A DNA stretch of 40,846 nucleotides from a virus. Below are positions 1 to 40,846 of this stretch, piece after piece. Position 1 is the first letter of the stretch; each line of letters begins with the position of its first letter. Below the pieces are notes generated by a model. The model did not search any database, had not been told where the DNA came from, and saw only the letters and a program-made list of their open reading frames with translations. The DNA lies in the IMG/VR virus record IMGVR_UViG_3300034096_000061, positions 1-40,846 of that record. One strand, given 5' to 3'. The translations under genes and the position numbers were made by a program.

Positions 1-708
1 ACATGCTGTACATAGTTTTTTGTTCTTACTGGTCTTACTTTGTGCCACTGGTGGGAGTCTAGGAATCTCACCAATGTTACTAGTAACTGTATCAACTGCA
101 AAGTCTGCTTGTTGTGCAAACAAACCTCTGTCTACCTGAATAGGGTAGTAGTTAACATGCCCTAACTCTTTTTGTATAGTAAGAAAACCAGCAACATCAA
201 TATTAAGAGCAGCAGCATATCCGTTTAATTGTTGATAATAGCCGAATGGGTCATCTACTAAACCTCCCTTGAATTTTTCTTCTGAGTATTTAGTAACACT
301 CTTAACGTCTATCACAACACCATCAATGATGGCATCAATGCGTCCTCTTACATACCAATTGTTACCTATGTCATAGATAACACGTTCCTGTTTTTTCTCT
401 ACAATGTGACCAGCGTTCTCTGACACATTAAGTACCAGTTCCTCCAGTATATCACCATAAAAGAATTTTAGCAACAAATTACCATCAGGTTTAGTTGCAA
501 TCTCAGGTGCATTATACTTATACCACAGTTGACGTGGGCATGGTGTGCCTACCTCACTGAAATATAACACACCTTCCTCACGCTTGCTATCTCGTGGTGT
601 AAACCACTTGTCGTAACTAACTTTTACTTCTGTGTTACTAATAGCATTTGGTGTGCTACCACTAATCACAGAGTAAATGTCAGGCACTAGCGTGTCAATT
701 GTTTTCAT
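1..708 (-). CDS. Cas4/RecB-like PD-(D/E)XK exonuclease, 3' end cut by window edge
   Basis: The reading frame is open from the ATG at 708-706 to the window edge (236 codons, C-terminus missing). The PD-(D/E)XK core is visible: an Asp in GRIDAIIDG (D125), then VVIDVKS (D134, K136), then a Gln motif YYQQLNGYAAAL near residue 159. An early Cys in the motif CPRQLWY (C57) and a CxxC at the cut end (C233, C236) match the iron-sulfur cysteine pattern of Cas4/AddB-type nucleases. The likely role is DNA degradation or recombination during phage replication, the place T7 fills with gp6 exonuclease. It overlaps the stop of the upstream gene by 4 bases (ATGA), so it is translationally coupled to the replication operon. 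The family assignment is good; the exact substrate is inferred. Confidence 0.8.
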   Translation of the reverse strand, partial: MKTIDTLVPDIYSVISGSTPNAISNTEVKVSYDKWFTPRDSKREEGVLYFSEVGTPCPRQLWYKYNAPEIATKPDGNLLLKFFYGDILEELVLNVSENAGHIVEKKQERVIYDIGNNWYVRGRIDAIIDGVVIDVKSVTKYSEEKFKGGLVDDPFGYYQQLNGYAAALNIDVAGFLTIQKELGHVNYYPIQVDRGLFAQQADFAVDTVTSNIGEIPRLPPVAQSKTSKNKKLCTAC

Positions 709-1211
709 TCATCAGCCTTGTCTTCAGACATAGCGATAGCTTGTGCCATGTCTAAATCACCGCATGAGTATGCCTCAAACTTACGTGCAATGCGAATAAC
801 CATGTCTGCCAAATCATCCCAGTCTGCCTCATCAGTTGAATGCACACTGTCTGTTATCAACTTAACTGCATTGGTAACAGAGTTCTGACGCACAATTGCT
901 CTATCACCATGCAAGGCAGGGATAGGAAATACCTTTGGAGAGCCATAGGAGGGCTTAGAAGGGGCTGTAGAAGCTGTGCTAGGGGGTGGAGTACCACTAC
1001 CCTTAACCAAGAGCCGTACAGAGGCTAAATCCACGTTCTTACCATAGGTGTTTTCGGTATATTGAAAGTCTACCTCATCCCCAATGGAGAATGTAGGCTT
1101 CTTGAACCCATAACTAAAGCGTTCACCATTAGCTGTAACATTAAATGCTTTCTTAGGGCCAAACTTTGTATTAACTTCTTTCTCAGTGATGTTCTCAATA
1201 ACGTAACTCAT
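705..1211 (-). CDS. putative ssDNA-binding (OB-fold-like) protein
   Basis: A 168-aa protein starting at MSYVIENITEKEV. This start gives an ATGA overlap with the polymerase stop at 1208-1210; a longer frame exists upstream but would run far into the polymerase gene. The first ~75 residues look like a small beta-rich domain (KKAFNVTANGERFSYGFK, then a conserved-looking GDEVDFQYTE) followed by a Pro/Ser/Thr-rich linker (TPPPSTASTAPSKPS), and the protein ends in an acidic tail (MSEDKADE), the general design of phage SSBs. The position between DNA polymerase and a nuclease also fits an SSB (T7 gp2.5 analogue). No diagnostic motif proves it, so the role is inferred from architecture and neighbours. 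Confidence 0.5.
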   Translation of the reverse strand: MSYVIENITEKEVNTKFGPKKAFNVTANGERFSYGFKKPTFSIGDEVDFQYTENTYGKNVDLASVRLLVKGSGTPPPSTASTAPSKPSYGSPKVFPIPALHGDRAIVRQNSVTNAVKLITDSVHSTDEADWDDLADMVIRIARKFEAYSCGDLDMAQAIAMSEDKADE

Positions 1212-3118
1212 TTGATCTCCAATGCTGTTTTGTCTTGCCAAGTTGTACCAACGTCTACGCCAACCTTTAGTTGACATGGAAAGTCGATGTTAAAGTATTG
1301 TTTAAGATACAATGGTGCTTTCTCCAAGGTATCTTTAGCTATACAAGCTGCATCGTAACACACATCTTCTTCTGTGTCAAGTAGTACGCTGTCATGCACA
1401 GTCATTACTAATAATGCTTTGCGTGATAGGCCAGCTTCTTCTAGCTTACGTAACAAGATACCTACCATCATAGGCACTACGTCACCTGTTGCAAAGCCCT
1501 GAATAGGCCAGTTCTTAAGTTCTGTAGGACTAAATGTTAGCTCTCCTGCTTTGTAGTCACTAGCGTATTTCTTGAATACGTAATGTCTACCTGTTGGACT
1601 AGGGTGATAGTAGGTATATTGCGGCCCACTAACACCTTCTTCATAACTGATTACTGCTTTGTCATTTGCTTCCTTTACAATTGATTCATGGTATTGCTTC
1701 ACTCCTTTGTACCTAGTGTAGAACGTACTAATAAACTTCTTAGCTGTTGCTCTATCACAGCCACTCTGCGCCATAAGAGTTGTAACTCCACCTCCGTAAA
1801 CGAGCAAGAAGCTAAATCGTTTAAAGGGCTTTCGTTCAGCATCTGTAGGATAGCGTCCGTACATCCCGTTGTACAGTTCTCTGTGCATATCTCTGCCATT
1901 GTTAATATCCTCAATGAGTTGTTTATCGTCAGCTAGATATGCCAGAGCCACCATCTCTAGTTGTGAATAGTCAAGCTCTAATATCTTACCATTAGGAAAC
2001 CTACTGATGTATGCACGTTTAACGTCACCTGCATCAGTTTGATTCTGTAGGTTAGGATTAGTAGCAGACAATCGACCTGTCTTTGTAGAGCAATGATTAA
2101 GATTAGGATAGATATTATTATCAGGGAATCTTAAGTCATTAAGACCCTCATAATAGGTTTCTTTAATCTTCTTTGCATCACGCATTACTAATAACTGAGC
2201 AGCAAACAAATCACCTGATGATGACAGACCTTTAAGCACCGCATCATCAACGCTGTAATAGCCACTCTTACCTACCTCAATGCTAGGTATGTACTTGCCT
2301 TTAATAGTACGTACCTTGTCTACGTTCTTATACTTAGGCTTACCATTCTTGTACTCACCAACAAGTTCACGTTCTACATATTTCTCCTGCCCTCCAAAAA
2401 AGTATAACGACAATTGCTTAGGACTCATGTAGTCAACATCACCTACAAGAAATCTAATTGTCTCTGCTGTACCTCTGATTATGTCACCATACTTAACACA
2501 TGCCTTACTTACGTAGTCCCAATCTACATACATACCATTACGATTCATCTCAATGGTTGCACGTAATGCATCCATCTGCACCATCATCAAGGGTATCAAC
2601 CCTAGTTCTTCTGCTTCTAACCACTGCATCTTAAATATAGCTTCTGTGTTATGCACATCAATACGTAGATAGCTCTCAAGTTCTGTAATTGGTATGTGTT
2701 CTGTACGTACACCTGCTTTCCAATACTCCTTAATCTTGTCATCCTTCAGTGCATGTTCACCAATGTATTCAGCAGTTAACTCGTCAAGGCTTGCATATAA
2801 ATGTCTCTGTCCTGATAGAATGTATGCCGCAAGTTGTGTATCCCATATACGGGGCAGAATGTTACTAGTAAGACGATAGATATATAGTAAGTCAAATTTA
2901 ATGTTGTGACCAACTACTAATGATGCCTTATCTATTTCTTCTAATACAATATCTGCATCCACACCTGTACTACAGTAGTGGGTAGTTACACGTGGCGCAC
3001 CTACGCACATAAAACCAGCGGCAATAATTTTATTACCTATCCACATAGGGTTAGCCTTGTTGTTACCAACAGGACAATCCATTGTAGTTTCTAGATCAAG
3101 TACTAGCGTGTTGCCCAT
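1208..3118 (-). CDS. family A DNA polymerase with 3'-5' exonuclease
   Basis: A 636-aa replicative polymerase of the T7 gp5/PolA type. The N-terminal DEDD exonuclease is intact: D8 and E10 in LVLDLETT, D76 in VGHNIKFD, and a later LRIDVHNTE. Polymerase motif A is ILELDYSQLE (around residues 380-390), the O-helix region is ERKPFKRFSFLLVYG, and motif C is VMTVHDSVLLD (around residue 575) with the catalytic His-Asp. The length is close to T7 gp5 (704 aa), slightly shorter. It overlaps the helicase stop upstream by 16 bases and the SSB-like gene downstream by 4, within one leftward operon. Two palindrome-class repeats lie in or next to it (perfect copy at 2862). Confidence 0.97.
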   Translation of the reverse strand: MGNTLVLDLETTMDCPVGNNKANPMWIGNKIIAAGFMCVGAPRVTTHYCSTGVDADIVLEEIDKASLVVGHNIKFDLLYIYRLTSNILPRIWDTQLAAYILSGQRHLYASLDELTAEYIGEHALKDDKIKEYWKAGVRTEHIPITELESYLRIDVHNTEAIFKMQWLEAEELGLIPLMMVQMDALRATIEMNRNGMYVDWDYVSKACVKYGDIIRGTAETIRFLVGDVDYMSPKQLSLYFFGGQEKYVERELVGEYKNGKPKYKNVDKVRTIKGKYIPSIEVGKSGYYSVDDAVLKGLSSSGDLFAAQLLVMRDAKKIKETYYEGLNDLRFPDNNIYPNLNHCSTKTGRLSATNPNLQNQTDAGDVKRAYISRFPNGKILELDYSQLEMVALAYLADDKQLIEDINNGRDMHRELYNGMYGRYPTDAERKPFKRFSFLLVYGGGVTTLMAQSGCDRATAKKFISTFYTRYKGVKQYHESIVKEANDKAVISYEEGVSGPQYTYYHPSPTGRHYVFKKYASDYKAGELTFSPTELKNWPIQGFATGDVVPMMVGILLRKLEEAGLSRKALLVMTVHDSVLLDTEEDVCYDAACIAKDTLEKAPLYLKQYFNIDFPCQLKVGVDVGTTWQDKTALEIK

Positions 3119-4368
3119 TTTGATTTATACCTCGCCTTTGATGGTTCAATCTCTACTTCAAAGCACCCGTGTCTATGTGCTTCTAACGTGTCTTTACCTC
3201 CGAATAGTTTGTTCTTAGGCACGTGAATAAAACGTTGTAAATCCATTGCTGGTTCGTTACTCTTACCAATGGTGATGATTGCATCTGCTTCTCCAATTTT
3301 GTCAGTCTTACTACCACGTAGTTGATTCATTTGAATCCACTTCTCACCCTCACCTGTACCATCTACCTGCGATATGGCTATCACTGGACAATATTCTTTA
3401 GCCAAGTCTCTAGCCCACTCATACAGCTTACCAATGCGTAAGTCATCACGTGACTCGTTACTAAACCCATGCACCTTATCTAGTTGGTCAAAGATAATAA
3501 GACCGGGTTTAAACTCGGCAAACAACGTGCTAATTTTATTTACACTCTTGATGCCACTATCATCATCTAACACTAAGAATCGTTCACCACCGTTACTAGT
3601 AAACTCTGTCTCATACACACTAGGGTTAGCTAACAAGTCACCAGTAGTAACACCATTGAATGCCTGTATCACACGCATCATAACCTTAGTACTTGATTCC
3701 TCATTGTTAATCCATATGACATGCTCATCATCATGTAATTGACTCATCATATAGCTTGCTTCACTAGCTACGAATGTAGTCTTACCACTCTCAGGTCGTG
3801 CTGCTACAATGATGAAGTCACCCTTACGCAGTGGGCCTAGTGCTACGTTCAACTCTTTAAGTCTCCAGTCCAACCCTCCTGTAGCAACAATCTTAGATAG
3901 ATAAGATAGGCTAGGGCTAACGAATACATCTTCTTTTTCAACACTTGAGCCAATCTCTTTCTTGTAGTCGTTGAGCAATGGTTCAATGGATGTAAGCTCA
4001 CCACCTGACCCTGTGCCAATCTTCATACACACATCATAGATACGTGTGGCATAGTCAACCTCAATTAACTTAGCCAAAATATCCTTAACGATGGGCGGTT
4101 CATCTACCATACTTTCACCTAACCACATGAATGCTTGTTCATATAGCGCAGGGTCTTTTATCTTCTTACCACGTACAATGTTAAAGAATGTATGAAACTC
4201 ATCTACATCTACCTTAGTTCTAGTAGGGTAGTTGTCCCAGTATTCACCTAGTACATTAAATATATCTAATGTAATAGTTGATACATTGTGTTTCTTTACA
4301 TGGTCTTTAAATCTATTATACGTATCTTTTTCACTAACTACTGTTAGTAAATCTATATCGTATGACAT
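3103..4368 (-). CDS. DnaB-type replicative helicase
   Basis: A 421-aa RecA-fold ATPase. Walker A is RPESGKT (residues 191-197) and Walker B is GLIIFDQLD (D294), followed by an AISQVDGTGEGEKW segment and LRGSKTDKIGEADAIITIGKS, which resemble motifs H3/H4 of DnaB-family helicases (typically ISQLNR and LRGS). The N-terminal 150 residues are helical and lack a primase domain. In T7 helicase and primase are one polypeptide (gp4); here they are two genes, with primase directly upstream and a one-base TAATG overlap. It should unwind the fork for the adjacent polymerase. Perfect palindrome copy at 3593-3602. Confidence 0.93.
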   Translation of the reverse strand: MSYDIDLLTVVSEKDTYNRFKDHVKKHNVSTITLDIFNVLGEYWDNYPTRTKVDVDEFHTFFNIVRGKKIKDPALYEQAFMWLGESMVDEPPIVKDILAKLIEVDYATRIYDVCMKIGTGSGGELTSIEPLLNDYKKEIGSSVEKEDVFVSPSLSYLSKIVATGGLDWRLKELNVALGPLRKGDFIIVAARPESGKTTFVASEASYMMSQLHDDEHVIWINNEESSTKVMMRVIQAFNGVTTGDLLANPSVYETEFTSNGGERFLVLDDDSGIKSVNKISTLFAEFKPGLIIFDQLDKVHGFSNESRDDLRIGKLYEWARDLAKEYCPVIAISQVDGTGEGEKWIQMNQLRGSKTDKIGEADAIITIGKSNEPAMDLQRFIHVPKNKLFGGKDTLEAHRHGCFEVEIEPSKARYKSKWATR

Positions 4369-5195
4369 TACAGTTCCATTTCTTTTAAGTTTTCAATGTT
4401 AATCTCTTTTGCTTGTGCCATGTTCATACTAGTAACAAATTTGAATGTTGGACTAAGTTCTCTGAACAATGTCATAGCACCAGCATGACCCGCTTCATCA
4501 TCGTCTAACCATATCACAACTCTATCATAGTTGTCAAGCATTGTTTGTGTTATGTGTGATTTATTTAACTTAGTGCCTAACAAACACAATGATGCATACC
4601 CTGCTTCAAATAATTTATAACTACTGAGTAAATCTTCTACAATAACTAATGTTTTATTACCTGTATTAGTAAGCAACCATTGTATACTATTATCCTTGTT
4701 ATAGGTTAAATACTTTGGTTGTTTATCATACCTACGTACTTGATAACCAACACCCATACCACAATTCCATATAGGTAATATAATACCATCTCTATATTCT
4801 CTAATTCCAAAACTAGAACATTCTTCCTCTGTGAAACCATATTGAGCTAACCACAATTGTCCACGTATATCAAAGTCATTGTAATTTGTTTTCGCATTTT
4901 CATATATCTCAGAAAAATTTTTTTCATCAGCAGGTACAAGAATTGCTTTTGCACCCATTAACTTCATGCGTGATGTAGTTTCTCTGTGTCTATAATAACC
5001 ACTATCACCACAGTTAAAGCAGTGCCACAGATATGCATCGTCTACGTGCTTAACTCCGAATCGTTTACGTGTGTCCTCACCCATAGGACAAGTAGCATGA
5101 TTGTATTTAGCAGAATGTCCTTCTTCAAGTTCTTCATAATCAGGTGCATTACTAGTAAGCTCTTTCAATGCTGCATGTCCATACAGTGTTGTCAT
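4368..5195 (-). CDS. DNA primase, zinc ribbon plus toprim
   Basis: A 275-aa primase. The N-terminal zinc-binding region shows H33/C36 (HATC) and WHCFNC (H58, C59, C62). The toprim domain shows TLVIVEDLL (E187) and VVIWLDDDEAG (D231-D233), the acidic metal-binding residues. The size and the order zinc ribbon then toprim match the primase half of T7 gp4. It lies between a small Cys-containing gene (4-base overlap, 5192-5195) and the helicase (TAATG overlap). It should make RNA primers for lagging-strand synthesis. A palindrome copy (5149-5158) lies near the 5' end, coding LTSN. Confidence 0.93.
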   Translation of the reverse strand: MTTLYGHAALKELTSNAPDYEELEEGHSAKYNHATCPMGEDTRKRFGVKHVDDAYLWHCFNCGDSGYYRHRETTSRMKLMGAKAILVPADEKNFSEIYENAKTNYNDFDIRGQLWLAQYGFTEEECSSFGIREYRDGIILPIWNCGMGVGYQVRRYDKQPKYLTYNKDNSIQWLLTNTGNKTLVIVEDLLSSYKLFEAGYASLCLLGTKLNKSHITQTMLDNYDRVVIWLDDDEAGHAGAMTLFRELSPTFKFVTSMNMAQAKEINIENLKEMEL

Positions 5196-5374
5196 TCATT
5201 TCTCCCTTGGTTATCCCAAAATTCTGCACACTCAGGTTCTTCGTATGGTACTACAGTAAAGTATGCTTGTCTATACTCATTTGATTTTGCTGTGAATCGG
5301 TAACACTTATCCCGCATAGGACAAATTAAATTACGTTTCTCATCTGCACCTTTACACATTGTAATGTCAGCCAT
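5192..5374 (-). CDS. small Cys-containing protein of unknown function
   Basis: A 60-aa protein beginning MADITMCKG. I chose this start because GGAG lies 5 bases upstream; the frame is open back to an ATG at 5422, but the stretch between carries a stem-loop (see 5393-5414). It has four cysteines in a CKG...NLICPMRDKCYRFTAK...PECAEFW arrangement, suggesting a small metal-binding or disulfide-free knuckle. It lies between the CobS-like ATPase and the primase. I do not recognise a family with certainty; similar short Cys proteins are common beside phage replication genes. Confidence 0.7.
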   Translation of the reverse strand: MADITMCKGADEKRNLICPMRDKCYRFTAKSNEYRQAYFTVVPYEEPECAEFWDNQGRNE

Positions 5375-5392
5375 AACATCTCCATTAATTAA

Positions 5393-5414
5393 TGATGACA
5401 GACCTTTCGGTCTG
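5393..5414 (-). promoter_or_regulatory. GAAA-tetraloop hairpin plus GGTCTGTCATCA repeat in a gene leader
   Basis: On the minus strand CAGACC-GAAA-GGTCTG (5414-5399) forms a perfect 6-bp stem closed by a GNRA tetraloop. It is followed at once by TCATCA, completing a copy of the 12-mer GGTCTGTCATCA found five times in the window. It lies about 20-40 bases upstream of the start at 5374, just after the CobS-like stop. It may be a translational control or RNA-processing element; the function is inferred. Confidence 0.45.
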
Positions 5415-5421
5415 CCGTACA

Positions 5422-6471
5422 TCACTCACCGAATACTTTGACGTAGAATTCTTGCACAGATTTTACATCATCAGGGGTAAGCTTCTCAGTGAATGCAACC
5501 TGCAATGCATACTTAGCATCGTAGCGTTGGCACTTACGACCCCAATTAATCAGGGTACGTGGTGACATAGTAAGACCAATCTTACCTGTGTCATACGCAT
5601 TACGCACAAGACCTGCAACACGCACCATCTTAGTAGCAACATCTTTAGCAATGTTACTCTTACTAGTAATGATGGCTATCTCGTGCTTAGCATCAAGGTA
5701 TGCAAGACGGATAGTGTTAGTGAATCGGTCGATAGTTGCACTGTTCTGGATACCTACACCAGAGAACGCACCAGTAGTGTCACCTTGTCCAACAGTGTTA
5801 CCTGCAAACACCAGTCGGAAGTGTGCATCAGGTACGATGGTACGATCAGCAGACGTACCGGGCTTCTCTTTGAGATAGAGATAACCACCATCTTCTAACA
5901 AATTCTGCATACCCATAGCAATTTCAGGGGGCATCAGTTCCCACTCATCTACAAGGCACACAGCACCATACTTACATGCTTCAGTGATAGCACCATCTTT
6001 CCACTCAGTACCTACACCTACACTAGCAGTGAGCATACCGAACAATGACGCACTCTCAATGTCACCTGACATATTGATACGAATGAACGGGCGGTTAAGC
6101 TTAGCACACACATACTTAACTAGCGATGACTTACCGCTACCTGTAGGGCCTGTAAGCAAGCTCTTATCGTTGTCTTCGATACCTGCTACTAGTAATGCTG
6201 CTTCATTACGTTGCACCACATAGTCAGCGTCAGCAGTAGGTACAAGACGTGCTACCTCTGCATCTGCATTGTCAGCCAATACAGTGACAGCGAAGTCACC
6301 GAAGTTAGGTACATAGCCGAACACCTTACTGAATAGCTTCTGACCATCTGACAATGTTACTGTCTTCTCTACCTTGTCAGTAGGGGTTAGTGTAACCTCG
6401 GGTGTAGCAGGTACTTTACCCAAGTGTGCTGCGATAGCCTTAGCTACTTTGTCGTTGATTTCTACTGCCAT
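5422..6471 (-). CDS. CobS-like (MoxR-class) AAA+ ATPase
   Basis: A 349-aa AAA+ protein. Walker A is GPTGSGKS (residues 108-115), Walker B is CLVDEWE (D175, E176), and FRLVFAGNTVGQGDTTG (218-234) with the following ATIDRF closely follows the sensor region of the CobS subunit of aerobic cobaltochelatase. In CobS, ATP hydrolysis in complex with CobT drives cobalt insertion into the corrin ring by CobN. The gene directly follows the CobT-like VWA gene (2-base gap), the usual pairing of MoxR-class ATPase with a VWA partner. No CobN is seen, so in the phage it could either top up the host chelatase or act as a chaperone/remodelling pair. The fold is certain; the role is inferred. Confidence 0.88.
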   Translation of the reverse strand: MAVEINDKVAKAIAAHLGKVPATPEVTLTPTDKVEKTVTLSDGQKLFSKVFGYVPNFGDFAVTVLADNADAEVARLVPTADADYVVQRNEAALLVAGIEDNDKSLLTGPTGSGKSSLVKYVCAKLNRPFIRINMSGDIESASLFGMLTASVGVGTEWKDGAITEACKYGAVCLVDEWELMPPEIAMGMQNLLEDGGYLYLKEKPGTSADRTIVPDAHFRLVFAGNTVGQGDTTGAFSGVGIQNSATIDRFTNTIRLAYLDAKHEIAIITSKSNIAKDVATKMVRVAGLVRNAYDTGKIGLTMSPRTLINWGRKCQRYDAKYALQVAFTEKLTPDDVKSVQEFYVKVFGE

Positions 6472-6472
6472 G

Positions 6473-8194
6473 TTAAATACTCCTGTCTAAGATTGAAAGA
6501 ATTGTGCCTGAAAGATTAGCAATGTCTTTGACTACTTCATGCTTCTTATAAAACAAACGAACATTATCGTCACAAATACCAATACCATATATGTCTACCC
6601 CACTAGCTTCAATGTCTTTAACTACACGTGCTGTGTACGCTGTAATGTCACCATGTGAATCACGCCCTGCGGGACTACCATCGGACAATACTAGTAACAC
6701 CTTACGTTGTTCACGACGCATACCTAACACATACGACGCATACGCTAACGCATCACCATCTGTATTCTCCCACAAACAACCACTAGCTACAGCAAAACGC
6801 TTAACTAGATCGGGTGTAGATACACGTTCACCGAAGTCATTGAACACCCATATCAAAGGGTCGTCATTACCTTCTGAGTTGGTGAAACCTAGTACATTGA
6901 ATGCTATGTTAAGGGGCTTCAATGCTTCTGCCATAGCACCAGCACCAGCACAAGCCATCTCATACTTCTTACCTGACATACTACCACTACAGTCTACAAG
7001 CAATGTAACAGCCGTGTCAAGTGTGTCAGATACGATACGCTTACGGAACACACGGGTACTAGCTTCAGTGTTACCTGACAATAGTTTATGCAAACTACCT
7101 GTGTGTAACTTACCACGTTTCAATCCGTACTCGTACCTGTCCCTGCTACGTGTCTGCAATCGCATACGCAACTGATTAGCTAGTGGCTTAGCATTACTAG
7201 TAATGTATTTGGATACATTATCTGCTTTAAAATAACCCTCACTACGACCCTTAACTGCACGATGTAACTCAGGGAATCGCACGATAATGTACTCATCCTT
7301 ATGCGGTATGGTATATGCACCCTTGGTATCGGCTTTGTCTAGCTTAAGGTGAATACCTGTGCGACTAGGCTTATGCTCATGCCCAATGGCTTTGATAAGC
7401 TTCTCTACATCTACAAGTCTATCTTCCTCATCACCACCTGCACCTGCTTCCTCACCACCATCTGCTTCACCATCACCCTCACCCTTAGTTTTACCCTTAC
7501 CACCTTCACCCTTAGTTTTACCTTCCTCAGTGTAGTCTTCAGGTTTAGCGTCAAACAAGTCAATCAAGATACGCTTAGCTAGATCATACACACGTTCACC
7601 CACATCTAGCCCTGTGTCACAGCGCAATACTAGTAACTCATCGGTATATTTCTCAAGCTTGTGTAGCTTGTCAATACCATCATCATCTAGCATACTACCC
7701 ATAACATCACGTGTCTCAGCAGCATTACCTATCCATGTACGTAGTGCTGCATCCCACACAAACAGAGGTAACGTCAATCGTTGTTGCTCTGATAAGGCTG
7801 TATCTGTAGACTTCATACGCTTAACTATGTCATCTGCATACAACACCCAGTAGTTGTTACTAGTAATGGCATCACCTGCATACTGACTATCGTTGATAAA
7901 GTCAATACGATGGTCTTCGATAAGGTTATTAATCAAAGCCAATAACCCTGTAGGTCGGTGCTTGTTAAGCACCTCAAAGTCGCTGTAACTGATATGGCTT
8001 GTCTCATGCTTTACATAGTAACGCATACGTGTCAGCCACTCAGCCGGAGTAGTACTAGTAATGGATGGCAACCACATCATGCGCCCATCTGTACGTGGTG
8101 TACTTTCGGGTTTGTCCCACACAACTTTGATTCCACTATTCCTAGCACAACCTGCGACATAAGTCTCAAAGTTGACTACATCTAGATAATTCAT
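6473..8194 (-). CDS. CobT-like von Willebrand A domain protein
   Basis: A 573-aa protein whose C-terminal VWA domain has the MIDAS motif VDCSGSMSG (around residue 398-406), then ENTDGDALAYA, RREQRKVLLVLSDGSP and GIGICDDNVRLFYKKH. These blocks parallel the CobT cobaltochelatase subunit (NIDGEAL, RREQR, SDGAP, IGHDVTRYY). A low-complexity Gly/Glu/Lys linker near residues 221-262 separates the N- and C-domains, as in CobT. It starts one base after the previous stop (TAATG overlap) and is followed by its presumed ATPase partner. Three perfect palindromes (7194, 7857) and near-copies lie inside. The partner relation is strong; the biological role in infection is unknown. Confidence 0.87.
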   Translation of the reverse strand: MNYLDVVNFETYVAGCARNSGIKVVWDKPESTPRTDGRMMWLPSITSTTPAEWLTRMRYYVKHETSHISYSDFEVLNKHRPTGLLALINNLIEDHRIDFINDSQYAGDAITSNNYWVLYADDIVKRMKSTDTALSEQQRLTLPLFVWDAALRTWIGNAAETRDVMGSMLDDDGIDKLHKLEKYTDELLVLRCDTGLDVGERVYDLAKRILIDLFDAKPEDYTEEGKTKGEGGKGKTKGEGDGEADGGEEAGAGGDEEDRLVDVEKLIKAIGHEHKPSRTGIHLKLDKADTKGAYTIPHKDEYIIVRFPELHRAVKGRSEGYFKADNVSKYITSNAKPLANQLRMRLQTRSRDRYEYGLKRGKLHTGSLHKLLSGNTEASTRVFRKRIVSDTLDTAVTLLVDCSGSMSGKKYEMACAGAGAMAEALKPLNIAFNVLGFTNSEGNDDPLIWVFNDFGERVSTPDLVKRFAVASGCLWENTDGDALAYASYVLGMRREQRKVLLVLSDGSPAGRDSHGDITAYTARVVKDIEASGVDIYGIGICDDNVRLFYKKHEVVKDIANLSGTILSILDRSI

Positions 8195-8373
8195 TAATTC
8201 ACCTTTGTAACATCAGGATACATATAGGTAACGAATATACGATGATACTCGCTATCTAACCAGTTTTCCACTGCTTCGTCAGCGGGTGTACGATCAAAGA
8301 ATTCTTCTATTTCCTGTATAACTGCATTAGCTTCAGCAAATGATTTGAATTCTAGTACTCTATTCGTTGTCAT
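8194..8373 (-). CDS. small hypothetical protein
   Basis: A 59-aa acidic protein beginning MTTNRVLEFKSF, with a strong GGGAGG ribosome-binding site 6 bases upstream of the ATG at 8373, which decides the start over a longer frame to 8403. It ends at a TAATG junction with the CobT-like gene. It contains FAEANAVIQEIEEFFDRTP and no recognisable domain. Confidence 0.7.
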   Translation of the reverse strand: MTTNRVLEFKSFAEANAVIQEIEEFFDRTPADEAVENWLDSEYHRIFVTYMYPDVTKVN

Positions 8374-8446
8374 TCCAGACCTCCCAAAAGAACCACCCCA
8401 CATATGTACATGCTAAAAATATTACTACAGTGTCGATAATATCCAT
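8360..8446 (-). CDS. 28-aa single-membrane-span peptide
   Basis: A short frame, ATG at 8446 to TAG at 8360, encoding MDIIDTVVIFLACTYVGWFFW then a charged tail. It has one hydrophobic segment and overlaps the next gene by 14 bases. AGAGGG lies upstream at about 10 bases. The regular chaining of start and stop codons in this stretch supports it; the function is unknown. Confidence 0.5.
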   Translation of the reverse strand: MDIIDTVVIFLACTYVGWFFWEVWNDNE

Positions 8447-8460
8447 GATGACAGACCCTC

Positions 8461-8556
8461 TTATGAATTAAGCCATTCGTCAAACGTTTTAACATACTGC
8501 CCTAACGCTCTCGCATTAGTTACATATATCTCATACCTCATGCGTAATTTTTCCAT
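8461..8556 (-). CDS. 31-aa peptide of unknown function
   Basis: A short frame beginning MEKLRMRYEIYV and ending TFDEWLNS. AAGGGGG lies 4-5 bases upstream of the ATG and the start directly follows the stop of the upstream gene. No family is recognised. It is supported by ribosome-binding site and tight packing only. Confidence 0.5.
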   Translation of the reverse strand: MEKLRMRYEIYVTNARALGQYVKTFDEWLNS

Positions 8557-8557
8557 A

Positions 8558-8719
8558 TTACCCCCTTGTTAATACTTCGTTTACTTGCATTCCTAGCACT
8601 GCACCACCCATTACTAGTAACGTTGTCAGTGCATAATACCCGTCTATGGTGTACATGCAATAAGTAATTACCAGCGAGATAGCTACAGATAGTAGCATGT
8701 TAGCTAACGTATACATCAT
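8558..8719 (-). CDS. 53-aa small membrane protein
   Basis: Begins MMYTLANMLLSVAISLV (a second ATG follows immediately) and has two hydrophobic stretches, MLLSVAISLVITYCMY and YYALTTLLVMGGAVLGM, so it is probably a two-span membrane protein. AAGGGG lies 6 bases upstream. The palindrome at 8611-8620 is inside it and codes LLV. The start overlaps the upstream stop (ATGA). Function unknown. Confidence 0.6.
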   Translation of the reverse strand: MMYTLANMLLSVAISLVITYCMYTIDGYYALTTLLVMGGAVLGMQVNEVLTRG

Positions 8720-8856
8720 TTATCCCCTTGTGGTCTAAAACATAACAGTGCTTTGCATGACATGTACAAGTCATCCCATACCCATTGTGCGGCTTCAAGT
8801 GTAGTCAATTCCACAGCTTGTAATTCGTTGTTTTCTTCCCAGTAGATAACGTACAT
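8716..8856 (-). CDS. 46-aa hypothetical protein
   Basis: Encodes MYVIYWEENNELQAVEL and continues to a stop at 8716. AAGGGG sits 6 bases before the ATG at 8856. The composition (Trp- and Glu-rich) looks like a real small early phage protein. No domain is recognised; it overlaps the next start by four bases. Confidence 0.6.
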   Translation of the reverse strand: MYVIYWEENNELQAVELTTLEAAQWVWDDLYMSCKALLCFRPQGDK

Positions 8857-8865
8857 AATAACCCC

Positions 8866-9066
8866 TTATTCGCAAAGACATTCAAAGTATTGACGCAACA
8901 CAATATCATCCTCAAAATTATTAGTGTCGTTCTGTAGTTGCTGTGCATCATAGTCTTGAAACCACAGTGTTTCATTAGTTACATTGTCTTCCACTTCATA
9001 CGCCCAACCATTACCATGTGACGTGATTGTGTAACGTTCAGTGATTGATAAGAATTCATGTGCCAT
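8866..9066 (-). CDS. 66-aa hypothetical early protein
   Basis: Begins MAHEFLSITERYTITS with AAGGGG 6 bases upstream; the longer in-frame extension would start at 9117 inside the upstream spacer and lacks such a site. A perfect 12-bp palindrome (9085-9096) lies in the 57-base spacer just upstream. It is acidic, with NFEDDIVLRQYFECLCE at the end. Function unknown. Confidence 0.65.
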   Translation of the reverse strand: MAHEFLSITERYTITSHGNGWAYEVEDNVTNETLWFQDYDAQQLQNDTNNFEDDIVLRQYFECLCE

Positions 9067-9084
9067 GTTAACCCCTTGATTAAC

Positions 9085-9096
9085 GTTACTAGTAAC
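9085..9096. repeat. GTTACTAGTAAC palindrome between two early genes
   Basis: A perfect 12-bp palindrome in the spacer between the first two early genes, about 20 bases upstream of the ATG at 9066. This is one of the few non-coding copies and therefore informative: no coding reason explains it. Confidence 0.8.
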
Positions 9097-9123
9097 AGCC
9101 CCTATTTCTAGGGGCATGTTCGT

Positions 9124-9639
9124 TTAGTTAGTTGCAGTGTAATCTTCCACCATACGATGTGCAAGGGCTGCATATGCATCCGCTATGGTTGACATTTGCT
9201 CACGTGTAAACTGCTCACGTGTGTCGCTATCGTATTTCTTACCTGCCTGTTCGATGAATGCCATCATGCGGTCGAAGTCAGTCTTGGCTTCATTCAATTC
9301 TGATTTACCCTTGGGCAATGGATTACCATTGTCGTCATTCTTAACTGCACCCTCATCCGTACGTTGCCACACGTCAACGTTATTAGTAATGGCTTTCGAT
9401 ACTACGCATTTTGCAGAGCGCAAACTATTCTTTTCATCCTTAGATAATTCTCTGATAGCATTCAGGTTGTCCACAAGGGATTTGTGTTGACTATCTACTT
9501 CCTCTGCATTACGTGGTGTTATTGGATAGCACATTGAGCGCACATAGTTTGCCCATATGCCTTCCCCTGCGCTACGTGATGCGTCTTTCGCATCCTTAGA
9601 GGTTGACAATGCATTGCGTAATTCATTTGTGTATGACAT
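9124..9639 (-). CDS. first gene of leftward early operon, unknown function
   Basis: A 171-aa, charged, helical protein (MSYTNELRNALSTSKDAKD...) with AAAAGGAAA upstream of the ATG at 9639. It is the promoter-proximal gene of the leftward operon, so it should be the earliest and most strongly expressed gene of that block. It contains a degenerate palindrome copy (9381, TTATTAGTAA, coding ITNN). I recognise no family. The position would fit a host-takeover or DNA-binding early protein, which is speculation. Confidence 0.75.
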   Translation of the reverse strand: MSYTNELRNALSTSKDAKDASRSAGEGIWANYVRSMCYPITPRNAEEVDSQHKSLVDNLNAIRELSKDEKNSLRSAKCVVSKAITNNVDVWQRTDEGAVKNDDNGNPLPKGKSELNEAKTDFDRMMAFIEQAGKKYDSDTREQFTREQMSTIADAYAALAHRMVEDYTATN

Positions 9640-9681
9640 TTTGATTTCCTTTTACAGTTTGATTTGATTTACTAAGGCTTG

Positions 9682-9712
9682 ATTATAGCGCACTATTACT
9701 AGTAACGCTATA
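9682..9712 (-). promoter_or_regulatory. leftward early promoter overlapped by palindrome operator
   Basis: On the minus strand a perfect -10 hexamer TATAAT (9687-9682) lies about 43 bases before the first early ATG. No good -35 is present at 16-18 bp (TAGCGT at 17). Instead the palindrome TTACTAGTAA (9696-9705) occupies the spacer, and both sit within an outer inverted repeat TATAGCG...CGCTATA (9684-9690 and 9706-9712). This looks like a promoter with a built-in protein-binding site. Confidence 0.55.
9696..9705. repeat. TTACTAGTAA palindrome in promoter spacer
   Basis: A non-coding perfect 10-bp copy located between the presumed -35 and -10 positions of the leftward promoter. Confidence 0.8.
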
Positions 9713-9872
9713 GAAAACCTTACGGTTTCTCGGGACATTGTAGGAAAGTGACTTGAATGTAGTTGCAAACCCTACCTTAGAACGTATCGACCGCCTAAGC
9801 ATTAGATAATCTTACTGACTCTACCTAATGATTCTTCCCCTATACAATGAAGCTTCACCCGCATTCTACATG

Positions 9873-9891
9873 CACCTATTGCCAGTAGGTG
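9873..9891. other. stem-loop in the intergenic region
   Basis: CACCTA (9873-9878) and TAGGTG (9886-9891) form a perfect 6-bp stem with a 7-base loop TTGCCAG. There is no T-run, so it is not a typical terminator. Role unknown. Confidence 0.4.
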
Positions 9892-10027
9892 TTAACCATA
9901 TAGAATCAATAAATTGTTAAAGAACATTTAGGTCAACCCCGATCAATCAACCTAAGCACCGATATTACCACAGTTTAATAACCTCTGCAAGTCTAGGGGT
10001 ATTTATCCCTATTTGCTACTAGTACCT

Positions 10028-10039
10028 GTTACTAGTAAC
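10028..10039. repeat. GTTACTAGTAAC palindrome with a neighbouring near-copy
   Basis: A perfect 12-bp palindrome with a second core copy TACTAGTA 11 bases to the left (10017-10024). It is the only closely paired occurrence in the window, centred 13 bp apart, and lies in non-coding DNA. Confidence 0.8.
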
Positions 10040-10154
10040 CTGCCTGTTAACCACTGCGTCAACCGATGCCTTAAATGTAAACGATGAACCTTACATGAAC
10101 CTTACAACTAAAATAACCTAGTAGATTTAAGGGATATTATGGCACAATTATTGC

Positions 10155-10180
10155 TACGTGCGTGCACGTGCATGTATATA
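10155..10180. other. 26-base alternating purine-pyrimidine tract (Z-DNA-prone)
   Basis: From T10155 to A10180 every step alternates pyrimidine and purine, the first half being GC-rich (TACGTGCGTGCACGTGCATG) and the rest TA steps. Such tracts favour Z-DNA or strand melting under negative supercoiling. It lies directly beside the AT-rich block. Confidence 0.55.
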
Positions 10181-10238
10181 ATATTAGAGTAAATTGTATA
10201 TCTACGTACTACTGTATGGATATACAGTGTTAATAAGC

Positions 10239-10247
10239 TGTGGATAA
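10239..10247 (-). promoter_or_regulatory. DnaA box, perfect TTATCCACA
   Basis: TGTGGATAA on the plus strand is the exact complement of the E. coli consensus DnaA box TTATCCACA. It is immediately left of the AT-rich repeat block, the typical arrangement of box next to DNA unwinding element. Only one box is seen in this region, so DnaA dependence is suggestive. Confidence 0.5.
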
Positions 10248-10249
10248 CT

Positions 10250-10460
10250 ATATATATCTTATTGATAATGCCTTATCATTATATAAGTATATGATGTTAC
10301 TAGTAATATTATATAACTATATATACTATAACTATATATAATACGGGGTTATATTATATAAAGAGATATAATATACTTATATACTATACAACTACATATA
10401 CTATACTTATATATACTATACTTATATATATTACTATAGTATATTATATATATATGTATA
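10250..10460. repeat. AT-rich repeat block, candidate DNA unwinding element
   Basis: About 210 bases are almost pure A/T with many TATA/ATAT steps. It contains a 15-bp tandem repeat ATATACTATACTTAT at 10396-10410 and 10411-10425, and shorter variants before it. A perfect palindrome copy (10297-10306) lies within. It is likely to melt easily; the origin role is inferred from the neighbouring DnaA box and the divergent layout. Confidence 0.55.
10297..10306. repeat. TTACTAGTAA palindrome inside AT-rich block
   Basis: A non-coding perfect 10-bp copy in the candidate origin. It is the last copy before a 7.1-kb stretch without any. Confidence 0.8.
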
Positions 10461-10526
10461 TTGTAGTACTATTTCAGTACTTCTTCTTCTATTTTTAGAA
10501 CTTTTGTTCTATGGCTGACCCACTAA

Positions 10527-10544
10527 GGGGGGTAGGGGGGTTGG
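10527..10544 (+). other. G-run cluster (GGGGGGTAGGGGGGTTGG)
   Basis: Two runs of six G followed by GG, with a further six-G run at about 10653-10660 and GGGGG near 10766. Intramolecular quadruplex or R-loop formation on the displaced strand is possible. These runs stand out in an otherwise AT-rich region. Confidence 0.4.
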
Positions 10545-10843
10545 TTTTATATTGCAATACCACTCAAAATTATCTCCATAAAATTATCTACCTCCAGTAA
10601 TTCATTAAAATAGGAAGTTCCCTCCCACCCACCACTATTGTTTAAAACGATTTTAAGGGGGGTAGAAGGCTAGGAAAACAAAAAGGATAGGGGTAGGTAC
10701 TCCCTACGGTCGTAAAGAGCCTTAAACAGCCTTTAAATGAATCTAGGGTAACATCTACCAATGTAAGGGGGTAACATTTGTACCTAAGTAGACACTAAGC
10801 CACCTAACAAATAGCTTAGCGGCTGGTTTTACTAAAGGATTAT

Positions 10844-11698
10844 ATGGCTAAACTTACATTATCGACAATAGGTAGTAGATATGGCTCAATAGATGCGTTG
10901 AATGCCAACTTTGATGCTATTGAAGCTGCATTAGAAAATACCCTCTCTCTAGATGGCACAGTGCCTAACGGCATGGAAGTTGACCTAGACATGAATAGTC
11001 ACAAAATTATTAATCTGTCTGACCCTACAAATAACGGGGATGCAGTTACTAAGGGTTGGTTGCTAGAGCAAGAAGGAAATGCAGCGGCCAGTGCGGAAGC
11101 AGCAGCCTTGTCAGCTTCTCTGGCTGAGCAAAGTGCAGTGGATGCAGCTAATTCAGTGTCATCTCTTAACCCTGACCTCTATGCTGAGAAGTCAAACAAC
11201 TTGTCTGACCTACAATCTGTAGCTACAGCACGTACCAACTTGGGACTAGCCATTGGTGTTAACGTACAAGCTTATGATGCTGACCTCACTACATGGGCTG
11301 GCAAAGCAGCACCTACAGGAGATGTGGTAGGAACATCAGACTCTCAAGCCCTAACCAACAAAACACTCACAAACCCCACAGTTACCAACTATCTGGAATC
11401 TGTAGTAGCCATAGGCAACTCGGGTACAACTAAGACCCTAGACCTAACCAACGGTACAGTGCAGACAGTGACAATGACAGGTAATTGTACATTCACTATG
11501 CCAACAGCAACTGCTGGTAAGAGTTTCATCCTCATTGTGTCTACAGGTTCAGGTAGCTTTACAGGTACATTTACAGGGGTTAAATACATTAATGGTACAG
11601 CACCTACCCTCACAACCACAGCTAGTAGATGGGATATTTTGACATTCTTCTCTGATGGTACAAATTGGTATGGCACAGCAGCACAGGCATTCGCATAA
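10844..11698 (+). CDS. tail fibre protein, N-terminal virion-attachment part
   Basis: A 284-aa protein with AAAGGA 6-7 bases upstream of the ATG. Residues 1-50 (TIGSRYGSIDALNANFDAIEAALENTLS) and the motif NLSDPTNNGDAVTKGW are typical of phage tail fibres. A short Ala-rich helical stretch (AAASAEAAALSASLAEQSAVDAANS is the region near residues 82-108) probably forms a trimeric coiled coil, followed by NLSDLQSVATARTNLGLA, another widespread tail-fibre repeat, and a beta-rich C-terminus. It ends in a one-base TAATG overlap with the next tail gene. It should link the tail to receptor-binding proteins. Confidence 0.85.
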   Translation: MAKLTLSTIGSRYGSIDALNANFDAIEAALENTLSLDGTVPNGMEVDLDMNSHKIINLSDPTNNGDAVTKGWLLEQEGNAAASAEAAALSASLAEQSAVDAANSVSSLNPDLYAEKSNNLSDLQSVATARTNLGLAIGVNVQAYDADLTTWAGKAAPTGDVVGTSDSQALTNKTLTNPTVTNYLESVVAIGNSGTTKTLDLTNGTVQTVTMTGNCTFTMPTATAGKSFILIVSTGSGSFTGTFTGVKYINGTAPTLTTTASRWDILTFFSDGTNWYGTAAQAFA

Positions 11699-14097
11699 TG
11701 TTATCAGCTAAAAAAGAACTCTTTACTCCCTCTGCTGGTGGCTATCAAATTTCACGTTCCGTGAGGCTGCGTTCAAGTGCAAGTGCTTATTTCAATCGGA
11801 CATTTGCTGCGGGAAGCCAGACTACTTGGACATTTTCTATTTGGTTCAAACTTGGAACTCTTGAAGTTAATAGAGTTTTGATTAGTTGCGGGTCTGGTGC
11901 GACAGACTCCATAATTTATATCAATACAGGCAATACACTTTTTCTTAATTTGGACAATGTAACTTGCAGAGCATCTACGCAAGTATTTCGTGACCCGTCT
12001 GCTTGGTATCACTTAGTTGTTGCGCTAGACACTTCCAACGCAACTGCACAAAATCGTATTCGTGCTTACATCAACGGGGTAGAAATAACATCTTGGGTAA
12101 CAAACAATACTATTGCTCAGAACGCAACACCATCTTTTAATAGTGCAATAGCCCACAATATATCTCTATATACTGGTGGTGGTGGCCTTTATTTTGATGG
12201 TTATCTTACAGAAACAAACTGGATTAACGGACAAGCCCTGACACCATCATCCTTTGGCGAAACCAATGCCATCACTGGTGTATGGCAACCTAAGAAATAC
12301 GCTGGCACATACGGCACAAATGGCTTCTATCTGAACTTCAGCGACAACAGTGCAGTTACTACTTCTAGCAACGTAGGTATTGGAAAAGACTTTTCTGGTA
12401 ATGGAAACTATTGGACAAGTAACAGCATCAGTGTATCTGCTGGTGTGACATACGACTCCATGCTGGATGTGCCTACGCCTTATGCTGATGGTGGGAATGG
12501 GCGGGGGAATTATGCGGTGTTGAATCCGTTGGATAAGACTTCAATATCTCCAACTTACAGCAACGGCAATTTAGCAATCTCAGCAGGTGCATCATGGGCG
12601 TACTCCAGAGCAACAATGCTTTTGCCATCAAATGTAAAGATTTATGCAGAAACCACACTCGGAAGCAACACAAACGGAACAAGCGCAATTCAGTCTGGCT
12701 TTGCTAGGGCTGGTTTTGCAATGGGCACTAACGGATACTATGTAAACCACGACTCGGTAGGTCAAATATACACAGCGGGTTCGTTAACTGCTTCTGGCCT
12801 TGGCGCTCTTGTTGCAGGTGATGTTATTCAATTTGCATATGATGGCGCTGGCAATGCTTGGATTGGTAAGAATAATGTCTGGTGGAACTCATCAGGCGGC
12901 ACGACAGGAAACCCAGCAACAGGAGCAAACCCAACCTTTACGGGATTGTCTGCCTATGATTTATTTATAAGCACTGGTAACTACTCAAACTCGCAGAACA
13001 TCAACTTCGGTCAACGCCCATTCAGCTACACACCACCCACAGGCTTTGTTGCACTGAACACGCAGAATCTGCCTACGCCTACGATTAGCAATGGTGCTAG
13101 TTACATGGCGGCTACGACTTACACAGGCACAGGGTCAGCTTTATCTGTAAGCAACGCAGTCAATGGTATTTCATTCCAGCCTGATTTTGTGTGGACAAAA
13201 CCAAGAAGCACCGCTGTTGGTCACACACTGTTTGATAGTTTGCGAGGCGTTACAAAGTATTTGCAATCAAATACAACTGGGGCAGAGGGAACAGCTGCAA
13301 CAAGTTTGACTGCGTTTAACAGCGACGGATTCACCGTAAATTCTGATACCAGCACAGGCGCAAATGGTGTTACCTACATCGGCTGGCAATGGAACGCTGG
13401 CGGCTCAACAGTAACCAACACCAGCGGGACAATCTCATCACAAGTGAGAGCAAATCCTACTGCTGGCTTTAGCGTGGTGACGTTTACTGCCCCAGGAGGT
13501 TCTGCTCAAACCATTGGGCATGGACTTGGGGTTGCCCCGAAAATGATAATAATGAAATCTAGAAACAATACGTCTGGATGGAATACATACCATGCAAGTG
13601 TTGGCAACACAGGTGCTTTAAATCTTCAAACAACTGGGGCAACAAACACTACTATTGATTGGTGGAACAACACAAGTCCAACATCGTCTGTATGGACTAT
13701 TGGCGCAAATTTGAACATTAGCACTTGGACATTTGTCGCCTACTGCTTTGCAGAAGTAGCTGGATACTCTGCATTTGGTAAATACACAGGCAATGGTTCT
13801 GCTGATGGGCCGTTTGTGTATTTGGGATTTAGACCGAGGTTTGTGTTGGTTAAAAGAACAGATGTTGCCGCTACTTGGTATATTTGGAACACTTCTAGCA
13901 ATACATTTAATGTAATTGATACTGCTTTATTTCCTAATTTAACAAATGCCGAATCAAGTAATGTTGCATATTATTGCGATATTTTGTCTAACGGCTTTAA
14001 ACCAAGAGCAACAAATACTGATGTAAATGCATCTGGTGGAACATACATTTACGCTTGTTTTGCCGAAAACCCATTCAAACTTTCTCTTGCGAGGTAA
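11698..14097 (+). CDS. tail fibre/receptor-binding protein with LamG-like domain
   Basis: A 799-aa protein. I chose the ATG at 11698, which overlaps the previous stop by one base; an earlier frame start would lie inside the previous gene. Residues ~15-190 (SVRLRSSASAYFNRTF..., TTWTFSIWFKLG..., YFDGYLTETNWINGQALTPSSFGE) form a concanavalin/LamG-like lectin fold. The remainder has modules common in phage tail tips, e.g. GWQWNAGGST, GHGLGVAPKMIIMKSR and FGKYTGNGSADGPFVYLGFRPRFVLVKRTD. It is likely to bind host surface glycans. Codon use is visibly different from the neighbours (more GGC, GCG, CTG), consistent with recent exchange. Confidence 0.85.
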   Translation: MLSAKKELFTPSAGGYQISRSVRLRSSASAYFNRTFAAGSQTTWTFSIWFKLGTLEVNRVLISCGSGATDSIIYINTGNTLFLNLDNVTCRASTQVFRDPSAWYHLVVALDTSNATAQNRIRAYINGVEITSWVTNNTIAQNATPSFNSAIAHNISLYTGGGGLYFDGYLTETNWINGQALTPSSFGETNAITGVWQPKKYAGTYGTNGFYLNFSDNSAVTTSSNVGIGKDFSGNGNYWTSNSISVSAGVTYDSMLDVPTPYADGGNGRGNYAVLNPLDKTSISPTYSNGNLAISAGASWAYSRATMLLPSNVKIYAETTLGSNTNGTSAIQSGFARAGFAMGTNGYYVNHDSVGQIYTAGSLTASGLGALVAGDVIQFAYDGAGNAWIGKNNVWWNSSGGTTGNPATGANPTFTGLSAYDLFISTGNYSNSQNINFGQRPFSYTPPTGFVALNTQNLPTPTISNGASYMAATTYTGTGSALSVSNAVNGISFQPDFVWTKPRSTAVGHTLFDSLRGVTKYLQSNTTGAEGTAATSLTAFNSDGFTVNSDTSTGANGVTYIGWQWNAGGSTVTNTSGTISSQVRANPTAGFSVVTFTAPGGSAQTIGHGLGVAPKMIIMKSRNNTSGWNTYHASVGNTGALNLQTTGATNTTIDWWNNTSPTSSVWTIGANLNISTWTFVAYCFAEVAGYSAFGKYTGNGSADGPFVYLGFRPRFVLVKRTDVAATWYIWNTSSNTFNVIDTALFPNLTNAESSNVAYYCDILSNGFKPRATNTDVNASGGTYIYACFAENPFKLSLAR

Positions 14098-14100
14098 TAT

Positions 14101-14580
14101 ATGTTTTTACTTAATGGCAACACGTTGCCTTTTGACACACCCTTTCAGATAGATGGCACAAGCTATCCAGCCAACTGGCTACGCCTGACCTCTATTGAGG
14201 AAAAGAACGCTGTTGGCATCACAGAGGTGGCAGATGTGACCACCACATACGATGACCGCTTTTATTGGAGTGCAGACAATCCCAAACAACTGGATGACCT
14301 TACCGTCACACCAGAGCAAGGTGAGCCATACATTCAGCATGGACTCAAACATCAGTGGACTGCACAGGTCAAAGATACCGCCAACAAATTGCTGGCTCAG
14401 TCTGATTGGATGGTGATTCGCAAGGTTGAGCGTAGCGTGGATATACCCGCTGATACTGTGACATACAGGGCGGCAGTGATTGCTGAATGCACAAGGCTTG
14501 TGACTGCCATCCAAGGCTGTGCTGATGTACCTGCTTTGATTGCTGTGGTAACTGCACAAGGTTGGCCTGTAAATGAGTGA
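14101..14580 (+). CDS. tail-fibre-associated protein, possibly assembly chaperone
   Basis: A 159-aa protein starting MFLLNGNTLPFDTPFQIDGTSYPANWLRL, three bases after the tail protein stop. A short N-terminal beta part is followed by helices with a DWMVIRKVERSVDIPADTVTYRAAVIAECTRLVTAI region, a layout seen in small proteins encoded directly behind tail fibres and sometimes acting as their chaperones. It shares the higher-GC codon use of the preceding gene, so the two probably moved together. The function is inferred from position. Confidence 0.6.
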   Translation: MFLLNGNTLPFDTPFQIDGTSYPANWLRLTSIEEKNAVGITEVADVTTTYDDRFYWSADNPKQLDDLTVTPEQGEPYIQHGLKHQWTAQVKDTANKLLAQSDWMVIRKVERSVDIPADTVTYRAAVIAECTRLVTAIQGCADVPALIAVVTAQGWPVNE

Positions 14581-14782
14581 TAAACTAATCTCTGAAACAG
14601 AAGCTAAACTTATGACACATGAAGAAGTTTGTGCTCAACGATATGCTTCTATTCAACAATCATTTGAAGCTGGCGATAAACGTATGACAAAGATTGAATA
14701 TCTTTTATATGCCGTAATAGCAGCAGTGTTGTTTGGCCCGGGTGTAGCAGCAGAGTTTGTTAAAAATATTATAGGAGTATAA
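14573..14782 (+). CDS. small single-span membrane protein, candidate holin
   Basis: A 69-aa protein with a polar helical N-terminus (KLISETEAKLMTHEEVCAQRYASIQQSFEAGDKRMTKIEY) and one C-terminal hydrophobic span (LLYAVIAAVLFGPGVAAEFV). This is the shape of XhlA-like holin or haemolysin-related proteins. It overlaps the previous gene by 8 bases and leads into a run of membrane proteins ahead of the endolysin, which supports a lysis role. Confidence 0.6.
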   Translation: MSDKLISETEAKLMTHEEVCAQRYASIQQSFEAGDKRMTKIEYLLYAVIAAVLFGPGVAAEFVKNIIGV

Positions 14783-14783
14783 A

Positions 14784-15317
14784 ATTGACCCTTTTACAAT
14801 TGCGTTCACTGCCCTTGCTGCTATTAAACAAGGCGTTGCATTTTATAAAGATGCTAAAGCAGCGGGTAATGATGTTACTAAAATAGCAAAAGAAATATCA
14901 AGTTGTATAGGCAACTTCTTTAATGCACAAGAACAAGTTAAACAAGTAATAGAAGAAGAAAAGAAGAAACCTGCAAAAAGTTTAAAAGCACAAGCATTAG
15001 ATAACATATTAAACCAAATAGAACTAGAAAGACAAGCAACAGAACTTAGAGAGTTTTTAATTTATCAAGTAGACCCAGAATTAGGTGCAGTGTGGAGTAG
15101 ATTTGAAGAAGAATATGCAAGATTAGAGGAAGAACAAACACAAGAAAGGCTTATAGCAGAACGTAAAGCAAGGGAAGCATTATGGCAACGAAGAAAACTA
15201 ATAAGCTCCCTACAAGACAAAGCCCTACAAATAGGAGCAGTGAGTCTGATTACTATATACCTCCTCCTTCTGTTTTGGTTAATAACAATAGACAGGAAGA
15301 TAAGATGGGGTTTTTAA
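14784..15317 (+). CDS. coiled-coil membrane protein, probable AUU start
   Basis: A 177-aa protein with no ATG, GTG or TTG near the proper 5' end. The frame opens right after an in-frame TAG (14772-14774), and the only sensible start is ATT at 14784, placed 6 bases after AGGAG. It then reads DPFTIAFTALAAIKQGVAFYKDAK, a typical phage beginning if the first residue is Met. The first in-frame GTG is 306 bases further in. It has a long charged coiled coil (Glu/Lys/Arg-rich, residues ~50-145) and a C-terminal membrane span (SLITIYLLLLFWLITI). It lies in the lysis cluster. Function unknown. Confidence 0.65.
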   Translation: MDPFTIAFTALAAIKQGVAFYKDAKAAGNDVTKIAKEISSCIGNFFNAQEQVKQVIEEEKKKPAKSLKAQALDNILNQIELERQATELREFLIYQVDPELGAVWSRFEEEYARLEEEQTQERLIAERKAREALWQRRKLISSLQDKALQIGAVSLITIYLLLLFWLITIDRKIRWGF

Positions 15318-15475
15318 TTGGTTTAATTGTAATGGTGTTTATATTTGTAATAATGTTGCCTATAATTGGGTTTATGTTAATGGATATTAACACTGTTAGG
15401 CAAGAAGTACATTATGAAGTAAAAAAAATAGAACAACTTCGTAAAGAGTTAGAACATGAAAAGGATAAAAAATGA
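15182..15475 (+). CDS. membrane protein with coiled-coil tail, overlapping the previous gene
   Basis: A 97-aa reading: a polar, basic leader MATKKTNKLPTRQ ... SESDYYIPPPSV ... (1-41), then a span GFLIGLIVMVFIFVIMLPIIGFML, then a coiled coil VRQEVHYEVKKIEQLRKELE. It overlaps the previous gene by 136 bases in another frame. AAGGGAA lies upstream of this ATG. A shorter version would start at 15305 (MGFLIG...), with GGAAG upstream. The N-terminal segment looks like real protein, so I prefer the long form. The span-plus-coil shape resembles an inner-membrane spanin, without proof. Confidence 0.6.
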   Translation: MATKKTNKLPTRQSPTNRSSESDYYIPPPSVLVNNNRQEDKMGFLIGLIVMVFIFVIMLPIIGFMLMDINTVRQEVHYEVKKIEQLRKELEHEKDKK

Positions 15476-15984
15476 TTCCAATTATAGGTGCATTACTAGG
15501 AACACTTGCAGAGAATGGTCTAGGACTATTGTCTAGTGCAATACAAGCTAAGGGTAAAGATGTTGTAGAAAAAACTTTAGGTGTAAAGATTCCAGATAAT
15601 CCTAGTGCTGAAGATGTAGCTAAACTTCGTGAATTACAGTATGCACATGAAGAACGGCTGTTAGAACTTGGCATTGAGAAGGCTAAGATGGAACTTGCTG
15701 AACTTGAGATGTTTGCTAAAGCTGCACAAAACGAAGAAGATAATGTGTCTAATCGTTGGAGTGCAGACATGTCATCTGACTCATGGCTGTCCAAGAACAT
15801 ACGTCCTATGAGCCTTATAGCCATCTTTACAGGTTACTTTGTGTTTGCTATGATGAGTGCCTATGGTTTGAATGCAAACGAGTCTTACGTATCTCTGCTT
15901 GGTCAGTGGGGAATGCTTATAATGGGTGCATATTTTGGTGGTAGAACAATAGAAAAACTAGCTGATTTAAGGAGTAAGAAATGA
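15472..15984 (+). CDS. holin, 3-TM GTA-release type
   Basis: A 170-aa protein with a hydrophobic N-terminus (MIPIIGALLGTLAENGLGLL), a charged helical middle (LRELQYAHEERLLELGIEKAKMELAELEMF) and two C-terminal spans (SLIAIFTGYFVFAMMSAYGL and VSLLGQWGMLIMGAYFGGRTI). The sequence WLSKNIRPMSLI is characteristic of the three-span holin family first noted in gene-transfer-agent release clusters. It sits directly upstream of the endolysin with a 4-base overlap. It should permeabilise the inner membrane. Confidence 0.8.
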   Translation: MIPIIGALLGTLAENGLGLLSSAIQAKGKDVVEKTLGVKIPDNPSAEDVAKLRELQYAHEERLLELGIEKAKMELAELEMFAKAAQNEEDNVSNRWSADMSSDSWLSKNIRPMSLIAIFTGYFVFAMMSAYGLNANESYVSLLGQWGMLIMGAYFGGRTIEKLADLRSKK

Positions 15985-16319
15985 GTCTATCAGATCACCA
16001 AGCAGCTTTCCTGTTAGACATGTGTAAGCTTATTCAATATGCTACAGAACAAGGCTTTAAAGTGACAGGTGGAGAACTTGCACGTACACCAGAACAACAG
16101 GCTATTTATTTTAAGACAGGCCGTAGTAAGACAATGAACTCCATTCATTTAAAGCGTTGTGCAATGGATTTAAACTTCTTTAAAGACGGTAAGATCATTT
16201 GGGATAAAGAAATTATTGCACCTCTTGGTCATTATTGGGAAAGTCTCCACCCTAAAAATCGTTGGGGTGGTAATTTTAAGTCACTTGTAGATTGTCCACA
16301 CTTTGAAAGGAACGTTTAA
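15981..16319 (+). CDS. M15-family endolysin (L-Ala-D-Glu / D-Ala-D-Ala peptidase type)
   Basis: A 112-aa zinc peptidase. The ligands are visible: [11 protein letters not shown] (H56, D63) and DCPHFE (H107), with the early [10 protein letters not shown] motif. This is the SxHxxxxAxD ... PHFE pattern of the M15 endolysin family. The length is short (typical 120-140 aa), so it is a single catalytic domain without a cell-wall-binding module. It directly follows the holin (ATGA overlap). It cleaves peptidoglycan cross-bridge peptides at lysis. Confidence 0.9.
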
Positions 16320-16320
16320 C

Positions 16321-16488
16321 ATGCCAATGAAAAAAGGAAGTAGTAATAAAACAGTTTCAGAAAACATTCGTAAAGAAATGAAACAAGGTGTTCCACAAAA
16401 GCAAGCAATTGCTATAGCTTTAAGTAAAGCTGGTAAGTCCCTACCTAAGCGTGGTCAACGTACAGCTAAGAATAAAAGTAAAAAATGA
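16321..16488 (+). CDS. small basic DUF6496-like protein
   Basis: A 55-aa Lys-rich protein [17 protein letters not shown] ... [13 protein letters not shown] chose the ATG at 16321, with AAAGGAA about 9 bases upstream, over an earlier frame start inside the endolysin gene. The motif '[22 protein letters not shown]' recalls a small family (DUF6496, from memory) common in phages. It may bind nucleic acid; function unknown. Confidence 0.65.
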
Positions 16489-16724
16489 AAATGGCATATG
16501 TTGAGTGGGAGGATGCATCTGATTTAGATGATACTCCTTGGACAACACATGATGATTTTATATACGAACCTGTAATGGTAAGTCAAATAGGATACGTTTT
16601 ATATGACGGGCCTGAAGGGTTAGTATTAACATCCTCTTATATTGCTGATGGCACTGTTGGGTGTCGTACACAAATACCACGAGGCATGATTCGTAACATA
16701 ACTATAATTGATGACAATGATTGA
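16485..16724 (+). CDS. hypothetical acidic protein
   Basis: A 79-aa protein starting [19 protein letters not shown], with an ATGA overlap to the upstream stop. It is beta-rich and acidic, ending [11 protein letters not shown]. No domain is recognised. It sits between a small basic gene and the presumed small terminase subunit. Confidence 0.7.
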
Positions 16725-17196
16725 TAGAACACAGTTTTTAGATGGTAGTGGTAAGCGTGTTATCCTTGGCTTGTTTAAGGAATTTGCTCGTGTAGATGTA
16801 AAGTTTAAACCTGTATACACGTTACAACACTGTAAGGATGTATTCTTAGAGTGTCGTGACCCCTCTGAATATTCTGTTGCTATGGCACTACTAGGTGATT
16901 GGGAACACTGGCAAGAAGTACGTAATCACCCCATAATTAAACCACACGTAGATAAATGGCAAGCAGAGTTAGCAGTGAAGTTACAGTCTGAAGCAATTGC
17001 ACAAATGAAACAACATGCACGTCTTCCCGGTGGTACAGCAGCCGCTAAATGGCTTGCTGAGAAGGGTTATGTAGATGGTGGTGTTAAGAAGCCTGTAGGC
17101 CGTCCTAAAGAGGTTAAAGAGGTTATAGCACCCTCTACAGGGCGTATAGCAGGAGATATGGCTAGACTTGGTATCATTGCTGGAGGAAAGAAATAA
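16717..17196 (+). CDS. probable terminase small subunit-like DNA-binding protein
   Basis: A 159-aa protein starting [18 protein letters not shown] 16711 and TTG 16708 are alternatives. It is helical in the middle (HWQEVRNHPIIKPHVDKWQAELAVKLQ), then has ARLPGGTAAAKWLAEKGY and the basic GVKKPVGRPKE linker, an AT-hook-like GRPK. These features and the position shortly before the large terminase gene fit a small terminase subunit that recognises the packaging site. The assignment is by context and composition. Confidence 0.6.
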   Translation: MIDRTQFLDGSGKRVILGLFKEFARVDVKFKPVYTLQHCKDVFLECRDPSEYSVAMALLGDWEHWQEVRNHPIIKPHVDKWQAELAVKLQSEAIAQMKQHARLPGGTAAAKWLAEKGYVDGGVKKPVGRPKEVKEVIAPSTGRIAGDMARLGIIAGGKK

Positions 17197-17462
17197 TGCC
17201 TTACATGACCGCAGGGAAAAGAGATTACAAAAAACAACAAGCCTATGATGGTAAACCATCTGTCGTTAAAGATAGGGCTAAACGTAATGGTGCTAGACGT
17301 AAACTTATGGAAGAAGGTAAAGTTAGCAAGGGTGATGGTAAAGATGTAGACCATAAGAAACCGCTTAGTAAAGGTGGTGGTAACAAACGAAGTAATCTAC
17401 GTGTTACTAGTAAGAGTAACAATAGAAGCTTTTCACGCACTAAAACAGGGAAGATGAAATAA
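17196..17462 (+). CDS. HNH-like small protein
   Basis: An 88-aa very basic protein. VDHKKPLSKGGGNKRSNLR followed by SNNRSF has the shape of an HNH nuclease core (DH...N...N), but there are no zinc-binding cysteines and the protein is short. Such HNH-like proteins next to terminase assist packaging in several phages. The palindrome at 17404-17413 codes VTSK inside the presumed active region. It overlaps both neighbours by one base. Confidence 0.6.
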   Translation: MPYMTAGKRDYKKQQAYDGKPSVVKDRAKRNGARRKLMEEGKVSKGDGKDVDHKKPLSKGGGNKRSNLRVTSKSNNRSFSRTKTGKMK

Positions 17463-17605
17463 TGGCTGGACTATACGAAAACATCCATAAAAAGCGTAAA
17501 CGTATCAAAGAAGGTAGTGGTGAGAAGATGCGTAAGGTAGGTAGTAAAGGTGCTCCTACAGCTAAGCAATTTAAACAAGCTGCTAAAACACGAAAGACTA
17601 AATAA
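17462..17605 (+). CDS. 47-aa very basic protein
   Basis: Encodes MAGLYENIHKKRKRIKEGSG ... PTAKQFKQAAKTRKTK, with TAATG junctions at both ends and no spacer. It is about one-third Lys/Arg. Similar small basic proteins occur near phage terminase genes (often annotated as hypothetical). It could bind nucleic acid; function unknown. Confidence 0.65.
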   Translation: MAGLYENIHKKRKRIKEGSGEKMRKVGSKGAPTAKQFKQAAKTRKTK

Positions 17606-17811
17606 TGTTTGTAATAGAATTTGTATTATGCCTAGCAATTAATGAGTGTATTGAACCTATTGTGGATAAACCCCGTAGCAGACACGAAACATACGAAGCA
17701 TGTATGCAAGTTGCCTATTACAAAGCATTAGAACTGTATATGATGAATGAGCGTCCTAATCTAACAGTTAGTTACAAATGTTTACCAGAAGTTATTGGAG
17801 AAGAAACATGA
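17605..17811 (+). CDS. small Cys-containing protein with hydrophobic N-terminus
   Basis: A 68-aa protein MFVIEFVLCLAINECIEPIV ... ETYEACMQVAYYKALEL ... VSYKCLPEV. A short hydrophobic start and four Cys suggest export or membrane association with disulfides. No lipobox is evident. It ends in an ATGA overlap with the next gene. Function unknown. Confidence 0.6.
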   Translation: MFVIEFVLCLAINECIEPIVDKPRSRHETYEACMQVAYYKALELYMMNERPNLTVSYKCLPEVIGEET

Positions 17812-18080
17812 TTAAGAAGGGTTCAGAGTCGTTTTCTGGATATAACAAACCTAAGCGTACACCAAGCCATCCTACCAAGAGTCACGCAGTGTTGGCTAAG
17901 GTAGGTGACAAAGAAAAACTCATTCGATTTGGTCAAAAGGGTGTGTCAGGTAGCCCTAAGAGAGAAGGTGAGTCTGATGCTTCTCGTAAACGTAGAGAGA
18001 GTTTTAAAGCTCGACATGCAAGCAACATTGCTAAAGGCAAGATGAGTGCTGCATATTGGGCAGATAAGGTTAAGTGGTGA
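17808..18080 (+). CDS. small basic DUF6321-like protein
   Basis: A 90-aa protein MIKKGSESFSGYNKPKRTP ... with the motif KLIRFGQKGVSGSP ... ESFKARHASNI ... SAAYWADKVKW, a pattern I associate with a small phage family (DUF6321 from memory). The ATG at 17808 is chosen because of TTGGAG 8 bases upstream and the ATGA overlap with the previous stop. It ends by overlapping the terminase start. Confidence 0.7.
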   Translation: MIKKGSESFSGYNKPKRTPSHPTKSHAVLAKVGDKEKLIRFGQKGVSGSPKREGESDASRKRRESFKARHASNIAKGKMSAAYWADKVKW

Positions 18081-19600
18081 CTGAAAAAGAACTGGTTAAA
18101 CAGGCAGCAGAAGCTGACCTTCTGACGTTTATTAAACTAATTGCACCACATCGTATGCTAGGTGCAGTACATGAGGAATTGTGTTCATGGTGGAGCAGAG
18201 AAGACGCTAAGGACAACCAACTTGTCTTGTTGCCACGTGACCACCAAAAGAGTGCAATGATTGCTTATAGGGTTGCTTGGTGGGTTACTAAGCATCCTGA
18301 GACTACAGTGCTGTATGTCTCTGCTACAGCTAACTTGGCTGAAAAACAACTTAAAGCTGTTAAGGATATATTCTTATCAGACATATATAGATTCTATTGG
18401 CCTGAGATGGTTAATGAGATGGAAGGTAAACGAGAGCGTTGGTCTATGGATGAAATCTCTGTAGATCACCCTAAGCGTAAGGCAGAAGGTGTTCGTGATG
18501 CTACAATTAAAGCAGCAGGTATTACAGCTAACGTCACAGGGTTACATTGTAATGTAGCTGTGCTAGATGACGTTGTAGTGCCTGATAATGCTTATACACA
18601 GCTAGGTAGAGATCAGGTTAGAGCATTCTACTCACAACTATCTTCAATTGAATCTACAGGTGCTAAAGAGTGGGCTGTAGGTACTCGCTACCATCCCGGA
18701 GACTTGTACAAAGACATGATGGAAATGACTGAAGTGTACATGTCTGATGACGATGAGACAGAGATTGAGAATGAAGTGTATGAAGTATTTGAGCGTGTAG
18801 TGGAAACAGGTGGTGAATTTCTTTGGCCTAAACAACGTAGAACAGATGGTAAAACATTTGGCTTTGATGCACGAGAGTTGGCACGTAAGAAGGCTAAGTA
18901 CTTGGATGTAACACAGTTCTATGCTCAATATTACAACAACCCTAATGCTGTAGAAACACAACTTATTGATCGTAGTAGGTTCAACTATTATGAACGTGAT
19001 AAGATTGAAAACTTTAGTGGAGCGTGGTATTTTGGAGACAAACTTTTACACATTTATGCTGCTATGGATTTTGCTTATTCTATTGGCACAAACTCTGACT
19101 ACACTGTTATTATGGTGGTTGGAGTAGATGAAGATAATAATTTTTATGTCTTAGATATTGACAGATTTAAAACTAATAAAATATCTGTTATGTATGATAA
19201 GGCTGAACTTATATATCGTAAATGGAAGTTTAAAAAGATGCGTTGTGAAGTAGTAGCTGCACAACGTCTTATTGTTGGACAATTTAAAGATTATATGCGT
19301 AGTCAAAACATTGTATTTACAATTGACGAATATAATCCCCCTAAAACTATGCGTAAAGCAGAACGTATTGCTACAATCTTAGAACCACGTTATAGTAATA
19401 ACCAGATATGGCATTATAAAGGTGGTAATTGTCAGACATTAGAAGAAGAATTAATGATGAATAATCCTGAACATGATGATATTAAGGATGCATTAGCTTC
19501 TTGTATTGAAATTTGTAAAGCACCTATGTCGAATCGGACATGGGGAAAGCGCACTAATGTAGTCGCTTTTAATTCTAAATATGGTGGCGTTTCTTATTAA
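18074..19600 (+). CDS. terminase large subunit
   Basis: A 508-aa packaging motor. A Walker A-like loop is LLPRDHQKSAMI (residues 52-63), Walker B is VAVLDDVVV (D165-D166), and the C-terminal RNase H-like nuclease starts with AAMDFAYSIGTNSDYTV (D332) and ends with HDDIKDALAS. It starts on GTG (18074, or the adjacent GTG at 18077) overlapping the previous stop. The large subunit cleaves concatemeric DNA and drives it into the prohead through the portal encoded next. Confidence 0.95.
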   Translation: MVTEKELVKQAAEADLLTFIKLIAPHRMLGAVHEELCSWWSREDAKDNQLVLLPRDHQKSAMIAYRVAWWVTKHPETTVLYVSATANLAEKQLKAVKDIFLSDIYRFYWPEMVNEMEGKRERWSMDEISVDHPKRKAEGVRDATIKAAGITANVTGLHCNVAVLDDVVVPDNAYTQLGRDQVRAFYSQLSSIESTGAKEWAVGTRYHPGDLYKDMMEMTEVYMSDDDETEIENEVYEVFERVVETGGEFLWPKQRRTDGKTFGFDARELARKKAKYLDVTQFYAQYYNNPNAVETQLIDRSRFNYYERDKIENFSGAWYFGDKLLHIYAAMDFAYSIGTNSDYTVIMVVGVDEDNNFYVLDIDRFKTNKISVMYDKAELIYRKWKFKKMRCEVVAAQRLIVGQFKDYMRSQNIVFTIDEYNPPKTMRKAERIATILEPRYSNNQIWHYKGGNCQTLEEELMMNNPEHDDIKDALASCIEICKAPMSNRTWGKRTNVVAFNSKYGGVSY

Positions 19601-19612
19601 AGGATATAATAA

Positions 19613-21376
19613 ATGAACGAGAATGTACAAGTAAGTTATAATGATGACAGCTTAGCTAATAAGATTGCTGACATGTGGATGCGGTGGGATACAGCACGTA
19701 GTGTATGGAAAACTGATCAACAAGAGTTGCGTAATTATATCTTTGCAACTGACACACGTAAAACATCTAATAGTAAACTACCTTGGAAGAACTCCACTGT
19801 AACACCTAAATTGACACAGATTAGAGATAATCTACATGCTAATTACATGGCTGCATTGTTTCCATCTGAGAATTGGTTTTTCTTTGAGGCTACTAATAAA
19901 GATAAAGATTTAGCAGCTAAGAGACAGGCCATTGTAAACTACCTAAAACAGAAACTAAAAGCATCTAACTTTCAGTTGTTGGTATCACAACTTGTATATG
20001 ATTATATTGACTTTGGTAATGTAATTGTTACTTATGATTATGTACGAGATGTTATTAGTGATAAAGAAGGTAATGTAGTTAATAGATATATTGGCCCTAA
20101 AGCCTATCGTATTAATCCTAATGACATTGTGTTTAACCCATTAGCTGAAGACTTTAGTAAGACTCCTGTTGTACGAAGAATGCTAAAATCAATTGGCGAT
20201 CTGATGACAGACCTAGAAACAAAGCCCAACCTTAACTACAGCAAAGCAGTTGTAGATAAGGCTATTTCTTTCCGTCAAAACTATAGGGATGACCCTGAGT
20301 TTAAGAAAGAAGTTAACATGGCTATTGATGGTTTTGGTAGTGCTGATGAATATTTAGAAAGTGACATGGTTGAGTTGTTGGAATTCTGGGGTGACATTTA
20401 TGACCCAGACACCAAGACACTGTTGCGTAATCAACTCATTACCATTATTGATCGTAAGTGGGTGTTGCGTAAACAACCTAATCCGTTGTGGACAGGTAAC
20501 AAACCTATGCACCATTGTGGTTGGAGATTGCGTACAGATAACCTGTGGGCACAAGGCCCATTAGACCAGTTGGTAGGTATGCAATATCGTATTGACCACC
20601 TTGAGAACTTGAAGGCAGACGTGTTTGACTTGATTGCCTACCCTGTCATGGTGATCTATGGTAACACTGTAGAGGAGTTTGAATACGAACCCGGAGCTAC
20701 AATCTTTGTGGGAGATGAGGGTAAGGTAGACTTCCTTCGTCCTGATGCTACAGCGTTGCAAGCAGACATGCAGATTGCTGAACTGATGGGTCGTATGGAG
20801 GAACTAGCAGGTGCTCCTAAGCAAGCTATGGGTATCCGTACTCCCGGTGAGAAGACCAAGTATGAAGTGCAAACCTTGGAGAATGCTGCTGGTCGTATCT
20901 TCCAAAGCAAGGTAAGTTGGTTTGAACGTAACATTCTAGAACCTCTGTTGAATGGCATGTTGGCTGAAGCTATCCGTAACTTTGAAGGTGTAGAACGTAT
21001 TCGTGCCATTGATGAGCAGTATAACACAGAAAGCTTTGTGGAGATCAGTAAAGCAGACTTGATGGCAGAAGGTAAGATTTATCCTATTGGAGCACGTCAC
21101 TTTGCTGACCAAGCTAGGTTTGTACAAGAGTTGACACAAACTATCAATGCTGTACAAAGCATCCCCGGTGTGGCTGCACACATGTCTGGTAAGGCTATTG
21201 CCAAGGCTCTAGAGGAGAACTTGGGATGGCAGAACTACAAGATTGTACAGGATAATGCTTCTGTATTTGAAGCAGCAGAGACACAACGATTGATGAATCA
21301 AGCCTCTGAAGATGTACAAACTGAAGCTGCTGTAGACCCTATGGGTGCTCCACTTGACATGGAAGAAGGAATGTAA
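19613..21376 (+). CDS. portal (head-tail connector) protein
   Basis: A 587-aa protein with AAAGGA upstream. The N-terminus (KIADMWMRWDTARSVWKTDQQELRNYIFAT) and the central blocks KLTQIRDNLHANYMAALFPSENWFFFEA, DYIDFGNVIVTYDYV, and the later GMQYRIDHLENLKADVFDLIAYPV are typical of podoviral portals; the length matches. Its position between terminase and the scaffold/capsid genes is canonical. The portal forms the dodecameric ring through which DNA is packaged. Confidence 0.92.
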   Translation: MNENVQVSYNDDSLANKIADMWMRWDTARSVWKTDQQELRNYIFATDTRKTSNSKLPWKNSTVTPKLTQIRDNLHANYMAALFPSENWFFFEATNKDKDLAAKRQAIVNYLKQKLKASNFQLLVSQLVYDYIDFGNVIVTYDYVRDVISDKEGNVVNRYIGPKAYRINPNDIVFNPLAEDFSKTPVVRRMLKSIGDLMTDLETKPNLNYSKAVVDKAISFRQNYRDDPEFKKEVNMAIDGFGSADEYLESDMVELLEFWGDIYDPDTKTLLRNQLITIIDRKWVLRKQPNPLWTGNKPMHHCGWRLRTDNLWAQGPLDQLVGMQYRIDHLENLKADVFDLIAYPVMVIYGNTVEEFEYEPGATIFVGDEGKVDFLRPDATALQADMQIAELMGRMEELAGAPKQAMGIRTPGEKTKYEVQTLENAAGRIFQSKVSWFERNILEPLLNGMLAEAIRNFEGVERIRAIDEQYNTESFVEISKADLMAEGKIYPIGARHFADQARFVQELTQTINAVQSIPGVAAHMSGKAIAKALEENLGWQNYKIVQDNASVFEAAETQRLMNQASEDVQTEAAVDPMGAPLDMEEGM

Positions 21377-21380
21377 TATA

Positions 21381-21632
21381 ATGAATAAACTATTACTTAA
21401 CAATAAACCTATAGATAGTAGTAATGAAGAATTTATTAAAGCTTGGAATAATAGTAGTTATGTATTTGAAGCTTTATATAAGACATTAAGTAATATGAGT
21501 GAAGATATTAACAATGTTAAGAAGGATGACTTTGACTGTCCTAACCATTATGCTAAGCTTAGCTATCAGATGGGACAGACAAAAATGATTGATTTTGTAC
21601 TATCTTTGTTACCTGATTCTGCCAAAGGGTAA
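21381..21632 (+). CDS. hypothetical small protein
   Basis: An 83-aa acidic protein starting MNKLLLNNKPIDSSNEEF, ATG at 21381. GGAAGAAGGA precedes. It is followed by a 53-base spacer with GTTTTT-C-AAAAAC. It lies between portal and scaffold. Not recognised. Confidence 0.7.
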   Translation: MNKLLLNNKPIDSSNEEFIKAWNNSSYVFEALYKTLSNMSEDINNVKKDDFDCPNHYAKLSYQMGQTKMIDFVLSLLPDSAKG

Positions 21633-21685
21633 CGTTTTTCAAAAACATGACACTAAGGCAGTCAACTTTTTAGGAGAGATTCCGC

Positions 21686-22420
21686 ATGACCAATGCAACA
21701 ATTTTCGGTGGCTCTGAAGACAACCAGAACACCAATACACCCACAGCGACAACTGAGGGACAGCTTTTTACCGCACTTGTTGGTGAAACGCAAAAATACA
21801 AAACACCAGAAGAATTGGCTAAAGCTTACACAAATGCTGACCAGTTTATTGAAACCTTGAAAGAGGAAAATCGTAAACTACGTGAGCAAACTATGGCAGC
21901 TAAAACAATTGATGATGTTTTGGAACGTATGTCGAAACATAGCAATGCACCAGAGAACGACAATCCTCCTGCTCAGGGTTATACCCCTGAAGATGTGCAA
22001 CAGCTTGTAGAGAAGACGTTAGTAGGTCGAGAAGCAGCTAAAGTAAAACAAGATAATCTAATGTTGGCTGACAAACTAATGAAAGAAAAGTTTGGTGAGA
22101 AAGCAGAAGAAATCTTTAAGCAACGTGCAACAACACAAGCTAAAGGACGTATCTTGATGGAATTGGCAGCTAATGACCCGCAAGAGTTTGTATCTTTGTT
22201 TGTTGGAGTAGTTCCAAACAACTCAAACACTATGGATACTGGCTCTATGAATACAACTTCAGTACCTTCTACTGGTGGCGATAGGACAAATATTGAGGGC
22301 ACAAAACAATGGGCCGCTAAGATTCGTAAAGAGAATCCTTCTCTATATTGGTCACAAGACTTCCAATATAAGTTACAACAAACTGTTACAAAAAACCCGT
22401 CCCTATATTTTGGGCAATAA
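21686..22420 (+). CDS. capsid assembly scaffold protein
   Basis: A 244-aa acidic, helical protein. TAGGAGAG lies upstream of the ATG. A polar N-terminus (EDNQNTNTPTATTEGQ) is followed by LFTALVGETQKYKTPEELAKAYTNADQFIETLKEENRKLREQ and further helices, the usual scaffold profile (T7 gp9 type). It sits immediately before the major capsid gene. It should guide prohead assembly and leave before DNA packaging. Confidence 0.82.
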   Translation: MTNATIFGGSEDNQNTNTPTATTEGQLFTALVGETQKYKTPEELAKAYTNADQFIETLKEENRKLREQTMAAKTIDDVLERMSKHSNAPENDNPPAQGYTPEDVQQLVEKTLVGREAAKVKQDNLMLADKLMKEKFGEKAEEIFKQRATTQAKGRILMELAANDPQEFVSLFVGVVPNNSNTMDTGSMNTTSVPSTGGDRTNIEGTKQWAAKIRKENPSLYWSQDFQYKLQQTVTKNPSLYFGQ

Positions 22421-22430
22421 GGAGATTTAA

Positions 22431-23396
22431 ATGGCTGGTACAGATTATGCAAAGGTTAATGACCATTTAGTTCGCACAGAACTTTGGTCTGCCGAATTGA
22501 AAGATGTGTTGCAAGAACAATTGATGGGTACGAAATATGTTCGTATGCTCAATGGTTTCCCTGATGGTAATCAATTTACTATTCCCTCTGTTGGCGAGTT
22601 GCCAATGCGTGAGACTGCTGAACTTACCCCTGTTGTGTATGACGCAATGGATACTGGTGAATTCACTTTCACAATTGATCGTTATGTAGAATCCGCTACA
22701 TACATCACTGATAAAGCCAAACAAGACAGCTACTACGCTGCTCAATTGATTGGTATGTTCCCTACTAAGATGCGTCGTGCATTGGATGAGAATTTGGAAT
22801 CTTCTGTATTCTCTCTTGCCAATCAACAAACATCTGGTAATGCAAACGCTATTAATGGTGCTGACCACCGCTTTGTAGCTTCAGGTAGTTCAAACACTGT
22901 GTTGGCACTTGCTGACTTTGCTAAAGCTAAATACGCTTTGGACAAAGCACAAGCTGGTGGTGCTCGTGTTGCCATTATCGACCCTTCACAAGAGTATGTG
23001 TTTAACACTCTGGTTGGTGCTCAAGCTTTTACTAACAACCCTGCCTTTGAAGGTATTGTTCAAGGTGGTTTTGTTAACGAAGTGACAGGTATGCGTTTTA
23101 TCCGTAACATCTTTGGTTTCGATGTTTACGTGTCTAACTTCCTTCCTGCTGCCTCTGAAGCTGCATCATCTACTTTGGGTGGTGTCACTGTTCCTGCTAC
23201 TCCAACTGTGAACTTGTTCATGTCTGTTGGTGGTGACTTGACTCCGTTTGTTGGTGCATATCGCCAAATGCCTCGTGTTGAATATGAGCGTAACAAAGAC
23301 CTGCGTCGTGACGAATACGTTATGAATGCTCGTTTTGGTTTGAAGCTCTATCGTCCTGAGTGTTTGGTTTCTGTTATCACCAAGAACACCATCTAA
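22431..23396 (+). CDS. major capsid protein, HK97 fold
   Basis: A 321-aa protein with GGAG 6 bases upstream of the ATG. Features fitting an HK97-like capsid: an N-terminal helix with LWSAELKDVLQEQLMGTKYVRMLNG, a beta-rich E-loop-like block (TIPSVGELPMRETAELTPVVYD), and the P-domain-like YVMNARFGLKLYRPECL end. Length, position and codon bias (frequent GTT/GGT/CGT) suit a highly expressed structural gene. Confidence 0.9.
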   Translation: MAGTDYAKVNDHLVRTELWSAELKDVLQEQLMGTKYVRMLNGFPDGNQFTIPSVGELPMRETAELTPVVYDAMDTGEFTFTIDRYVESATYITDKAKQDSYYAAQLIGMFPTKMRRALDENLESSVFSLANQQTSGNANAINGADHRFVASGSSNTVLALADFAKAKYALDKAQAGGARVAIIDPSQEYVFNTLVGAQAFTNNPAFEGIVQGGFVNEVTGMRFIRNIFGFDVYVSNFLPAASEAASSTLGGVTVPATPTVNLFMSVGGDLTPFVGAYRQMPRVEYERNKDLRRDEYVMNARFGLKLYRPECLVSVITKNTI

Positions 23397-23414
23397 TACT
23401 GAAAGGATTATAAA

Positions 23415-23882
23415 ATGACTCGTGCTAATACATGGACTAATGCCGATGGTTTGATTGTCGGTTTTGGTAATAATTTCCCTGAGCGCAATGATGCTGGTGT
23501 CAACGAAGTTGACGGCAATGACAAAAGTGCTCAGTTGAACATCACTTATCAAAGCACCTCTGGTGCAAGTGGTGCTAAGATAGAGATTCCTGCTGGCTCT
23601 ATTGTTAAAAACGTATACATGAAGGTTGGTACTGCTTGGGTTGGCGGCACTTCATTGGCATTTGGTGATGCAACTACACCTGCTGGCTGGATTACAGCTA
23701 CACAAGGTGCTACAGCTTCTCTGACAGCTAATGCTGCTATTCAAGCTCAAGGCTCTTATGCATATACTTCTACAGAGGGTCAACTCCCTCCTAAAGCGTA
23801 TGCTGCTGCTACTAACTTGTATGTCACTATCACTGGTACTTATACCGCTGGTACAGCTACAATTATCGTAGAATACGTGTAA
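23415..23882 (+). CDS. capsid decoration/head protein
   Basis: A 155-aa beta-rich Gly/Ala/Thr-rich protein (NITYQSTSGASGAKIEIPAGSIVKNVYMKVGTAWVGG...) with AAAGGA upstream. Position just after the capsid gene and before the strong terminator at 23891 suits an abundant outer capsid or head-stabilising protein. It is not similar to a family that I can name. Confidence 0.65.
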   Translation: MTRANTWTNADGLIVGFGNNFPERNDAGVNEVDGNDKSAQLNITYQSTSGASGAKIEIPAGSIVKNVYMKVGTAWVGGTSLAFGDATTPAGWITATQGATASLTANAAIQAQGSYAYTSTEGQLPPKAYAAATNLYVTITGTYTAGTATIIVEYV

Positions 23883-23890
23883 TGTGAAGA

Positions 23891-23940
23891 TGGAGAGAGT
23901 TTGGACTGGGAGTTCCCGGTTGCTCTCTCCACTTTTCTTT
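23891..23940 (+). terminator. Rho-independent terminator after the capsid genes
   Basis: TGGAGAGAG (23891-23899) pairs with CTCTCTCCA (23923-23931), and inside it ACTGGG and CCCGGT form a second stem with one wobble pair around AGTT. The strand continues ACTTTTCTTTT. It resembles the T7 late terminator placed after the capsid gene and should reduce expression downstream. Confidence 0.75.
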
Positions 23941-23950
23941 TGGAGAATAT

Positions 23951-24601
23951 ATTATCGCAACAGTACAACACTCCGCAATTACTGACCCGAATATCCATGA
24001 ACCTAAAGGTGTAGCTGCTGCTACAGTTAATAAAGTTTATGTATCCAATGGTACTGGCAGTGGAACATGGCAAAAACTTAGCCCACCACAACTTGCTGGT
24101 CTTACTACTAATGGTCAAGCAGGTGATACAATTACTGTTAATGGAAGCGGTAATTTTGTCTTTACAGGTACACCTCATGGTCAAGTACATTTCTTTAATT
24201 TAGCTACTCCATATACCCTTACTTATCCATCCTCATTTACTAAACTTGCTCCTACAACTACAGCAGGTGGACTTTCTTCTAACTTTACTGAATCGACCAC
24301 TGGTCGTCTTACATACACTGGTACAGACACTGTACCTGTTTTTGTTAGTTACTCTGTGTCATTAGACCAAACATCTGGTGCGGATAGAGACTTAGTTGTT
24401 GCCATATATGAAAACGGTAGTGTGTCTAATGGTTATTCAATTACAACTACAACTAGTGGACAAAAACATAACTTAGTTGGTGTACACACATTAACTATGG
24501 CTACTAATGACTATGTTGAATTGTACATTCAAAATACTGGTGGAAGTGGTAATATACGTTTGTATGCAATGCAAATAAACGCTATTTTCGCAGGAGCATA
24601 A
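23951..24601 (+). CDS. head/tail fibre-like protein, non-ATG start (ATT or ATC)
   Basis: The open frame runs from about 23951 to TAA at 24599, but no ATG, GTG or TTG lies near the 5' end; the first in-frame GTG is 405 bases further in. GGAG (23942-23945) is 5 bases upstream of ATT (23951) and 8 bases upstream of ATC (23954). The beginning, ATVQHSAITDPNIHEPKGV, is a common N-terminus in phage head-fibre/tail-associated proteins. The remainder is beta-rich (SYSVSLDQTSGADRDLVVAI and following). About 215 aa. Role inferred as virion surface protein. Confidence 0.65.
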   Translation: MIATVQHSAITDPNIHEPKGVAAATVNKVYVSNGTGSGTWQKLSPPQLAGLTTNGQAGDTITVNGSGNFVFTGTPHGQVHFFNLATPYTLTYPSSFTKLAPTTTAGGLSSNFTESTTGRLTYTGTDTVPVFVSYSVSLDQTSGADRDLVVAIYENGSVSNGYSITTTTSGQKHNLVGVHTLTMATNDYVELYIQNTGGSGNIRLYAMQINAIFAGA

Positions 24602-24602
24602 T

Positions 24603-25310
24603 ATGGCGAAATTAACGCTGTTAGATATGACGCAGAACATTCTGTCTGCAATGGACAGTGACCCTGTGAGTTCTATTGATGAGACAGTAGAATCAGTACA
24701 GGTAGCAGACCTTGTTAAAGAAGCTTTCTTTGAAATTATTAGCCAGCGAGACTGGCCTTTTTTGTTTCAACTTGTGCAACTTACTGGCTTAGGTGATACT
24801 AATAATCCTACCAAGATGATGATGAGTGATACTTGGAATAAAGTAAAGTGGATTAAATACAACAAGAAAGATGTAGAGTACATCACCCCCGAAGAATTTA
24901 AAGATGTTATTGACAACAGAGTTGTTCAAGCTAGTGTAATAGATGCTAATGGTTATGTCATTAATGCAGACCCACAATATTGGACTAGCTATGATGACAA
25001 GTACATTACATTTGATGGGTATAACTCTGCTGTAGAAAGCACCCTTGTAGGGGCTAAAACAAGCGTATACGCTGTTGTACAAGCTAGTTGGACTCACGTA
25101 GACACCTTTGTTCCTAACCTCCCTGAGAAGTTCTTTCCTACCCTCCTAGCCGAAGCTAAGGCTCAAGCATTTGTTAACTTGAAACAACAAGCAAATGGTA
25201 GAGAAGAACGTAGAGCACAACGTGGTAGGAATACAATGCGTAATGAAGCTTGGCGTAATGAGAATGGCGAAGCTAAGTATAATGGTAAAGTTAATTATGG
25301 GAGAAGGTAA
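24603..25310 (+). CDS. tail tubular protein A-like adaptor (T7 gp11 type)
   Basis: A 235-aa protein beginning MAKLTLLDMTQNILSAMDSDPV. The N-terminal helical part followed by beta-strands ITPEEFKDVI... and a basic C-terminal (GREERRAQRGRNTMRNEAWRNENG) match the head-tail adaptor/gatekeeper of T7-like phages. One base after the previous stop. The call depends on size, position and layout. Confidence 0.75.
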   Translation: MAKLTLLDMTQNILSAMDSDPVSSIDETVESVQVADLVKEAFFEIISQRDWPFLFQLVQLTGLGDTNNPTKMMMSDTWNKVKWIKYNKKDVEYITPEEFKDVIDNRVVQASVIDANGYVINADPQYWTSYDDKYITFDGYNSAVESTLVGAKTSVYAVVQASWTHVDTFVPNLPEKFFPTLLAEAKAQAFVNLKQQANGREERRAQRGRNTMRNEAWRNENGEAKYNGKVNYGRR

Positions 25311-25492
25311 TGAAAAATAAAAAAGAATTGACACCTCAAAAATATAGGGAGATGGCTAATGATAAATCAATTCCTCAAGAAGCACGGAACATGTTTCTCG
25401 ACAAGGCTGTTGAGATGGAACAAAAAGCTTTTAAGCATTCTAAAGAAATTAAAGATGTGAATGGTCACAAGTGGAAAGGTGAAATGAAATGA
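25310..25492 (+). CDS. 60-aa hypothetical protein
   Basis: A basic, helical protein, MKNKKELTPQKYREMANDKS ... NGHKWKGEMK, with start overlapping the previous stop (TAATG) and end overlapping the next start (ATGA). Function unknown. Confidence 0.65.
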   Translation: MKNKKELTPQKYREMANDKSIPQEARNMFLDKAVEMEQKAFKHSKEIKDVNGHKWKGEMK

Positions 25493-25743
25493 GCGAAGTC
25501 TTCGACAAAGTAATGGAGAAAGCTGCTAAGCAGAAACAGATGGCTAAGGAACGTAAAGAGATGCGTGAGTTAGCTGGTGAAGTTAATAGCCTAGTCATTG
25601 AAGCTACACCTAGTGGACTATACAGTGTTCGTTATTCTATGTCAGGCCCAGTACCTGATGAGTTGAAAGGTTTGTTCACTCGTCGTGATCGCATCATTGC
25701 AATTGCACAACGTAGAAACATTCCTATTGAGGGTGTAGTATAA
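25489..25743 (+). CDS. 84-aa hypothetical protein
   Basis: MSEVFDKVMEKAAKQKQMAKERKEM... charged helical N-terminus and a small beta C-terminus (SGLYSVRYSMSGPVPDELKGLFTRRDRIIAIAQ). It is packed between the tail-tube genes. Not recognised. Confidence 0.7.
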   Translation: MSEVFDKVMEKAAKQKQMAKERKEMRELAGEVNSLVIEATPSGLYSVRYSMSGPVPDELKGLFTRRDRIIAIAQRRNIPIEGVV

Positions 25744-25744
25744 T

Positions 25745-27955
25745 ATGGTAGCACCTAGTGTTAAGGGCAGTTTTACTTTTGTAGGTGGCCTCAACACAGA
25801 AGGGGGCTACTTCATCACGCCTGAAAACAGTTGGAAAGATGGTGTTAATGTCTATCCAAATGTAGATGGTGTATTACAGCGTAGAAATGGTATTGACTAT
25901 GAAAGTCTTTATCAACTCTACGCTAGTGCCATTACTGCTGACCAAAAGAATTTGTGGGCATTTACTGTGGGTAATTGGTCTACAGTTGGTGGTAATGGTG
26001 GGTTGAATTTCTTTGTGGTGCAAACTGGCTACATTCTGTCGTTCTATGATTCCTTATCAGGAAGCGTTAGTTCAACTAGAAAGTCATTTACAATTGATTT
26101 ACGTTCTTATAAAGCCACAGGCACTACTGCTACCGATGGTACAGATGTGGCTAGTTTTGCATCCACTTATGGTAGACTCATTGTAACTACTTCTAGTACT
26201 AACCCTATATTGGTTGAGTATACAGAAGCTACAGATACAATTACTGTAACTACAATTACAATTAATATACGTGACTTTGAAGGCTTTGAATCTCCTTTAG
26301 CTGTTGACCAAGAGCGTACTGAAGCTCAGTGGACAGCATTAACTCCTACATTCCTTACACAAGCTAAATATAACTTGTATAACCAAGGATGGACAGACGC
26401 ATTAATAACTACATATAAAACAGCTAATGCAAGTAAACTACCAGCTAACAGTAAGAATTGGATTTCAGGTAAGAATACATCCGATGACTTTGATGCTGCA
26501 CTATTAAACAAACAAGACTTTGGTACATCACCTGCACCTAAAGGTCGTAACATATTAAATGCTTTCTATCAAGATAGAAGTGGCATCATTACATCCACTG
26601 CATTCAGACCCAAGGTGTGTGCTTTCTTTGCTGGTCGTGCATGGTATGCTGGTGTTGGTAGTGCTAAAGAACTTGGCACTGTATATTTTAGTCAAGTGTT
26701 GGATGTTATTAGTAACGTAGGTAAATGTTATCAACAGAATGACCCTACTTCTGAAGTGTTTAGTGATTTGCTAGATACAGATGGTGGTGTAATTCAAATT
26801 CCTGAAGCTGGTGAAATCATTGCTTTACAACCACTTGGTCGTGGTATTACAGTGTTAGCAAGTAATGGTGTGTGGTTTATCAGTGGTATTGACACAGCAT
26901 TCACTGCATCTAACTATTCAGTAGCTCGTATTAGTAATGTGGGTTGTACATCTGCTAAATCAATTGTAGCTGTAGAAGACAGTTTACTCTACTGGAGTAA
27001 TACAGGTATCTACACCATTGCCCCCGGCACTAGTGCTGCTGAATTTAGTTCACAAAACATTAGTGATAAAAACATTAAAACGTTTTATCAAAACATTCCT
27101 GTGTTAAATAAAGTGTATGCTGAAGGTAGTTATAACGTCAGTAATAAACTAGTTTATTGGCTCTATTCTAACGTAGATACTGGTTCTACTAGTAGTGGTC
27201 GTTATAACAAGACTTCTGTATTGGCACTAGATATTAAACTTGGTAGTTGGTATTGGTTTGACTTTGATACTACGTTAGGTGTAATTCCTGTGTCATTAGA
27301 GATTACCAAAGAAACTACATTGAGTAGTAGCACCTATGATGTGTTGGTTGGTGCAGATAGTGTATTGGTAAGTGCTGATAGTGTTATTGCTACATTGTCT
27401 GTAACTAACGGCACTGTACAACAATTTAAGTTTTTAACGTTGCACCCTGTTACTAGTAACAACTACTCGTTTACATTTGCTGACTTTGAGAATACACGTA
27501 CAGCTACAACTAAGTTTAAAGATTGGTATAGTTATAATAGTGCTGGTGTAGAGAAGTCTGCTTATTTTATTACAGGGTATGAGATGGCTGAAGTAGGCCC
27601 TGCACGTGCTAAGAGTGCTCAGTATATCACTACGTTTATGAAGCGTACAGAAACTACATTTGATGAAAACACTAACCCTATTAACCCTAGTGGTTGTATG
27701 ATGCAAACTAGATGGGACTTTACAGATAATAGTTATGCGGGTAAGTGGCAAGCTGAAGTAGAAATATATAGACAACTTAGACCTTACTTTGCTGAACCAC
27801 TAACTACATTTGACGATGGTTATCCACTAGTCATTAATAAGAATAAGGTGAGAGGTAGAGGTAAAGCTTTACAACTTAAGTTCTCAAGTCAAACAGGTAA
27901 AGATATGCAGATGGTTGGTTGGACAACAACATTCTTAGGTAATCAAAATGTATAA
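25745..27955 (+). CDS. tail tubular protein B-like nozzle protein (T7 gp12 type)
   Basis: A 736-aa beta-rich protein. The N-terminus GSFTFVGGLNTEGGYFITPENSWKDGVNVYPNVDGVLQRRNGIDYE is characteristic of T7 gp12/P22 gp10-type tail-nozzle proteins (the motif GL.T...... P .... dg.NV....dG.l.rR.G). Size matches (T7 gp12 is 794 aa). It forms the distal tube with the gp11-like adaptor. Palindrome at 27449-27460 codes VTSN. Ends in an 8-base overlap with the GNAT gene. Confidence 0.8.
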   Translation: MVAPSVKGSFTFVGGLNTEGGYFITPENSWKDGVNVYPNVDGVLQRRNGIDYESLYQLYASAITADQKNLWAFTVGNWSTVGGNGGLNFFVVQTGYILSFYDSLSGSVSSTRKSFTIDLRSYKATGTTATDGTDVASFASTYGRLIVTTSSTNPILVEYTEATDTITVTTITINIRDFEGFESPLAVDQERTEAQWTALTPTFLTQAKYNLYNQGWTDALITTYKTANASKLPANSKNWISGKNTSDDFDAALLNKQDFGTSPAPKGRNILNAFYQDRSGIITSTAFRPKVCAFFAGRAWYAGVGSAKELGTVYFSQVLDVISNVGKCYQQNDPTSEVFSDLLDTDGGVIQIPEAGEIIALQPLGRGITVLASNGVWFISGIDTAFTASNYSVARISNVGCTSAKSIVAVEDSLLYWSNTGIYTIAPGTSAAEFSSQNISDKNIKTFYQNIPVLNKVYAEGSYNVSNKLVYWLYSNVDTGSTSSGRYNKTSVLALDIKLGSWYWFDFDTTLGVIPVSLEITKETTLSSSTYDVLVGADSVLVSADSVIATLSVTNGTVQQFKFLTLHPVTSNNYSFTFADFENTRTATTKFKDWYSYNSAGVEKSAYFITGYEMAEVGPARAKSAQYITTFMKRTETTFDENTNPINPSGCMMQTRWDFTDNSYAGKWQAEVEIYRQLRPYFAEPLTTFDDGYPLVINKNKVRGRGKALQLKFSSQTGKDMQMVGWTTTFLGNQNV

Positions 27956-28409
27956 GTATGAGTACAATGTAGACATGGCTTTGTTCTTAGAACAAGCTAA
28001 AGATATTTTGTATATGCATTGGAGTGAGTTGGCGTTAAATAAAGACAAAGTATATTTAAAACCAGATGTAAATAAATATGTATCGTTACAACAAACAGAC
28101 TCTTTATATAACATTGTTGTATATAAAGATGAAGTCATTGTAGGTTACAGTATTATATTGTTATCTAGCCACATTCATTATCAAGATCATAAATATGCTA
28201 ATGTAGATGTTGTGTATGTACACCCTGAATATAGACACTCTACCATTGGTGCAAGATTACTAGTAGCAACAGAACAACTTGCTAAAGACAATGGAGCAAG
28301 CATTATTGTACACCATGCAAAACCATACGTACCAATGATAATTAAACCGCTTGAAAAACTTAATTATCAATTGTACGAATTAATTTATGGAAAGTATATA
28401 GGAGAATAA
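27948..28409 (+). CDS. GNAT-family acetyltransferase
   Basis: A 153-aa protein with GNAT motif A: VDVVYVHPEYRHSTIGARLLVATEQLAKDNG (residues 86-116), where the R/H-x-x-x-G-A loop binds the acetyl-CoA pyrophosphate. It overlaps the tail gene by 8 bases and the next gene follows closely, so it is transcribed with structural genes. It may modify a virion or host protein; GNAT genes in T7-like structural clusters are known, with unknown targets. Confidence 0.8.
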   Translation: MYKYEYNVDMALFLEQAKDILYMHWSELALNKDKVYLKPDVNKYVSLQQTDSLYNIVVYKDEVIVGYSIILLSSHIHYQDHKYANVDVVYVHPEYRHSTIGARLLVATEQLAKDNGASIIVHHAKPYVPMIIKPLEKLNYQLYELIYGKYIGE

Positions 28410-28410
28410 T

Positions 28411-28911
28411 ATGGCATTTACAGCAGCAGTAGTAGGTATAGGAACATATGCCTATGGCACAAAAAAATCTATTGATGAATCACGAAAAGGTAGAGAAGCA
28501 ACTGAACGTGCTCAACAAGCATCTGAACGCCAATATGCCGCAGAAAGTAAAAAAGCAGAGGTTCAGAATATACGATCTGTAAGACAGCAAATTAGACAAG
28601 CACGTGTAGCACAAAGTAGTATGCTTAATGTTGGTGCTCAAACAGGTGGTATGGGAGGTAGTGGACTTGCTGGGGGTGTATCTAGCATAGGTAGCCAACT
28701 AGGTAGCAACCTTGGTTACATGTCTGAAATAGCTGCTGTTAATACTGCTATAGGTAAAGCAGGTTTAGATTATTCTAGAGCAATGGGTGAAGCATCTATG
28801 GCTAGTTCCAGAGCAAATGAGTACGCAGCAGTAGCAGGATTAGGTAGTACAATCTTTGGTGCTGTTGGTGGAGCAGGTGCATTTAAATCTCCAGCACCTA
28901 AAGTGTCATAA
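28411..28911 (+). CDS. small internal virion core protein (T7 gp14-like)
   Basis: A 166-aa protein: a hydrophobic start (MAFTAAVVGIGTYAYGTKKSID), a long helical Gln/Arg/Ala-rich stretch, a Gly-rich patch (GAQTGGMGGSGLAGGVSS) and a hydrophobic C-terminus (AAVAGLGSTIFGAVGGAGAF). This matches the profile of T7 gp14, which is ejected to form the outer-membrane end of the DNA channel. Directly upstream of two large internal proteins, as in T7. Confidence 0.8.
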   Translation: MAFTAAVVGIGTYAYGTKKSIDESRKGREATERAQQASERQYAAESKKAEVQNIRSVRQQIRQARVAQSSMLNVGAQTGGMGGSGLAGGVSSIGSQLGSNLGYMSEIAAVNTAIGKAGLDYSRAMGEASMASSRANEYAAVAGLGSTIFGAVGGAGAFKSPAPKVS

Positions 28912-28919
28912 GGACAAAC

Positions 28920-31900
28920 ATGAATTTGTATTCTGAAGACAAAACAACTGAAGAAAAACCACCACTGTATACAGCAGAGGATACAGTTCCACAACAAATA
29001 GAAGGAATGGAAGATTATTCCATTCTTAAAGGTGTTTCAGTGTTAGCTACAGGAGACAACAACGTACCTGACAAAGTTAACTATGACCAACTGGTAGATG
29101 AAAGTTGGCGTAAAACTGTCGCTGAGAATAATGAGATAGATCGTATTACAGCAATTAATGCAGCTACTAGTGGTGAGGTAAGTGTTGTTCAAGAAGCACT
29201 AGATACACTTAAAGCACGTAACGCATTGTATGGAGCACAGTCTGCTAAAAATGTAGAAATTGTTCGTGCTAAGATGCGTGAACTTACTGAAACAGCTATT
29301 GAAACAACTGCAATTAAAAACCCTGCTGTTTTGTTTAATAATACAAAAGAAGAAATTAAAAACAGTGTAGACACACTTACTACTCAAGTTGCAGCACAAG
29401 CAGCATTAGAAAAAGAACTTAAAAATGGTGCTAGTATCTGGAACATTGTTAAAGGTATTGGTTACGAACTAACTCCATTTGCTGCTGAGCAAGGCCCAGC
29501 TATTGATAGAGTGGCTATTAAATATGGTGTTCCAGAAGACGCAATATCACGTACTACAGGTCGAAATAAAACAATTACATATTTACAAGCTGTGTTTCAA
29601 AGTTTACCTGAAGATCAAAAAACTGCATGGCTTACTGGATTACATCGTGACTTACAAGATGGTTTGTTAATTTCTAATTGGCAAGCCGCAGGTGTGGTAC
29701 AAGAGGTTGCAACAGGTGGAGAAAAAACATGGGATGGTTGGTCTGATTGGTTGGATAGAATTGGTGTTGTTGGTTCTATTTTAGGGTTAGTTGGTGCTGG
29801 ATATAAAAGTATAGGTTTGCTTAAAAATGCAGATAAGGTAATGAATGTTGAGCGTACAATGGCAGCAGGTGGTGCTAAAGCAAACATTGTAACTGCTGAA
29901 GCAACTAAAATATTAACTAGTGTAGCCAACAAACAACGCTTACAAGCTGCTGGTGTAGTTGCTGGAGAACTTACAGGTATTAATGCTGCACTTGATTTAA
30001 CTAAGCTTGTCAGTATGAGTGCTACCAAAGTATTGCCTGATTCCATTACAACCGCTGCACATGACTTACAGAAAGTAATTCGTGAGCCAGTACAAAAACT
30101 CATTGATGAGTTGCAGAATACTATTTCTGCTAAAGGTGTTCGTGCAGAAGAAGCTGCTATACAACTTGCAGAACTAAAGTCTATTTATTCTACTGCCAAC
30201 AATCCACGTATTCATTCAGTAGACCCATTTACTTTGTCTGCTGATGGTACACTCATCACTGGTAAGGTATATTTAAAGCCTGAGAATGCCACATCCTACC
30301 TTACTAAAGAAGCTGCTGAGACAGCTTTAAAAGTATTTGACCCAGATGGTAAGATGGGGATGAAGGTTATCCCCGATACCACCAACACAGGATTTATTGT
30401 AGAGCAAAGTGTTAAGGTTGATTTAGCTAAACGTAAGCAAGAGTTAGAAGCAGAGTTATTAACAGCAGCAGAGGAAGCTAATAAGACCCTTAAGGAAGTC
30501 ACCAAAGGCCCAGTAACCCCTGTTACTAGTAAGGTAGATAGGGACGTACCACCTAAGAGTTTAGTGTCTTCTAAGCCCCGTTATAAGACTGATGAACTTA
30601 TCTTTGAAGATGACATAGATAAGGCTGTTTATCAGATTGGTAGCAAGACTGCTACTAGTAAGTCAGACAAAGAAATTAAAGCATGGTTGGTTAAAGCTAC
30701 TGGTTGGGATGATAAACAAATATCTGAACATGCAGCTAAAATACGTGAGTACATTAAAGTTAATGGTGACTTAGCTCGTGGTGAAAATGATGAAATACTT
30801 GTAGCATCACAAGTGCCTAGAACTAGTGCTCGTGGAGGTGATGCTGGTGGTGTAGAAAGCAGTAGTAGTGTCGTAGGTGCAGTTGTTTCTAATCTAGCAA
30901 AAGATAGCACCATTAAAGTTATGGACAACATATCCATACAAGATGGCGCACAAACTGGATTCATTGCACAATTTCATGCTGCTTTAGGTAAAGCATTGGG
31001 TATGGAAAATAGAAAAATCATTGTTTTACAAATGAAAACTATGATTGCTAATCCTATGTATAAAGATTTAGTTGCATTGTTAAATACTAAATATACAAAA
31101 GCTGAAGCAGTACACTTCTCATATAAAAACAATACTAGTGTTATTGTAATGCGTAATAGTGTGGGTACAGTTGGTAAGTCTACGTACACACTAAAGTCAT
31201 ACATGGAAACATTTGCACATGAATATGCACATGCTTTTGAAGCACAGTTTTCAATAACGCATTCTCCTATTATGATTAGTAACTTCAATAAATGGTTACG
31301 TTCAAAAGGAATGAAGTGGGAAGATGGCGAAGGATTTAAACGGCACGTTAGCCAACAATTACCGCTGGAAGCATTATTAGAATATCGTGGTATTACTACA
31401 GCAGAAAGTTTATCCCAATTTATTGACGACTATTTTGCAGGTAATAAGGCAGCATATCTAGAAGTAGAAAAAGATATGCACAAATGGTTGTCTAGTTACA
31501 GTGAGTTTTTTGCTGAAAACTTTGCTAAGTGGGCATTTAGTGATGAAGTACCTACAACTATTTTAGGTGAGGCTTTTGCTAAACTTGTAAATGGTTTTAA
31601 AATTATTGCTGCGTATATTAACGATTTGCTTGTTAAAGCAGGGGCTGTACCTGTTATTGGTAGCGTAGATGTTAATACAGCAAAGATGCTTAACCAACAC
31701 GTTAAGAATATTAACAAACAAAGCATAGATGCATCAGCTTCTATTGGAGACAAAGCTAGTGCAGCTATATTAAGCACACGTACATTAGACACAATCCAAA
31801 GAGATTTACAAGCAGTTAACGATGAGATTAACGCTATTAATGCTGCTGAAACAGGACTTAAAACAGGTTGGTTATTGCAACAACCAGTTAATAGAAAGTT

Positions 31901-34859
31901 AGATTACTCTATTATTGGTAAATATTCAGATGATGATATTAATAGTGTAAGTAGATTTGCTTTAGGTGATTGGGCTTTGTCAACATCTAAAGAGTTATAT
32001 ACACAACGGGTAACAGGTATTAATCAACAAAGTAGATATGTCAAGTTGTTGACTAATTTTGTTCGTCCATCAGTTGAGAAACTGTCTCGCTCTGAGATGG
32101 TTATGTTGAATGATGCGTTAGTGTTAGGCGATAAAGAAGGTAAAGTATTTAACGATGTAGAACTTGCAGGTATGGGTGCTACTAAAAATTCTCGTATAGC
32201 CTATTACAAAGTAAGAGCATTGCGTGATGTAATGCATCAGATGCGAAATGATGTTGCATCTAAGAGTTTAACTCGTAAGGGTTATGTTAAACTATCTAGT
32301 GCAATGAAGCTAGATGATGGTGGCTTTGATATGTTTGTTAAAGAAGTAGCACCAACAATAGGTAAGACAGTGTATGTTGGTGATGAAGGTGTAGCTACCA
32401 GAGTTAGTGAGAAGTTTATTGAAGAAGCTAAATTAAAAGGTCTACGTTTCTTTGAGTCTACTGACCCTGTATTGATTGATGGTAAGAATCGTCAAACCTT
32501 TGCATTTAAAGATGGCAACTTTAACATTAACAAGATTGACCAAGCTATACCTTATCGTACTGGTGAATACAGACGTTTGTATAGTGATGAGTACTTTGTA
32601 AAAATTGTATCTGACTATGACATTGATGGTACAATGAAGACTGTTACACATACTCACCGCACTGCTGCAACAGCTAGTGATGCTAATGCCTACATTAAAT
32701 CTTTTAATGAAGCAGCTTTTTTGTTTAAGCAAGGTAAGTTAACTATTCAAGATGCAGCTAGATTGATGCAGCCTTATGGTTGGAAACCTGAAGAACTGTT
32801 AGAGATGTTTAACAGTGGTAAACTTGGTGACAATTATAAAGTTGAACTGCGTTACAACAGAACAGATGATGACTACATTGGTGAGTCTATTGGTTTGTCT
32901 AGTAACTTTAGCAGTAAACGTGGTGATAAAGTATTATCAGTACATGGTGAGAGTGCAGTCAATACAGTTAGTCCGTTGGACAGTATAGCTGCTGAGATTG
33001 GTAACACTGCGTATGTTGCTTCCATTACTGAGTGGAGAGAGTCACACATACAACGTTGGTTTAATACTTTTGTAGATGATTTGCCTGTTAATGTGCGTGA
33101 TAAATCACCTGAAGAAGCATTTAGATATATGTTGACTAACAAAGGTGCTTACATTGGTCAAAGTAAACGTTTAATATTTGCTCAGCGTGTACAAGACTAC
33201 ATTATGGCACAAATGAATATTCCTACTAAAGAAGAAAAAGACTTTGTAGGATTTATGCGTGTTGTAAGTGAATCCATTGAAGGTGCTACTAGTAACAACA
33301 AAGCAATGGCTAAAGTTGGTATGGCACTACGTGCTACTAAAGATTATCCACAATGGGCTAGAACAATTGCGTTCCACAGTTTCTTTGCTTTCAATCCTGT
33401 GCAGTTTTTTATGCAAGGTATGAATGCATTTAATGCTATAGCAATTTCGCCTATACACGGCATGTTTGCTGCTAAGTCTTCTAGCATGTATGCTATGGCA
33501 TTAATGAGTGACCAAGAGTCTATTTGGAGAACATTTGCTAACGTAAACAAAGTTAGTAACTTAGGTTTGGGAATGGATGCAGATGAGTTTGTAGAAGTAG
33601 TACGATCTATTAAACGTACTGGGTTACTAGATGGTATCAATAGTAGTAGTTTATATGGTGCTGAAACAGGTAAGTTTGGTTTGTTTAATGGTATTTCTCG
33701 TAAAGTAGGGAACGTAGCTGCTACTCCATTTAATTCTGGTGAAGCATTAAGTCGTATTGTAAGTTATGACATTGCACGTAGAGAGTTTAAAGCAGCTAAT
33801 CCCGGAGCAGCATGGTGGACAGATGATGCCTTAGTTGACATTATGAAACGTCAAGATGATTTGACACAGAACATGACTAAGGCTAACGTAGCAACATGGC
33901 AGCAAGGATGGAAGTCTATACCTGCACAGTTTGTACAGTATCAAGTTAAACTTATGATGAACGTTATTCAGAGTTTAATTGGTAATAGTCGTGTGTTTAC
34001 ACGTAAAGAAGCATTACAGTTACTAGTAATACATACGGCTGTTATGGGAACATCAGGTGCATTCTTATGGCCCTTCCGTGATTTAATTACAGAAGTAGTA
34101 CCTGAAGATGCCACTGAGATTGAACGTCTTACTGTACAGCAAGGTGTTGTATCAGGAATGATTGCAGTCATCACAGATGGTGAAGCTAAGCTTGCTTTAG
34201 GTAGTCGATTCAATACATTCCGTTACTATGAAGATTTAGTTAAAGGATTGTTAGACCCAGAGAAAAACTTTTTAGAAGTATTAGCTGGCCCTTCAGGTTT
34301 TGCTGGCTTACGTATTCTAGGTGGATTCGGTGATGCTATAGGTATTATGGTTAAAGCACCAATGACTATGAGTACGTTACAAGTTGCATTAACAGAGATA
34401 GGTAGAACTAGTTTCTCTGCAATTAACAACGTAACTAAAGCACGTATAGCTATGGCTAACTATAACCAAGTTATGAGTGGAACAGGTAGAGCAATGTATC
34501 GTGTTACAGATACAGAAGCTTGGCTCATTGGTTTTGGTATTCCTCCTGCTGCTCAAGAAGATTTGTCAATCATGTTTTCTAGTAGAAAAGCACATGCTGA
34601 CGAATTAAAATCTGCTGCTAAGGACGTAGGCAAACATGCGATGCTTGCCATTACTGCATTACGTAACAATGATTTAGAATCACACAAAGTACATGCTGCT
34701 GTAGTACAGACATACTTAAATGCTTACACAGGTGAGGATTTAAAACTCCTTATGAAAGAAGCATACAAGGTTGAAGCATTTACTCAATATGAAAAAATGG
34801 TAGTTGAACAAATGGTTAAACAGTTTCAAATTACTGACTTAACAACGCAAGGACAATAA
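28920..34859 (+). CDS. giant internal virion protein with embedded zinc-protease motif
   Basis: A 1979-aa protein, longest in the window, in the place of T7 gp15/gp16 ejection proteins. AAGGAC lies upstream of the ATG. Near residue 767 it has FAHEYAHAFEAQF, an HExxH zinc-metalloprotease motif, and downstream YSEFFAENFAKWAF, a plausible third ligand helix (E), so a gluzincin-like peptidase domain is likely. The other parts are helical with mixed charge. T7 gp16 carries the transglycosylase; here that enzyme is a separate gene (37586-38083). Palindromes at 30523 and 34020, plus near-copies at 30653 and 33287, lie inside. Role: DNA ejection; target of the protease unknown. Confidence 0.78.
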   Translation: MNLYSEDKTTEEKPPLYTAEDTVPQQIEGMEDYSILKGVSVLATGDNNVPDKVNYDQLVDESWRKTVAENNEIDRITAINAATSGEVSVVQEALDTLKARNALYGAQSAKNVEIVRAKMRELTETAIETTAIKNPAVLFNNTKEEIKNSVDTLTTQVAAQAALEKELKNGASIWNIVKGIGYELTPFAAEQGPAIDRVAIKYGVPEDAISRTTGRNKTITYLQAVFQSLPEDQKTAWLTGLHRDLQDGLLISNWQAAGVVQEVATGGEKTWDGWSDWLDRIGVVGSILGLVGAGYKSIGLLKNADKVMNVERTMAAGGAKANIVTAEATKILTSVANKQRLQAAGVVAGELTGINAALDLTKLVSMSATKVLPDSITTAAHDLQKVIREPVQKLIDELQNTISAKGVRAEEAAIQLAELKSIYSTANNPRIHSVDPFTLSADGTLITGKVYLKPENATSYLTKEAAETALKVFDPDGKMGMKVIPDTTNTGFIVEQSVKVDLAKRKQELEAELLTAAEEANKTLKEVTKGPVTPVTSKVDRDVPPKSLVSSKPRYKTDELIFEDDIDKAVYQIGSKTATSKSDKEIKAWLVKATGWDDKQISEHAAKIREYIKVNGDLARGENDEILVASQVPRTSARGGDAGGVESSSSVVGAVVSNLAKDSTIKVMDNISIQDGAQTGFIAQFHAALGKALGMENRKIIVLQMKTMIANPMYKDLVALLNTKYTKAEAVHFSYKNNTSVIVMRNSVGTVGKSTYTLKSYMETFAHEYAHAFEAQFSITHSPIMISNFNKWLRSKGMKWEDGEGFKRHVSQQLPLEALLEYRGITTAESLSQFIDDYFAGNKAAYLEVEKDMHKWLSSYSEFFAENFAKWAFSDEVPTTILGEAFAKLVNGFKIIAAYINDLLVKAGAVPVIGSVDVNTAKMLNQHVKNINKQSIDASASIGDKASAAILSTRTLDTIQRDLQAVNDEINAINAAETGLKTGWLLQQPVNRKLDYSIIGKYSDDDINSVSRFALGDWALSTSKELYTQRVTGINQQSRYVKLLTNFVRPSVEKLSRSEMVMLNDALVLGDKEGKVFNDVELAGMGATKNSRIAYYKVRALRDVMHQMRNDVASKSLTRKGYVKLSSAMKLDDGGFDMFVKEVAPTIGKTVYVGDEGVATRVSEKFIEEAKLKGLRFFESTDPVLIDGKNRQTFAFKDGNFNINKIDQAIPYRTGEYRRLYSDEYFVKIVSDYDIDGTMKTVTHTHRTAATASDANAYIKSFNEAAFLFKQGKLTIQDAARLMQPYGWKPEELLEMFNSGKLGDNYKVELRYNRTDDDYIGESIGLSSNFSSKRGDKVLSVHGESAVNTVSPLDSIAAEIGNTAYVASITEWRESHIQRWFNTFVDDLPVNVRDKSPEEAFRYMLTNKGAYIGQSKRLIFAQRVQDYIMAQMNIPTKEEKDFVGFMRVVSESIEGATSNNKAMAKVGMALRATKDYPQWARTIAFHSFFAFNPVQFFMQGMNAFNAIAISPIHGMFAAKSSSMYAMALMSDQESIWRTFANVNKVSNLGLGMDADEFVEVVRSIKRTGLLDGINSSSLYGAETGKFGLFNGISRKVGNVAATPFNSGEALSRIVSYDIARREFKAANPGAAWWTDDALVDIMKRQDDLTQNMTKANVATWQQGWKSIPAQFVQYQVKLMMNVIQSLIGNSRVFTRKEALQLLVIHTAVMGTSGAFLWPFRDLITEVVPEDATEIERLTVQQGVVSGMIAVITDGEAKLALGSRFNTFRYYEDLVKGLLDPEKNFLEVLAGPSGFAGLRILGGFGDAIGIMVKAPMTMSTLQVALTEIGRTSFSAINNVTKARIAMANYNQVMSGTGRAMYRVTDTEAWLIGFGIPPAAQEDLSIMFSSRKAHADELKSAAKDVGKHAMLAITALRNNDLESHKVHAAVVQTYLNAYTGEDLKLLMKEAYKVEAFTQYEKMVVEQMVKQFQITDLTTQGQ

Positions 34860-34860
34860 C

Positions 34861-37584
34861 ATGGCATTATACGCAAAAGACATAACACAAAGCATTGAAC
34901 CAGCACAAGCTGATGTAGGTACATTAGGTAAAGGTATACAGGCTAGAGCAGAAGGTGCTAGACTATCTGCTAATGCCACTGGAGCAATGTTAAAAGCAGC
35001 GGGATTCTTAGCTGAACAATATGTTGCTTATGATGTAAGTAAAACACAAGTTGAAGCAGAAGAACTTACATCTGAGTTTTATAAAAAAGGTGTGGCAGAA
35101 GAAACTTTACCTATTATTGAAGCGCAACGTGATAAACTTGCTGCAACAAGTACTAGTTATTCACTTCAAGCTGATGCAGCAACCCGTAAACAAGCTTCTA
35201 TTGGTCAGTATGACATTGAAATTAAAAAATTAAAAGATGCTGTTGCAGGTGGAATGTCTAACGAAGAATATGTTACACGTGTAAGTGCATTGACACGTAA
35301 AGCAATTGCTAAATATCCCGGTCTTGCAGAGAGTATTCGTGAAAAGGTAGCTACTATTACTGGCTTACCTTACGCTGATAGGTACAAAGAAATGGAGTAT
35401 GCTAAAGCTCGTTTTGCTAAACAAGCACAAAAAGATTCTGAATATGACCCTATGAAGGTTGTACTCAAAGACATTGAGGCTGCTTCTGCTCCCGGAACAT
35501 TCGGTAGCCAGAAAGAATTGTTTGATTTGTTTTGGAATAATCGACCAGAGTATGACAGACGTATTATGGCATTCAATCAAAACAAAGCATTGAAGACAGG
35601 TGTAGATGCTGTCACTACTCAGATCAGAGGTTTACAAGAACAAAGTGATTTGGAAGCGTCTAAGTTAAGTGGTAGTTTTGTAGCTATGTTCCAAGGTAGT
35701 TTGGGAGCTACAGTAACTTCGTCTGCAATATCTACTCAAGAAAATATTTACAACCCTGTGTTGGCATTAATGGCTAAGGGTGAAAATATTAATGTTAATC
35801 CTGCTGCATTTGATACACAAATTAAAATGCACAATGCACAGATGAAGACTAACATTGAAAATGCACGTGTTACAGTTATTAATGAAATGGACAAATATTT
35901 TGCTAATAATCCTAACATTACTAAAGGCAAACGTGATGAGATGAAAGACTATGTTAACAGTGCTGCTGATTTACAACTTAGAATGTATGCTGATGACAAA
36001 GGTGTTGGTTTAGCTGCTATGTCCACCATCATGTCTAACTATCGTGATAAAAGCATTAAAGAACAACGTGACTTGGTTAATTTAGCTATTCAACAACAAG
36101 CTGCTATGCAGAATAACAGTTTGGTTATGGCATATTGGGCAGGTGGAGATCAACGTAAGAATCTTGAACTGACTAACAAAGAGTTTTACAACTTTATGGT
36201 CAAGCAAGAAAAAATATTGTTGGACAACACTAATGGCATTACTAGTAATTCAGCAGGGCAGGATGCACTGCGTGAAACAGCCGCTGTTGTTAAAGCAGCA
36301 GGTGAGAATCCTGCGGCAATACCTGTATCTGCTGATGTTCCCCCTGAAAATCAAAAAGTTGCCCACGCAGTTATACACTCTAGTGCTCAAACATCCTTGG
36401 ATAAAGCAACTCAAGGTAAAGTATTAGATGCTATCGAACTTAATGTAATTAGTTCTGCTCAAGCTACTAACGTAGAGACAGGTGCTAATTCTCAGTTGTT
36501 GGCGAATGATTACAAAAAAATTGGTGATAAAATTAGATTGTTGCCAGCAGAAAGTCAAGCAATTATTAAAGAAAATGTTAGTAAGGCTGCACGTGGTAAT
36601 GTAATGTCAATGCTTTCTATGAAAGAAATGCTAGAGGCAAAGCATGGTGTTACATTGACACTAGGTGTAACTCCTAGTGGTCAAATTGTAGCTATGCCTA
36701 CACCACTCAGCAAAGAAGAACAAGCACAACAAAAAGCACTTGGTATGGCTAAGATACCATTGACTGATGCAAGACGTAAAGAACCTGTTGCAATTGATGA
36801 GTTTAACAAACAAAGTAAAGCTAAGTTGTCTAACTTAGTATTTGGTAGAGTAATGCTTACACAAGAAGACCCTGTAGCTGTAGCTAATGACTTTGCAACT
36901 ATGATTAATAATAGACAACCTTATGGTGGTTTCTATAGTAATGCACCTGTAGCACTCCCTGCTGTAGCTGCCCCCGTAGAATCTCCGTCTGTTGTTCCAG
37001 CATCAGAGTTAGGTAGTCAGCAATTTCCAATGACACCTGCACCCGCAGCATCTGCTCCTGCGGTAACAGCACCAGTTACTAGTAACATACCTGCATCAAC
37101 TTCTCAACGTGAAGCATCAGGAAAATTAATTGATGAGACTAAACGACCCGATGGTACAAACAAAGGTACAGGCTATTTAGGTGTATTAAAAGCATCTGAC
37201 GGTAGTGATGTTACTGAGTTTTCTATGTCATCATCTGATGTTAAAGTTAAAGGTAAAGAAATTGATTTCCCAACTATAGTACCTACATTAACTAAAGCTG
37301 AAATTAATTTAATGTTGACTGATATTATTCCAAATAATAAACGCATACCAGATGCGATATATAAGAAGGCAGTAGATCATGCTAAGAAGCGTATTAAAGA
37401 AGGTAAGAGTGTGTTTGCAGAGACAGGGGATTATAAACCAGCAGATATTATTGCGCCAAAGAAAAACCCTTTGTCTGGTAAAAGACCTGACTTACAGCCT
37501 GATGCTGCCCCTGCTATTAGTAACAGTGTTAAGCCTATTAGTGCTGATGAAGTCTTCAAACAACTTAATAAACCCCTCAAATAA
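34861..37584 (+). CDS. large internal virion protein
   Basis: A 907-aa, helical, Ala/Gln/Lys-rich protein starting MALYAKDITQSIEPAQADVG, one base after the previous stop. The central portion is coiled-coil-like; a Pro/Ala-rich linker (near residue 700-750, PVALPAVAAPVESPSVVPAS) leads to a C-terminal domain with GYLGVLKASDGSDVTEFSM ... EIDFPTIVPTLTKAEI, a module I recognise from other phage internal and tail-associated proteins. Likely an ejection protein (gp15-like). Palindromes at 36239 and 37076 are inside. Confidence 0.72.
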   Translation: MALYAKDITQSIEPAQADVGTLGKGIQARAEGARLSANATGAMLKAAGFLAEQYVAYDVSKTQVEAEELTSEFYKKGVAEETLPIIEAQRDKLAATSTSYSLQADAATRKQASIGQYDIEIKKLKDAVAGGMSNEEYVTRVSALTRKAIAKYPGLAESIREKVATITGLPYADRYKEMEYAKARFAKQAQKDSEYDPMKVVLKDIEAASAPGTFGSQKELFDLFWNNRPEYDRRIMAFNQNKALKTGVDAVTTQIRGLQEQSDLEASKLSGSFVAMFQGSLGATVTSSAISTQENIYNPVLALMAKGENINVNPAAFDTQIKMHNAQMKTNIENARVTVINEMDKYFANNPNITKGKRDEMKDYVNSAADLQLRMYADDKGVGLAAMSTIMSNYRDKSIKEQRDLVNLAIQQQAAMQNNSLVMAYWAGGDQRKNLELTNKEFYNFMVKQEKILLDNTNGITSNSAGQDALRETAAVVKAAGENPAAIPVSADVPPENQKVAHAVIHSSAQTSLDKATQGKVLDAIELNVISSAQATNVETGANSQLLANDYKKIGDKIRLLPAESQAIIKENVSKAARGNVMSMLSMKEMLEAKHGVTLTLGVTPSGQIVAMPTPLSKEEQAQQKALGMAKIPLTDARRKEPVAIDEFNKQSKAKLSNLVFGRVMLTQEDPVAVANDFATMINNRQPYGGFYSNAPVALPAVAAPVESPSVVPASELGSQQFPMTPAPAASAPAVTAPVTSNIPASTSQREASGKLIDETKRPDGTNKGTGYLGVLKASDGSDVTEFSMSSSDVKVKGKEIDFPTIVPTLTKAEINLMLTDIIPNNKRIPDAIYKKAVDHAKKRIKEGKSVFAETGDYKPADIIAPKKNPLSGKRPDLQPDAAPAISNSVKPISADEVFKQLNKPLK

Positions 37585-37585
37585 T

Positions 37586-38083
37586 ATGGATGCGATAACT
37601 AAATTACAAGCTATGACACCTGAGCAACGTTCTAAGTTACAATGGGACGACCCAATGCTAGATGCATTAGCTGACAAGTTAGAGAAAGCTGATGGGCTAC
37701 CCCAGTATTCTTTGAGAGCATTAAAATATGCTGAAAATACATCTTATAAAGATGGTAAAATTGAGTTTAGTAAGAATGATAGTACAAAGGTTAGTCCTGC
37801 GGGAGCTAAAGGACTAATGCAGTTTATGGACAATACACAGAAGTTACAAGGGGGAATGTTTAAGCATAACCACTTAGACCCTGTTGAGTCACTGGCTGCT
37901 GCTTCTAGATATTTAAAATATACTTTAAATAATCAATATAAAGGAAATGTAATTGCTGCATTTGCAGATTATAATGGTGGGCCTCCTGCTGCTAATAATG
38001 TTCTTGCAGGTAAGAAACCACCTAAAAAAGAAACTATTAATTACTTAGAAAAAATAAAAGAGTTTTATAAAGTAAACAAATAA
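37586..38083 (+). CDS. soluble lytic transglycosylase
   Basis: A 165-aa Slt/MltC-like domain: KYAENTSYKDG (E50 is the likely catalytic acid), SPAGAKGLMQFM (70-81) and FADYNGGPPAANNVLAG (127-140). The ATG at 37586 is just after the stop of the upstream gene. It should open the peptidoglycan for the ejected DNA, replacing the transglycosylase domain which T7 has fused to gp16. The last gene of the rightward operon. Confidence 0.85.
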   Translation: MDAITKLQAMTPEQRSKLQWDDPMLDALADKLEKADGLPQYSLRALKYAENTSYKDGKIEFSKNDSTKVSPAGAKGLMQFMDNTQKLQGGMFKHNHLDPVESLAAASRYLKYTLNNQYKGNVIAAFADYNGGPPAANNVLAGKKPPKKETINYLEKIKEFYKVNK

Positions 38084-38109
38084 AAAAGGGGCATTTGAAG
38101 CCCCTTTTT
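38083..38109. terminator. bidirectional Rho-independent terminator
   Basis: AAAAAGGGGC (38083-38092), loop ATTTGAA, GCCCCTTTTT (38100-38109): a perfect 10-bp stem with T-tracts on both strands. It lies between the ends of the rightward late operon and the leftward metabolism/sigma operon, separating two converging transcripts. Confidence 0.9.
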
Positions 38110-38119
38110 GTTACTAGTA

Positions 38120-38329
38120 TTACGCTACCTTAGCCACATCAAATCCCAAGAGGCGCATCATCGTCATAGTCAGATGCTCCCCGCCACGTAGTTCTGCTTG
38201 ATTCCGCAGGTGCTTTCGCAGGGCTGATCTCGCTTGGTCGTAGCTTTTGAACGATGTTTTCAATGACTTTGGCAGACTGCCCTTCACTCGCTTGATTTTG
38301 TACACGTTGTTTCCTTTCTTCTTTTGCAA
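38120..38329 (-). CDS. small basic protein overprinted on the DUF3310 gene
   Basis: A 69-aa frame MQKKKGNNVYKIKRVKGSLPK ... SFKSYDQARSALRKHLRNQ ... LGFDVAKVA. It overlaps the 3' part of the DUF3310 gene in another frame for 191 bases. The sequence looks like a real small domain (Y.I.R ... F.SYD.ARSALRK..R ... V.KV), a pattern of short phage proteins, with basic residues in regular positions. It is the last gene before the terminator. Confidence 0.55.
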   Translation of the reverse strand: MQKKKGNNVYKIKRVKGSLPKSLKTSFKSYDQARSALRKHLRNQAELRGGEHLTMTMMRLLGFDVAKVA

Positions 38330-38531
38330 TTAAATACTCGATGTTGTGTTTAGCTTTCATCAAGTCACCTATAGAGTCACCCTTATACTTATGGCGTAGC
38401 AAGTATTTCAATGCACTTGCTTCCCAACCATTCATATCATAGGCTTCCCATATCTCCCACGGCTGAATCTTATGACCCTTGTAATGACTACCGCCATACT
38501 GTTTACTCATTACTTGTTCATAACTATCCAT
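38139..38531 (-). CDS. DUF3310-family protein
   Basis: A 130-aa protein starting MDSYEQVMSKQYGGSHYKG. HYKGHKIQPWEIWEAYDMN, ALKYLLRHKYKG and LMKAKHNIEYLI are hallmarks of the DUF3310 (SaV-like, phage 'nucleotide kinase'-annotated) family. Typical length is about 70-100 aa, so the C-terminal tail here (KVIENIVQKLRP ... SDYDDDAPLGI) is an extra, and it overlaps another frame. The start overlaps the upstream TGA (TGATG). Confidence 0.82.
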   Translation of the reverse strand: MDSYEQVMSKQYGGSHYKGHKIQPWEIWEAYDMNGWEASALKYLLRHKYKGDSIGDLMKAKHNIEYLIAKEERKQRVQNQASEGQSAKVIENIVQKLRPSEISPAKAPAESSRTTWRGASDYDDDAPLGI

Positions 38532-38710
38532 CACTCAGCTTTCTTAAACAATGCTGGTATCTTATTATCTTCTTTAGCTTGTTCTAATGCATCACTGAGA
38601 AGTTTAATAAAGCCAGTTTGTACAATAAGTTGCATCATCTCAGGGCTTATGTCGTCCAACTGAACATCAGCACTACCATCCTCATTTTCTTTGATTAGTT
38701 TGATAATCAT
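38531..38710 (-). CDS. 59-aa acidic hypothetical protein
   Basis: Encodes MIIKLIKENEDGSADVQLDD ... LFKKAE, from ATG 38710 to TGA 38531. GGAAAATAAAG precedes it. It is packed between neighbours with a 2-base gap upstream and a TGATG overlap downstream. It is predicted helical and acidic; not recognised. Confidence 0.7.
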   Translation of the reverse strand: MIIKLIKENEDGSADVQLDDISPEMMQLIVQTGFIKLLSDALEQAKEDNKIPALFKKAE

Positions 38711-38712
38711 CT

Positions 38713-38898
38713 TTATTTTCCTTCCGCAATTCTAAAATCATTTCTATTACCTACAAAGGTATTGCACACTTGATGCACTTTACCATCTTTGGTTTTAAAA
38801 GTCAATACAACTTCTAATGATTTGTCTACTTCATACAACCGAACACCTAAGTGGTGTCGTAGTGTATGTAACATTTGGTAGCTTTCACTGTTGTTCAT
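38713..38898 (-). CDS. 61-aa hypothetical protein
   Basis: MNNSESYQMLHTLRHHLGVR ... DFRIAEGK with a 14-base overlap with the sigma-like gene. Small alpha/beta domain with VRLYEVDKSLEVVLTFKTKDGKVHQV. Function unknown; co-expressed with the sigma factor. Confidence 0.7.
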   Translation of the reverse strand: MNNSESYQMLHTLRHHLGVRLYEVDKSLEVVLTFKTKDGKVHQVCNTFVGNRNDFRIAEGK

Positions 38899-39400
38899 TC
38901 ATTTTCCTCCTGATTGTTCTCTTAGCCTTCCATACAAGCTTCTTTGCATACTTAGGCGAACAACTTAATATAGCAGATATTTCTACGTAAGACAACCCAT
39001 CGTATTCTTTTAACAACAATGCTCTACGTTGCTTGTTAGGCAATGTGTCACAGATAACAGTTACACCCTCTATTTTCTGCTTAACTGCTAACAAGGATTC
39101 AGGGGTGACTACATCTACCATCTCAACGTCTGTTTTAAGGCTGTTAAACGGCTGTCTGAGGCACTTTCTATTAGCGATGGTACAGAGCCATGTGTATAGC
39201 TGACTATCGCCTTTAAACGCCCCTAATCCCTTGTATGCATCCAGCAATACATCCTGAGTTATTTCTTCTGCTTGTGCGTCATCATCCACCCTCCTACGTA
39301 TGAATCTGTATATTCGTTGTCTATACATTGACACTAGGGTGGTGTAAGCCTTCTCACTGCCCCCTAATGCCTCTGCGATAAGCTCTTTATCAGATTTCAC
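38885..39400 (-). CDS. ECF-type sigma factor (sigma-70 family, regions 2 and 4)
   Basis: A 171-aa protein with the two-domain ECF layout. Region 2 (~residues 17-82): AYTTLVSMYRQRIYRFIRRRVDDDAQAEEITQDVLLDAYKGLGAFKGDSQLYTWLCTIANRKC, matching the typical ECF pattern AEELTQDVFL.a......F.g.s...TWL..IArn. Region 4 (118-165): LPNKQRRALLLKEYDGLSYVEISAILSCSPKYAKKLVWKAKRTIRRK, with a helix-turn-helix. No region 1 or 3. It overlaps the RNR stop by 11 bases. It should bind host RNA polymerase and direct it to phage promoters. No anti-sigma gene is seen. Confidence 0.88.
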   Translation of the reverse strand: MKSDKELIAEALGGSEKAYTTLVSMYRQRIYRFIRRRVDDDAQAEEITQDVLLDAYKGLGAFKGDSQLYTWLCTIANRKCLRQPFNSLKTDVEMVDVVTPESLLAVKQKIEGVTVICDTLPNKQRRALLLKEYDGLSYVEISAILSCSPKYAKKLVWKAKRTIRRKMNEQQ

Positions 39401-40846
39401 ATACCCCCGCTACGCAAGCAAGCTGTTGTGCCCCCTCAACGTTATCGGTAGTTTCAATGAATGCATCCCAATCAATTGTCTTAGGCATCTTATCTTTCAT
39501 ATTTTCATATTCAAGATGTGAGATTTCTTCATATGGTGCTTGTTTGTATGTACCACCATCCCAAGGGAGGAATGAAATTCCACTAATCTCATCAAAGTGT
39601 TCCCATACCCATGCACCTACTGAGGGCCAATCTTCTTCTTTGACATACACAGTTACAGATGGCTTATGTTCACACCAGTGACGTTGATAAGCAAGCCACA
39701 ACTTCAGGTGAGTAAAGCTATCCAACTCATCACGTGTAATACAACCATCAGGTGCTTTCATAGGGAAGCTAAAGATAGTTGTATCCAAAGGTTTCATTAC
39801 ATCAGCTTCCGCAGGTATTCCTTGGTTTCTAAGAAACTGTGTAATAGGGTCTTTGTTGTCATTGCGAACACGACGGATATAGTACTGACTATGACGAGCG
39901 TGAATGCCTGAAGCACTATCCACAAGCTGAGAAACAGTACCGGAAGGCTTGACACAAGTGATTGCAGCAGACTGAGGTATTCCGAGAACATCAGCAAATT
40001 CCTTATTACTAGTAACAGCCACACTACGCAGCATCTCTAACCTTGATGACAGACCCACATCATTCACATTATTCAGCACAGGGCAGTCGAGGATTCCTGT
40101 GATGGAGACTCCGAGAAGCCGTTCAGCCTCAGTATTGTTCTGCCAGATTTTTCTAAGATATGGAAATTCTGTGAGAGTTGATTGGAAAGTTCCCAAGATA
40201 GTGGCAAGTCGCACTTTTCGGCTAAGAGTATCTCCGTTATCTGTGTCTCTGGCGACAACTTCTGTAAGGTTACAAAATTGATATGGACGGAGAATGATTT
40301 CAGAACATGGGTTAGTTCCAAAGTCATAGTTACTATCTCGTCTTCCATTCTTTTCAACCGTATACTTAGCAGCTTCCCTTGAAAAGATTCCTCGTTCTCC
40401 ACTATGAGACTGATACAACGCCAACCATTCTGCCATAAATTCCCCAACTGTGGGCTTAACATTATAAGATGCACTGTTGTTTGCCAAAGCTCGTTGTCCC
40501 TCTCGCTCCCACCAATTGCCGCTTTTCGCATGACGCATCCTATCGTCAGACAAGTCAGATAAACTAATCATAGCAGACCTACGCACACCACCTACTACAA
40601 CTACTTCACCAATCTTACACATAATGTCGTGGCACTCTAAGCTAGTCAGCTTACGTCCAGCAGCACCTTGAAACTTACTAGTAACAAACTTAAACAAGTC
40701 TACCAATGGCTCAGGGCCTGATGCTCTACCACCAAATGTTTTGAGTCGAGTACCAGCAGGTCGTACTTTACTTACGTCCCATTTTGGGATTTCACCACTG
40801 TATAACAATGCAAGAATTTGTCGTAAAGCTTTTGCCCAACCTGCTT
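39390..40846 (-). CDS. adenosylcobalamin-dependent (class II) ribonucleotide reductase, 5' end outside window
   Basis: About 485 C-terminal residues; the frame is open to the window edge (upstream reading AGWAKALRQILALLYSGEIPKWD), so the N-terminal part is missing. NPCSEIILRPYQFCNL holds the radical-site Cys and Glu with a second Cys 11 residues later, the spacing of C408/C419 in L. leichmannii ribonucleoside-triphosphate reductase. KPSGTVSQLVDSASGIHARHSQYY is the nucleotide/phosphate-binding loop region. A C-terminal Cys pair (ACVAGVCEI) would shuttle reducing equivalents. It makes deoxynucleotides for phage DNA and requires B12, which links it to the CobS/CobT pair. Palindromes at 40006 and 40675 are inside. 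Confidence 0.9.
   Translation of the reverse strand, partial: AGWAKALRQILALLYSGEIPKWDVSKVRPAGTRLKTFGGRASGPEPLVDLFKFVTSKFQGAAGRKLTSLECHDIMCKIGEVVVVGGVRRSAMISLSDLSDDRMRHAKSGNWWEREGQRALANNSASYNVKPTVGEFMAEWLALYQSHSGERGIFSREAAKYTVEKNGRRDSNYDFGTNPCSEIILRPYQFCNLTEVVARDTDNGDTLSRKVRLATILGTFQSTLTEFPYLRKIWQNNTEAERLLGVSITGILDCPVLNNVNDVGLSSRLEMLRSVAVTSNKEFADVLGIPQSAAITCVKPSGTVSQLVDSASGIHARHSQYYIRRVRNDNKDPITQFLRNQGIPAEADVMKPLDTTIFSFPMKAPDGCITRDELDSFTHLKLWLAYQRHWCEHKPSVTVYVKEEDWPSVGAWVWEHFDEISGISFLPWDGGTYKQAPYEEISHLEYENMKDKMPKTIDWDAFIETTDNVEGAQQLACVAGVCEI

Follow-up and report, generated by a model that had tools for sequence, protein, structure and literature searches.

The adjacent CobS- and CobT-like genes of the viral DNA analysed here (a linear contig of 40,846 bases, hereafter the window) probably encode a MoxR-type AAA+ motor and a VWA adaptor with an N-terminal gluzincin metalloprotease domain, together a core part of the replication module, rather than a cobaltochelatase supplying the phage ribonucleotide reductase (RNR). 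Phage cobS and cobT are routinely taken as auxiliary metabolic genes tying phages to B12 (e.g. PMC8651126, PMC11288001, PMC11705849); those of phage CRP-810, for instance, are listed as such in PMC11288001, where the function of phage cobS is also called uncertain. Because the pair of the window is probably a motor-plus-protease machine, it ought not to be listed among genes that supply the phage reductase with B12.

The portal protein of the window is 47-51% identical to those of cobaviruses, SIO1 and the Vibrio phage ICP2, and portal and gene order, both like those of SIO1, ICBM and ICP2, place the phage with the Zobellviridae (Cobavirinae-like). A megablast search of the phage collection returned no near relative, and the window carries no tRNA from which a host could be inferred. 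The relative G001, 45 kb long and mostly 93-99% identical to the window at the DNA level, contains a 3.9-kb stretch that bridges the right end of the window to its left end; the window is a permuted, incomplete genome (a broken contig) with about 3.9 kb missing between its ends. The G001 sequence presents one unbroken minus-strand array, CobT-CobS-primase-helicase-polymerase-exonuclease-ThyX-complete RNR-sigma factor, and the class II RNR is therefore not in a separate operon, as the preliminary description had it.

The window itself encodes CobT at 6473-8194 (minus strand, 573 aa) and CobS at 5422-6471 (minus strand, 349 aa), with a gap of one base between the genes. They are followed by a small Cys-containing ORF that has 4 bases in common with the end of cobS (5192-5425, minus strand; phrog_20586, unknown function, E 1.1e-6), and then, downstream in the same array, by genes for a DNA primase (4368-5195, minus strand; phrog_47 DNA primase, E 4.6e-32), a DnaB-like replicative helicase (3103-4368, minus strand; DnaB_C E 1.1e-16, phrog_19 E 2e-47) and a family A DNA polymerase (1208-3118, minus strand; DNA_pol_A E 7.2e-53). 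The order CobT-CobS-primase-helicase-polymerase is common to the window and ICP2.

The adjacency of CobS- and CobT-like genes that had been described at the outset is borne out by this arrangement and by domain and profile matches. CobT matches Pfam CobT_C (E 1.6e-26), and a profile of phage CobT aligns over the full length of the solved chelatase CobT 9uka_G (E 7e-68); the score against TIGR01651 is 80.8 bits, which does not reach the curated cut-off of 759.05. CobS matches AAA_5 (E 3e-19) and CbbQ_C (E 1.7e-9), its top PDB match is cobaltochelatase CobS 9ujv (E 1e-39), and its 141 bits against NCBIfam TIGR01650 (E 3.9e-41) stay under the curated cut-off of 558.55. Sequence comparison confirms the two as homologues of chelatase subunits, with a similarity far above chance and far below the cut-offs for true subunits.

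CobS has the features of a MoxR-clade AAA+ ATPase, namely Walker A and B motifs, a sensor and arginines. The residues concerned, G108..GK114 (Walker A), D175 E176 (Walker B), N225, R249 and R305, do not vary among 17 divergent phage CobS. One CobS ORF (L057:1034-2899) is 621 aa long, far above the length of its relatives, and is possibly fused to the next gene. According to CobT_C, the 9uka_G profile and AF2 models, CobT consists of an N-terminal putative gluzincin domain, a low-complexity linker and a C-terminal VWA domain. The latter (about residues 396-572; 6479-7009, minus strand) has a MIDAS, D401-x-S403-x-S405 with S504-D505-G506, invariant across CobT alignment A1. Its model matches the folds of the NorD VWA (Z 20.8) and the midasin MIDAS (Z 19.6), and its sequence similarity to NorD is weak (E about 2e-4). 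CobT thereby has both the VWA fold with MIDAS and the neighbouring AAA+ gene expected of a VWA co-chaperone of MoxR. The phage pair resembles NorQ-NorD and midasin in its VWA fold (Z about 20) and MoxR-clade AAA+ partner; neither of these systems is known to have an N-terminal HExxH domain.

The N-terminal domain of CobT (residues 1-222; 7529-8194, minus strand) separates the phage protein from the chelatase subunit. A HETSH motif (residues 63-67; 7994-8008, minus strand) provides a putative zinc site and catalytic Glu, and a distal motif, N90-x-x-E93-D94 (NLIED, residues 90-94; 7913-7927, minus strand), conserved among viral CobT, includes E93 as putative third zinc ligand. H63, E64, H67, N90, E93 and D94 are kept in all 29 close family members. 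With representatives chosen at 95%, 70% and 50% identity, HExxH is found in 64 of 65, 42 of 43 and 16 of 17 viral CobTs, respectively, versus none of the cellular chelatase CobTs at the same levels (0/91, 0/21 and 0/3). The distal N, E and D occur in 40, 39 and 42 of 43 viral representatives, respectively; chelatase CobT retains the E and mostly has Q where viral CobT has D. The x positions of HExxH vary in viral CobT (TS, VA, AG, CY, LG, PL, CF), whereas the two H and the E stay constant, as would be expected of a catalytic motif. At this position the solved chelatase CobT 9uka_G reads DSMALRQ and the window K-HETSH; the chelatase pattern D-[SAQT]-x-A-[LM], present in the 21 chelatase CobT representatives (70% identity), does not match the window CobT. 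Given this and the full-length alignment to 9uka_G, chelatase CobT belongs to one family with the phage protein but lacks the metal site. One apparent HExxH in a rhizobial CobT was a wrong-frame translation and was dropped, and three HExxH counted among chelatase CobTs lay outside start-to-stop proteins, leaving none in the final count.

The motif is widely distributed among phages. It is present in CobT of ICP2, SSU5, RHEph10, V1VFA-S, CRP-810 and T5S1, as well as in that of PhiR41_1, a phage of E. coli K-12; the 'peptidase' genes that precede cobS in P-HM2 and HTVC008M carry it too. It was lost, with VWA and CobS kept, at L292:3882-5804, L282, L071 and L073, from Acinetobacter phage-plasmids and the phages nickie and ANB28, whose CobT are, judging by the motif, putative natural pseudo-protease variants. 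Proteolysis is consequently not always needed, and in these lineages the machine can function, or be retained, without HExxH. A cell-encoded CobT-like protein with HEAAH was also seen in a bacterial genome (G309, L202:3031-4686), flanked upstream by a CobS-like gene and downstream by a primase-like ORF with a zinc finger; this locus is perhaps a mobile element.

Since a Foldseek search with full-length CobT showed the VWA part only, the N-terminal domain was modelled alone (AF2, 43 viral sequences, pLDDT 96.5, pTM 0.91). In the model H63, E64 and H67 lie in one helix (residues 51-70) and E93 in another (83-104), the layout of a gluzincin, whose HExxH is followed by a Glu in a second helix further along the chain. 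Fold matches in the PDB were weak, the best being jannalysin (Z 4.6), then BlaR1 protease and selecase. Gluzincins, among them M1 aminopeptidases, PprI and collagenase G, made up about half of the 50 best of these weak matches, which supports a gluzincin domain without proving it. Foldseek found no significant match to the domain in the PDB (E 0.44) and matched viral CobT/VWFA proteins in BFVD. As the fold matches are weak, the assignment to the zincin fold relies mainly on motif and topology. One BFVD match, R4THQ9, is a VWFA protein of Haloarcula californiae tailed virus 2, and by this fold similarity the N-terminal domain of CobT may reach archaeal viruses.

We propose that CobS would form an ATPase ring and that the VWA/MIDAS of CobT would hold a substrate protein via its metal site, in the manner of NorD and midasin. 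Remodelling powered by ATP would hand the substrate to the HExxH domain of CobT, which would cleave it, and CobST would act early, together with the replication module. Zinc binding, proteolysis and a CobST complex are predicted by this scheme, and we infer that the substrate would be among the early or replication proteins of the phage or host.

The presumed tie to replication is one of guilt by position. Of 43 viral representatives, 40 have a gene for primase, helicase or polymerase A, or several of these, after CobT and CobS (in one case CobS precedes CobT); the exceptions are L037, which is incomplete, and L282 and L283, which have PolIII-alpha instead. Phage-plasmids mostly show the order ligase-CobT-CobS-polymerase III alpha, and in cyanophages and pelagiphages the pair lies between gp46/47 and the clamp genes gp45/44, the gene at the CobT position being annotated 'peptidase'. 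The window CobT falls in an all-viral clade of 42 sequences that includes ICP2 (SH-aLRT 100), chelatase CobTs form one separate clade, and CobS sequences group alike, though less well supported; the window CobST does not look like a recent acquisition from a host. These relatives were found with an alignment as query; single-query viral scans with the CobT of CRP-810 or ICP2 returned none.

A MoxR/VWA chaperone for replication or assembly had been put forward as the second option in the preliminary description. This option fits much better than the first, discussed below, and position favours its replication part, but it did not include a metalloprotease signature in CobT. A chaperone that does not cleave proteins, such as a factor assembling the replisome or loading the helicase, with HExxH as a structural or non-catalytic metal site, seems unlikely to us. 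Most MoxR/VWA systems that have been studied well resemble chaperones (PMC7159879), a constant place before primase and DnaB-like helicase would suit such a factor, and the lineages without HExxH keep both the pair and its place. However, H, E, H and the distal E/D are strictly conserved in 16 of the 17 clusters formed at 50% identity while the x positions are free to vary, as catalysis predicts.

The first option was that CobST boosts cobalt insertion by the host for the phage's own B12-dependent reductase: viral CobST would join host CobN and so raise cobalamin for the class II RNR. The reductase is indeed there. An adenosylcobalamin-dependent class II RNR of the RTPR type is encoded at 39390-40846 (minus strand; TIGR02505 E 3e-68 over the part present, phrog_367 E 2.7e-133); the reading frame continues past the right end of the window, so that its N-terminal third is missing, and the complete ORF in G001 has 630 aa. 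The homology to CobS and CobT is real, cobaviruses infect Rhodobacteraceae, in which B12 synthesis is common (PMC6775973), and 16 of the 18 records of the window's clade, several of them fragments, carry a class II RNR, as a B12 link would also predict, and none of the 18 has NrdB; the RNR also shares one gene array with the pair. Outside this clade, however, the association breaks in both directions. CobS/CobT are found with class I RNR in SSU5, nickie, RHEph10, V1VFA-S and ANB28, as are cobS and the upstream 'peptidase' in P-HM2 and HTVC008M, and the pair occurs without any RNR in CRP-810 and in ICP2, which belongs to the same family as the window phage. Conversely, the close relatives ICBM2, CRP-4 and HMO-2011 have a class II RNR (66-68% identity) and no CobS. 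Consequently, co-occurrence of the pair with RNR in the window's clade can be explained by descent as well as by function. The RNR of T5S1, without NrdB, matches a class II profile weakly. Listeria P70 was dropped as an example of CobST, its CobS match being weak (tblastn E 5e-6) and the neighbouring gene not CobT-like.

The distribution among hosts also speaks against a supply of cobalamin. As stated at the outset, the phage has no CobN: PF02514 is absent from the window and 22 relatives (23 phage records, phage genes only; host CobN may exist). No CobN signal was obtained with two models in the Escherichia coli control genome, yet the K-12 phage PhiR41_1 carries the CobT/CobS pair, beside DNA polymerase III alpha. 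CobT-like genes also occur in 957 records of plasmids, the majority of them from Klebsiella, Escherichia and Acinetobacter. The aerobic B12 pathway is not known from Vibrio cholerae, Klebsiella or Acinetobacter. The phage pair shares with cobaltochelatase CobN-CobS-CobT (9ujv, 9uka) the homology of CobS and full-length CobT, the acidic linker and the VWA/MIDAS. It differs in having no CobN, in scores far under the family cut-offs, in forming a separate clade and in HExxH standing where the chelatase signature D-[SAQT]-x-A-[LM] should be. Both findings that the preliminary description had named as refuting this option, a class I RNR in phages with cobS/cobT and a host without cobN, are seen among the relatives. 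We therefore regard the B12 explanation as very improbable.

A MoxR ATPase with a vWA protein carrying an N-terminal metallopeptidase has been described in jumbo phages of group 2.2, with a suggested role in virion assembly (Iyer et al. 2021, PMC7824862); CobS and chelatase are not mentioned in that text. Compared by description, the two systems are alike in adjacent phage genes and in the metallopeptidase at the N-terminus of the vWA protein, and differ in that ours belongs to 40-50 kb podoviruses and phage-plasmids, is annotated as cobaltochelatase and has a constant place in the replication module. There is little chance that the window pair is such a virion-assembly chaperone-protease: it has the same domain architecture, and tail assembly of Acidianus two-tailed virus is a precedent cited in PMC7824862, but the pair lies among replication genes in window-type phages, SSU5/RHEph10-type phage-plasmids and T4-like marine phages, and structural-protein queries had no match near it in the viral representatives (flanks often only 5 kb).

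Viral CobST of Druskaviridae, Saparoviridae and cyanophages has the same two-gene cobST cluster, and the cyanophage 'peptidase' with cobS fits it as well (PMC8651126). That study differs from the present one in its reading, a CobN-dependent chelatase; it proposed that CobST of archaeal tailed viruses hijacks host CobN and called the 'peptidase' label of cyanophage cobT a mistake. The HExxH motif points against this verdict: by this evidence the label is no mistake. No literature linking phage CobT with a metallopeptidase was found, in a search mostly outside subscription journals. Relative to the second option of the preliminary description, the probable gluzincin site of CobT and the probable membership of the pair in the replication module are additions.

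A broader proposal, towards which we lean rather less than against, is that such pairs are a widespread, virus-specific AAA+/VWA/gluzincin protease, fixed in replication modules across unrelated tailed phages and phage-plasmids and misread as a B12 pair, and that chelatase CobT arose from a protease of this kind whose active site was lost. If the phage pair is a metalloprotease linked to replication, B12 inferences from phage cobS/cobT would fall and hundreds of phage and phage-plasmid annotations would change. The pair would then possibly be an essential phage machine, testable in E. coli K-12, and the N-terminal domain of chelatase CobT would have a proposed origin.

Two further genes of the window deserve mention. 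A very large internal virion protein of 1979 aa (phrog_12003) is encoded on the plus strand at 28920-34859. An ECF-like sigma-70 factor gene (38885-39400, minus strand) lies directly downstream of the RNR gene, and a sigma factor gene directly follows cobS in RHEph10, V1VFA-S and Acinetobacter phage-plasmids.
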